A stretch of DNA of 42,759 nucleotides from a virus. Positions within the stretch are counted from its first letter, which is position 1. Every line of letters starts with the position of its first letter. Position numbers and translations under genes: made by a program. This document shows positions 1-42,759 of the stretch, in pieces. The stretch spans positions 1-42,759 of the IMG/VR virus record IMGVR_UViG_3300037189_030188. The stretch is one strand, 5' to 3'. The notes under the pieces are model-generated. The model was given only the letters and a program-made list of their open reading frames with translations, was not told where the DNA came from and made no database searches.

Positions 1-252
1 GTTATGCTAATTAGAGTTGGTATGTAAACAGGTGTTATGCTAATTAGAGTAGGAAAATCAACAGGGGTTATGCTAATTAGAGTAGGAAAATCAATGGCTG
101 TTATGCTAATTAAACTTGGAATCTCTGGCAAAGGATCGAAAGCAATTAAACTTGGAATCTCTGGCAAAGGATCAAAAGCAATTAAACTTGGAATATCTGG
201 CAAGGGATCAAAGGTAATTAAACTTGGAATATCTGGCAAGGGATCAAAAGCT
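1..252. repeat. Two adjoining in-frame tandem repeat arrays (33-bp and 36-bp units)
   Basis: Bases 1-107 hold units of 33 bp starting at 1, 34, 67 and 100 (the last hybrid). Bases 108-251 hold four 36-bp units starting at 108, 144, 180 and 216. On the minus strand they encode 11-residue units of the type DFPTLISITPV and 12-residue units IPSLIAFDPLPE, so the reading frame is kept. Copies differ by a few bases, mostly silent or conservative (D/E, A/T). The 33-bp array may continue beyond the window. The plus-strand open frame over this region is a shadow of the repeats. Confidence 0.9.
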
Positions 253-1448
253 ATAATAGATGGTACGGGTGGTACTATTTCAATAATTGAAGGTACATTG
301 ATAGGTCCTATGGGTCCTATATCTAAGCAAGGAAATACAATCGGTGGTATTTGGGGCGTTGAAGGTGTAGGTATTGAAGGAAAAACAATAGGAGGTATAG
401 TTGGTATTGCGGGGATATTTATGGAAAAAGCAGGTGCCACAGTAGGAGCCACAGGCTCTGTGTCAGTTGTTCTAGCAACAGCAGTTTGAACTATTGTACA
501 ATTATTATTGTTTACAGTTACTATTGGGTCTATTGTTGCACTTACAGCATATTTGTGAGTACCAGAAGTGGATGTATTTGTTGATTGCCCGTCCCCAAAG
601 TCCAGTATATAACTGTTATAATTACCTTCGATAATAACATCATATTGAATAACTGTTCCGGATAATGGATCTTCACTTACAATATAAAAACTGAAACCAA
701 CATCAGGACAGCTATAATCATCAAAAATTATAGATAGTCCTTGCAAATTTCTTATTCTCCAGTCTAAAGTTTTTTTGTCTTCATCAAAGTTTTGGCCTAT
801 AAAGGTTTCAGTTTTGATAATAGCGTCTGAAATCTGATTATGATGTTCTGCTATGACAAATCCTCGAACATCAGTTCCTGCTTTATTGAATTTTGTATGA
901 CTGCCACCTAGGTTTCTGCTGCATCTTTTGAATTTTGTTACCTTGCCCTCAAAGACGATTGACAAGTTAGAGGCTTTATACCCTTTTCCGGGTTGTATTA
1001 TTTTGAATTCAGTGATGCTTCCTCCGGTGTCGGGATCTATATTGGAAACAATGACCTCAATTTTTGCATCATTGCCCTTGGCTCCTGCACCAGACTCTAC
1101 TATTTTAACTACTGGATAAAAATACCCAGAGCCTCCTTGAATTACTGGAATAGAAACTATACCTCCATATTCATTCACCACAATTTTCCCATGTGTTAAA
1201 CCAGAACCAACAGGTGCATTTTTTTCTACACTATCATAATAAAACAACTCTCCATCTATTGTTGCGAACCCATTATCTGCCCATACTTCTGGTCTATTAT
1301 CATCTACTGGTTTTATTGCTATTTCTTCTGCCCATGGTTGATTATTCTCTGTAGTTATAGTTTCTGATGTATTGTATACTTTAAAAAGCGTACTATCATT
1401 ATCGTAATTTTTAGGATATTTCGGTGTTGGGGGGAAAAAATTTACCAC
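1..1448 (-). CDS. PKD-domain tail fibre/adhesin with C-terminal repeats (partial, 3' end outside window)
   Basis: This is an open minus-strand frame of 482 visible codons that runs off the left edge. I chose the GTG at 1448 because AAGGA sits about 7 bases upstream, and there is no nearby ATG in frame. The middle contains AEHHNQISDAIIKTE, a motif shared with the next two genes, followed by a PKD-like segment (YILDFGDGQSTNTS...HKYAV). The rest is rich in Pro and Ile and ends in two families of short tandem repeats (bases 1-252). PKD folds are beta-sandwiches common in surface adhesins and phage fibres. With its position distal in the tail operon, this suggests an exposed receptor-binding or decoration protein. 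The PKD and paralogy assignment is good; the receptor-binding role is inference. Confidence 0.75.
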   Translation of the reverse strand, partial: MVNFFPPTPKYPKNYDNDSTLFKVYNTSETITTENNQPWAEEIAIKPVDDNRPEVWADNGFATIDGELFYYDSVEKNAPVGSGLTHGKIVVNEYGGIVSIPVIQGGSGYFYPVVKIVESGAGAKGNDAKIEVIVSNIDPDTGGSITEFKIIQPGKGYKASNLSIVFEGKVTKFKRCSRNLGGSHTKFNKAGTDVRGFVIAEHHNQISDAIIKTETFIGQNFDEDKKTLDWRIRNLQGLSIIFDDYSCPDVGFSFYIVSEDPLSGTVIQYDVIIEGNYNSYILDFGDGQSTNTSTSGTHKYAVSATIDPIVTVNNNNCTIVQTAVARTTDTEPVAPTVAPAFSINIPAIPTIPPIVFPSIPTPSTPQIPPIVFPCLDIGPIGPINVPSIIEIVPPVPSIIAFDPLPDIPSLITFDPLPDIPSLIAFDPLPEIPSLIAFDPLPEIPSLISITAIDFPTLISITPVDFPTLISITPVYIPTLISI

Positions 1449-1460
1449 TTTAATTCCTTT

Positions 1461-3791
1461 TTAAAATATTGTCATTTGCCACTGTTTTCCAGATGGCCTA
1501 TAACCTACGCTACTGAATGTAGTATCTATTTCACTAAATTTTATAAAAGATTTATTGCTATAATCAAAACTTAGATAAGCCATCTTATCCGCATCAGAAG
1601 CAGCAAGCAAAGTTTGACTAGAGTTGTCAAAACCTAAAACATTTGTATCCTGGAGCGACCTAAAAGTTGAACTAAAACCTGGTCCTCCAGACGCCCAAGT
1701 TCCACTAGACGGTGAATATGCAGTAACAGATCCAGAATTGTTGAAAAAATATACGCCTTGACTTAAAGAAACCAACTGCCCTTCTACTTTAGAAGACCCT
1801 GGCATGTCATTTAATTTTTTTATGTCAACAAAAGGATCACTACCAAAACCACTTGTTTTATAAAATGATTTTATTCTAAAGAAATTGCCCGACATTGAAT
1901 TTACGCCAGAATTTCTTAAAAAGTATCCTGAGTCATAATGCCATGTAGACCTATAAACACTCATATGGCCTTGATCCGGTTGTCCCCCTGTATAGGTAAC
2001 TACATTTTGCGTCAACTCAAATGCTCCATTTTTATAATTGGAGTTAGCAAATATTGTTTGAGAATTAACAAAAGTACTTAAATTATAAGTGTCTTTATTT
2101 TGATTAGTTGGAGAAGTATCCGCTAGTATAGATGTTGTTACTCCTCCTAATATGAAATATAATTGATCAGTTGATGCAAAAGAAACCCAGTTCCAGGGTC
2201 TATTTATATTGGGTCTAGAAGAATAAGTGTCTAAAAAACCACTATATTCTTTAATGTAAACTTTTTCTGCACTGACGCTATCTGTTGGGCTTCTACCGCT
2301 AGCCCAATAAATCAGGGCGGTTCCTCCATCGCCAGACCCTTCATTGCTATTTAAAGCGGATCCATTGTTTTTCAAGAATTCTTTTTTTTGTTGTGTTGAA
2401 TTATTTTGTGAATCAAGAAAAGAACTATTTATATAAAGATTTAAAGAACTAGCAGAACTTTTTGTTTTAAAAGTTTCACTAATTAAACCAAACTCATAAG
2501 AAAAAACTTCAGTTTGAGAATCATTAAAATTCCATAGCCATAAATTATAATTTTCGATGATATCGAAAGCATTTGGGTATAGTGTTATTCTATAAGATCC
2601 ATACTTAGTATCGGTTCTTAGTGCCAAATCAAAATATCCCCCGGCTCCAAATAAAGCCTTAGTGGTGGAATTGTTATTATGGTTTAAATCATCATTTAAA
2701 GACCAAGTGTAACTGCTTATTGGGTCTATTGGTGTGTTTCCTTGATCCACCACTTCGCCTGCTTGACTTCTATCATACCCATCTTGATCAGTATAAGACC
2801 CTGGTATAGGAGTTCTATTTATCTCATCTGCAATTTTAACTTCTATTAAAGAATTAATTGGAGATCTTATTTTAGGAAAAGTTGTATAAGGACCATTGTT
2901 TAAAGGTTGTCCAGGGGTTACCAACTGACCACTTTTTTGAACAAAATTTATAACAGCTTCATTAGGTGCTGGATATCTAACATTAATCATGTCTTCAAAA
3001 ACAACAGTATCAGAACCAAAATCATTTGTCACGGTCAAAGAAACGTCATACAATCCTGGTTTGTTATATGTTTTTTCTATTACGCAAGGATTGTTTATTG
3101 GGCATGTTTCATAAGCCTCTACGTTTGAAATAGTAGAAGGAAATATTCCATCTATTATAGAAATATAGCTTATGTTGGAAACTATATTATTATCTCCAAA
3201 ATTCCATAAATGCTCTATATTTGTTGATGCTCCATCAGTACCTAATCTAAAACTTAAATCTGTAAAATTTACTGTTAAAGGAACTAAGCCTACTGTTTTA
3301 TCTGCCTTAAACCATGCTTTAGGAGGTAAAACTAATTTTCTTAAATAGTTTATTCTTTGCTCCATAGTTCCTTTTAGCGGCTCTGAAGCTACTTCACCTT
3401 CCTTCCCAGCAAAATTTTCTATTTTGATTAGAGCATTTTTTAAATTATTGTGATGTAAAGACATTACGTTTTGAGTAACATTGGTTATATCTTTATATTT
3501 AGGAGCATCAATAAAACCAGGCAGTAACTCAAGTCCATCGAAGGTGGTTGAGGTCTTTGATGAATAATAAAAAGATAAAGCTCTATATTCTGGATCGCTA
3601 CACTGTTCGGTTAATGTAATAATTCCTGTTGAACTAAAATTACTCATAACAGTTTCATCTGCTAATACTACTATTGAGGTATCACCAGGATTATAGTCTT
3701 CAACTAATCTTACTCTTAGTCCATCGCTTACAAAAAATAAACTTTGATCCGTGTCTATTGCATCAGGATATGTTGTACTGGGTATAGTCAT
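1461..3791 (-). CDS. PKD-domain tail fibre/adhesin, 776 aa
   Basis: This large secreted-type beta-rich protein has no signal peptide, as expected for a virion protein. The motif LHHNNLKNALIKIENFAG lies near residue 115 and aligns with AEHHN...DAIIQIENNLG in the neighbouring gene. It is followed by a PKD-like domain near residues 155-275 (HLWNFGDN, then YDVSLTVTNDFGSD). The C-terminal 500 residues are rich in Ser, Asn and Tyr with no recognised domain and would suit a fibre shaft or tip. The start overlaps the stop of the upstream gene (ATGA at 3788-3791), indicating translational coupling. It probably arose by duplication together with its two neighbours. The receptor-binding role is inferred from position and composition. 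Confidence 0.7.
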   Translation of the reverse strand: MTIPSTTYPDAIDTDQSLFFVSDGLRVRLVEDYNPGDTSIVVLADETVMSNFSSTGIITLTEQCSDPEYRALSFYYSSKTSTTFDGLELLPGFIDAPKYKDITNVTQNVMSLHHNNLKNALIKIENFAGKEGEVASEPLKGTMEQRINYLRKLVLPPKAWFKADKTVGLVPLTVNFTDLSFRLGTDGASTNIEHLWNFGDNNIVSNISYISIIDGIFPSTISNVEAYETCPINNPCVIEKTYNKPGLYDVSLTVTNDFGSDTVVFEDMINVRYPAPNEAVINFVQKSGQLVTPGQPLNNGPYTTFPKIRSPINSLIEVKIADEINRTPIPGSYTDQDGYDRSQAGEVVDQGNTPIDPISSYTWSLNDDLNHNNNSTTKALFGAGGYFDLALRTDTKYGSYRITLYPNAFDIIENYNLWLWNFNDSQTEVFSYEFGLISETFKTKSSASSLNLYINSSFLDSQNNSTQQKKEFLKNNGSALNSNEGSGDGGTALIYWASGRSPTDSVSAEKVYIKEYSGFLDTYSSRPNINRPWNWVSFASTDQLYFILGGVTTSILADTSPTNQNKDTYNLSTFVNSQTIFANSNYKNGAFELTQNVVTYTGGQPDQGHMSVYRSTWHYDSGYFLRNSGVNSMSGNFFRIKSFYKTSGFGSDPFVDIKKLNDMPGSSKVEGQLVSLSQGVYFFNNSGSVTAYSPSSGTWASGGPGFSSTFRSLQDTNVLGFDNSSQTLLAASDADKMAYLSFDYSNKSFIKFSEIDTTFSSVGYRPSGKQWQMTIF

Positions 3792-4828
3792 CTTACGATC
3801 ACTCCACTTCCAGGGCTAAGATAAGATTTTTTTAGAGTCTGGTCTGCAAATAAAGACAAAAGCGTTACCTTATATTCACCATTGATTTGCTTATTGCTAG
3901 GTTTATCAAAAATATAATCCAATGTATGTATGTTTGGATTGGACTCCAATATGTTTTTTTCTCCTATAACCCACCACCTTTGTATAATATCTCCGTCAGT
4001 CTGATCTATAAAATGAAAAGTAGTCGGACTTATGCTTTCATTGTCAGCCGTTTCTTGTGAAACCCCAAATAATGGAGTTACATAAAAAAATGGTTGAACC
4101 AAAGTGTTGTTTACCTCTATATAATTTGATTTTGTTGAATAGCCCTGTGCTCCTAAAGATGTAATTATATTTAATTTTACAGTATAAATTCCTTCTTTAA
4201 CATATGTGTGAGTAGGAGAAAAATCTATTGAGGTGGAGCCATCTCCAAAATCCCATAAACATCTAATAATCGGACCAGTGCTAAAGTTTTGAAAGCGAAC
4301 CTTTAAAGGAGCTACTCCTTTAGTAGGATAGGATCTAAATATTGCTTTTGGCGAAAGAAACCTTCTTTCTTGTTCTTTCAATATTTGATTTAAAGAACCT
4401 TCGGCAGGAGTTACGTTCACTCCTAAATTGTTTTCAATTTGAATAATAGCATCTTTAACAGAATTGTGATGTTCTGCAAATACCGCATTAGAAACAAAAC
4501 TTCCAGCAGGCCATTTATTGGTTCTGGAACCAGCAAAACCTCTGATTATATCTTTAAATAAATTGTTGGTTTTACCTTCATAATAAACCATCTCATAAGG
4601 ACCAGGTTTACCTGGAGGCGGTCCTATTCTCAATATGCCATTTTCAGGAAAAGCAGAATTATCTTCTACAACAATATATTTGCCAGCATATGTTAAACTT
4701 TGTTTTAGTATTGTGAATGTATTGTTTGTTGCTTGATATAGTTGGCTTTTTGTGTCCAAACTTTCTGGATATAAAGACAGTTGACCAACAGTGTAGCCTA
4801 CATCTTGCGAAGAAACTCTTGTTGCCAT
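3788..4828 (-). CDS. PKD-domain tail/fibre protein, 346 aa
   Basis: This is the shortest of three tandem paralogues. The N-terminal 115 residues contain a GIxRGFAG-type segment and then AEHHNSVKDAIIQIENNLG. A clear PKD domain follows at about residues 165-240 (CLWDFGDGSTS, HTYVKEGIYTVKLNI). A second, weaker PKD-like or Ig-like unit may fill residues 245-340 (TTFHFIDQTDGDIIQRWWVIGE). It probably forms the proximal part of a fibre or a baseplate-attached collar for the longer paralogues, but that is inference. Its ATG overlaps the stop of the upstream gene. Confidence 0.7.
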   Translation of the reverse strand: MATRVSSQDVGYTVGQLSLYPESLDTKSQLYQATNNTFTILKQSLTYAGKYIVVEDNSAFPENGILRIGPPPGKPGPYEMVYYEGKTNNLFKDIIRGFAGSRTNKWPAGSFVSNAVFAEHHNSVKDAIIQIENNLGVNVTPAEGSLNQILKEQERRFLSPKAIFRSYPTKGVAPLKVRFQNFSTGPIIRCLWDFGDGSTSIDFSPTHTYVKEGIYTVKLNIITSLGAQGYSTKSNYIEVNNTLVQPFFYVTPLFGVSQETADNESISPTTFHFIDQTDGDIIQRWWVIGEKNILESNPNIHTLDYIFDKPSNKQINGEYKVTLLSLFADQTLKKSYLSPGSGVIVR

Positions 4829-5520
4829 TATTCTGGTTTTTCCTTATTTTGTTCTAAATTTTTTACTATTTGTGAATACCGTATATTTAAGGTATTTAAT
4901 ATTTGTTTTTTTAATTGAATGTCATCTGGTAGTGCTACTACTGTTTCGACCAACTCTGTATCTAGTTGTCCACCTAGCAACATCTTTAAATTAAGTTTTT
5001 GTGATAATTTCTCGGACCAGTATTCTTTTTGAGCCTCTATATCATCTAAGTCCCTTAAAGGTTCATTTTTTTCTAGTGATTTGAATAGTTCCAAAAAGAA
5101 ACGCGATTCTTCTTCTATATACCTTTTTTTTGTTAAAAGTCCCGATAAAGAAGAAATAATTGCTGTTTTTTGTCTTTTTATTTTTCTTAATTTTATATTG
5201 TTTTCTTTAGTTCTTAATTTTTTAATTATTTCATCTTTTTCATTTTTTTCTGTATTATTTTGAGAAAGATTTAATAAACTTTCTTCTATCTCCAACAATT
5301 CTAATTGATCTTTTTGGTCTTCGTATTCTAAATTTAAAGATTCCAAAGATTCTTTTCTAACTTTTAATTCTCTTAAACATTGCCACATTTTTCCTTGATT
5401 TGTTGGCTCTTTACCTATTAAAAAATATCTTAATTGAAAATAACTGTGTCTTTCAGCAGGTGAATTTTCAAGTATTTTGGATATTTCTTGATTTATTTCT
5501 AACATTTCTAGATTTGACAT
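4828..5520 (-). CDS. Coiled-coil protein, 230 aa, unknown function
   Basis: I do not recognise the family. Residues about 50-160 are a long charged helix with heptad-like Leu/Ile spacing (ESLESLNLEYEDQKDQLELL), rich in Lys and Glu, and the rest is also helical. The ATG at 5520 has AAGG about 8 bases upstream. It is the first minus-strand gene after the plus-strand insertion at 5578 and sits directly upstream of the PKD genes with an overlapping stop/start. A fibre-assembly chaperone or scaffold would fit both the position and the coiled coil, but nothing in the sequence proves it. Confidence 0.6.
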   Translation of the reverse strand: MSNLEMLEINQEISKILENSPAERHSYFQLRYFLIGKEPTNQGKMWQCLRELKVRKESLESLNLEYEDQKDQLELLEIEESLLNLSQNNTEKNEKDEIIKKLRTKENNIKLRKIKRQKTAIISSLSGLLTKKRYIEEESRFFLELFKSLEKNEPLRDLDDIEAQKEYWSEKLSQKLNLKMLLGGQLDTELVETVVALPDDIQLKKQILNTLNIRYSQIVKNLEQNKEKPE

Positions 5521-5537
5521 GATTTTACCTTTTTAGT

Positions 5538-5562
5538 ATAACTCTAAATTAATAAGAGTTAT
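5538..5562. promoter_or_regulatory. 8-bp perfect inverted repeat between divergent genes
   Basis: ATAACTCT (5538-5545) is mirrored by AGAGTTAT (5555-5562) across a 9-base spacer, in the short gap between divergent genes 5520(-) and 5578(+). The right arm ends 2 bases before the GAGG ribosome-binding site of the plus-strand gene. It could be an operator or a 5' UTR hairpin controlling access to that site; it could also be chance in AT-rich DNA. Confidence 0.35.
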
Positions 5563-5577
5563 TTGAGGAAAAAAACA

Positions 5578-6090
5578 ATGAATTATCTAAAAAACAAAAG
5601 AGCCTATTTGTCAGGAGCAATTGAATTTGGTGGAGAATATAATTGGCGTAATGAACCGATAAAAACATTAACAGAAAAGTTTGAGATAAATATTTTTGAT
5701 CCATTTAGTGATCCCAAAGGGCAATGGACCTCAGAATTAAAAGAGACCAGAGAAAATAAAGACTATAACAGACTAGCAGAAATAGCAAAATCTTTTGCTA
5801 GAAGAGATTTGTGTATGGTCGATAGAAGTGATTTTTTAATTGCTTATATGCCATATAAAGTGCCCACAACAGGCACTATTCATGAAATTATAGTTAGTAG
5901 CAATGCAAAAAAACCAACTCTTATAGTATGCCCAGAAGGAAAAGAATATGCTCCAGCATGGTTGTGGGGCATATTGCCAAAAGATTCTTTTTTTGGATCT
6001 TGGAATGAACTTTACAGTTATCTTCAAGATGTAACCGATGGAAAGCATGCCTCTAATAATAGATGGCACTTTTGTTATGGTCTTATATAA
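5578..6090 (+). CDS. Nucleoside 2-deoxyribosyltransferase-like protein, 170 aa
   Basis: The opening RAYLSGAIEF..., the middle FARRDLCMVDRSDFLIAYMP and the following TTGTIHEIIVSSNAKKPTLIVCPE match the plan of the nucleoside 2-deoxyribosyltransferase-like superfamily (Rossmann-like; D-x-S/D-D-hhh and G-T-hh-E-hh motifs). Members transfer deoxyribose between bases or hydrolyse nucleotides, so this may alter the nucleotide pool during infection. GAGG at 5565-5568 sets the start at ATG 5578 rather than the TTG at 5563. It is the only plus-strand gene inside a 24-kb minus-strand tail block, and its end overlaps the converging gene by 8 bases, which suggests a later cassette insertion. Enzyme class is likely; substrate unknown. 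Confidence 0.65.
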   Translation: MNYLKNKRAYLSGAIEFGGEYNWRNEPIKTLTEKFEINIFDPFSDPKGQWTSELKETRENKDYNRLAEIAKSFARRDLCMVDRSDFLIAYMPYKVPTTGTIHEIIVSSNAKKPTLIVCPEGKEYAPAWLWGILPKDSFFGSWNELYSYLQDVTDGKHASNNRWHFCYGLI

Positions 6091-6619
6091 TGGAAGAATT
6101 GGCTATTGCCTTAAATCTATAGCCTTTTGATATTGCCTCTGCTGCCCATAAAGTCTTTACATTTTCTAAACTTTCCTCTTCATTAATATTGCCAATTTCT
6201 TTCATGGCTTTTTTATGAAAAAACAATCCATTTAATGATCCGCTAACAAAGTCGTACTTATAATCAACTATTGGAAAAAGAATATCTTTGTCGTCCTCTA
6301 TAAAAACAGAAAATTTTTCATTTAATTTAGAACGAACAGTGCTACCAGCAAAAACAATAAAGTTCCAATCAGTTTTAGAATTTTTAACACCTACATTTAT
6401 AAGAGAAGAAAATGTATTTTTGCCTTTAAAAGTAGGACATATTGATCTCATTTCTTTTAAATCAATATTCTTTGCCCCGCTATCAGTTACACAAATAAAA
6501 GGAATATTTTTATATCTATTTTTTATAGAATTTGCAGTAGAGATTAAAAGATTAATTTTTCTCTCAGAACAAAGTATTATAAATCCGTAATCAAATATTT
6601 TTTTACTATAAAGTTTCAT
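6083..6619 (-). CDS. Glycosyltransferase-like protein, 178 aa
   Basis: The sequence has the feel of a small GT-A type fold: an N-terminal strand-helix (YGFIILCSERKINLLISTANSI), a VTDSGAK segment, a central WNFIVFAGST, and C-terminal GLFFHKKAMKEIG and ESLENVKTLWAAEAISKGYRF, typical of the acceptor side of family 2-like transferases. No classical DxD is evident (EDDKD at about residue 108 could serve). It could glycosylate DNA, a fibre or the host surface. Its start overlaps the stop of the upstream fibre gene (6616-6619), so it is translated as part of the tail operon. Confidence 0.4.
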   Translation of the reverse strand: MKLYSKKIFDYGFIILCSERKINLLISTANSIKNRYKNIPFICVTDSGAKNIDLKEMRSICPTFKGKNTFSSLINVGVKNSKTDWNFIVFAGSTVRSKLNEKFSVFIEDDKDILFPIVDYKYDFVSGSLNGLFFHKKAMKEIGNINEEESLENVKTLWAAEAISKGYRFKAIANSSII

Positions 6620-7494
6620 GCTAATAAAACATCAAAATCTATTCTTATTATATCGCTAGAACTAATTGGATAGGCCAATTGAAAAGTTCCATTCGTATGG
6701 TTAGGAGTAAACTTATTTGGTAACCATGAAGAATTATTAGGAGTTGTTGCAGGTGCATAATATACTTCATACTCGCTGCTTAGTCTAACTCCATTTATGT
6801 AGACTCTTAGACTTCCTTCCATAAATTGTGTATTTACATTGTTAACACTAAAATTGATATAATCAGAAGTTATTGGCTCTAAATCATAATAGTGTCTATG
6901 AGCAAATTCTACTCCTAAATTTAAAACTGGCTTTATGACATTAGGATTTTCAACCTCCCATCCGATGTACTCAGATGGTTGTAGTTGGACTACTGTATTA
7001 TCAAATAAGCAAATATTTGATGCACAAAAAGCGGAAGGAATTAAAGATATATTTGAAGGCGTTGGTATGAAAACTTCAAGAGCAAAACTAGTAGCATTAT
7101 TTGCTACCAGAGCCAATTTATCCCGTTCTGCTTCTAGCATCTTAACAAAAGGAACGGGATTAGATAAAACATATCCATAGGTATTTTCATAAATATCTAT
7201 TTGACTAATAGACAACGTAGCAGATCCATCTTCATGCATGGCAATGTTGTGCACTGCTTGATCTATTGCAATTGGCTTTAAATCACCACTATCTTCTAAA
7301 GATTGATCCAATCTTACGGCCACATTGCTTTGAGATCCTGCAGCATCTTGTAAGATTTGTGACTGATTATCCACAGCATTGTTAATAGCAATATCCCTAT
7401 CTTCCAATGCTTTTAGGGGTAAATTATCATATTCCCAATGATATGGCTGATCTGCTGCATATAGTGGAACCGGCATTTTTGTTAAATCTGGCAC
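6616..7494 (-). CDS. Tail fibre or baseplate-associated virion protein, 292 aa
   Basis: I cannot name a family. The N-terminus (PVPLYAADQPYHWEYDNLPLKALEDRD) is of the kind seen in phage fibre proteins that attach to baseplates. The middle is helical, and the C-terminal half is beta-rich and aromatic (EFAHRHYYDLEP, SLRVYINGVRLSSEYEVYY, GTFQLAYPISSSDIIRIDFDV), resembling a small beta-sandwich or carbohydrate-binding fibre tip. It lies between baseplate genes and the PKD fibre genes, which supports a structural role. Confidence 0.55.
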   Translation of the reverse strand: MPDLTKMPVPLYAADQPYHWEYDNLPLKALEDRDIAINNAVDNQSQILQDAAGSQSNVAVRLDQSLEDSGDLKPIAIDQAVHNIAMHEDGSATLSISQIDIYENTYGYVLSNPVPFVKMLEAERDKLALVANNATSFALEVFIPTPSNISLIPSAFCASNICLFDNTVVQLQPSEYIGWEVENPNVIKPVLNLGVEFAHRHYYDLEPITSDYINFSVNNVNTQFMEGSLRVYINGVRLSSEYEVYYAPATTPNNSSWLPNKFTPNHTNGTFQLAYPISSSDIIRIDFDVLLA

Positions 7495-7503
7495 TTTAGC
7501 TCC

Positions 7504-7641
7504 TTATACATCTAATTCCCAAGGTTCTTCGTTTAATTTTATACAGTTTTCTATATTAAATTGCATTAATAATTTATTTATATATTCTATTTTTTTATCG
7601 AATTCTTTTTTTCTTTTTTTGTCTAACCAAAAATTTTTCAT
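7504..7641 (-). CDS. Small basic protein, 45 aa, unknown
   Basis: This gene is short. ATG at 7641 is preceded by AGGAGC at ideal distance, and the frame ends with TAA at 7504, 10 bases before the next gene. The protein is Lys- and Glu-rich, starts MKNFWLDKKRKKEF and ends EEPWELDV, and looks helical. It fills the gap between two tail genes exactly, which argues that it is real. Function unknown; a small assembly factor is possible. Confidence 0.6.
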   Translation of the reverse strand: MKNFWLDKKRKKEFDKKIEYINKLLMQFNIENCIKLNEEPWELDV

Positions 7642-7648
7642 AATGCTC

Positions 7649-8119
7649 CTAAACAAAACTTAATCGCCAATTAAATGTAATTTGAATATCACTTGTTTTA
7701 TTTAAATCTGGAAAAGTCACCATGCTATAAAAATCACCAGTAGACATTTGAAGGGCCATTTCATTTAATGCATATCCGTTTGCTTCATTAAATCTTAATA
7801 CAGATGTAAAAATTGCCTGATATGGCATGTTGCTATCTATAGAAGATATTACAGGTTTTGATGCTCTTGTTGTTCCAAATAAACCATTTCTACTTGTATT
7901 TACATATTTTTTTGTTCCACCACTTGTCCCACCATCCCCAAAAACCATTCGAGATATATAAAAATTATAATCTCCCGTAAAATTATTTGCTAAAGATGCA
8001 GCCAAAGCTTCTCTTCCTTTGGATAAAACTGTATTTTTAAAACCAAATGGGGTTTTTTCTCCATTTATATTTTCTATTACTCCATAAACTTCACCTAAAG
8101 TTTTTATATTTTCATTCAT
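7649..8119 (-). CDS. Tail protein, 156 aa (probable fibre/collar component)
   Basis: The start at ATG 8119 is chosen because AGGAGA lies 5-9 bases upstream; an upstream in-frame codon at 8149 lacks such a site. The ATG overlaps the last codons of the tail protein I-like gene. The protein is predicted beta-rich (YNFYISRMVFGDGGTSGG, YALNEMALQMSTGDFYSMVTFPDL, IQITFNWRLSFV), resembling small phage tail-collar or fibre-connector proteins that follow tail protein I in many contractile phages. Family assignment is by position and general character only. Confidence 0.5.
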   Translation of the reverse strand: MNENIKTLGEVYGVIENINGEKTPFGFKNTVLSKGREALAASLANNFTGDYNFYISRMVFGDGGTSGGTKKYVNTSRNGLFGTTRASKPVISSIDSNMPYQAIFTSVLRFNEANGYALNEMALQMSTGDFYSMVTFPDLNKTSDIQITFNWRLSFV

Positions 8120-11100
8120 TTTCTTTCTCCTGTTGGTCTTTGCGGTCAATATGGAAAGTTATTTCCTCTTTTTGTCCTACAAAATCATTTATTGCACTTT
8201 TATCTTCTTTTAAATTTTCACATTCTACATTTTCTTGTTCTTGGGATAAAGTAATAATACTTACATTATTATTAGTATATAGTTCGTTTAAAGTTATTAC
8301 GGGCCTTCCATTTCTATCCAAGGTTTGGAAAGTATGTTGTGGTAAATCAAAATTTTGACCGTCTATTGTGGCCCCTAATTTATCATATCTTTTGATTTCT
8401 ACGCTCACAGAGGTGCCTCCAAAGGGCGAGGTCTTCCAATACTGCCCAGGTCCCGATAATGTAATAGTAGTATTTCCTGGTGGAGAATTTCCATTTATTT
8501 CCCCCATCCAATACATTACATCATCAATAAAAACTACAAAATTCTCTTTAAATCTGTTATTTTCTAGTAAATCTCCACTAATATAACTTGCTCCATTTTG
8601 AATTCCTAAACTTGTTTCTAGATTTCCTGGTAATTGAAGCTTTAATCCTTTAAAACTTAAATATCCTATTTTATTTTCTACTAGTTTTTCTCTCATATCA
8701 ACATTAACACCAGCAGAATCTCCGCCACTATATCCATCGATATAAAACTGATCATTTGTATTGTCCACCACACCAGTAACCAAGTATTCATTGGTTCCTA
8801 TTTTTTGATAACAATTTTTTTTGTTAAAAACTGGGGCAACTGGTATGCATATCGGACTAAGAGTTTTTATCCTTCCTCTGTTTATAACTTTAATAAAACC
8901 ATTGTTAGACACTGTGTTTTCATTGCTTAGTGTGATGTCTACACCATTATTTCTTATGCTGTAAATTATACCACTAACACTACTCAATGGTAAAGAAGAA
9001 TCGTGAGCTATTAGTATAGAACCATCTGATTTTATATCAAGAATAGGATAGTCTGTTGGGCTATAAGCGGGTAAATATATAGTCCAAGCATATGCCGCAG
9101 TATTGTTGTCAACATCTTTTTGCGTTTTAATTCCTAAGTAACTAAAGTTTTCTTGATCATCTTGAATTTTGTAAATATTATCTTGATAAATATTGCATAG
9201 TGTTCCGTTAATAGGATCCACAGGATTATTCAAATCAAAAGTAAAAGAACAATTACTTAAATGAGAGCAATAAAATATAGAATTACGAGGACAATCGTCA
9301 TATTGCGGATAAGGAGGACAACACTCAAAATTCAAAGGATCAACAATGCAAGAAGGATATGGATCAGGTTCTGATGATAGCGTGTCACAACAATCAGTTA
9401 TTGGTTCGCCCGCAGGAACAACAAATGCTACCGTGTTTCCATCGGAAGATACAACATTGTAATCTCCGGGACTTAAAGGCGAAGGTGTTGGTGCTTTTAT
9501 CTGTATAAAAGAATTTCCAGATGAGTTTACCCCAACGTTGGACAGAACAGTGGAGGGGCAAAACAATGTTATCTCATCATTGTAGGCTATCCCAGTTCCA
9601 CTATAAACAGATGTAGAGTTGGCCAATTCATCTCTTAATATTCCTTTGTTTTCTACATCTTTCATAATTCTATGAAAATATGGTTGTGCATATCCTGCTA
9701 CAACAAAATCTTCTCCGGAATATGTTGTTAAAGCTTCGATGTTTTCCACAGGTGGTTCAACATATTCATCGAATCCCCCAGTGAAATTTAGAGTATGTAG
9801 AACTGCATGAAAAGGAAAATTTTCATTTATAATTTCTTTTACTTCTTGAATTTTATCATCACAAACTTGTTCTATCTCTAAGTCCAAATCATAACTGCTG
9901 CTTACACACGCAGAGCAAGGATCAACAAAACTTTTATCTATATCACATTGGTTTTTTGAATTTCTTATCGAGCCATTGTACTCATCCATATTATAGATAT
10001 TTTCACTATATGGAAACTCTGTTCTTACTTGTCCATAAACCAAACAATCGCAAAAAGGATTTCTATTAGGAATAATAATAGAAAACATAGGATCATCTTC
10101 AGATGTTACTCTCACATTCCAATTTTTAGGAGGGTATGTTTGATTTCTTTCATCTCTAGTATCCATTAATGGAAGAGTTCTAATATACTCCTCTACTGTT
10201 TGGGTCGTAGGATCTGGAATACTTTTATACAAATAAAGAATTCTTACTTCGTCGCCCTCAACCAGCGGAATTCTCTCATTTACAGGAATGGGCGGCTGAT
10301 CTCCTACCCAAGTAAAACTAGAAACTCCGGATACAGTAGTAAGAGAAATATAATTAAAATTAATCGGAATCCATTCAGATTCATTGTGTGGTCTAAACCA
10401 TAATTCATAATTCAAAGGATCTATTGGCAATAAAGCTACTTTTTCAAGAATAAATTCATTATTAGTTCCATCGTAAAAAAAAGATTCTTGCCAAGTATAT
10501 GATGATATTAATTGCCACAATTGATTTACTTTGTGGAGCGTCACCCCCCCGTGTTCTAGAGCCTCGCTAAGCCCTTGTTTAGTTCCTTTTTTCTTATAAA
10601 GAGGAACTGCTCTTTTTATCTGTCCTCTCCATCTAGTGGGATCATCAGTCTTTAACTTCAATCCAAATAAATTAGATAAATATGGAATTAGAAATTCATG
10701 TAAAGAGTTGGCATCCAAAAGATCAACCATTTGATTTGCAAGATCTTCTAGAACATTAAATCCCATGCTTAAAGAAGTGTTCATTCTGTCTAAAACATCA
10801 GTTGTAACATCAGTATCTGCAAGAGATGTTTTAAACATTTCGGGTAAATACCTGTCTAAAAGAGTTTTGTATTTTTTTGGATTAGTAAAGTGCGTGGGAA
10901 TACTTGTTGTTGTTTGTGTGTCTCCCATCAAGCTAAATTTTTGATGAGCAGATAATGTACCACCTGCTATAATTGGCATCCAACTCCAACAAATAAAATA
11001 GTCTCCCTCTCTTGCCCCTTTAGGTTGCCAAGTAAATTTAAATCTTCCATAAGTACTATTAACAAAATTATCTTCACATGTTGTACATCTTTCTTCTGTT

Positions 11101-11507
11101 ACTTTTTCTATGATGTCCTCACTTGGGTCGGTAGATAGCCAAACAGGACTGTAATCATCACCAAATACTGCTATTGGTATGGCTTCTTTATAGTAAATGT
11201 CATTTGTAGTCTTAGTATCATCAACGGCTCTTCTTAAAGTTTTTGCAATTGAAATATTTTTTTCTGTTGGATTTTCACATGCCTCTTTTTCAGCGTTTTC
11301 TGCATTGATTAATGCAGTTTGATCATATGTTGTATTTTCATAATTGCCTAAATTTCCACTATTAAAATCTCTAGAAACAAAGTAAATAGTAATCTTTTCA
11401 ACTTTATAGGGATCTGATGAAAAGCACCCATCGGCACCAGGGGTGTCTATGTAAAAGACAATGGTATCAGTAATTGTGGGATTTTCATCAATTGTTAAAG
11501 TAGCCAC
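8112..11507 (-). CDS. Baseplate wedge protein, tail protein I-like with long Cys-rich C-terminal extension, 1131 aa
   Basis: Residues about 205-335 match the P2 gpI/tail protein I pattern: a helical region, then LHEFLIPYLSNLFGLKL, a charged stretch, and IKRAVPLYKKKGTKQGLSEAL. This component joins the wedge to the fibres. The protein is several times longer than P2 gpI (about 180 aa). The extra C-terminal part is beta-rich and unusually rich in cysteine (FCDCLVYG, DPCSACVSS, DCCDTL, FECCPPYPQYDDCPRNSIFYC, SNCSF), suggesting bound metal or disulphides formed outside the cell. It lies just downstream of baseplate J, the usual order. The core assignment is solid; the role of the extension is unknown. 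Confidence 0.75.
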   Translation of the reverse strand: MATLTIDENPTITDTIVFYIDTPGADGCFSSDPYKVEKITIYFVSRDFNSGNLGNYENTTYDQTALINAENAEKEACENPTEKNISIAKTLRRAVDDTKTTNDIYYKEAIPIAVFGDDYSPVWLSTDPSEDIIEKVTEERCTTCEDNFVNSTYGRFKFTWQPKGAREGDYFICWSWMPIIAGGTLSAHQKFSLMGDTQTTTSIPTHFTNPKKYKTLLDRYLPEMFKTSLADTDVTTDVLDRMNTSLSMGFNVLEDLANQMVDLLDANSLHEFLIPYLSNLFGLKLKTDDPTRWRGQIKRAVPLYKKKGTKQGLSEALEHGGVTLHKVNQLWQLISSYTWQESFFYDGTNNEFILEKVALLPIDPLNYELWFRPHNESEWIPINFNYISLTTVSGVSSFTWVGDQPPIPVNERIPLVEGDEVRILYLYKSIPDPTTQTVEEYIRTLPLMDTRDERNQTYPPKNWNVRVTSEDDPMFSIIIPNRNPFCDCLVYGQVRTEFPYSENIYNMDEYNGSIRNSKNQCDIDKSFVDPCSACVSSSYDLDLEIEQVCDDKIQEVKEIINENFPFHAVLHTLNFTGGFDEYVEPPVENIEALTTYSGEDFVVAGYAQPYFHRIMKDVENKGILRDELANSTSVYSGTGIAYNDEITLFCPSTVLSNVGVNSSGNSFIQIKAPTPSPLSPGDYNVVSSDGNTVAFVVPAGEPITDCCDTLSSEPDPYPSCIVDPLNFECCPPYPQYDDCPRNSIFYCSHLSNCSFTFDLNNPVDPINGTLCNIYQDNIYKIQDDQENFSYLGIKTQKDVDNNTAAYAWTIYLPAYSPTDYPILDIKSDGSILIAHDSSLPLSSVSGIIYSIRNNGVDITLSNENTVSNNGFIKVINRGRIKTLSPICIPVAPVFNKKNCYQKIGTNEYLVTGVVDNTNDQFYIDGYSGGDSAGVNVDMREKLVENKIGYLSFKGLKLQLPGNLETSLGIQNGASYISGDLLENNRFKENFVVFIDDVMYWMGEINGNSPPGNTTITLSGPGQYWKTSPFGGTSVSVEIKRYDKLGATIDGQNFDLPQHTFQTLDRNGRPVITLNELYTNNNVSIITLSQEQENVECENLKEDKSAINDFVGQKEEITFHIDRKDQQEKENE

Positions 11508-11518
11508 TATTTAGTTTC

Positions 11519-13081
11519 CTATTCGTAAGTAAAACTTATTTGCACTATATCTGGTCTTATTATTTCATAAAATTTTGTTGTAACAGTGTGACCATCGGGC
11601 CCAGGATTATTTGGATCATTTGTTGAAAAAGTTAAATCTATTCTTTTTATTTCCTTTAAGTCTGAAATGGCCTTAATTAAGTCCATTTCTTTTAAGTCTT
11701 GATTGTATTCCCATTTTGACAAAGAAAAGAATTGATTTATTCTTCTTTCTATTTTCACTCTTAGTTCATTTTCAAATTTTTTATAAAACCTATCTAAAAC
11801 AATATCAACTGTTGTATCTACACTAACTATTACTCCATTTTTAATGCAGATGTAATCTGTAAACATCTTAATTTCATTTAAATAATTTGTTAATTCTATT
11901 TTTAATTCATCGCTGGCTTCTGCTAGTTTATCGGTTCCATCAAGAGCTAAAATATAAAGATCAATTATATTTCCAGAGCAACCATAATTTCTTAATGCTA
12001 CTGTTGATTTGCCTATCTGGCCTTGATACGGAGTAACAAATTGATCAGTTAAAGTTTTATAGTCTAATCCAGTTACCGCCCTTTGCTGCGTTCTAATCCA
12101 TTTGGGTAGTTTATTTCTTATGTCTTCAATTGTGTCTCCATCATATCCATATTGACCTTTGGTATAATTAGAAAAAACAACAGGAATAGGATACTCTATT
12201 CCTACTACATTGATTACAGTTTGCTTTGTTACTGTATTGCTTATAATGTTTCCTACAGCCCCTCCTCCTATTCTATAAATTATGGAAATTCTACTTCCAT
12301 TAGATGGAAGTAATCCTGCGCGATTATTGCCAAAAATAATAAAGGCATTATAATTAGAATCAAATTCAACTCTAAATTCTCTTCTTGGCTTACTATCTGT
12401 AAAATAATCTACGCGATCCCAAACAACACCGTCAACACTTACTCTTACAGAATCATATATTACCGGACCCTCACTCAGCGGTACAGTTTGCCCCACGGTT
12501 CCATTTCCTGCTGCTTCTTGAAACCTTGTTCTACCTTCTAATCCTACAATGCTTGCGTTTACAACGCTGCCCGCAGGTATAATAATGCTCTCGTCAAATA
12601 TAGGATTGTTATTTGCATCTGCTGGAAATAACTCTATATTCAAATTTACTGTTCCCGCACCTACCTCCAAACCAAAAGGAGTAGGTATTTCTAGGTCTGA
12701 TAATATTGGATTATTTAAAGTTGCTGTCCATAAAGAACTTGATGCTATAGGTGGTTGAGGTTGAAACCCTACAAGTTTAGCCAGTCTAAAAGCGTTTTCT
12801 AATTCTGTAACAGTGTCTATAAAAACTTCATTGGCTATTTGATCCATTTTAAAACTAAGTGTATCAGCAATAAAAGCCCAATTTTCTATAAGCATAATCC
12901 CTAAAGAGGATTCAACAAAATCAGAAAAATCTTTGGAAAAATTTTGTTTTATAAAATCTACTAGTCTGGTCTTCATTGACCAATAATCTTGATTGGTGTA
13001 ATTTAAATTAAAAATATTAGGCACAACGATATTGCTTGATTCTGCATATGGTTGTATCTCAAATGGGCAATTATTTATCAT
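11519..13081 (-). CDS. Baseplate J / T4 gp6-like wedge protein, 520 aa
   Basis: Features of the baseplate J family are clear. The N-terminal helical region has SSLGIMLIENWAFIADTLSFKMDQIANEVFIDTV, then LAKLVGFQPQPPIASS. The central part has VDYFTDSKPRREFRVEFDSN, FIIFGNNRAGLLPSNGSRISIIYRIGGGAVGNI and WIRTQQRAVTGLDYKTL, and a C-terminal alpha/beta segment follows. These proteins form the ring of wedges around the central hub. Length is within the usual range. The ATG overlaps the stop of the gp25-like gene (ATGA), so the two are co-translated, as in many contractile phages. Confidence 0.9.
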   Translation of the reverse strand: MINNCPFEIQPYAESSNIVVPNIFNLNYTNQDYWSMKTRLVDFIKQNFSKDFSDFVESSLGIMLIENWAFIADTLSFKMDQIANEVFIDTVTELENAFRLAKLVGFQPQPPIASSSLWTATLNNPILSDLEIPTPFGLEVGAGTVNLNIELFPADANNNPIFDESIIIPAGSVVNASIVGLEGRTRFQEAAGNGTVGQTVPLSEGPVIYDSVRVSVDGVVWDRVDYFTDSKPRREFRVEFDSNYNAFIIFGNNRAGLLPSNGSRISIIYRIGGGAVGNIISNTVTKQTVINVVGIEYPIPVVFSNYTKGQYGYDGDTIEDIRNKLPKWIRTQQRAVTGLDYKTLTDQFVTPYQGQIGKSTVALRNYGCSGNIIDLYILALDGTDKLAEASDELKIELTNYLNEIKMFTDYICIKNGVIVSVDTTVDIVLDRFYKKFENELRVKIERRINQFFSLSKWEYNQDLKEMDLIKAISDLKEIKRIDLTFSTNDPNNPGPDGHTVTTKFYEIIRPDIVQISFTYE

Positions 13082-13506
13082 AGTGTTTGTCCTGCCAGTG
13101 GTAACTCTAATACTAATTCTTGAACTTCTCTTATATTTTTAGGATCTATAAAATTTATTCTTATGAATAATATACCATCCTTTTCAGTTTTATCGTCTAG
13201 ACTATTTAATGAGTTCTCATCAACTTTTGTCAAAACCTCAACTTGTTGTATTGATACTCTTGGTTCCCATCTATTTAAAGATTGAATTATCATATTTCTT
13301 GCTTGATTTCTTAAGGTTTGATCATTTGGCTCAAATATAAGTTTTTTTAAAGGAGTCCCATACTCAGGGGTCATTACCCGCTCCCCAGGATTTGTTAATA
13401 ATAATATCAACATATCAGACTTTATCTGATCTATTTCACTTTGTGAGTAAAAATAGCCTTGAGATGTTTTTTCGATTGGATATGGAAAACCTAAAAATCT
13501 TTTCAT
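13078..13506 (-). CDS. gp25-like baseplate wedge protein, 142 aa
   Basis: This is the classic GPW/gp25 architecture: FPYPIEKTSQGYFYSQSEIDQIKSDMLILLLTNPGERVMTPEYGTPLKKLIFEP, with the diagnostic NPGERVM(T/R)PEYG core, then an amphipathic helix and a beta tail ending VLELPLAG. The family has a lysozyme-like name from homology to old annotations but acts as a structural wedge linker to the sheath. Size is normal. It precedes baseplate J in the same operon, the standard arrangement in phages, R-type pyocins and T6SS. Confidence 0.93.
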   Translation of the reverse strand: MKRFLGFPYPIEKTSQGYFYSQSEIDQIKSDMLILLLTNPGERVMTPEYGTPLKKLIFEPNDQTLRNQARNMIIQSLNRWEPRVSIQQVEVLTKVDENSLNSLDDKTEKDGILFIRINFIDPKNIREVQELVLELPLAGQTL

Positions 13507-13543
13507 TTTTATCCTAATTATAATAATAGTAATTTAATCATTT

Positions 13544-15634
13544 TTAGTTTGGTTTGGCCCAAGGACTCATTGTAAAAATAGAAGCAATAGGTGCATCGTT
13601 GCTAGAACTAGCAAAAACTCGATCACTAATTCTTATTTTCCCTCCCTGATAAACTAGAACATTGCCTACGCAAGGAGTTTTATCAGAGGAGCCCGGAACA
13701 GGGCAATCTCTTCCGGCAAGCAAGAAAATTTGCTGTTTAGCCAGGAAAAAATGCTTCTCATCTGATATATTTATGTAATTTTTAGCAGTATAAACTATTT
13801 TTTCCCCACTAATTATTTCTACTTTATTAGCTGTAGTGCCGTCAAAATCTCCTATTATGCTTATATCGTCTTTATAGGTAGATTTTATGTGATACCCACC
13901 AGATCTTAAAAAAATTAATGCAGGATCTGATTCTTGATATCTATGTATATGTGGTCCGCCCTCAGTTGATCCTTTTCTTGGACAATATATGCGAATATAT
14001 TGTTTGTCCATTGTTTTTTGATTTGAATCATCATTAAAAGACATCTCTAAACCATAACCAGTTCTTATTTTAACAAATGCTTTATTTGAACTATTTTGGG
14101 GTTGACCACCATTTTTCCTTGCGGGACTAGATTGTTCATTTGTATCGTCTGCCATTTGAATAACATGTTTGCTAGTAGATTCAAGCCAGATCCCTCTTTT
14201 CTCGCCTGCTTTTCCCCCTGGAAGCGTATGATCATTTAGCTCTATTTTGTTCCCTGATGCAGTTAATACTCTAATATAATTATTTTTATTTCTTACGTTT
14301 GGTTGGTCGTCTAATTCTACATCACTCATTTCAATCATATGTCCAGTAGCAGACTGCCAATAAGTTCTGCCTTGATATATGTTGTTACATCCGAAATCAA
14401 ATTCTTTTGTGGAACGCTCCCATTCTGGATCTCCAAAGGGCTCTTGGACAGAATCGTCCATAACAAAAGTATGGCCAGAAATAGACATAATTTGTATTCC
14501 AGATTGAGGAAGATCAGCCACAGGATTTTGTGGAGTGCCTGGTCCTTTATAAGGGCGACATTCTTGTTTATTTTTGAAATAGGGATTGGAACCAACTTGG
14601 CTTTTAATATACTTTGTTTCAAAAGCAGCCGTTGGGGGGTGTCCTCCTATTATTTTTGAGTTACTTGTTTTTCCATTGCAAGAAGTTTCTTCTTTTTTCT
14701 CTCCAACAGCAACGTTTGTTAAATTTACTTCTTTCGCTGTAGTTGCAGCAACTTGGTTTCCAGTAATGCCTTGTCTCAATAAGTCTTTTTGTGACAAATT
14801 GGATGCTCCTACCACACAACTAGTTTCTCCGAACTGAACACCACAATCAGGGTGGGCCCATTGGCCGGCATAATGCAAATGATCGTCTTTCAACATTATC
14901 CAATTTCCACAACTAGACATAATTTCAAATCTTTTCCATTTGCGATTACATCTTGGATCTCCGTCAACCATTTTTATGGTATGCTTTTCTGGTGTTTTGA
15001 AACCATAAATATTAGGATATGTTAAAAGTTTTTGTGCCTCGGGATTTTCCGCAAAGTCTACTATAGAAGATAAATCAAATCCATTATAATTTTCTGTGTT
15101 CCATGGAGGAAAAACTTGAGATTCATCGTTGGGACCTACTAGGTATCCTTTTCTATGGCCTTCGTATACGTCTTCAAACTCCTTTACTTGTATCCCCCAC
15201 TTTCTGTCTCCTCTAGGACCTCTATTTCTATCCCAAGTAGTTCCAAGGTAGTAAGCAGTTTCTCTATTACCGTTTTCAAATAAAATACAAATTTTGCTAC
15301 CAGCAGGCGGAATCCAAGTTAAACCACAATCATCAAAGCCTCCCATTGAAGAAATGGGATTTGCCCAAGGCATTTCTTTAATTGGCCTTTTAGGATCATG
15401 AAAAATTGGAGAATACCACCTTACTCTATTTTGTTTCCATATATCAATTGTTTCTAAACAAAGAGCGGTATACATCCCATACTGTGCCTGAGATTGATCC
15501 AGAATAGTAGACGAAGCAGTTAGCTCTGCTTTAACCACACCTTTCATTTCATAATTTATATTACCAAGTCTATTTTCTAAAGACTTAATTCTATTTTCAA
15601 GTATTTCTATTTTTCTTTTAGGAAATAAAGACAT
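13544..15634 (-). CDS. Central baseplate spike protein, gp5/VgrG-like, 696 aa
   Basis: A short N-terminal coiled coil (residues 5-30) is followed by an OB-fold of the gp5/VgrG type at about residues 60-135 (RVRWYSPIF, ..MGGFDDCGLTWIPPAGSKICILFENG, YYLGTTWDRNRG). The C-terminal half has repeating beta units of similar wording (SGHTFVMDD, TGHMIEMSD, SGNKIELND, SKHVIQMAD, GYGLEMSFND), as expected for a trimeric beta-prism needle. I see no lysozyme domain, unlike T4 gp5, so peptidoglycan cleavage would need another protein. It follows the hub gene directly. Confidence 0.85.
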   Translation of the reverse strand: MSLFPKRKIEILENRIKSLENRLGNINYEMKGVVKAELTASSTILDQSQAQYGMYTALCLETIDIWKQNRVRWYSPIFHDPKRPIKEMPWANPISSMGGFDDCGLTWIPPAGSKICILFENGNRETAYYLGTTWDRNRGPRGDRKWGIQVKEFEDVYEGHRKGYLVGPNDESQVFPPWNTENYNGFDLSSIVDFAENPEAQKLLTYPNIYGFKTPEKHTIKMVDGDPRCNRKWKRFEIMSSCGNWIMLKDDHLHYAGQWAHPDCGVQFGETSCVVGASNLSQKDLLRQGITGNQVAATTAKEVNLTNVAVGEKKEETSCNGKTSNSKIIGGHPPTAAFETKYIKSQVGSNPYFKNKQECRPYKGPGTPQNPVADLPQSGIQIMSISGHTFVMDDSVQEPFGDPEWERSTKEFDFGCNNIYQGRTYWQSATGHMIEMSDVELDDQPNVRNKNNYIRVLTASGNKIELNDHTLPGGKAGEKRGIWLESTSKHVIQMADDTNEQSSPARKNGGQPQNSSNKAFVKIRTGYGLEMSFNDDSNQKTMDKQYIRIYCPRKGSTEGGPHIHRYQESDPALIFLRSGGYHIKSTYKDDISIIGDFDGTTANKVEIISGEKIVYTAKNYINISDEKHFFLAKQQIFLLAGRDCPVPGSSDKTPCVGNVLVYQGGKIRISDRVFASSSNDAPIASIFTMSPWAKPN

Positions 15635-15641
15635 TTTAATC

Positions 15642-17150
15642 TCACTTTTCTACTTTAGTGTTTGATATATTCTTGAACTTTGGTCCATTACAACCAAGAC
15701 CTTTTTCTACTCCCTTGTCAACGCCCGGAGCCGTTAGATATACTTTTAATGTAGTAACATAAGATCCAGAAGTAATTTGATGATCTACTCCTGTTATCAT
15801 CCACTGTTTGTTGCTTAAAGTTTCATTGCAATTAGATTCTACAATCCAACTGCACCCACCTTTTTTGCTATCTTGAGCTATGTAGTGAGGATTAATTACA
15901 ACAATAGAAACCCACCTACCAGTAAATAATACTGGATTAACAAAGCTAGGATCTCCAATAATTTTTAATTCTGCCTCTATGTTGGATTTAATTTCATAAG
16001 GCTTGGTTGCATTGTTGTGTTTTGTATTTGTTTCATTGGTATTACTAGCATGGTTGTCAGGATGTTGATGATGAAACTTGTTGTTACTGCTTAAATAGTT
16101 TGTTTGCGTTCCTGTATTCTGTAGGTTATTATTCTTGGTTTCATCTGCTTTTACCTTATCATCACCTCCATCTGCACTGGACGCTCCACTTGCCACGCCA
16201 CCAGAACCGCTGTTGCTGGAAAGAATCCAATGAAAAGAAGGGTTGAAAGATATGACAGGAGATTCGTTTCCACCATTCACTATGTAGGTTCCTAAATTTC
16301 CTGTTCCACAACAATTTTTAACGTCTATATCTGGCTCTTCTAGAAGTATTACGCCTCCATCTTCTTGGTTGTACATTATTAGTATACCTTTTTCATTGTC
16401 GGTTAGAGTGTTATTTATCCATTTTCTTGCACAGCCCACATTTGTTTCCTGATCCATGCTATGAACAGACCAATACCCGTCTTTACCCCCATATTTATTA
16501 TTGAATACAAAGTCTGATCCATCAGGATGAGGGAGGGCTCTGCGAAGTCTAATTGATGTAAATTTTGGATCTTTATTTAAAAACAATTCTTCTAATGCTT
16601 TTTTTAAAGCTACTTTACCATCCTCAGAACCTATGTTTTTCTCCAATCTATTGTCGGCAGATCTTGCAGTAATTGTATCCACACATTCTAAAGTGAATTT
16701 AATTAGGCCTCCATCAAAATTTGTATTAATTTTTATGGGAAGAAGACGTATGGGAGCTGGCGGCCCTTCTCCTCCTCTTATATTTGTTATTTTTTTTGTT
16801 ATCCCGTTGCAATCTGTTATTTTCCAGCCAAATTCTAAATTAAAATTTTTAATTTCATCTCTAGTTTTTGTAATGTCTTTGTTTATGGCATCTGCTATCT
16901 TTCTGTAAGCTGTTCCACCTTCATCTACGGCTTCTATAACACAACCGCATCCACCAGTGCCCGCCGAGGCTCCGTATTGAAAAGAGTTAATCATTGCTCT
17001 GTTGTTGCTTGGGGGAGAAGATGCATTTCCAGACATTAAAAGAACCTCACCGTTGATTGTAACTTCTATAAAAGGTGTATAAGTTGCACCTTTTGGCGGT
17101 TTTTTTAAATCATTACATGCGTAAGTTTGTAAACATTCTTTTATCGACAT
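15642..17150 (-). CDS. Baseplate hub protein, gp27/gpD-like, 502 aa
   Basis: Assigned from position between the gp53-like wedge and the spike and from its composition. The N-terminus (YTPFIEVTINGEVLLM) and the segments FNLEFGWKITDCNG and INTNFDGGLIKFTLECVDTI look like hub beta-barrels, and the C-terminus ends with WMITGVDHQITSGSYVTTLKVYLTAPG, the type of sheet that closes the hub barrel in gp27/gpD proteins. A long Asn/Ser/Gly linker (about residues 315-385) separates the two parts. The Gly/Cys patch GTGGCGCVIEAVDEGG near residue 65 is unusual. Family identity needs structure prediction. Confidence 0.65.
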   Translation of the reverse strand: MSIKECLQTYACNDLKKPPKGATYTPFIEVTINGEVLLMSGNASSPPSNNRAMINSFQYGASAGTGGCGCVIEAVDEGGTAYRKIADAINKDITKTRDEIKNFNLEFGWKITDCNGITKKITNIRGGEGPPAPIRLLPIKINTNFDGGLIKFTLECVDTITARSADNRLEKNIGSEDGKVALKKALEELFLNKDPKFTSIRLRRALPHPDGSDFVFNNKYGGKDGYWSVHSMDQETNVGCARKWINNTLTDNEKGILIMYNQEDGGVILLEEPDIDVKNCCGTGNLGTYIVNGGNESPVISFNPSFHWILSSNSGSGGVASGASSADGGDDKVKADETKNNNLQNTGTQTNYLSSNNKFHHQHPDNHASNTNETNTKHNNATKPYEIKSNIEAELKIIGDPSFVNPVLFTGRWVSIVVINPHYIAQDSKKGGCSWIVESNCNETLSNKQWMITGVDHQITSGSYVTTLKVYLTAPGVDKGVEKGLGCNGPKFKNISNTKVEK

Positions 17151-17152
17151 TA

Positions 17153-17485
17153 TTACCTCAACAAAGTATTAGGTAAATAAATATTTAATCCTGATTTAAA
17201 ATCAAAAACATCTTTTATGTTATTGGCTTCCATGATTCTCCACCAAAAATCTACAGTCCCATATGCTGCATATGAAACTAAATCGGGCCGATACTCTGTT
17301 CCAGGAGTAATAACGTAATATTTATCATCAAGACCAGGTCCAGAAGAAACTTGTTTTTTATAGGTTTTAAATGTTATAATTTTATTTTCTGTATAGTAAA
17401 TTAAATTAGAAGGTCTATACCTACTAGATGAGGGTACAAATCTTATTGGATCTAAATTTGTTACTTCTTCAATATAGTTAGCCAT
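17153..17485 (-). CDS. gp53-like baseplate wedge protein, 110 aa
   Basis: The C-terminal half carries the pattern of small LysM-related baseplate proteins: YRPDLVSYAAYGTVDFWWRIMEANNIKDVFDFKSGLNIYLPN. The Y-R-P-D-x-hS/A-Y-x-x-Y-G-x-x-x-x-W-W core is typical of T4 gp53-like wedges and of LysM-like proteins in simple myoviruses. It lies 2 bases from the next gene and directly upstream of the hub. Role: wedge assembly around the hub. Confidence 0.8.
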   Translation of the reverse strand: MANYIEEVTNLDPIRFVPSSSRYRPSNLIYYTENKIITFKTYKKQVSSGPGLDDKYYVITPGTEYRPDLVSYAAYGTVDFWWRIMEANNIKDVFDFKSGLNIYLPNTLLR

Positions 17486-17487
17486 AG

Positions 17488-18045
17488 TTAATACCCAAAA
17501 TCTACTATTTTTTTTGAAACTGGAAGATCTGATTGGTCGTAAACCACATCAAATTGCAAATCTACGTCTATTTTATACGGCAAAAGTGTGGTTTCGTCCC
17601 AAGGAACGCTGGTATCAAATTTAATTGAATAACTTTTTAAAACAGCACAAATTCCATCTCCTTCATCTAATAAATCTCCACATTTTAAACGACAAATGGG
17701 AGGAGGTTTTCCATACTCGTCTTCAGGGTAGCAAGCTGATTGTATTAATCTTATATTTCTTAATATTTTGTTAACAGATACAGATTTAGAATCTTCATTG
17801 GAATTGTTCTTTTGAACAATAAAGTGACATGTCCAACCTACGGTTCTTATTTCAGAATATTTAAATATATTAAAAGGAGAGGCTCTTCCTATTCCGCCTT
17901 CTGTTTGATAGCCTACATTCTTTCCATCAGATATATCTGGTAAAATGTCCATATATATAGATTGCGTTCCTATTTGAATATAACAATCTGGATACTTTCC
18001 TTTAATTGGATTTAAATCACCATTTTTTGTAGTTGCTATTGCCAT
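17488..18045 (-). CDS. Tail tube/baseplate adaptor protein, 185 aa
   Basis: Encoded between tape measure and gp53-like wedge, the place normally taken by P2 gpU or T4 gp48/gp54-type tube-initiation proteins. The sequence is beta-rich (YPDCYIQIGTQSIYMDILPDISDGKNVGY, GWTCHFIVQKNN, PYKIDVDLQFDVVYDQSD), compatible with a tube-like fold, and contains several Cys (ICRLKCGD, GICAVLKS). No specific motif allows a firm name; function is from gene order. Confidence 0.55.
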   Translation of the reverse strand: MAIATTKNGDLNPIKGKYPDCYIQIGTQSIYMDILPDISDGKNVGYQTEGGIGRASPFNIFKYSEIRTVGWTCHFIVQKNNSNEDSKSVSVNKILRNIRLIQSACYPEDEYGKPPPICRLKCGDLLDEGDGICAVLKSYSIKFDTSVPWDETTLLPYKIDVDLQFDVVYDQSDLPVSKKIVDFGY

Positions 18046-18058
18046 AATTTACCTTTTA

Positions 18059-21000
18059 CTAAGAAAGTGCTTTGGCTCCTACGTTAACAATCGATTTGCC
18101 TGGAGTAGAAGACATATTTCCAAATACTCTTCTATAATAGTTAGTTGGTTTTTGAACCACCGGCAAACCACTTGCTCCCATTTCTGAAGAAACAGAACTA
18201 CCAGAAATTTCTGGTTCTGGCTTTGCCAGATCAACGAATCTTTCAAGTAATAACTTCATCTCCGTCAAAATCTTGTTTTGTTCTTCGGCTTTTGACGCAA
18301 TTTCGCTTAGTTCTGGTGAAATCACTTCTGATTTTTTAAGCGAACTAGATGCTTTTTCTTTTTGTACTCTTGATTGAATATTATTCATATTTGACCCAAT
18401 ACTAGCAGCAGGAGGCAATGAACTTACTGTGGCTGAAGTAGAGCTGCTATCATTTCCCACAATAATTCCTTTTGTAGTTGAAGCATCCACAAATTCAGAA
18501 AGAGCTCTTGAGTTTTTATACAAAGCATCTGCTTGCTTGGACTCATTTCTCTGTGAAATTGCTTTTTCACTTGTAGTTTTTAATGCGCCACTGCCTAAAG
18601 TTTTTTCGGGAGAACTAAAAGAATCTTTGGCAGGAGATCCTTTTACAGCATTAGTGCTCTCGGCAACTTTTGTTTCTTTTGCCCCTTTTCCCCCAGTCAA
18701 TCTTTCAACTAACCATCCCATTCCAACTTTAGAAGCAGCTCCATAAAGTGCAGAATACATGGCTCCAGGTATGCTTGACATCATAGATGCTAAACCTTCT
18801 GATATGGTCTTGCCGAGCCACATAGGTAGATCAATGAATACAGCCTTAAGGCCAGAAATTATGGTTTCTCCCAACCACATAGGTAAATCAATAAATATAG
18901 CTTTAAGACCGGACACAATCATTCCACCTAGCCACATAGGCAAATCAATAAATATAGCTTTAAGGCCAGACATAAGCATTCCTCCTAGCCACATAGGCAT
19001 ATCAACGAATGTGGCTTTAAGGTTAGATATAATTAATCCTCCTATTGAACTTATGCCTTGCCATATTTTTGATGCGTCTAATGTAAATATTCCCATGATA
19101 ATATCAGCTATACCTTTTATGACTGTTGCTACAGATTTTATTGCACGAGCAAGGCCTTGAAAAATTAATTGTAAAGGAAACAATGCTACTTTCAAAAAAG
19201 TTCCTATTACTTTTGATATGCCCCATATTACCCCTTTAAGTATATCCATAACCCCAAAGGTTTTTTTTGCAGAACTCTCCACCCCACCAAATAAAGAAAA
19301 CAGAGGAGCAAAAATTGATGATATTGTACTGAATATAGAACTAAAAACGTCTGCAATAACAGTGAATATTTCATAGAAAACATTACCTATTTCTGAAAAA
19401 GCTTCTCCAAGTGAAGCAAAAGCATTGTAAAGCTCAGCAAGAGCATCTTTTACCGGACTTAAAATAGCAAGGAATGGCTCAAAAATTGGGCCAAACCAAT
19501 CATTGGAAGCCAAAGACATAAAACTGTTCCATATATAGTTTGGCAAATCAACAAACACTGATTTTAAAGACGATAGTATTGCAGAACCAATCCAAGATAA
19601 AGCCTGCATAGTTAACATAGGAATAGCCATTAAAACCTTTCCAACTAGCATTGGTATTTGTACGAAAATCATCTTTAATCCAGTCATTATGCCGTTATAA
19701 AGAAAAGTTCCAACATTTAATATTTGATTAAACACACTATTAAAAACTGTTTTTATTCCTCCCCATATTTTTTCAACATCAAATGTTAAAATTCCAGTAA
19801 AAACATCTAGGAGTCCGGAAAAAAATCCTACAATATTTGATATTGTTTGACCTATAAATTTATAAAAGTTTCCAAGTTGACTGAAAATACTTCCAAAAAG
19901 GCTATCCGTCCCAAAACTCTGAAGATAAGAGCCTATGCCACTGAACATATCACCTATCATTTGTGGAACTTTTAAAAAGGCTTTTATTATTAGATTTGGA
20001 AGGGCTGTTATGATCTTACCAAAAATAATGGGAATTCTTAACAACATTTTGAAAATTTGAATGGGCAACATTGCGAACCAGTTGATTATATCAGTTACCA
20101 TATCTGGTATAATGGAATTTCCAACCAATACATTCCAAAGCCATCTAAAAGGATAAGTTATATCATATACCAAGCTCCATATAAAATCTATTGTTGGTTT
20201 AAAAACTCCATATACTGCTTTTAATATCGTAGATCCAAGATTTTTAAATGCTTGAAAAAATCCAACTGTAAATATATCAATAAAAAATTGTATAAATCCT
20301 TTAAAGATATTAATTACTCCTAATACAGTGTTGATAAGTGCTTGTATTCCGGTTACGAAAAAACTTATAATTTTTGTTGCCGCCCAAAGAACAGCACCAA
20401 GAGGCACCCCTACTATAGCCCCAATAACATACCCTATACTTTTAAGTACTTTATATAAAATTGAAAAAGCTCCAGAAATACCAGATACCTCCCCTGCTCC
20501 GAATATACCAAATATAGCATTGAATATTTCTAATATAGAAGATCCTATGCTTGCAAATTGATCATACAAGAATTTAAATGCAGGTCGAACCATATCAAAT
20601 GCAACCATAACCCCATCTACTATTCCTTCGACAAAACTAAATATTGAATAGAAAATAAAACTTAAAGCTTGCTCTAAAAATTCTGTTACACCAAAAAGTC
20701 CAAGTAAGCCAAAGGTTAGTCCATTTAAAACTCCAACTAAGGCACCAGCAGCAGTTGAAGATGCATACATTCCCCAGGTGGCTTCTTCTGTGTTTTTACC
20801 CATGGACGCCAACACTCCAGAAAACCTTTCTCCTGTTTTCTTAAAGCCGGAAACTGCTCCAAATATAGCATCTATACCTGCAAAAACTACCTGCGAAAGA
20901 CCTAAAGTTCCTGCTGCTAAAAATGTTTTCGAAAGACCTTTTATTCCTTTACCTATTGAAAGCCCCACGGCTTTTATTGTTCGGCTACCTAATTTGTCTC

Positions 21001-23797
21001 CAATTATTTTAAAAACTTTAAATACTTGCTTGCTCAAATTATCGCCTAAAGGCTTTACAACTTTTAATACTTTTGTTCTAATGTTGTTTCCCAAAGCATC
21101 TGTTGCTTCTTTTAAGTCGCTCAAGCTTTTAATGGTTTTTGTTGCACTCTTTTGATTACCAAATAAAAATTTGGAAATAGTGCCACCGCCCGAAAATCCT
21201 TTAGTAAAAATTCCTTGAATAGATCCTATTGTTTTAACAATGCCAACCTGAAAAATAGATATGGCAGAAATTAAAAATCCTAAAACTGCAATGAGTTTTA
21301 ACAATGCTCCTCCAAAAGGGCTATTGAATATAGCAGAAATTATTCCTTGACTCATATTTCTAATGTTGTCATTAATTTCTTTTAAAGTTTGATCCATGCT
21401 GGTCAAAGGATCGTTTTGTGCTTTTTGTGCTGTGGCTAGTTCTTTTTCACCTTTATTTATTTCTTCAGTTAGTTCTCTCAAAGCAGCCGGATCTTTAAGC
21501 GCTTTTTCTATACGTGCTGAATCTATGGCCAAGCCTTTTTTGCCTGCTCCTTTTAGGCCTTTATTTAATTCATTCACAGAGCTTTCTATTGCTGTTCTAG
21601 CTGCACCAGTTTCACTGGTCCAAGCTCCTCCCAAGGCTTTTATATCGCCCTCAAATTCCGATCTACGCTTGCCAAACTTAGCCAAAGCTTGATCCATACT
21701 AGTTACATCTATTGCAGCCTCTGAAAGTGCCGTTAATGCTTTTAAACCAGCCGAAAGTTTTAAACTTCTTTCTTTTTCTGCTAGAGTCGCTCTTTCTTCT
21801 AATGTGAGGTTTTTTGATTTCTCTTTATTTAAATCTGACAATTTTTCGCTTAAAGTTTTTGTTTTATTTTCAAATGCCTCTATGGTGCCCAAAGCTTCTC
21901 CGGCCTCCATTCCAAAAGCACCTTTAAATGTTAAATTTATTTTTTTCTTGGCATCATCTGACATATTTTCGAAGTTTTTACGCATTTCCTCCAAGTTGCT
22001 ACCACCTAAACCTAGACTGTTGGCTGTTTTAATTAATCCTTTATTTAATAGTTTAAGTTTTTCGTTGCTCTTTACGATCCCACCAGTTGTCATATCAAAA
22101 TCAAGACCAACTTTACTGGCTGCATTTGCAATCAAAGATTGAGTCTGTACGCCTGCTTCATAGAATCCTGTTGTGGAACTTATAGCAGAAAGTACTTTGC
22201 TCCCAACATCTTCTACTCCTAATTTCTTGAACTCGGCTTGGAGGGCGATAACATTGCTAATACTAGAGGCCGTGGCACTGCCCGCCTTTCTCATTTGATC
22301 CACAAATTGTTTGCTGCTGTTTACAACACCGGCTAATTCACTGCCTACTAATCCTGTATTTCTTCCTACCTCTCTAATGCCTCTGCCAACTTCAGATATC
22401 TGATCATCAGATAGTTTGAGCTGATTATTAAGCATCACAAATGTATCACCTAAACTACCTGCCTCAACTCCTATTTGTTTTTCAGTGTTAAGTTGAGAGG
22501 TGGTTAAAGCCACAGCCTTCTTTTGATCTTTTACACCAGACTTTAGATTTTTAATATATTCTTTTTGAAATTCGCTTCTATCAAAACCAGTTAACTTTAC
22601 AGTTTTGCCTATTTGCTCAAAAGACTTTTGTAAAGATTGTGATTCCTTTGTAACCCCAGCCGTTTCATATGCAGCCTGCCTTATATCTTGTGTAAATTTT
22701 CTTTCTTCGTTAACTACACCTTTAAAGATAGTTTCAAAAGTTCTTATGCCTAACACTGTTTCTTCTAGATATTTTGCAGCAGACTTTAAAGTTTCCCAAT
22801 TTTGTTTTTGTATTTGTTGATTTTTTAATATTCTTTTTTCATCTTTCTTGTGCTCTTCTGCCTTTCTTTCTAAATCTCTTAACTCTTCTTGGGCTGTTTC
22901 GGCAACTAATTTTTCTTTTGATTTGCTTAGTTTTATTAAATGTTCTATATTTTTACCTTCTAAATTTGCAATGTGAGACATTACTGATTCTTTGCTGGCT
23001 TCATGTGCGATCCATTGCCTTCTTTGGTTTTCTTCCATTTTAAAGATATCGTTTAAACTATTCGCTGCTACTTCGATGTTTTTCCAAGGTTTTTTTTGTT
23101 CTTTGTTATAATTTTTTACTGCATTACTAAGATTGCGCCAATCCCTTAATTGTCTTTTTGTGTAATTCTTTCTTCTTGCTTCGATTTCAGCCTCTTCTGT
23201 TTCTACTGTTGTTCTATCTTTTGGCACAGCAGTGGGACCTACGTCTCCGCCTCTTTTCAATTCTTCCTCGGGTGCTTTTTTTGGCACAGCAGTAGGAACC
23301 GATATCCCTTTTGTTTCTGCTATTTTTACAAGTACAGAATATATTTCTCTTAAATACTTTTCACAGTAAACATCATGTGTGTAGCCGGACCCTTTTTTTG
23401 CAAATATATTCTCTAAAGATTTTGTAGATTTAGCAGTTGTTTGATCTTCTTTGCTTGCTTTTAATCCTTTACCTAAAGACTTATTTGCCCTTTCTGAAAA
23501 ACTGGCCTTTCCATCAGAAGCCTTGCCGCCAGATTTTTTAGACTTCATTTCTTTAAAGCCGTCAACTATTTTTTGTAATAAACCTTTTTGTTCTTTTGTT
23601 TCTTTTTCAAAGTCTTTTGTGTATTTTTCAAATAGAGTGGTTAATTTTTTGGCAGGGTCATCCTTTTTCTCGTTGACAGGCTTTGCTGCGCCAACTTTAC
23701 TTTTCATTAAAGATGCAATTAGACCTTTCAACTCGCCAATACTCATATTGGCGGTATCTACTTTTCTACCCAGATTGTCTAGTGCTTCATCTGCCAT
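18059..23797 (-). CDS. Tail tape-measure protein, 1912 aa
   Basis: The length, tail-operon position and composition identify it. The N-terminal 800 residues are highly charged coiled coil (Lys, Glu, Ala). Hydrophobic segments follow from about residue 815 (GALLKLIAVLGFLISAISIF) to about 1670, many of them membrane-like with Trp/Phe/Ile-rich amphipathic repeats. The C-terminus is charged again and Ser-rich. Four tandem 19-residue units (type DLPMWLGGMIVSGLKAIFI) lie near residues 1590-1665. Tape-measure length sets tail length; at roughly 0.15 nm per residue this predicts a tail near 290 nm. The hydrophobic part is expected to enter the host membrane during DNA delivery. No peptidase motif was seen. 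Confidence 0.92.
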   Translation of the reverse strand: MADEALDNLGRKVDTANMSIGELKGLIASLMKSKVGAAKPVNEKKDDPAKKLTTLFEKYTKDFEKETKEQKGLLQKIVDGFKEMKSKKSGGKASDGKASFSERANKSLGKGLKASKEDQTTAKSTKSLENIFAKKGSGYTHDVYCEKYLREIYSVLVKIAETKGISVPTAVPKKAPEEELKRGGDVGPTAVPKDRTTVETEEAEIEARRKNYTKRQLRDWRNLSNAVKNYNKEQKKPWKNIEVAANSLNDIFKMEENQRRQWIAHEASKESVMSHIANLEGKNIEHLIKLSKSKEKLVAETAQEELRDLERKAEEHKKDEKRILKNQQIQKQNWETLKSAAKYLEETVLGIRTFETIFKGVVNEERKFTQDIRQAAYETAGVTKESQSLQKSFEQIGKTVKLTGFDRSEFQKEYIKNLKSGVKDQKKAVALTTSQLNTEKQIGVEAGSLGDTFVMLNNQLKLSDDQISEVGRGIREVGRNTGLVGSELAGVVNSSKQFVDQMRKAGSATASSISNVIALQAEFKKLGVEDVGSKVLSAISSTTGFYEAGVQTQSLIANAASKVGLDFDMTTGGIVKSNEKLKLLNKGLIKTANSLGLGGSNLEEMRKNFENMSDDAKKKINLTFKGAFGMEAGEALGTIEAFENKTKTLSEKLSDLNKEKSKNLTLEERATLAEKERSLKLSAGLKALTALSEAAIDVTSMDQALAKFGKRRSEFEGDIKALGGAWTSETGAARTAIESSVNELNKGLKGAGKKGLAIDSARIEKALKDPAALRELTEEINKGEKELATAQKAQNDPLTSMDQTLKEINDNIRNMSQGIISAIFNSPFGGALLKLIAVLGFLISAISIFQVGIVKTIGSIQGIFTKGFSGGGTISKFLFGNQKSATKTIKSLSDLKEATDALGNNIRTKVLKVVKPLGDNLSKQVFKVFKIIGDKLGSRTIKAVGLSIGKGIKGLSKTFLAAGTLGLSQVVFAGIDAIFGAVSGFKKTGERFSGVLASMGKNTEEATWGMYASSTAAGALVGVLNGLTFGLLGLFGVTEFLEQALSFIFYSIFSFVEGIVDGVMVAFDMVRPAFKFLYDQFASIGSSILEIFNAIFGIFGAGEVSGISGAFSILYKVLKSIGYVIGAIVGVPLGAVLWAATKIISFFVTGIQALINTVLGVINIFKGFIQFFIDIFTVGFFQAFKNLGSTILKAVYGVFKPTIDFIWSLVYDITYPFRWLWNVLVGNSIIPDMVTDIINWFAMLPIQIFKMLLRIPIIFGKIITALPNLIIKAFLKVPQMIGDMFSGIGSYLQSFGTDSLFGSIFSQLGNFYKFIGQTISNIVGFFSGLLDVFTGILTFDVEKIWGGIKTVFNSVFNQILNVGTFLYNGIMTGLKMIFVQIPMLVGKVLMAIPMLTMQALSWIGSAILSSLKSVFVDLPNYIWNSFMSLASNDWFGPIFEPFLAILSPVKDALAELYNAFASLGEAFSEIGNVFYEIFTVIADVFSSIFSTISSIFAPLFSLFGGVESSAKKTFGVMDILKGVIWGISKVIGTFLKVALFPLQLIFQGLARAIKSVATVIKGIADIIMGIFTLDASKIWQGISSIGGLIISNLKATFVDMPMWLGGMLMSGLKAIFIDLPMWLGGMIVSGLKAIFIDLPMWLGETIISGLKAVFIDLPMWLGKTISEGLASMMSSIPGAMYSALYGAASKVGMGWLVERLTGGKGAKETKVAESTNAVKGSPAKDSFSSPEKTLGSGALKTTSEKAISQRNESKQADALYKNSRALSEFVDASTTKGIIVGNDSSSTSATVSSLPPAASIGSNMNNIQSRVQKEKASSSLKKSEVISPELSEIASKAEEQNKILTEMKLLLERFVDLAKPEPEISGSSVSSEMGASGLPVVQKPTNYYRRVFGNMSSTPGKSIVNVGAKALS
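18803..19030. repeat. Four imperfect 57-bp tandem repeats inside the tape-measure gene
   Basis: The marker string CCACATAGG recurs at a 57-base period (around 18819, 18876, 18933 and 18990). Each unit encodes 19 residues of the form D-[LM]-P-M-W-L-G-x-x-[IL]-x-x-G-L-K-A-[IV]-F-I on the minus strand. Units differ at several positions, so the duplication is not recent. More diverged relatives lie upstream in the same protein (for example GLKMIFVQIPMLVG and LKSVFVDLPNYIW). Confidence 0.85.
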
Positions 23798-23799
23798 TT

Positions 23800-24336
23800 T
23801 TATATTGTTTTTTGTCCCATAGTTACTGCTGATGGATTAACAATGCGACTTAGTTGTTCTCGAACCGACTTGCGTATTGCCTCTATCTCATTGGGATCGA
23901 AAGAACGAGATATTGACATTGCTTTTGCAACAAATTGACAATCAAGTTTTTTGAGGTTTTTGATGCCAACTTTTCGATATTGACGGAATGCTGATACTAT
24001 ATAGTTATTGCTTTTTATATACTGATATGTAAAATTAGCATTTTCACATATAGATTGGTTGTTTGGAAAAATTAATTTCTTAATTGTTGGAAATGTTAAA
24101 TAGTGTAAATTAATGCCTCTAATAAAATCTCCTTTTTTATAACCCGGTCTATAGCCAGGTTTCGCAACTGGATCTTTAATTGGATAATCAACATCTGTTA
24201 CTAAAACTAAAGGAAAAGAATCATGCCCAGGTTTTCTAAGACCATAATTAAAAGTTATCAAACTTCCACGAACCACCCTATTTGTTGTGGGAACACGAGG
24301 TTGGTTTAAAATTGTGTCTAAAAAAGGAAGTGGCAT
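23800..24336 (-). CDS. Conserved-type phage tail-associated protein, 178 aa
   Basis: First gene of the minus-strand tail block and 2 bases upstream of the tape measure. Contains VVRGSLITFNYGLRKPGHDSFPLVLVTDVDY and DFIRGINLHYLTFPTIKKLI; a G-hN-hHYL pattern of this kind occurs in uncharacterised proteins of large T4-related phages as I recall. The C-terminus has a short helical region ending SVREQLSRIVNPSAVTMGQ. Likely a tail assembly or completion factor from context; function not established. Confidence 0.5.
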   Translation of the reverse strand: MPLPFLDTILNQPRVPTTNRVVRGSLITFNYGLRKPGHDSFPLVLVTDVDYPIKDPVAKPGYRPGYKKGDFIRGINLHYLTFPTIKKLIFPNNQSICENANFTYQYIKSNNYIVSAFRQYRKVGIKNLKKLDCQFVAKAMSISRSFDPNEIEAIRKSVREQLSRIVNPSAVTMGQKTI

Positions 24337-24377
24337 AATTATTATTTAGGCTTAAATTGGGCTAATTTAAAATTCGT

Positions 24378-24405
24378 TTTACAAAGTATTTTGCTGTGCT
24401 ATACT
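24378..24405 (+). promoter_or_regulatory. Sigma70-type promoter upstream of the zinc-ribbon gene
   Basis: TTTACA (24378-24383) is followed after 16 bases by TATACT (24400-24405). It lies in the 108-base gap between divergent genes, about 40 bases before ATG 24445. It is the best host-type promoter in this gap and points right, so the zinc-ribbon gene may be expressed early by host polymerase. Confidence 0.6.
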
Positions 24406-24444
24406 CTTAAAAGAGGAATTTTTCTTTAAATTTTGGAGTTATTT

Positions 24445-24954
24445 ATGCATATTTCTTGCCCAAGATGTGATAAAACTATTAATGCAAAAAATTACAACCT
24501 ATTTCAAATTTGGGAATGTCCAGATTGTGAATGGAAGTTTAGAGGGGTACATGCTAGTCAACCTATAATAAAAAACTTTATTTTCGAATTTATATCTCCT
24601 CTATATCATGGCCCACATATAAATGATATGGCTGATTGTCCTTCTTGTGGAGAAACCATTTTATTGCGTTGGATTTTTAATGACGCACCAGGGAGAAGCT
24701 TTGGACCCTTAAGGAAAAAAGGATATGATGGTCCCTACGTTTGTCATAGTTGTAGGCATCTCTTGCCCTGGGATTACCCAGAGCAAAAACCTTTAATTGC
24801 AAAATCTTACAACAAATGGGTTGTTGAAACCCAACAAAAAGAAATTAAATTGAAAGTAAAAAAAGAAAGCCGCCAGCCTACGCATACTGAAGAAGAAAAG
24901 CAGCGTTTATCAAAGTTGGCGGCTCAGTTATATAAAGAAAAACACAATCTTTAA
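24445..24954 (+). CDS. Double zinc-ribbon protein, 169 aa
   Basis: ATG at 24445 is selected because GGAG lies 6 bases upstream; a TTG at 24433 is also in frame. Two pairs of Cys knuckles are visible: CPRCDKT with CPDCEWKF in the first 40 residues, and CPSCGETI with CHSCRHLLP at residues about 64-110. The C-terminal 45 residues are basic and helical (QQKEIKLKVKKESRQ...). This suggests a nucleic-acid or protein-binding zinc-ribbon factor, perhaps a transcription modifier, but no named family is recognised. Its stop overlaps the stop of the converging Pmp3-like gene by 4 bases. Confidence 0.6.
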   Translation: MHISCPRCDKTINAKNYNLFQIWECPDCEWKFRGVHASQPIIKNFIFEFISPLYHGPHINDMADCPSCGETILLRWIFNDAPGRSFGPLRKKGYDGPYVCHSCRHLLPWDYPEQKPLIAKSYNKWVVETQQKEIKLKVKKESRQPTHTEEEKQRLSKLAAQLYKEKHNL

Positions 24955-25127
24955 TTTTTTCTTAAAATTACATACAAAGCATGTATTACACCAGGAAAAT
25001 ATCCGAATAGAGTCAATAATAAATTAATTATTAATTGAACTCCCAAGCCTTCTTTTATCAAAACACCAACTGGTGGTAAAAGAATTGCTAGTATTAAAGC
25101 CAACAAATCTTTATCTTCTTTTTTCAT
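24951..25127 (-). CDS. Pmp3/UPF0057-like membrane peptide, 58 aa
   Basis: ATG at 25127 has a strong AAGGAGG 6 bases upstream, which rules out the longer in-frame start at 25178. The sequence MKKEDKDLLALILAILLPPVGVLIKEG...LIINLLLTLFGYFPGVIHALYVIL matches the Pmp3/YqaE family: helix, PP(V/L)GV turn, helix, G-h-hPG-hIHAhYVI end. Members are small two-helix proteins of the inner membrane linked to membrane potential and stress tolerance. In a phage it could modify the host membrane or help in lysis timing (inference). Confidence 0.85.
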   Translation of the reverse strand: MKKEDKDLLALILAILLPPVGVLIKEGLGVQLIINLLLTLFGYFPGVIHALYVILRKN

Positions 25128-25181
25128 AAAAACCTCCTTGTGCGGGAAATAGTCCCCATTATTATATATTAAATTCAATTA

Positions 25182-25655
25182 CTAAATTTTGCTAACTACC
25201 ATTCCAGAGTAATCTGTTCCCCCGGTTTTTAATATAACAGTTTTATCTCGTTCTTTACCAAGTATTTCTGATTCTGCTTTGGCACTTCTATCAAAAAACT
25301 GTTTTATTTCATTTACTAAACTATCTATTACTTTTTTGCCAGCTTTTTCTTCTTTCATGTTTTCACTCATGAAATCATGAAACATTTCTTCTAAATCAAG
25401 AAGATAGGCTTTTCCATAAGGCTCTGTTTCTTTTTCTTTTTGAATTCTATAGGCAAGACTATTGCCAATTTCATAAACTCTCACTCCCTCAAAAGGAGTG
25501 TCAGGATTTGTAGTGTTTACAAAAAGATAAGAGTCATCTTGATCAATATAGTTCTCAACTTTTAAACCAGCATTTTTTAATGCTTTTTCAACTAGTTTAA
25601 GATGTTTCCTTGATTCTCTTTCTTTTCTATCAACAAATTCTAGAAATTGTTCCAT
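25182..25655 (-). CDS. Unknown protein with capsid-targeting-like N-terminus, 157 aa
   Basis: Not recognised. Starts MEQFLEFVDRKERESRK, similar in style to the leader seen on several other proteins here. The middle is alpha/beta (YLFVNTTNPDTPFEGVRVYEIGNSLAYRIQKEKETEPYG) and the rest mostly charged helix. AGGAG precedes the start at 9 bases. It follows the 445-aa structural-type protein by 9 bases, so the two are probably co-expressed. Confidence 0.5.
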   Translation of the reverse strand: MEQFLEFVDRKERESRKHLKLVEKALKNAGLKVENYIDQDDSYLFVNTTNPDTPFEGVRVYEIGNSLAYRIQKEKETEPYGKAYLLDLEEMFHDFMSENMKEEKAGKKVIDSLVNEIKQFFDRSAKAESEILGKERDKTVILKTGGTDYSGMVVSKI

Positions 25656-25664
25656 TGTTCTCCT

Positions 25665-27002
25665 TCAGCAGTTTCTTGTTAAAATTTCTGATGCATTTGG
25701 CACACATCGTTGAATAACCATTAAATCACTTGGATTTCCATTGTAGGGATTCTCTTTTAATACCATTCCCGAAAAAGAAGAGGCTGCTTCTTTCAAAATA
25801 TTAAACTGAGCAGTTAGAAAAAGCATACCATCTGTTCGTTCCATAAAATCGTGCTCTTCTTTTACCGGCTTACCTTCTTCGTCCAATTCTCCAGTTTCCT
25901 TAGAGTATTTTATTTTAATATCCATATAAGGAATTATCTGTCCTTGATCATCTATCATAGCATCAGAACTTTCACTCTGACTTGTTCTAACAACCAACTT
26001 GCCATCTGTGTAAGCATTTTTAAGACTACCAGAGATATCCCAACCTAGTGTGTATACTGTTCCATCTTCTCCAACAACATTAACTATGAATCCTCTTTTA
26101 TTAAAGGCATCAGCAATGCTTTCCATTACTATTCTTCTTCTTAAAACATCTTTTTCTTCTGGAGATCCTTCTTCTAATCTTTTTTGCTCAGGTTCTGTAA
26201 GATATTTTTCAACATCATCTTGCTTTAAACTCCATTTACCAATATCTAATTTTCCCCACTTATCATTATATCTTGTAGATAATCTGATAGAATACTCTCT
26301 TTCATTGTAAATAATATCCTCGTTGTTCCCACCAGTTCCTACTTGAACTGCACCTACGAGAGAAGAAATGAATTTTCTATGAAGATCACCCTTCATTCCT
26401 AGCAATCCTTTTAATTTTATAAATATAGTATTAATTTCAGGCATGCTTTGTAAGGTTGTATCCATGTGATTCACAACAGAAACAGCAGGATTGTTTTTAT
26501 CAAGATCGTTTTTAATCAATTTTCTTATTTCTTTATTGGCTTTATCAATATTAGCATACTGTCTTAAAAAACATATCTGTAAATTATCTTCAACAAATTT
26601 TCTTGGATAAGAGTCTAATTCCATGTCTCTTATTTGGTGAATTAAGTCGATGAGTTTATTAACATCACCTTTGATAGACTCTTTAAAGAATGTATTTTTC
26701 CATTGTTCAAAATCCTGATTCTGCATCTCTTGTGGCATATCAGGGGCCGCTGGGTCCTGAGTAACATCAGGCATGCCTTGCTGTTGTTGCTGTCCCATAG
26801 CATCTTGATTAGCAATATTTGGATCTTGGTTGGGGGCTTGAGTTTGATTTGGCACTGCCATGTTGGGATCCATGGAAGGAGCATTAACATTGGCCATATC
26901 AGGAGCCGACTGGTTTGGACTGTCTGGCATTCCCATTGGGGATTGAGGTGCTGCCACATCTCCAGTTGCTTCTTTTAACCATTCTTCTAAAGCGTATTTC
27001 AT
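25665..27002 (-). CDS. Probable virion or head-associated protein with Gln/Pro-rich N-terminal segment, 445 aa
   Basis: The start MKYALEEWLKEATGD looks like a head-targeting leader with a possible L-K-E cleavage point. Residues 15-95 are a low-complexity stretch of Pro, Gln, Asn, Met and Asp (GQQQQQGMPD and similar), and the remaining 350 residues are a globular alpha/beta region without a recognised domain. The low-complexity region produces shadow frames on both strands, which I left out. The protein ends in Cys. Functional guess: internal head protein or scaffold-type factor; uncertain. Confidence 0.5.
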   Translation of the reverse strand: MKYALEEWLKEATGDVAAPQSPMGMPDSPNQSAPDMANVNAPSMDPNMAVPNQTQAPNQDPNIANQDAMGQQQQQGMPDVTQDPAAPDMPQEMQNQDFEQWKNTFFKESIKGDVNKLIDLIHQIRDMELDSYPRKFVEDNLQICFLRQYANIDKANKEIRKLIKNDLDKNNPAVSVVNHMDTTLQSMPEINTIFIKLKGLLGMKGDLHRKFISSLVGAVQVGTGGNNEDIIYNEREYSIRLSTRYNDKWGKLDIGKWSLKQDDVEKYLTEPEQKRLEEGSPEEKDVLRRRIVMESIADAFNKRGFIVNVVGEDGTVYTLGWDISGSLKNAYTDGKLVVRTSQSESSDAMIDDQGQIIPYMDIKIKYSKETGELDEEGKPVKEEHDFMERTDGMLFLTAQFNILKEAASSFSGMVLKENPYNGNPSDLMVIQRCVPNASEILTRNC

Positions 27003-27005
27003 TTA

Positions 27006-27545
27006 TCACTCCTTCTTTTTTTTCTTTGCTTGGTTTATTGCTTTAATTAATTCTTTTCTATCAAAGTTTGCATCCGATCCTATGTTGAAATTATTTTGCT
27101 GTAACGCGTTTAAGTGAGGACCAGAGTATGCATATGTATTTTTTATTTTTAGTCTTGTCATTAAATCTGCTGCTTTTAGCATTTTATCTTGTAAATCTGT
27201 TTTTATTTTTACCAAGTTTATTAGCGCTTCTTTGCTAGATGTTGTTGCGTCTCCATCGTTCATCACCATATCAGCAAAATTATCAATATAATCACTTACT
27301 TGTTTTCTATCTTCTTTTATTGTAGATACGATATCTGATAATATATCTAAATATTGTTCATCTGTTATTAAATGTTGTACATCTTTTGGAGTTTCTGAGG
27401 GAATAGAAACATTCATTTGAGGCACTATATTTTCTAGGTCTTCCGGTCTTATTTCGGTAATATCAACTTCTTCGGGTTTTAAAACTTCTCCCGTTAAAGG
27501 TATTTCTACGATTTTTTCTTTTTCTTCAGTTTCAGGTTTATTCAT
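27006..27545 (-). CDS. Acidic helical protein, 179 aa, unknown
   Basis: The first 60 residues are acidic and Pro-rich (EKIVEIPLTGEVLKPEEVDITEIRPEDLE), then helical (EQYLDILSDIVSTIKEDRK, ALINLVKIKTDLQDKMLKAADLMTRLKIK), with a Lys tail (QAKKKKKE). The helical part has the look of a small phage packaging or scaffold protein, including small terminase subunits, but no DNA-binding motif is evident. The start is 41 bases from the divergent gene at 27587. Confidence 0.45.
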   Translation of the reverse strand: MNKPETEEKEKIVEIPLTGEVLKPEEVDITEIRPEDLENIVPQMNVSIPSETPKDVQHLITDEQYLDILSDIVSTIKEDRKQVSDYIDNFADMVMNDGDATTSSKEALINLVKIKTDLQDKMLKAADLMTRLKIKNTYAYSGPHLNALQQNNFNIGSDANFDRKELIKAINQAKKKKKE

Positions 27546-27586
27546 GACTTAATATATAGATTATAGACTCTAAGAAATGGAAAAAT

Positions 27587-27904
27587 ATGGCCAAAGAAAC
27601 ATCAAATATATTGCAAATATTAGACTCTATTAATGTAGTATCGGGTTTAGTTTCTAGAATAGATGAAAGAGTTAAAATACTAGGTGAAAATCAAGAATCT
27701 ATAATAGAAAATATAAAGCTATTAGAAGATAAAGTTCAAGTAATGGAACTTAAATTAGAAGATGCTAAAACAAAAATAGTTAAACACGATGCTATTTGGG
27801 ACAAAATTTTTGATATGATATGGAAAACTATACTTATGATCCTTGCTGGATATATACTCTACATGCTTAATTTACAAGCAGATTTAGCATTTCCGCCACC
27901 TTGA
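27587..27904 (+). CDS. Coiled-coil protein with C-terminal membrane anchor, 105 aa
   Basis: Residues about 10-68 are a heptad-type coiled coil (VSRIDERVKILGENQESIIENIKLLEDKVQVMELKLEDAK). A single transmembrane helix at about 74-97 (IFDMIWKTILMILAGYILYML) and a short Pro-rich tail follow. This layout, cytoplasmic coiled coil then C-terminal anchor, resembles the XhlA-type lysis-associated proteins of phages. A lysis or membrane-remodelling function is therefore possible, but no endolysin or holin lies beside it. Confidence 0.5.
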   Translation: MAKETSNILQILDSINVVSGLVSRIDERVKILGENQESIIENIKLLEDKVQVMELKLEDAKTKIVKHDAIWDKIFDMIWKTILMILAGYILYMLNLQADLAFPPP

Positions 27905-27917
27905 GGATATATAAAAT

Positions 27918-29408
27918 ATGAAATTTTCAGATTATTTGAATATTAAAGAATCAAAAGAGCCAAGTTTTTTAACTTCAAAAGTGAAGTTACAGAAGAACTC
28001 TGGTTCTAAAGAATTTTCTCCTCTTACTGTTAACAAAAGTTCGCATTCAAATTTAAGGCCTATAATAAAAGCTTTTGCAGTGTCAAATCAGGTGGGAGTA
28101 GGCTATACAACCATTGATAAAAGAAATGGAGAAGTAGAACCTCAATTAAAGAAAAAATCCTTATATCTTACAGGAGGTGCTGTAAGAGATCATTTAAAAG
28201 GAAAGACCCCAAGAAACTATGATCTTGTAACAGATGCATCTATAAGTGAAATTAAAATGATTCTCGCTCAATCAGAAGAAAATTTTACAGAAATAAAGCC
28301 TGAAGATGCTAAGCATAAAAATGATAAAAAATATGAAGATCTTCCCGTTCAAAGTCGAAACAATAAAGTCTTCTTTGTAAGCAAATGGGACAAAAAAGGT
28401 AAAGAATTAGAAGTTACTGTTAGAGTGAAAGGACAAGAATTTAACATAGCACCACTTTCAAAATCTAGTAAAAGTAGACTAGTCTCTCCTGATAGTGGAG
28501 AATTGGCTCCATCAATAGAAGAAGACGCTTCAAATCGTGATTTAACTATAAATTCTCTTTATATTCCCTTATCCTCCTCAGATGGCGATAACAGTGAATT
28601 AATTGATCCCTATGGAGGGGCCAATCATTTAAAAAACAATCAAATTAAAGTCGTGGGTGAAAAGATTGGAGATCGCTTGAAGGACGATCCTGCAACTGCT
28701 TTAAGAATATTTAAAATAAACGCAAGATACGGAGATCCTGATAAACTTCCCAAAAACTATCGTGATACTATCAAATCTTATTCAAAAGATATTGCAGCTC
28801 TACCTAAAGATTTGTTTAAGAAAGAGTTCATCAGTGGTTTGGAAAATCCTGATGTTGATTCAAGAAAATACATGAAAATGGCAAATGACTTGGATCTTTT
28901 GGGCTCAATACTGCCCGGAGCATCTTTTGATCCTCAAGAAGCCCCAAAAGATTTTAGAGGAGATAGATGGCTTAGTTCTGCTTGGGTTTTAAGAAATAAT
29001 GATCCAGAATCTGTGAGAGAATTACTTGCTTCAAACGGTTGGACAAGCCAAGAAGCCAATGATATAGCGTATCTGGTCAAATTGTATAACTGGGGAATTA
29101 GAAACAATTATGATGAAGATAGTTTCTATGATATGAAAAAATCACATTGTGGTCTTACAAAATCCAAAATAAAAGATTGGATGAAGATGGCTGGTGATAG
29201 TAGTGATAAAGTTGATAGGTTTTTAGATCATGACGACTCTGATTTAACCGCATATTTGTCGGATGAAATGGGCAGAAAAAGCATAAATCCAGCATTTCAT
29301 GATTATCTAGGCAGAGCACCATATGGACAAGAATTTGATATTGTAAAACGCAACCTATCTACTAATAGATGGTTAAATTCGCTAAATCCCCCAATTTCTG
29401 ATATGTAA
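27918..29408 (+). CDS. CCA-adding enzyme/poly(A) polymerase-like nucleotidyltransferase, 496 aa
   Basis: Class II polymerase beta-type domain: YLTGGAVRDHLKGKTPRNYDLVTDAS at residues 83-108 (GG at 86-87), ASNRDLTINSLYIP near residue 210 (the R-R-D-F-T-I-N-A equivalent), LIDPYGG near 230 and DDPATALRIFKINARYGD near 255. The C-terminal region resembles the helical RNA-binding part. In typical members the catalytic pair is D-x-D (for example KDFD); here it is N100-Y-D102, so the first metal ligand is replaced. The protein may be catalytically weak, inactive or repurposed. It starts MKFSDYLNIKE, a possible head-targeting leader ending in I-K-E. Confidence 0.8.
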   Translation: MKFSDYLNIKESKEPSFLTSKVKLQKNSGSKEFSPLTVNKSSHSNLRPIIKAFAVSNQVGVGYTTIDKRNGEVEPQLKKKSLYLTGGAVRDHLKGKTPRNYDLVTDASISEIKMILAQSEENFTEIKPEDAKHKNDKKYEDLPVQSRNNKVFFVSKWDKKGKELEVTVRVKGQEFNIAPLSKSSKSRLVSPDSGELAPSIEEDASNRDLTINSLYIPLSSSDGDNSELIDPYGGANHLKNNQIKVVGEKIGDRLKDDPATALRIFKINARYGDPDKLPKNYRDTIKSYSKDIAALPKDLFKKEFISGLENPDVDSRKYMKMANDLDLLGSILPGASFDPQEAPKDFRGDRWLSSAWVLRNNDPESVRELLASNGWTSQEANDIAYLVKLYNWGIRNNYDEDSFYDMKKSHCGLTKSKIKDWMKMAGDSSDKVDRFLDHDDSDLTAYLSDEMGRKSINPAFHDYLGRAPYGQEFDIVKRNLSTNRWLNSLNPPISDM

Positions 29409-29413
29409 ATTTT

Positions 29414-29440
29414 CACCAAAATACAATAAATATTTTGGTG
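29414..29440 (+). terminator. Perfect 10-bp hairpin, likely terminator
   Basis: CACCAAAATA (29414-29423) and TATTTTGGTG (29431-29440) pair across a 7-base loop, 5 bases after the stop of the CCA-like gene. It is followed by GGTCTTTGTT rather than a clean T run, so termination may be partial, or it may stabilise the 3' end of the mRNA. Confidence 0.55.
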
Positions 29441-29497
29441 GGTCTTTGTTAGTATATAGTATATCAATACTACATGATATTGCGCAGGACTTTACAT

Positions 29498-30556
29498 ATG
29501 AGACGTCTAGAAATTCCACTTAAAAAACTTGTGAAGCAATACAATTCTGGTTATTCAACTAAGTATTTGTCAAATTACTATAATTGTTCAATTGTGACAA
29601 TCCAAAGAAAATTAAGAAGTGCTAAAAACTGTAGGTTTCGTTCAATAGGCCATGGTCGCAAGAAATACAAAGTAAACGAAAACTTTTTTGATATTATTGA
29701 TACTGAATTCAAGGCTTATTGGTTGGGAGTAATGCTTACAGATGGAAGTACTAGCGGAAGTTTGATTCGGTTAAGTTTTAAGAAAGATGATGAAAAACAT
29801 CTTGAAAAATTTTTAACATGTATTTCTTCTAATCATCCTATAAAACATCAAAACAAAAACAACTTCATTCAATCATGTGTTTCTATTGGCAACAAACATA
29901 TGAGAGATAGTTTAATTTATAAAGGAATTATAAGCGGCAATAAAAGAGTCTTTAAAGTGACCCCCGAACTAGAGCGTCATTATTGGCGAGGAGCAATAGA
30001 TGGTGACGGAACAATTGATCCGTCAACGAATACAATTGGGATTGTCGGAGAAAAAGAAGTTTGTGATGCTTTTAAAGCTTTTTGTCAAAAAAATGTTGAT
30101 ACTAAAGCGAATGTTAAAAAACACGGTAACATTTGGTCTTTCCGTTTGCATGGAAATTTGGCCTTTGATTTAGCGAAAATTCTATACCAAGACTCTTCGA
30201 TATACCTTGATAGAAAAAATCAAGAATATTTAAAATGGCAATTATTGTATGCAGGCAAACCACTTTTTCCCCGTGTCGTGAGATTTTTTAAAAAAATCTT
30301 CCGCAATGTGAAAATATCTGTTTCTAGATGCAAGATGCCAAAATCTTTAGAAGGAGAATGTTCTTATGGAAACAAAAAATATTTCATAAGAATTGACAAA
30401 AAACTAAGCGATAATGAGGCGGTCAATTGTTTGCTTCATGAATTAAGCCATATAAAAACCATGTTGGAAGACAACGATCCCCATGGCCCTGCTTTTGGCA
30501 TCGCCTACAGCAAAATATATAAATTGTATGAAGCAGAATTCACCGATAAATTGTGA
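29498..30556 (+). CDS. HTH-LAGLIDADG homing endonuclease fused to an HExxH metallopeptidase domain, 352 aa
   Basis: ATG 29498 is chosen because AGGA lies 8 bases upstream; ATG 29474 has no such site. Residues 5-45 look like a helix-turn-helix (LVKQYNSGYSTKYLSNYYNC). Residues 73-170 hold two LAGLIDADG-type helices (YWLGVMLTDGS with D82, and YWRGAIDGDGTI with D168/D170), then YLDRK, usual in this endonuclease group. Residues 255-352 are a separate domain with HELSH (314-318), a third ligand candidate H329 in DPHGPAF and an aromatic YSKIYKLY end, as in small phage SprT/WLM-like peptidases. I read this as an endonuclease joined to the front of a phage peptidase gene. Confidence 0.8.
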   Translation: MRRLEIPLKKLVKQYNSGYSTKYLSNYYNCSIVTIQRKLRSAKNCRFRSIGHGRKKYKVNENFFDIIDTEFKAYWLGVMLTDGSTSGSLIRLSFKKDDEKHLEKFLTCISSNHPIKHQNKNNFIQSCVSIGNKHMRDSLIYKGIISGNKRVFKVTPELERHYWRGAIDGDGTIDPSTNTIGIVGEKEVCDAFKAFCQKNVDTKANVKKHGNIWSFRLHGNLAFDLAKILYQDSSIYLDRKNQEYLKWQLLYAGKPLFPRVVRFFKKIFRNVKISVSRCKMPKSLEGECSYGNKKYFIRIDKKLSDNEAVNCLLHELSHIKTMLEDNDPHGPAFGIAYSKIYKLYEAEFTDKL

Positions 30557-30577
30557 ATAAAGTGACTATTTTATAGC

Positions 30578-31420
30578 ATGGATTATTTTATTTCAATTTT
30601 AGACAAGCCATATCATCTTTGGCAAATAGATTTGTTAATTGAAAGCTTTAAAAATATTAATTTGCAAGACGATCTTATCATTAGTTTAACAAAACAAGAC
30701 CCAACACCAATAAAAGATTTTTATAACAATATATCTAAACATAAAAAAATATATAATTTTTTAGATGTAGGATATGAATCTATTAGCAAACTATATTCTC
30801 TTTCTTATTTGTTGAAAGAAGGAAAGATAAAACAACCCCTATTATTTTTACTAGAGCCAGACCTAGTAATTAAAAAAGAAGTTCAGGTCCCCGAAGAAAA
30901 AGAAATTCTAGACTTTTTGTATTTCTCTGATTCTTCTTTTACTTTTGAAGAATCAGAGAAATACTTTCCTGAATTTTGGAAAATTCTCAATCTTGATGAA
31001 AAAGATTGTAGAAATCATTGGATTTATTTAGGTGATATAATGATTTTCAACAATTTTCCTCAAGTTTTTTTTGATAACTTAGTCTTAAATGCTGATTTAT
31101 TAGCAAGAAATCAAAAAGAAGTTTGGAAAAATACTTTAAAGTTGGCTTTGGTTTTATCTTTAATTGAAGTTAAGAATATAATAAGAATAACAGAAAATCA
31201 CAACATAACCATGCCAGCAATGTCTATAGGAGGAGATGCTCATTTTATAGATTATAAAAAAGGAATAGTGCCAAATTTTCACAAATCTATGTTTACTTAT
31301 TCACATCCTGACTATTTATCTTTAGGAAATCCACTGAAGGTTTTAGCGGAAATTTATAATTGTCCAAATACAAAATACATTTCTGACCTTGCAAACTCTT
31401 GCCTTAAGAGCAAACTTTAG
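30578..31420 (+). CDS. Glycosyltransferase-like protein, 280 aa
   Basis: The start MDYFISILDKPYHLWQIDLLIESFKNI and the segment KQPLLFLLEPDLVI (about residues 87-100, a possible acidic metal-binding turn) match the plan of nucleotide-sugar glycosyltransferases. Further on come HWIYLGDIMIFNNFPQVF and MPAMSIGGDAHFIDYKKGIVPNFHKSMFTY. Likely intracellular and soluble. Possible targets are DNA bases, a fibre or the host envelope. It begins a co-directional run of five genes with only short gaps or overlaps. Confidence 0.45.
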   Translation: MDYFISILDKPYHLWQIDLLIESFKNINLQDDLIISLTKQDPTPIKDFYNNISKHKKIYNFLDVGYESISKLYSLSYLLKEGKIKQPLLFLLEPDLVIKKEVQVPEEKEILDFLYFSDSSFTFEESEKYFPEFWKILNLDEKDCRNHWIYLGDIMIFNNFPQVFFDNLVLNADLLARNQKEVWKNTLKLALVLSLIEVKNIIRITENHNITMPAMSIGGDAHFIDYKKGIVPNFHKSMFTYSHPDYLSLGNPLKVLAEIYNCPNTKYISDLANSCLKSKL

Positions 31421-31433
31421 TTAAAATAATTTT

Positions 31434-32252
31434 ATGAGTAAAAAAATTGGATTTTGTTTTACAGGAGAAGGAGCCAGGGGCTCTATTCAGGCCGGAATTG
31501 CCTTAGGTTTATTTAACCAAGGAATAAAAGCAGACTATACAATAGGAATTTCTTCTGGTTCGATATGTTCTGCTTCTTATGCATATTTAGGGCCTAAGGG
31601 CTTGGCTAATATGTGGAGCAATATTAGAAATATTTTTAGTGTTTTTGGTTTAAACTACAATATTTTGTTTAAAACTGGATTGTTAAATCAAAAACCAATG
31701 GAAAAAATAGTAACTGAGTCGCTTAAAAACGAACCAATATGTGAAAGTACTGTTTGTAGAATGAATATAGAAACAGGGGAAATGCAGTATGTTTCAAATA
31801 AAGCGGCTTCTTTAGAAGAATTCAAAGAAGCAATTCTTGGTAGTGTGGCAATAACAGCACTAGTAGAAGATAGGGATGGTTGGGTAGATGCAGGCAGCAG
31901 ACAATTAGCACCTTTGGAACAATGTATAGAAGCGGGTTGCGATAAAATATATGTAATCATGGGAAGACCCTCTTTTATAGAACCTTGGAAAAAACCAAAG
32001 GGAATTTTAAAGCAATTAAAGATGGGATTTAGGGCTTTAGATATTAGCCTTTTTGAGATAATGTATAGAGATATATTCTCCTGTATCAGAGATGAAAATG
32101 ATCCTAGATTTAAAAACGTAGACATACATCTTGTTGAACCAACAGAACTTTTATTTGAGAGTGTTGATTTTAATAAATGTAAAAATGGCGTTACTTTTGG
32201 AGAAAATAATTTCTTTATCCGGGACAAAAAGGGAATAAGGAAATTATTTTGA
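31434..32252 (+). CDS. Patatin-like phospholipase, 272 aa
   Basis: Patatin signatures are all present: oxyanion loop TGEGARGSIQAG (residues 10-21), nucleophile elbow G38-I-S40-S-G42 and the catalytic Asp motif VDAGSRQLAP (D152). The Ser40/Asp152 dyad is intact, so it should be an active acyl hydrolase, probably acting on membrane lipids. Length is typical. There is no signal peptide, so it would act from the cytoplasm. Patatins are known effectors in bacterial anti-phage systems (CBASS) and toxins; a phage copy may act in lysis, membrane takeover or counter-defence. Its stop overlaps the TTG start of the next gene. Confidence 0.85.
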   Translation: MSKKIGFCFTGEGARGSIQAGIALGLFNQGIKADYTIGISSGSICSASYAYLGPKGLANMWSNIRNIFSVFGLNYNILFKTGLLNQKPMEKIVTESLKNEPICESTVCRMNIETGEMQYVSNKAASLEEFKEAILGSVAITALVEDRDGWVDAGSRQLAPLEQCIEAGCDKIYVIMGRPSFIEPWKKPKGILKQLKMGFRALDISLFEIMYRDIFSCIRDENDPRFKNVDIHLVEPTELLFESVDFNKCKNGVTFGENNFFIRDKKGIRKLF

Positions 32253-32602
32253 AAAAGAAAATAACTTGTCAGTTGTGCCAACAAACAACAGACATTTATA
32301 CAGATGCTCATAAGAGTAAACCTTTTGTGGATGGGAAATTATATTCCACATTATGTTTTACTTGTTTTTTTGTTCCTAAAACAATAAAACAAGTCTATAA
32401 TTCAAAAGGGCTTATAAAAGAAGAAATAGAAATCCCTTACTCCTGCCAAAGCCTAAATACTCCTAAAGAAATTTACAATCAAGGAAGTGCAGAAAGTTTA
32501 AAACAAGCAAAAAAATCTTTTGAGAGCCTGCAGAATTCATGCAAATCATGCAAGAAAACAAAAGACATTAAAAAAATAAAACCTAATTGGATTTTATCAT
32601 GA
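32249..32602 (+). CDS. Cys-rich putative zinc-binding protein, 117 aa
   Basis: Starts with TTG at 32249 (AAGGA 6 bases upstream), giving a TTGA overlap with the patatin stop. Three Cys pairs (CQLC at 7-10, CFTC, and CKSC near residue 98) suggest one or two zinc sites; the rest is basic. No family recognised. Translational coupling on both sides (its own stop overlaps the next ATG) implies that it is made together with the patatin and the phosphoribosyltransferase. Confidence 0.55.
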   Translation: MKKKITCQLCQQTTDIYTDAHKSKPFVDGKLYSTLCFTCFFVPKTIKQVYNSKGLIKEEIEIPYSCQSLNTPKEIYNQGSAESLKQAKKSFESLQNSCKSCKKTKDIKKIKPNWILS

Positions 32603-33045
32603 TAAAAGAAACACATTATACATGGGAAGATTTCAATAAAGATATTTTAATGTTGTGCTCCAAAATAGCTCTTTTTGGTTGGTTTCCAGATTATATTGTG
32701 GGAATAAAAAAGGGCGGATTGGTACCAGCAGTAAAATTAAGTAATATATTAAATAAACCATTGCTGATTGTATCTTGTCAGCTAAGAGATAGTTACGGAA
32801 TTGACTTTGAAGGATTTGATGAAAAAATCTCAAAAAATAAAAAATTCCTCGTAGTCGATGATATCTGTGATAGCGGAGAAACTTTTGAAAAAGTTTCTCA
32901 AGAATTAAATATAAGAGATTATAAGAATATAAGATTTTGTTCTTTATATCACAATATAAGACAAAATTTTTTAACAGACTATTACGCCAGAAAAATAGAT
33001 AGAGAAAAAGATGATAGATGGATCGTTTATCCTTGGGAAATTTAG
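32599..33045 (+). CDS. Phosphoribosyltransferase, 148 aa
   Basis: The 13-residue PRPP-binding signature is clear at residues 83-96: KFLVVDDICDSGETF. Upstream, DYIVGIKKGGLVPAVKLSNIL (about 31-51) matches the usual first loop with its Gly-Gly. The family covers hypoxanthine, xanthine, uracil and related transferases, which salvage bases using PRPP. The start at ATG 32599 overlaps the previous stop (ATGA). The C-terminus converges on the trypsin-like gene with a 4-base overlap. Confidence 0.85.
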   Translation: MIKETHYTWEDFNKDILMLCSKIALFGWFPDYIVGIKKGGLVPAVKLSNILNKPLLIVSCQLRDSYGIDFEGFDEKISKNKKFLVVDDICDSGETFEKVSQELNIRDYKNIRFCSLYHNIRQNFLTDYYARKIDREKDDRWIVYPWEI

Positions 33046-33794
33046 TCTTCGTTTTCTTTGATTGTTTCTTCTATCCATTTTTTTTGCTTGCTTACTCTAG
33101 TATGTCCGCTTTTATCCCCATAATTAGAATCAGGATTTTTATCTGATGCTAAAACCATAGAATTGATCCCTGCTAATTTTTTATCAATAAAAAGCCCTCC
33201 ACCACTATCACCATGGGCTATACAATACTCTAGACTAGTTGTATCTTTTTTATTGTTCATAGTACAAAAAATCATACACTCCCCGATTGTGTCCACGATA
33301 TTACTTCCTGCTCTTTTTTCTCCATCATATTTTTTTGCACCTGTTAGCCCAGTTCCAGTACCTCCATAACCTGCTATACTGCAAGTTTTTCCTAATTCAT
33401 CATTTTTATCATATAACTCAGGATAAAAATCTAATTTGATTTCCTCCTCAGAGTAGCAAGCAGCAATATCGTTTTCTTTTTCTTTTTTGGCTTTAAACTC
33501 TGGTTTAACTATTACTTTTTTAATTTTTATTTTTTTGTTTTTTAAGATAATATAAACATTATCACAGTCATTAACAACATGTGCTGCTGTTAAAACCCAT
33601 CTTAGATTTATAACTACGCCAGAGCCCCATCCTTCAGAGCCTTTTTTGTTTGTGCAAACTACACGCACAACACACTCGTGCTTTTGTCCATATTCTATGT
33701 ATTTTTTATCTTCAACATCATGTTTTATTGTTCCACCATTTGCAAAAGAAGCAAAAAAGATTAAGATGGAAGCAATAATAGTTTTTAATCGCAT
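33042..33794 (-). CDS. Secreted trypsin-like serine protease, 250 aa
   Basis: A signal peptide is visible at the start chosen here (MRLKTIIASILIFFASFANG, then GTIKH); a longer TTG start at 33833 would bury it. The chymotrypsin-fold triad is complete: H72 in WVLTAAHVV, D109 in ENDIAA and S197 in AHGDSGGGLF. Cys at 41/47, 139, 173/177 and 191 suggest disulphides, consistent with export. Phages seldom carry exported trypsin-like proteases. It may attack host surface or periplasmic proteins, mature a virion part or act on neighbouring cells. It stands alone on the minus strand between two plus-strand runs. Confidence 0.85.
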   Translation of the reverse strand: MRLKTIIASILIFFASFANGGTIKHDVEDKKYIEYGQKHECVVRVVCTNKKGSEGWGSGVVINLRWVLTAAHVVNDCDNVYIILKNKKIKIKKVIVKPEFKAKKEKENDIAACYSEEEIKLDFYPELYDKNDELGKTCSIAGYGGTGTGLTGAKKYDGEKRAGSNIVDTIGECMIFCTMNNKKDTTSLEYCIAHGDSGGGLFIDKKLAGINSMVLASDKNPDSNYGDKSGHTRVSKQKKWIEETIKENED

Positions 33795-33813
33795 AAAATA
33801 TTTAGTAGAACTG

Positions 33814-33841
33814 TTGACATTTTTGCAAAACAAGATATAAT
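33814..33841 (+). promoter_or_regulatory. Consensus sigma70 promoter
   Basis: TTGACA (33814-33819), 16-base spacer, TATAAT (33836-33841): both hexamers are perfect consensus. It points right, toward the gene at 34016, leaving a leader of about 165 bases. The promoter overlaps the 5' end of the divergent trypsin-like gene region. Perfect hexamers suggest strong early expression by the host polymerase. Confidence 0.75.
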
Positions 33842-33979
33842 CAAAATTATGATCAACTATATTTTACATGCGCTTGGGTTGTGTCCTTGCTCTCATTTTC
33901 ACTTTGACATTTCAGATATACTTTTACTTTTTCCAGGCTTTTTTTGCACTTTGTATCATTTTCTTAATAAATGGCATAA

Positions 33980-34007
33980 ATAGTTTGTGATTATTTTCAC
34001 GAACTAT
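33980..34007 (+). promoter_or_regulatory. Leader hairpin next to the ribosome-binding site of the 34016 gene
   Basis: ATAGTTTGTGA (33980-33990) pairs with TCACGAACTAT (33997-34007) with one G-U pair over a 6-base loop. The stem ends right before GAGG (34008-34011) and ATG 34016, so folding could hide or expose the ribosome-binding site. It lies at the end of the leader that the consensus promoter would produce. Regulatory role is inference. Confidence 0.5.
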
Positions 34008-34015
34008 GAGGCCAA

Positions 34016-34483
34016 ATGGCAGAGTATTATAATTTAACAATAAAAGAAATAGATGATTTTTTATTACCACAAGGTTTTAGAAGAGTATCTGTTCCCAATA
34101 CAAATGAATTAGTTTATGGAAAAAGAGTAGACCATAATAACATGGAAATAACCATGAGGGTCTACACAGGCATAGACCCAAGTGGGTATTCAAGAGATGT
34201 TGGAGAAGATGCCATAAGAGTTTATTTGTTTTCAAGATCTCCGGACGGTAAAATAAATAAATTGTTTGGATCAAAAAGAGTTCATAGAGTTAAAGGATGG
34301 GCAAAAAATTTACAAGCAAGAATAAATGACACTTTAGATCAAGTCAAACAACTTAAAATATGTGATAGATGCGGATTGCCTATGAGACTGTTAGAAGGAA
34401 AAAGCAAATCAACCGGAAAACCATATAAGTTTTATGGTTGCACGGGATATCCGTCATGTTCTAATACGAGGCCTGCAACATGA
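34016..34483 (+). CDS. Protein with C-terminal topoisomerase-type zinc finger, 155 aa
   Basis: The N-terminal 110 residues (EYYNLTIKEIDDFLLPQGFRRV, MRVYTGIDPSGYSRDVGEDAIRVYLFS, VHRVKGWAKNLQARI) form a domain seen in other large phages but of unknown function. The C-terminus has CDRCGLPMRLLEGKS...FYGCTGYPSC, a Cys4 finger of the topoisomerase I type. It probably binds nucleic acid. GAGG lies 4-5 bases before the ATG; its stop overlaps the next start (ATGA). Confidence 0.65.
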   Translation: MAEYYNLTIKEIDDFLLPQGFRRVSVPNTNELVYGKRVDHNNMEITMRVYTGIDPSGYSRDVGEDAIRVYLFSRSPDGKINKLFGSKRVHRVKGWAKNLQARINDTLDQVKQLKICDRCGLPMRLLEGKSKSTGKPYKFYGCTGYPSCSNTRPAT

Positions 34484-34938
34484 AATTCCATGAGTTTGTA
34501 GAGTACAAAGAAAATAATGTTTTAGTAGTGGCTAATGAAGATGGAACTCCATATAACCAAGAAGCACTCAAAAGTTTGATTAAAAAAAGACCAAAAATCC
34601 TTCAAAGAGAAAATAGTTATTATAAAATAAACCTACCATCTGCAAAGGTGTTAGTTGTTAATGAAGATATAGATAAATTATCTATATTTGATATTTGTAG
34701 CGAAGATTTGTGCAAAAGTCAATATAAATTCAAGGATGCAAAAGGTTATGTTGAATGGTCTGATAAGAAGCTAAAAGAAAGCCAAACTGCAAATTTTTAT
34801 GTTAATGATCAAGAAGGATTTGTCAGGCAATTAGTCGAAGAATTAAGTGGTGCAGAAGAACCGGTAAGAATATACTCAGTTGGGCTTAATCGAAGAATAA
34901 AAGATTTTCTTAAAAGTTTAAATATTGAATTGGTTTGA
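34480..34938 (+). CDS. Unknown protein with capsid-targeting-like N-terminus, 152 aa
   Basis: Starts MKFHEFVEYKENN, matching the shared leader pattern. The rest is alpha/beta with no recognised domain (NVLVVANEDGTPYNQEALKSLIKKR, AKVLVVNEDIDKLSIFDIC, EGFVRQLVEELSGAEEPVRIYSVGLNRRIKDFLKSL). It is coupled to the zinc-finger gene by an ATGA overlap and its stop directly abuts the stop of the converging gene at 34939. Confidence 0.5.
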   Translation: MKFHEFVEYKENNVLVVANEDGTPYNQEALKSLIKKRPKILQRENSYYKINLPSAKVLVVNEDIDKLSIFDICSEDLCKSQYKFKDAKGYVEWSDKKLKESQTANFYVNDQEGFVRQLVEELSGAEEPVRIYSVGLNRRIKDFLKSLNIELV

Positions 34939-35544
34939 TCACCAAGGACGACTGCTTTTAAGGCCTAAACTTTTAGCATGCCTTGCCACGTTGCAGGCCC
35001 AGTATCCTGCTTTGGTGCGATCTTTCTTTTCGTGGCATTTGTGTCTTGCTCTAAAACTTTTTGCCCTGGCAGGACTTTGATTTTTTATGCTTAAACCAGA
35101 AGCTTTAGAGTCGCCAAACCTAACCATCTTTACTCTTCCGCTTGGAGTTTTTACATAAACTTTAAATTTCTTTGGCCCACTTGGAGTTCTCATGGGTTTA
35201 TTTAATGGAACTTTTTTACCAGCATGTTCTGCTTCATTGATTCTTCTTTTTAGCAATCTTGGAGCGTCTAAATATACAACTCTACCATTATACACAGCAG
35301 ATTCTCCTATGTCGGTTTCTATTAGTTCTGCATCTTCATCATTTAATTCAATAAGGTCTTTGTTGTAAAGATCTCTTACCTCATTTATTAGGTCAAAATA
35401 AGCTTTGCTGTAAACTCTAAAAACGTTTTCGCAAAGTGATATCTTATTGTCTAAATGATATTTTAGATTTTCACTTATTTTTGAAGAGCCAATTAATCTC
35501 ATAGGTTCTGGATTTTGATTGTTTAAAAATTCTTTAAAATTCAT
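34939..35544 (-). CDS. Probable head-associated protein with basic Cys/His C-terminal domain, 201 aa
   Basis: Starts MNFKEFLNNQNPE, again the shared leader pattern. Residues 130-201 are a compact basic module: KKFKVYVKTPSGRVKMVRFGDS, then ARAKSFRARHKCHEKKDRTKAGYWACNVAR. This module (F-G-D, S-F-R-A-R-H-x-C, YW-x-C) is common in large phages, sometimes attached to head maturation or core proteins. It probably binds DNA or zinc. AAGGAAA precedes the ATG by 4 bases. The leader and module suggest an internal head protein. Confidence 0.55.
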   Translation of the reverse strand: MNFKEFLNNQNPEPMRLIGSSKISENLKYHLDNKISLCENVFRVYSKAYFDLINEVRDLYNKDLIELNDEDAELIETDIGESAVYNGRVVYLDAPRLLKRRINEAEHAGKKVPLNKPMRTPSGPKKFKVYVKTPSGRVKMVRFGDSKASGLSIKNQSPARAKSFRARHKCHEKKDRTKAGYWACNVARHAKSLGLKSSRPW

Positions 35545-35609
35545 TGTTTCCTTAAAAAAAACACTCCTTAAAATTGATAACTATATGTAGCATTAACGGA
35601 GAAATTTTT

Positions 35610-35870
35610 ATGAGCCTTCCTTTTTCAGAAAAGAAAGAAAAAAACTATTCTATTAGAAAATTCTCGGAAAACGTAGATTCCCATGAATTAAAGTGGCATA
35701 AAGACAAAGAAGATAGAATTGTAATTCCACTACAAGAAACAAATTGGCTTTTTCAAAGAGAAAATCAACTACCAGAACCTATAAATAAAGAAATCAAAAT
35801 TAAAGCCAATGAATGGCACAGAGTAATAAAAGGCACGGGCGATTTAGTTATCAAAGTTTTTAAATTATGA
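35610..35870 (+). CDS. Small beta-rich protein, 86 aa, unknown
   Basis: ATG 35610 is chosen because CGGAG precedes it at 6-7 bases. Contains SHELKWHKDKEDRIVIPLQETNWLFQRENQLPEPI and IKANEWHRVIKGTGDLVIKVFKL. The spacing of H, W and E residues and the ending WHRVIKGTGDLVIKV are reminiscent of a small cupin-like barrel, but this is weak. Its stop overlaps the start of the caspase-like gene (ATGA), so the two are coupled. Confidence 0.5.
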   Translation: MSLPFSEKKEKNYSIRKFSENVDSHELKWHKDKEDRIVIPLQETNWLFQRENQLPEPINKEIKIKANEWHRVIKGTGDLVIKVFKL

Positions 35871-36769
35871 GAAAATATGTTTTTATTTGTTTGTTGAACT
35901 TTTTGTATTTAGGATTTTTATTTTATCCATATGAACATTATGGTGTAGAAACTGCTCTTCCATATGACATTGAAAATAACAATGTATCTTTATTGTTTAC
36001 TTTAACAAATGAAGGAGGAAGAATAGAAAATTTAAATTATATGAAAAGCATATTTGAAGATAAATCTTTAGGATTTGTTTATGAATCATTTCATAATAAG
36101 TCTGCTAACTTTATTTATGACAAAATAACCGAAACCTGTAAAGATTTAGATGAAGAAGCGACTTTACTTTTATATTTAAATGGTCATGGAGGGGGTTACA
36201 ATAAAAACTTTGCCATGGATGCTAGCGATCAAAAATTAAAGTTTAGTAAAATATTAAATTCTATAATTAAAGTAAAGCCTATAAAAAGATTAGTAGTCTT
36301 TGTGGATACTTGCCATGCTGAAGGTGCGATCAACGAAGGATTTCAAGGAGGCGGAAGAATACTAAAAAGCAAACCCAAGTTGGCAGAGCTAACAGACAAA
36401 ATAAACTTTCCCGCTATGTTTAAAGAAAATGAAAAAATATATTTTGGCGAAGACACTAAGGCCTATGAAGAATTATTGATAATCGTATCATCTAGTGCGG
36501 ACAAATTAACTACTAGAGGAATTTTTGCTAGGAACATGAAAAAGACTTTTGAAAACATCAAAAAAGACAAAAATGCCTCAGTGTACGATTTTTTAAATTT
36601 ATTTGCACAATTGGATATCCAGTCTGGTCAACAGCCTTATTACAAGATAATTCCAGAAAGCATATTGAACGAACCTTTGTTTAAAAATACACTTGCTCGT
36701 AGCATTCCCATCAAAGACAAAGAAAAATTCAAAAAGAGTTATATTCTATTACCGGAGTTTAAAAATTGA
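35867..36769 (+). CDS. Caspase-like cysteine peptidase (clan CD) with N-terminal membrane/signal segment, 300 aa
   Basis: Clan CD motifs are present: catalytic His107 in LLLYLNGHGGGYN and Cys149 in RLVVFVDTCHAEGAI, each after a hydrophobic strand, then a typical LIIVSSSADKLTTRGIFARNM block near residues 200-225. The N-terminus (KYVFICLLNFLYLGFLFYPY) is a signal or membrane anchor, so the catalytic part may act outside the cytoplasm or at the membrane. Bacterial caspase-like proteases often cut after Arg or Lys and are linked to programmed death and defence. Its stop overlaps the TTG start of the DDAH-like gene, implying a paired function. Confidence 0.8.
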   Translation: MRKYVFICLLNFLYLGFLFYPYEHYGVETALPYDIENNNVSLLFTLTNEGGRIENLNYMKSIFEDKSLGFVYESFHNKSANFIYDKITETCKDLDEEATLLLYLNGHGGGYNKNFAMDASDQKLKFSKILNSIIKVKPIKRLVVFVDTCHAEGAINEGFQGGGRILKSKPKLAELTDKINFPAMFKENEKIYFGEDTKAYEELLIIVSSSADKLTTRGIFARNMKKTFENIKKDKNASVYDFLNLFAQLDIQSGQQPYYKIIPESILNEPLFKNTLARSIPIKDKEKFKKSYILLPEFKN

Positions 36770-37554
36770 AAAGAATTCTTGTTTGTGATCCATCTTTTTA
36801 TCAAATCAATTATGAAATAAATCCTTGGATGAACGTTAAAAAGAAGGCAAATGAAAGTTTAGCATTAAATCAATGGAATAATTTAACTTTAGTCATTCAA
36901 AGTTTGGGCGTTAAACTTTTAAAAATGCCCCCAGTTCAAAAACTTCCCGATATTGTTTTTACAGCTAATGCTGGATTTAGTTTCAAAGAAAAAGTAGTAT
37001 TGTCTAATTTTAAATATGATCAAAGAAGACCAGAAAAAGAATATTATGAAAACTATTTAAATAAAAATAATATTACAACAATTTCTTTGCCAAACAACAT
37101 ACTCTTTGAAGGGGCAGGAGATTGTCTTTTTAATGAAAACTATATTTTCATGGGCTACGGTTTTAGAAGTGAAATTAGTGCTTACAAAGAAAAAATTTGG
37201 GATGAATTTAATCTCGAAAGAATATTCTTAAAACTTATTGATCCTTATTTTTATCATTTAGATACTTGCTTTTGTCCTCTTCAACAAAATCAGATATTAA
37301 TTAACGCAAAAGCTTTTGAAGAAAAAACTATTCAACTATTAAAAGAAAAATTTGAACTAATAGATGTGCCAGAACAAGATGCTAAACAATTTGCCTGCAA
37401 TGCTGTAGTGATAGATAAAAATGTTATCATCCCTTCTGGATGTTTTGAAACTAAAAATAAACTGGAAAGTAAAGGATATAGAGTTTTTGATGTTGATATG
37501 AGTGAATTTATAAAAGCAGGTGGGGCGTGTAAGTGCCTTACTCTTTTGGTATAG
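36766..37554 (+). CDS. DDAH/amidinotransferase-family enzyme (guanidine-modifying), 262 aa
   Basis: Starts with TTG (GGAG 8 bases upstream) in a TTGA overlap with the caspase-like gene. Family motifs: DIVFTANAG (62-70), FEGAGDCLF (114-122; E115, D119), HLDTCFCPL (H164) and the end AGGACKCLTLLV with the nucleophile most likely C257. These match dimethylarginine dimethylaminohydrolases and related arginine dihydrolases of the pentein fold, which act on the guanidine group of arginine or methylarginine. All main active-site residues appear intact. Substrate unknown. Coupling to a caspase-like peptidase is unusual. Confidence 0.8.
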   Translation: MKRILVCDPSFYQINYEINPWMNVKKKANESLALNQWNNLTLVIQSLGVKLLKMPPVQKLPDIVFTANAGFSFKEKVVLSNFKYDQRRPEKEYYENYLNKNNITTISLPNNILFEGAGDCLFNENYIFMGYGFRSEISAYKEKIWDEFNLERIFLKLIDPYFYHLDTCFCPLQQNQILINAKAFEEKTIQLLKEKFELIDVPEQDAKQFACNAVVIDKNVIIPSGCFETKNKLESKGYRVFDVDMSEFIKAGGACKCLTLLV

Positions 37555-37765
37555 TTTTAACGAACTCTAATACCTTATCAAAGCAATCTTCGCATAGATC
37601 GCAAGAAGTTTTATCTCCATCTTTTTTGCTAAAATATCCCCAAACCGACTCTAAAGTTCCATATTCAAAACAAGGAGGATCTTCAAGTTTTTTACATGAT
37701 TTGCCGCAAGCATCACATAAAACGTCATCAACTTTGTTCCTAAGTACTTTTTTATATCTTTTCAT
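37538..37765 (-). CDS. Small Cys-rich protein, 75 aa
   Basis: Contains CDACGKSC and CDLCEDCF, likely one zinc site, with a basic start MKRYKKVLRNK. Last of three overlapping minus-strand genes. It has no clear ribosome-binding site and overlaps the upstream gene by 14 bases, so it may depend on coupling. Its 3' end overlaps the converging DDAH-like gene by 17 bases. Confidence 0.5.
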   Translation of the reverse strand: MKRYKKVLRNKVDDVLCDACGKSCKKLEDPPCFEYGTLESVWGYFSKKDGDKTSCDLCEDCFDKVLEFVKTIPKE

Positions 37766-37943
37766 AATTTTTTTGTGTTATTTTTATAACATTTTTTTCT
37801 GTAATTTTGCCTAGCAAACCATTGCTGACTCTCAGTTTTCTGTTTAAGTAATTAATTATTTCTTCTTTACTTGGTAGGAACTCTTTGTCCAAATCATTTT
37901 CGTCTAAAATTAAGTTTAGTTCCAATTGAACTTCATAGCTCAT
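37752..37943 (-). CDS. Small protein, 63 aa, unknown
   Basis: ATG 37943 overlaps the stop of the upstream gene (ATGA) and has GGAA about 10 bases upstream; a second start at 37955 would add 4 residues. Sequence MSYEVQLELNLILDENDLDKEFLPSKEEIINYLNRKL then a basic tail VIKITQKNYEKI. No family recognised. Middle gene of a three-gene minus-strand run. Confidence 0.45.
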   Translation of the reverse strand: MSYEVQLELNLILDENDLDKEFLPSKEEIINYLNRKLRVSNGLLGKITEKNVIKITQKNYEKI

Positions 37944-38122
37944 TTCTGGTTCCATTCATCGAAATTAAATTGTTGTCTTGTTTCATACCCTTGTTCGTAA
38001 CCAGTTTTGTATGCTTTTTTTACCAAGGCAAAAACTTTTTCGTCGGCGGTCTCATGTAGTTCTGTTTTTTCCACCCACTCTTGAAAGAAATCAAACCAGT
38101 TAAAATCGTCGATTACGCTCAT
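37940..38122 (-). CDS. Small acidic protein, 60 aa, unknown
   Basis: ATG 38122 is preceded by a G-rich run that can serve as ribosome-binding site. The protein is acidic and aromatic (DDFNWFDFFQEWVEKTELHE) with a helical end (ALVKKAYKTGYEQGYETRQQFNFDEW). First of three coupled small genes behind a plausible promoter at 38136-38166. Such short aromatic-acidic proteins are common among phage host-takeover genes, but nothing identifies this one. Confidence 0.45.
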   Translation of the reverse strand: MSVIDDFNWFDFFQEWVEKTELHETADEKVFALVKKAYKTGYEQGYETRQQFNFDEWNQK

Positions 38123-38135
38123 CAAAACCCCCCCA

Positions 38136-38166
38136 ATTATAATAGTTTTTTTATTTTTAAAGTCAA
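38136..38166 (-). promoter_or_regulatory. Sigma70-like promoter for the small minus-strand genes
   Basis: On the minus strand TTGACT (38166-38161) is followed after 19 bases by TATAAT (38141-38136), 14 bases upstream of ATG 38122. Perfect -10, near-perfect -35, but the spacer is 2 bases longer than ideal. Confidence 0.5.
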
Positions 38167-38516
38167 GATGGTTTTTAAAAATTTTAGATATATATCTCTG
38201 ATGGAAAATTTTTGTTTCAAAAAATATCTAGAAAATGATTATCAAATGAGTCACCGACCTCCAGAAAGTGATTTTGGAGCTCCTTTGCACGACTTAACAA
38301 AAATTTACCCAAAAGATGTTTACGAAAGTCCACACTATTATGCTGGAGATGATTTTGAACGAGAATCAGCCTATTTGGCTTTAAGATATAAAGACAAGCC
38401 GACCAGATTGGTTTGGATCTTTAGAGCAGTTCCTAAGGGAGTAAAAATTATAAATCCTGGGGATTGGGTAACAATTAATAGGAAATACGCTATTCAACAC
38501 AGCAAACATCCTTTTG

Positions 38517-38660
38517 GTGAATGCGCCCACCCCCTAAAGGGAGTGGGCTTCTAAGACATTATTGTCTAAAGAGTTCATTCCAACTCTTAATATGTTTTTT
38601 GCAGCATTAAGGTCACGGCTTAACTGTAATCCACAAGCAAAACAGTCGTGATTTCGCTCG
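38517..38660 (-). ncRNA. Predicted omega (guide) RNA region of the TnpB element
   Basis: Known TnpB systems make an RNA from the tnpB 3' end through the right end, with the guide taken from the adjacent DNA. By position this RNA would run on the minus strand, end its scaffold at 38517 and carry as guide the flank from 38516 downward (CAAAAGGATGTTTGCT...), which is part of the split gene. The 5' limit given is approximate. Inference from family knowledge; no transcript data. Confidence 0.45.
38525..38548. repeat. Right-end hairpin of the TnpB element
   Basis: GCCCAC...GTGGGC with a CCCCTAAAGGG core, an imperfect palindrome that closely resembles the left-end hairpin (39866-39887). The tnpB stop codon lies within it. 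Confidence 0.8.
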
Positions 38661-39661
38661 CCTAGTTCTTTCTTTACCTTAATTCCACAACCGCTGCATA
38701 TTTGACTTGTATATTCTGGCTTTACTTCCGCTACCACACAACCAGCCTCTTCCGCTTTGTAATGTAGCATATTACGAAAATTAGTCCAGCCACTATCAAG
38801 TATGCTTTTATTTAATCGTCGCCAGTTATCCTTGAGCATGTTTTTTACACTCAACTTCTCAACGCAGATAACCGAATATTTGTTTACTAGACTTCTGCTT
38901 GTCTTGTGCAAGAAGTCTTTTCTTTGATTCTTTACCTTGAGGTGAAGGTTCACAAGTTGCTTTTTTGCTTTGATCTTCTTCTTGTCTTCTCTGGGAAGAT
39001 TCTTTAATTTGCTGTATTTTGATTGAAACTGTTTAAGTTTGTCTTCACATTGTCTTAAGTAGTGAGGATTCTTTATTGTTGAACCATCACTCATGGTGGC
39101 AAAATCTATACAACCTACATCAATGCCGACAGCCTTTGTTTCAATTCTTTCTTGAGGATCTATCTCGCTATCACAAGAGAAAACTACATACCAATCGTTC
39201 GCTTCTCGTTTGATGGTACAAGTCTTTACTTTGCCAATTAGTTCTCTGTGTTTGATTACCTTTACCTCACCAATCTTTGAAAGGTAAAGTTTGTTGCCAT
39301 TGAGTTTAAACCCAGACTGCGGAAAGCAGAAAGAATCGTACCTGTCGTAACTTTTAAATCTTGGATACCCCGCTTTATCCTTGCTTTCTTTTAATCTTCG
39401 GAAGAACCCTTGGAATGCAAGGTCAACCCTAGCGGACACATTCTGGAGGACTTGTGAATGGACGCCCTCTATCTTCCAAGTCTTGATTAGATTGTGGCAG
39501 TCGTAAACACCAAGGCTTTTCTTTTCTTTTTCCCAACTGTTTTTTCTTGTCTCAAGAACCTTGTTATAGGTATGACGGCAAACATCAAGGGTTTGTTGCA
39601 ACCTTTTTAACTTGCCATTTTTGGCATATATCCTATACTTGATGTTGCGGGTGGCCTTCAT
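38534..39661 (-). CDS. tnpB: TnpB RNA-guided nuclease, 375 aa
   Basis: ATG 39661 gives a typical TnpB start (MKATRNIKYRIY); the upstream in-frame extension translates the element's left end and flank and is not part of the gene. RuvC residues are complete: D181 in VGIDVG, E268 in ICVEKLSV and D350 in SRDLNAAKN, with the Cys4 zinc ribbon C322/C325/C340/C343. The nuclease should therefore be active. TnpB is guided by an omega RNA from the element's right end and cuts DNA next to a TAM. The stop codon lies inside the right-end hairpin, so the gene and the RNA region overlap, as in known elements. Confidence 0.93.
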   Translation of the reverse strand: MKATRNIKYRIYAKNGKLKRLQQTLDVCRHTYNKVLETRKNSWEKEKKSLGVYDCHNLIKTWKIEGVHSQVLQNVSARVDLAFQGFFRRLKESKDKAGYPRFKSYDRYDSFCFPQSGFKLNGNKLYLSKIGEVKVIKHRELIGKVKTCTIKREANDWYVVFSCDSEIDPQERIETKAVGIDVGCIDFATMSDGSTIKNPHYLRQCEDKLKQFQSKYSKLKNLPREDKKKIKAKKQLVNLHLKVKNQRKDFLHKTSRSLVNKYSVICVEKLSVKNMLKDNWRRLNKSILDSGWTNFRNMLHYKAEEAGCVVAEVKPEYTSQICSGCGIKVKKELGERNHDCFACGLQLSRDLNAAKNILRVGMNSLDNNVLEAHSL

Positions 39662-39719
39662 ACCCTTTATATAGTAAGATTTATGTAAAATTCTCAAAAA
39701 ATTTTTACTACATAAATAT

Positions 39720-39833
39720 ATGGTTGAATACCACTCAAAAAATCGGCACAAGTTCCTTATCAAATTGCACATCATATTTGTGGTGAAGTACAGAAAAAGA
39801 CTGCTTGTGAACGATTTAGGCGACGACATCAAA
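39720..39833 (+). pseudogene. tnpA: tnpA remnant (IS200-type transposase, N-terminal 38 codons)
   Basis: ATG 39720 begins MVEYHSKNRHKFLIKLHIIF, then VVKYRKRLL, matching the first helix and strand of Y1 IS200/IS605 transposases (H-[IV]-[IVF]-[FW]-x-x-KYR). It then stops matching at about residue 38 and runs into the left-end hairpin. The HUH motif and catalytic Tyr are gone. It diverges from tnpB with 58 bases between start codons, the IS605 arrangement, so an internal deletion removed most of tnpA. Confidence 0.75.
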
Positions 39834-39865
39834 TATAGTGTGTGTGTAATTTTACCGCCATTCAT

Positions 39866-39887
39866 CCCAGCCCCTAAAGGGACTGGG
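39866..39887. repeat. Left-end hairpin of the TnpB element
   Basis: CCCAGCCCC-TAAA-GGGACTGGG imperfect palindrome, like the right-end one. These end hairpins are recognised by TnpA in IS200/IS605 elements. Confidence 0.8.
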
Positions 39888-40051
39888 TTTTCTGGCGGGA
39901 GGAGTATAAAAAACAAGACATGATTGTAATTGCTGCAAAAGTTCCAGCTAGTAGCATACATACAGATGGAAATAGTTTTGCAGAATGGGGCTATAATGGC
40001 TTGGCTCCTCTTAAGGCAACAATTAGTTATAGACCAAAATGAGAGGTAAAA

Positions 40052-40417
40052 ATGAATTTTTATAAATTAAGTCGTTTGTTAAAAGAAGCAGGCTATGATA
40101 GTCAAGTAATTCCTGGAGGAACTACTGTTGCCTCACAGCCAATGCAACATCCAAACCAACCCCAACCTGCTCAGGTCCAACAAGCCCAAACTCAGGACTC
40201 AAACCAGATGGCTCAAGCCCAGCCACAACCACAAACTCAAGCAAAAGATGTAAACCATCTACTTCAAAAAGTTTCTACAAAATTGGGTAACAATGTCAAC
40301 AAGTATCACCATTTAGTAACTTATCTAAAAAATAAACCAGAAATGTTAGATTTATTTTCTCAGGCACTAGAAGAAGTCGGTGGGATGCAAGCATCTACTT
40401 ATCAGGGATTAAGTTGA
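40052..40417 (+). CDS. Gln/Pro-rich protein with capsid-targeting-like N-terminus, 121 aa
   Basis: Starts MNFYKLSRLLKEAGYDS, with a possible L-K-E cleavage point. Residues 20-65 are low-complexity Gln/Pro/Ala/Thr, and the C-terminal 55 residues look helical (VNHLLQKVSTKLGNNVNKYHHLVTYLKNKPEMLDLFSQALEEVGG). AGAGG precedes the ATG by 5 bases. It lies 10 bases behind the split gene, so the two were probably one transcript. Possibly an internal head protein; inference. Confidence 0.55.
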   Translation: MNFYKLSRLLKEAGYDSQVIPGGTTVASQPMQHPNQPQPAQVQQAQTQDSNQMAQAQPQPQTQAKDVNHLLQKVSTKLGNNVNKYHHLVTYLKNKPEMLDLFSQALEEVGGMQASTYQGLS

Positions 40418-40645
40418 TTTTTTCTTACGCTTAGTGTAGTACCAATTTTTGTAAAAATCTTTGCTGCAATTTAAGCCACATCCCAATTTTGTTGGAACTT
40501 TTGCTATATCTTGAGTAGAGGTTCCTTGGCTTGGAGATTCATTGCTTGATGATCCCGCGCCACTACCAGTAGCAACAGTTCCTCCAGTAGCAGAGGCACC
40601 AGATGCTTCGCTCTCTAAGATTTTAATCCATAATTTGAAATTCAT
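40409..40645 (-). CDS. Small Ser/Gly/Thr-rich protein, 78 aa
   Basis: Starts MNFKLWIKILESEASG, another shared-type leader with an I-L-E site. The middle is low-complexity (Gly, Ser, Thr, Ala), and the end has LGCGLNCSKDFYKNWYYTKRKKK, a basic Cys-containing tail. ATG overlaps the stop of the upstream membrane-protein gene (ATGA). Its 3' end overlaps the converging gene by 9 bases. Confidence 0.5.
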   Translation of the reverse strand: MNFKLWIKILESEASGASATGGTVATGSGAGSSSNESPSQGTSTQDIAKVPTKLGCGLNCSKDFYKNWYYTKRKKKST

Positions 40646-40818
40646 AAATCTTTAACTTTTTCTTTCAAGCCAATGTAACCGTAATGAACTGCTATTGCTA
40701 TTAATGCCACATATGGAAAAGATTCAAATATTTTCATGGAATTAATTAGCGATAAACTTAGTGCAAAACACTCGAACAATGGCTTAAGAGCAAAAATAAA
40801 TAAAATAATTTTAGCCAC
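40642..40818 (-). CDS. Small hydrophobic membrane protein, 58 aa
   Basis: This gene is short. GTG at 40818 has a strong GGAAGGAG 4 bases upstream, and the stop overlaps the next gene's ATG. The protein has a hydrophobic helix at about residues 4-27 (IILFIFALKPLFECFALSLSL) and a second at about 34-50 (FPYVALIAIAVHYGYIGL), then a short basic tail (KEKVKDL). Two helices and small size would suit a holin or a membrane regulator; function unknown. Confidence 0.6.
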   Translation of the reverse strand: MAKIILFIFALKPLFECFALSLSLINSMKIFESFPYVALIAIAVHYGYIGLKEKVKDL

Positions 40819-40851
40819 AACACTCCTTCCTGTAAGCCTGTAATATTTAGT

Positions 40852-41595
40852 CTATTCTTTGAGATATTTAATCAAATTCTCACAATTCAATAATCCTTTG
40901 TATTTTCTTTGCTCTTCCGTCATGTTTTCTATAGCTTTTGCTAAAAGTTCTTTATCTATTTCATTTTCTTGAATTAAGTATTGTCGCAATATAAACAAAC
41001 AAAAATGATTCTCGGGAAATCCCACAGTTACTTGTCTTTCCACTTTGACTAAAACTATTGGGTTATTAATGTCGAATTTTTTATCTTCAAATCTTGGGTG
41101 AAAATTGTATTTGTTCTCATAAATAACGCTCCAAACAAATCTTTCAAATATCCCCCCATAAACAGCAGCATGAATTAACTTTTTACTATTTTTAAGATTC
41201 ATTGGAACGGGCTTATGAATATCCTCAAAGCTTAAGCCTATCTTTTCTTCTGGCAACCAATGACTAGCAAAGCAAACGTGAGCACTGCAAAGATAATCTT
41301 TATCGCCATCTATTCTGTGAATTAAAAAATCCTCATTAGTTTCTTTTACTATGTCTAAGTAATTTTTGCTTTTTAAAGATGAAGGATAATTTTCTAAAAT
41401 AAAATTAGCAGATATATCATAAAATAATGGATTTATATTGTATTCAAAAAAGTATCTTTGATTCTTTAGAGCATCAAACTTTTCAGTTTGAATGAGTTCC
41501 GAATCAAAATTATTTTTTTCAAAAACTTCTTCTTTTTGAATTTTTCTTAAGTTGGGTAAAGTGCTATACCCATTTTTGTAGGCATGATAGTTCAT
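40852..41595 (-). CDS. DUF3445 / heme-dependent oxidative N-demethylase-like protein, 247 aa
   Basis: The core matches this family: AHVCFASHWLPEEKIGLSFEDIHKPVP (about residues 105-131), FERFVWSVIYENKYNFHPRF near residue 150 and VKVERQVTVGFPENHFCLFILRQYLI near 183-208 (the E-R-Q and hydrophobic-strand ending). Family members bind heme and oxidatively demethylate methylamines. The start codon is the last base triplet before the second TnpB element, which replaced whatever lay upstream, and no good ribosome-binding site is visible now. Expression may be lost or altered. Such a gene in a phage is unusual. Confidence 0.72.
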   Translation of the reverse strand: MNYHAYKNGYSTLPNLRKIQKEEVFEKNNFDSELIQTEKFDALKNQRYFFEYNINPLFYDISANFILENYPSSLKSKNYLDIVKETNEDFLIHRIDGDKDYLCSAHVCFASHWLPEEKIGLSFEDIHKPVPMNLKNSKKLIHAAVYGGIFERFVWSVIYENKYNFHPRFEDKKFDINNPIVLVKVERQVTVGFPENHFCLFILRQYLIQENEIDKELLAKAIENMTEEQRKYKGLLNCENLIKYLKE

Positions 41596-41613
41596 ATGTC
41601 ACCGGCAAGGAAA

Positions 41614-41635
41614 CCCACTTGCTTTAGCGGGTGGG
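41614..41635. repeat. Left-end hairpin of the second TnpB element
   Basis: CCCAC...GTGGG imperfect palindrome with a GCTTTAGC core; position relative to the target motif (18 bases inside) is similar to that of the first element's left end. Confidence 0.7.
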
Positions 41636-41727
41636 AGGAATTGCCATTTAGTATAAGAAAATTTCCCAAAAAGTCAAGAAAAATTTTAAAGGAGGTGCAT
41701 ACATACTTATTGAAGGTATATGAAAAA

Positions 41728-42759
41728 ATGAAACTTGCGACAAAAGTTAAACTAGTGGTGAACCAAAAGGAAAAAGAGCGATTGACTCAAACGATGATTG
41801 CCTTTAACCGTGCCGCCAACTATGTCTCAAAAGTAGCATTTGAAAACAAAACCTTCGGTCAAGTTAATCTACACAAACTTGTATACTACGAAATCAAGCA
41901 AAAGTACAACCTCTCAAGCCAGTTGGCAATAAGGGTCATCGGCAAAGTGGTTGATGTTTACAAAAACAAGAAACAAAGATCTGGTATTGTTAGTTTCAAG
42001 GAAATGGGAAGCATTGATTACGACACAAGAAACCTTTCAATCAAAAAAGACAATGTGATATCCTTGGCAACACTCGGCAAAAGAATAAGCATCAAATACA
42101 AATACCACAAGCCACTCAAGGACTACGATCTTTGCACTCAAAGCGAGTTGAACTTTGATAAACCAACAAACAGGTTCTATGTAAGTTTCTTCTACGACAA
42201 GAATGAACTTGCTCCATACGACACAAATAAGTTTCTTGGTGTTGATTTGGGTGTGGTTAATTTGGCAACGACAAGCGATGGCGAAGTTTTTAGTGGAGAG
42301 CAAGTTGAAAACTACAGAAAGAAAATAACCAAACTCAAAGCAGTACTTCAAAGCAAAAAATCAGTTTCAGCAAAGTACAAACTCAAAAAAATAAGCAAAA
42401 GGGAGGCAAACTACAAAAAAGATGTCAATCACTGTATAAGCAAAAAGTTGGTACAAAAAGCAAATGCACTTAAAGTTGGAATCAAGTTAGAAGATTTAAA
42501 CTTTAAGAAAAAGGTTAAGAGCAAAGGTTACACCAAAAAATGGAAAGACAATAACGCAAAACTAGGCAAGTGGGCTTTCTTTCAATTAAGACAATACATT
42601 GACTATAAAGCCAAGTTGCTTGGCGTTCCTGTTGTTTACATTAATCCCGCTTATACAAGTCAAACATGTAGCAAATGCGGTCATTATCACGAAGACAATC
42701 GTTTGAATCAAAGTGAATTCAAGTGCTTGGTTTGCAACTATGAAAACAACGCTGATCTA
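41728..42759 (+). CDS. tnpB: TnpB RNA-guided nuclease (partial, 344 residues visible)
   Basis: Open to the window end. RuvC residues visible: D173 in FLGVDLGVVNLA, E255 in IKLEDLNF and D343 in the last codons (NNADL). Zinc ribbon C314/C317/C333/C336 is present. Only the last RuvC helix and C-terminus are missing, so this too looks active. Start ATG 41728; a TTG at 41710 is nearer to the strong AAAGGAGG at 41688-41695 and may be the true start. Clearly different from the first TnpB (different N-terminus and spacing), so of separate origin. Confidence 0.9.
   Translation, partial: MKLATKVKLVVNQKEKERLTQTMIAFNRAANYVSKVAFENKTFGQVNLHKLVYYEIKQKYNLSSQLAIRVIGKVVDVYKNKKQRSGIVSFKEMGSIDYDTRNLSIKKDNVISLATLGKRISIKYKYHKPLKDYDLCTQSELNFDKPTNRFYVSFFYDKNELAPYDTNKFLGVDLGVVNLATTSDGEVFSGEQVENYRKKITKLKAVLQSKKSVSAKYKLKKISKREANYKKDVNHCISKKLVQKANALKVGIKLEDLNFKKKVKSKGYTKKWKDNNAKLGKWAFFQLRQYIDYKAKLLGVPVVYINPAYTSQTCSKCGHYHEDNRLNQSEFKCLVCNYENNADL

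Follow-up and report, generated by a model that had tools for sequence, protein, structure and literature searches.

Gene content of the window

The stretch of DNA analysed here (the window, a virus record of 42,759 bases taken at its full length) encodes a caspase-like peptidase which, in the reading that we prefer and regard as fairly probable, belongs to a virus-restricted family, would be exported to cleave proteins of the host envelope, and is encoded beside an independent gene of arginine catabolism. On the same reading, and with the same degree of confidence, the region would be a stretch of cargo genes from a very large myovirus rather than a single module.

The window has the tail genes of a myovirus, including those for a tape measure protein of 1,912 amino acids and for several baseplate wedge proteins, gp25-type among them; no tRNA genes were found in it. 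The cargo region occupies the right part and contains genes for a tRNA nucleotidyltransferase, a patatin-like phospholipase (31434–32252, forward strand), a phosphoribosyltransferase, and an exported trypsin-fold protease (33042–33833, reverse strand), which is the second exported protease of the region, together with an IS605-type TnpB gene (38534–39961, reverse strand) whose N-terminus is apparently extended. Three co-directional forward-strand orfs are also part of it, coding for a small cupin-fold protein of 86 amino acids (35610–35870, with an alternative longer TTG start possible at 35574), the caspase-like peptidase of 300 amino acids (35867–36769), and an ArgZ-type arginine dihydrolase-like enzyme of 262 amino acids (36766–37554). 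The orf coordinates confirm the arrangement described in an earlier note on this DNA, with the first two orfs overlapping by ATGA and the second and third by TTGA. These start/stop overlaps would reflect dense packing of phage genes, and perhaps co-transcription, with no common biochemical pathway.

A caspase-like peptidase with a predicted export signal

The peptidase matches the Pfam family PF00656 (Peptidase_C14) with an E-value of 9e-6 and a score of 26 bits, above the curated cut-off of 21.4, and this family matches 11 of 11 aligned family members at E <= 0.01. Modelled from 11 phage sequences, the structure (pLDDT 73) matches caspases, MALT1, and metacaspases with Foldseek E-values of 1e-8 to 1e-6, MALT1 being the best, and aligns with caspase-7 with a VIA-align Z of 19.2 and an rmsd of 2.9 over 195 residues; among viral models (BFVD) it matches the caspases of giant viruses. 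Loss of active-site residues in homologues was looked for, and the catalytic H107 and C149 are kept, as are H150 and D147 (two residues before the Cys), in all 26 full-length phage copies. The assignment to clan CD with H107 and C149, made earlier from the sequence alone, is thus well supported.

The N-terminus of the window peptidase (codons 1–25, 35867–35941, forward strand) includes a hydrophobic stretch of about residues 2–18, which reads as an export signal or membrane anchor. In nearly all of the other copies the N-terminus looks like a signal peptide, with sites such as AHA|QEKTG and ALA|QDKTG, and one has a lipobox, LGC|QGG. A clear cleavage site is missing in the window, L005, and L177 copies, and the window and L005 proteins may be anchored rather than cleaved. 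The hydrophobic N-terminus is thus real and most relatives have a predicted signal peptidase site, in agreement with the membrane or export targeting that had been suggested. For the closest diverged pairs of peptidase genes dN/dS is 0.035 and 0.043 (about 0.03–0.05), and this strong purifying selection, together with the intact dyad and the predicted export, argues for a working enzyme outside the cytoplasm.

D147 lies within an invariant DTCH, and D-x-C-H is the motif of basic-specific metacaspases; orthocaspases with this motif cleave after basic residues (PMC7935541). Specificity for Arg or Lys, which in metacaspases comes from an acidic S1 pocket, is no more than plausible for the phage peptidase from this motif, because its DTC part is also present in GPI transamidase (C13).

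Distribution of the peptidase family

Alignment-based scans identified the peptidase on 26 IMG/VR contigs, and another scan, run with different patterns, brought no new ones; single-protein scans of viral contigs for the caspase and for ArgZ, unlike the alignment-based scans, gave no matches. The full-length set comprises 26 copies including that of the window, with one additional contig ending inside the gene. These copies fall into 20 clusters at 90% identity, and family members are about 42–51% identical to the window peptidase. No relatives were returned by two profile scans covering GTDB genomes from 84,980 species of bacteria and archaea, the scans depending on conserved peptide patterns that distant cellular relatives could escape, and neither INPHARED nor PLSDB contains a match. 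Within the searches of IMG/VR, GTDB, INPHARED, and PLSDB the family is therefore virus-restricted. Nothing relevant to phage or huge-phage caspases turned up in the papers searched, and the family appears to be undescribed so far, as a virus-restricted form of a known fold; the novelty that the earlier note had raised as a possibility for the whole module apparently holds for this peptidase family, which is kept in other phages.

The largest contig carrying the peptidase is 459 kb. Sixteen of 25 carriers encode a baseplate protein 55–75% identical to that of the window, compared with at most 39% in the comparison phages, and on this basis we assign the typeable carriers to one clade of large myoviruses; gp25 is likewise present in 16/25. 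The closest deposited phage by baseplate protein is LR756511, a 595 kb metagenomic genome (47% identity), in which the peptidase has no match. Peptidase identity was also compared with baseplate identity for signs of vertical inheritance, and gives a trend only (Spearman 0.42, p 0.17).

The trypsin-fold protease of the cargo region is also present in G001, G002, G004, G027, and G028, all of which are carriers of the caspase; a single weak match was seen in the comparison phages and none in INPHARED. This protein has weak PADLOC similarity to the LmuA and RT-protease models. The patatin-like phospholipase is encoded on 15 of 25 caspase contigs and on 0 of 19 comparison contigs, and could be either a clade marker or a partner of the caspase. 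An MscL mechanosensitive channel gene (L005:7905-8363) lies near the caspase in six loci, and an ArdC/IrrE-like antirestriction-type gene (L091:8085-9518) is within a few kb of it in eight.

The ArgZ-like enzyme and the small cupin-fold gene

The product of the third orf had been described as a guanidine-modifying, DDAH-like enzyme with C257 at its active site. The conserved catalytic Cys stands, but the closest relative is ArgZ: among all NCBIfam families ArgZ (NF052232) is the best match, and in PDB searches the ArgZ structures have E-values of 1e-80 to 1e-75, compared with 1e-23 or weaker for DDAH. A DDAH identity was dropped by these scores; the Pfam family DDAH_eukar matches the protein above its cut-off. 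Because the NF052232 score of 243 bits is below the curated cut-off of 450, we refer to the enzyme as ArgZ-like and not as ArgZ. No export signal was seen in the protein, in which N19, N68, H164, and C257 are conserved. A profile scan found the enzyme on 73 phage contigs, and N68, H164, and C257 (as aligned to the Sll1336 structure) are kept in 72 of the 73 proteins, the exception apparently being a fragment of 108 amino acids.

In 14 other phage contigs the ArgZ-like gene is flanked by an aldehyde dehydrogenase gene on one side and a gene for an aminotransferase of lysine/ornithine type on the other, and in most of them a VOC-family gene lies upstream (L129:8015-11988, L164:8000-11991, and 12 similar loci). 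The straightforward reading of these operons, from family functions, is a route from arginine through ornithine and glutamate semialdehyde to glutamate, the aldehyde dehydrogenase and aminotransferase themselves scoring below the NCBIfam equivalog cut-offs. By analogy with its homologues and with these phage operons, the cytoplasmic ArgZ-like enzyme would most likely convert arginine to ornithine, ammonia, and CO2, supplying glutamate or polyamine pools.

The small protein upstream of the peptidase is all-beta with a cupin fold in its model (pLDDT 93), consistent with its earlier description as a beta-rich protein. Its gene has 378 relatives among the matched stretches, and these are usually near a homologue of the phrog_7595-type gene at 34939–35544 (reverse strand in the window), a companion that accompanies it across many phages and is not caspase-specific. 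A role as dedicated partner of the caspase was rejected on these grounds, and the cupin-fold gene would be a separate, widespread phage gene.

Alternative interpretations

The earlier note had coupled the peptidase to the guanidino enzyme, which would alter arginine groups and so protect or change the substrates of an Arg-specific caspase, as a counter-defence or inter-phage weapon; we regard such a module as highly improbable. The genes are overlapping neighbours in the window, three distinct phages (the window, G004, and G027/G028) have them no more than about 1 kb apart, which allows for a looser link, and the peptidase has the D-x-C-H motif common to basic-specific metacaspases. The cupin–caspase–ArgZ order, however, was sought in the other phages and is found in the window alone among the phage contigs searched, with opposite-strand genes separating the caspase from the ArgZ-like gene at L005 and L098/L099. 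At L005/G004 the caspase directly adjoins the cupin gene, and the opposite-strand gene between caspase and argZ is one for an FMN reductase; the order in G027/G028 is caspase, an opposite-strand gene, cupin gene, and argZ; and in G001 the caspase and ArgZ-like gene, encoded on opposite strands, are separated by 12 kb. ArgZ is present on 4 of the 26 caspase contigs, and the 22 without it include contigs of 204, 225, 251, and 323 kb, although many of the caspase records are fragments and absence is uncertain on the short ones; the caspase is absent from 41 of 43 ArgZ contigs searched. ArgZ homologues act on free arginine, and elsewhere the phage gene lies in its own catabolic operon. The peptidase is predicted to be exported and the ArgZ-like protein is not, so that a joint reaction between them is unlikely, and a role in defence gains no support from PADLOC-DB, which has no match for the peptidase, the ArgZ-like enzyme, or the cupin protein. 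For the closeness of the two genes in three phage types, a cargo region common to related phages is the best explanation.

Other interpretations concern the peptidase itself. An envelope-disruption or lysis-aid set, formed with the exported trypsin-like protease, the patatin-like phospholipase, and the nearby MscL, would account for the confinement of the trypsin-like gene to caspase carriers among the records tested (bar the one weak match), for the distribution of the patatin gene, and for the six loci with MscL; we nonetheless consider it unlikely, since the carriers form one clade and co-occurrence may simply mark descent, and the trypsin gene is found in 5/26 carriers with gene order and distance varying widely. 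It is more doubtful still that the peptidase is cytoplasmic or virion-borne—acting in head maturation or delivered with the DNA—with its hydrophobic N-terminus an anchor and no export taking place: the three copies in which no clear cleavage site is seen would fit, but most relatives have textbook signal peptidase I sites, one has the lipobox, and in the loci read the caspase lies outside the structural gene blocks. It is very unlikely that the protein is no endopeptidase but a sorting-type enzyme or transamidase resembling GPI transamidase or C13. GPI transamidase is the best PDB sequence-profile match of the peptidase core (E 0.003) and Pfam C13 weakly matches five of the 11 family members, from which the family would fall between C14 and C13; C14, however, is matched by every member with a far better best E-value, and the modelled fold is nearest to caspases, so that fold and Pfam both favour C14.

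The preferred reading, that of an exported peptidase independent of the arginine gene, has the peptidase gene encoding a caspase-fold cysteine endopeptidase whose family would have been inherited within a single large-phage clade. As read from sequence, the N-terminal signal would carry the enzyme across the host inner membrane, and there it would most likely cut host cell-envelope proteins in infection, for example in receptor change or envelope loosening. It is possible, though we put this forward more tentatively, that the huge-phage clade evolved its own exported caspase-type enzyme without a close cellular counterpart, and that this cuts or rearranges host-envelope proteins in superinfection exclusion, as an aid to lysis, or in removal of periplasmic defences. 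Bacterial caspase-type proteases have been discussed mostly for roles in host cell death or defence; a strongly conserved, exported, virus-restricted family, if correctly described here, would mean that phages themselves employ the caspase fold outside the cytoplasm, and it supplies about 20 distinct sequences.

Relationship to known systems

The peptidase shares the caspase fold, the His–Cys dyad, and the D-x-C-H motif with prokaryotic metacaspases and orthocaspases (PMC3501461, PMC7935541), which in bacteria often have an N-terminal helix, possibly a signal peptide (PMC3501461, PMC7935541). The phage family differs from them in being single-domain and virus-restricted in our searches, with no bacterial relative by profile scans. 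The caspases of giant eukaryotic viruses (such as cedratvirus and Megaviridae; BFVD) are likewise viral caspase-domain proteins of similar fold, but identity is about 10–16%, the viruses and hosts are different, and the phage copies have export signals of bacterial type.

The best full-length match of the ArgZ-like enzyme is ArgZ/AgrE (Sll1336, Alr4995; PDB 6jv0, 6lrf), with Asn, His, and Cys positions kept, although the phage protein consists of the hydrolase domain alone and lacks the ornithine cyclodeaminase part. DDAH belongs to the same guanidino-modifying superfamily, but its structure match is much weaker than that of ArgZ. Phage guanidino enzymes related to the ArgZ-like gene are found as amidinotransferase-annotated genes of Campylobacter phages and as a DDAH-annotated gene of Xanthomonas phage phiXF1, whereas the caspase has a match in no INPHARED record. 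The ArgZ operons suggest that an arginine-to-glutamate route is present in many phages, an under-described form of metabolic takeover.

What the first reader, a model, noticed from the sequence alone, without database searches (positions are those of the whole stretch)
38201..40042. TnpB element inserted cleanly in a phage ADP-ribosyltransferase-like gene; empty site can be rebuilt
Removing 38517-39905 joins the two gene parts in frame (HPF-D-KKQDM) to give a complete 150-residue protein. The target motif is TTTAT and the element ends in TTCAC. The predicted guide matches the DNA next to the insertion, so the nuclease should cut element-free copies of this very gene at TTTAT followed by CAAAAGGATGTTTGCT. 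That would favour spread of the element among co-infecting phages, like homing. The host gene is a possible host-modifying toxin, now inactive unless excision restores it.
Basis: partly seen in the sequence, partly recalled or inferred. Interest (0 to 1): 0.85.

Follow-up and report, generated by a model that had tools for sequence, protein, structure and literature searches.

The report
RNA-guided transposon interrupting a phage gene
A small "jumping gene" carrying an RNA-guided DNA cutter (TnpB) but no working transposase of its own sits cleanly inside a conserved gene of a huge bacterial virus, and near-copies of it have spread through other such viruses; this is a good, well-preserved example of a known kind of element, and its proposed homing is a published model, not a new mechanism.

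Summary
An IS200/IS605-type element (38517-39905, 1389 bp) is inserted without loss or duplication in a phage gene. Both gene pieces match one conserved phage domain (PHROG 2579) at adjacent profile positions, and an intact relative (L011) has the same length across the junction. Sister copies confirm the ends: TTTAT precedes the left end in all four copies whose left end is visible, and all six right ends finish in GCATTCAC before unrelated flanks. TnpB keeps its three catalytic residues and is under strong purifying selection (dN/dS 0.04-0.05). Suppressed synonymous change in the last 25 codons and covarying stems support the omega-RNA. tnpA is also broken or absent in the close copies L002-L004. 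Close copies turned up only in phage contigs, including a diverged huge phage. A second, unrelated TnpB element lies 1.7 kb away. Homing into element-free copies is plausible and already proposed for TnpB (Karvelis 2021), but no allele with TAM and guide match was found; the best relative lacks the TAM and has 8 of 16 guide mismatches. The ADP-ribosyltransferase/toxin label is not supported by the tests run.

The parts
38517..39905 (-). IS200/IS605-type element with tnpB (left end at 39905, right end at 38517)
   Evidence: Borders shared with sister copies L003, L004, L005 (left end) and L002, L003, L004, L005, L010 (right end); about 89% nt identity over 1.2-1.3 kb to L002-L004
39906..39910 (-). 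Target motif / TAM TTTAT directly outside the left end
   Evidence: Read directly; TTTAT also precedes the left ends in L003, L004 and L005
39855..39905 (-). Left-end subterminal hairpin (CCCAGTCCC-TTTA-GGGGCTGGG inside an outer stem)
   Evidence: Fold z-score -5.1 for 39850-39910; conserved in L003, L004, L005
39720..39833 (+). tnpA remnant, 38 codons, N-terminus of a Y1 (HUH) transposase; catalytic HUH motif and tyrosine deleted
   Evidence: Pfam Y1_Tnp positions 3-28 of 121; 88% identical to the tnpA N-termini of L002 and L003
38534..39661 (-). tnpB, 375 aa, RNA-guided endonuclease with RuvC D-E-D residues and zinc finger
   Evidence: Pfam OrfB_IS605 and Cas12f1-like_TNB, NCBIfam guided_TnpB 1.8e-86, aligned to ISDra2 TnpB 8h1j, dN/dS 0.04-0.05 against L002-L004
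38517..38636 (-). Inferred omega-RNA scaffold: 3' end of tnpB plus right end, three stem-loops
   Evidence: z-score -4.2; synonymous differences 0.04 in the last 25 codons against 0.15-0.40 elsewhere; five pairs with two-sided changes, all from L005. No Rfam family matches
38525..38548 (-). Right-end subterminal hairpin (GCCCACTCCC-TTTA-GGGGGTGGGC)
   Evidence: Fold -21.3 kcal/mol, z-score -4.3
38501..38516 (-). Predicted 16-nt guide, CAAAAGGATGTTTGCT, taken from host-gene DNA
   Evidence: Directly outside the right end; guide length by analogy with ISDra2 (PMC8612924)
38201..38516 (+). 5' piece of the interrupted phage gene (PHROG 2579 domain)
   Evidence: PHROG 2579 positions 338-429; 73% identical to intact L011
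39906..40042 (+). 3' piece of the interrupted phage gene, with the conserved DGNS..EWGY end
   Evidence: PHROG 2579 positions 434-462; 68% identical to intact L011

Best explanation
This is a tnpA-defective IS200/IS605 (IS605-like) element in a huge-phage genome, inserted seamlessly 3' of a TTTAT target site inside a conserved phage gene, which it disrupts. Its intact TnpB, loaded with an omega-RNA from the 3' end of tnpB and the right end, takes its guide from the flanking gene. TnpB is expected to cut any copy of that site lacking the element, so repair from an element-bearing copy restores it: maintenance, or homing between co-infecting near-identical phages. New sites can only be reached with a Y1 transposase supplied in trans. 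Shown: insertion, borders, target motif, tnpA loss, intact TnpB catalytic residues, purifying selection, RNA-level constraint, presence of close copies in other phages including a diverged huge phage. Inferred: omega-RNA expression, cleavage, homing, trans mobilisation. The confidence given is for the identity and architecture of the element; for homing between phages actually occurring I would say about 0.5.
For: Insertion and borders. TnpB D-E-D residues aligned with those of ISDra2 TnpB. Selection on tnpB (dN about 0.03, dS 0.6-0.75). Synonymous suppression at the 3' end. Covariation. tnpA cut to 38 codons here, absent in L004, stopped by a TGA in L003, broken in L002, intact only in the 74%-identical L005. 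Horizontal spread: TnpB 94% identical in G003 while the phages' baseplate wedge proteins are 55% identical. No close copy among bacterial/archaeal genomes, plasmids or isolate phages (best 42-45%). The homing model is stated for ISDra2 in PMC8612924 and tested as a plasmid gene drive in PMC11870625.
Against: No element-free allele with TTTAT and a guide match was found for this site or, by exact joined patterns, for two sister intergenic sites. The closest intact allele would not be a target, so homing here could work only within near-identical phages. No expression or cleavage data. All two-sided covariation comes from one sequence. The collection scans use exact 8-residue patterns, so some relatives may be missed.
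Confidence: 0.85

Rival explanations
1. Dead passenger: the element hopped in once with help from another transposase and is now an inert relic, with no active nuclease and no homing.
For: tnpA is mostly deleted; the host gene is broken; no element-free alleles were found to act as targets.
Against: tnpB is open with all catalytic residues, dN/dS is about 0.04-0.05 over dS of 0.6-0.75, and the omega-RNA region shows extra constraint. The constraint describes the lineage, so this single copy could still be recently dead.
Confidence: 0.1
2. TnpB has been taken over by the phage for another job (for example cutting rival phages or host DNA, or TldR-like regulation), with transposition no longer relevant.
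For: tnpA decay with tnpB conservation; huge phages often carry several TnpBs (up to 15 in one record).
Against: Terminal hairpins, target motif and right end are intact, and sister copies lie at different sites with different guides, so guides follow insertion sites and not a fixed target. The nuclease triad is intact, unlike nuclease-dead TldR-type proteins.
Confidence: 0.07
3. The two gene pieces are separate genes and the element lies between them.
For: The 3' piece has an internal ATG at 39920.
Against: Both pieces hit adjacent parts of one profile, and intact homologues are continuous.
Confidence: 0.02

Closest known systems
ISDra2 (Deinococcus radiodurans) and its TnpB (PDB 8h1j, 8bf8, 8exa)
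   Same: TnpB aligned over residues 9-364 with all RuvC residues; omega-RNA from the right end; TAM equal to the insertion motif; homing into transposon-less alleles proposed (PMC8612924)
   Different: TAM TTTAT instead of TTGAT; tnpA deleted; carried by a phage; nuclease activity not tested
IS605-type divergent tnpA/tnpB elements
   Same: tnpA and tnpB on opposite strands, subterminal hairpins, pentanucleotide target, no target duplication
   Different: Only 38 codons of tnpA remain
TnpB gene drive of IS elements in plasmids (PMC11870625)
   Same: Element-bearing replicon expected to gain by cutting element-free copies
   Different: Shown for plasmids; here phages, and only inferred
Group I intron and free-standing homing endonucleases of phages
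   Same: Cut the empty site, copied in by repair (general knowledge; analogy also drawn in PMC8612924)
   Different: Cutting is RNA-guided, there is no splicing, and the insertion disrupts the gene

Membership tests
IS200/IS605 family | Y1 HUH transposase (TnpA) | tested here: not met
   Only positions 3-28 of 121 of Y1_Tnp remain; met in the relative L005. This copy is filed as a defective derivative of the family, not as a complete member
IS200/IS605 family | Subterminal hairpins at both ends | tested here: met
IS200/IS605 family | Insertion 3' of a fixed short target, no target duplication, no loss | tested here: met
   TTTAT in 4 of 4 left ends; pieces adjacent in profile and equal in length to the intact homologue
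TnpB RNA-guided endonucleases | RuvC D-E-D residues and zinc finger | tested here: met
   Alignment to 8h1j; NCBIfam guided_TnpB over cut-off
TnpB RNA-guided endonucleases | Structured omega-RNA at the tnpB 3' end / right end | tested here: met
   (computed; expression not tested)
TnpB RNA-guided endonucleases | Guided, TAM-dependent DNA cleavage | not testable with these tools
   Needs a cleavage assay
Homing element | Element-free alleles carrying the target exist and are converted | tested here: inconclusive
   No allele with TAM and guide match found; best relative mismatched
ADP-ribosyltransferase (host gene) | ART fold with R-S/T-E triad | tested here: inconclusive
   R71, T87 and E128 of L011 are invariant in the alignment, but no family match, low-confidence model and no significant PDB match

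The most novel reading that the evidence does not exclude
Transposase-less TnpB elements circulate mainly or only among huge phages, spreading by RNA-guided homing during co-infection (plus trans mobilisation), so that TnpB alone is what selection preserves and huge phages act as TnpB reservoirs.
Probability: 0.25. Interest if true: 0.65.

Novelty: new member of a known kind. Interest (0 to 1): 0.4.

Why it matters
It gives a clean natural test case for TnpB homing in phages: exact ends, a predicted TAM (TTTAT), a predicted guide, and sister copies at other sites. The pattern that tnpA decays while tnpB stays under purifying selection, in elements moving between diverged huge phages, fits the view that the nuclease drives persistence and spread. 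It does not add a new mechanism.

Tried and rejected
Exact 26-base left flank in IMG/VR: no match. Joined-flank patterns for two sister intergenic sites (L003, L004): no match, so no empty site could be shown directly. Flanks of L004 and L005 in isolate phages: one weak partial hit and none. Caspase-like neighbour gene as a probe for close phage relatives: none. Rfam on the region: none. AlphaFold model of the intact L011 homologue and PDB fold search: poor model, no significant match; profile search of PDB sequences: only chance-level hits. Two early searches failed on a wrong frame, two on a limit of loci per call, one on a search term. Sites elsewhere in the window resembling TAM plus guide: best has 6 of 16 mismatches, so no second target.

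Full report
Observation. The window is a 42.8-kb virus record. Its baseplate wedge protein has relatives of 85-87% identity in short contigs and of 47-70% in records of 340 kb (L031), 511 kb (L101) and 595 kb (LR756511), so it is most likely a fragment of a huge phage. At 38201 an ATG opens a gene whose frame continues to 38516, is interrupted by 1389 bp, and resumes at 39906 to a stop at 40042. The 5' piece matches PHROG 2579 at profile positions 338-429 and the 3' piece at 434-462. The best intact relative, L011 (73%), has the same number of residues across the junction, and L011 also carries a homologue of the neighbouring 37541-37777 gene 1.4 kb away. The insertion is therefore clean, with no duplication and no loss.

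The element. The minus strand carries tnpB (38534-39661, 375 aa). It matches OrfB_IS605 and Cas12f1-like_TNB and NCBIfam guided_TnpB, and aligns with ISDra2 TnpB over residues 9-364, including the three RuvC residues (GIDVG, VEKL, SRDLNAA) and the zinc finger. The opposite strand has only the first 38 codons of a Y1 transposase. Alignment with sister copies shows that the rest of tnpA was lost in a deletion reaching close to the left end.

Sister copies. A scan of 2.9 million viral contigs found tnpB at 94-95% identity in L002, L003 and L004, a 3' remnant in L010 (92%) and a 74% relative in L005. The left ends of the window, L003, L004 and L005 copies are each preceded by TTTAT; all six right ends finish GCATTCAC and then diverge. 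TTTAT occurs at about 0.46% of positions per strand, so agreement of three further copies by chance is about 1e-7. Sites differ: L003 lies between two genes just after a terminator-like hairpin, L004 just upstream of a start codon, L005 and L010 inside genes (my reading of the open frames). The tnpA gene is deleted here, absent in L004, carries an in-frame TGA in L003, and is broken in L002, whose left end was not found; it is intact only in L005. In contrast tnpB has dN about 0.03 and dS 0.6-0.75, a ratio of 0.04-0.05. Synonymous differences fall to 0.04 in the last 25 codons, against 0.15-0.40 elsewhere, as expected if that stretch is also the omega-RNA. The 3' 140 bases fold into stem-loops with five pairs changed on both sides (all five from L005, so one lineage), and both ends form strong hairpins.

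Distribution. Close copies appear only in viral contigs. The single bacterial/archaeal genome scan gave at best 42-44%, isolate phages at best 44%, and plasmids at best 45%. The scan patterns are exact 8-residue words, so absence is not proof. G003, a 459-kb phage carrying a 94% TnpB, has a baseplate wedge protein only 55% identical to the window's, so the element moved between diverged phages.

Homing. That the guide matches the flank is inherent to TnpB elements. The missing evidence is an element-free allele bearing TTTAT and the guide match. None was found; L011 has TGGGT at the TAM position and 8 of 16 mismatches. Homing, if it occurs, is thus limited to near-identical phages. With tnpA gone, precise excision and movement to new sites would need a transposase in trans.

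Host gene. The family is conserved in mycobacteriophages, Vibrio phages and Rhodococcus phage E3, named 'ParB C-terminal domain' or hypothetical. Conserved R, T and E residues would fit an ART, but no family search, PDB sequence search or fold search (low-confidence model) supports it. The toxin idea is unproven.

Verdict. Real, cleanly resolved, a new member of a known kind (a tnpA-defective derivative). Added here beyond the finding: loss of tnpA, sister copies with shared borders, selection on tnpB and its RNA, and a second TnpB element (TAM TTCAT) near the window's end.

Noticed in passing
window 41591-42759 (+): A second, unrelated TnpB element (about 30% identical to the first), cut by the contig end. 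Left end at 41596 preceded by TTCAT; three contigs (L127-L129) carry it at 93-94% aa with the same border and no tnpA between the left end and tnpB. It abuts the start of a haem-dependent N-demethylase-like gene (40852-41595), which it may truncate.
   Followed up: partly
L006 record (G050, 368758 bases): One huge-phage record holds 15 TnpB-type genes (15 matches over the PF07282 cut-off), apparently mostly diverged from each other.
   Followed up: partly
L010:3899-4449: Remnant of the same element fused in frame into what reads like a nucleotidyltransferase (RmlA-like) gene, with the right end intact: a decayed insertion that lost most of tnpB and apparently part of the gene.
   Followed up: no
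L003:3641-3985 (-): tnpA of this copy is stopped by a TGA where relatives have Trp; whether this phage recodes TGA was not tested.
   Followed up: no
window 35867-36769 (+): Caspase-like peptidase (Peptidase_C14, E 8.9e-6) in a phage, next to a dimethylarginine dimethylaminohydrolase-like gene (36766-37554). No relative of the peptidase was found in IMG/VR.
   Followed up: no
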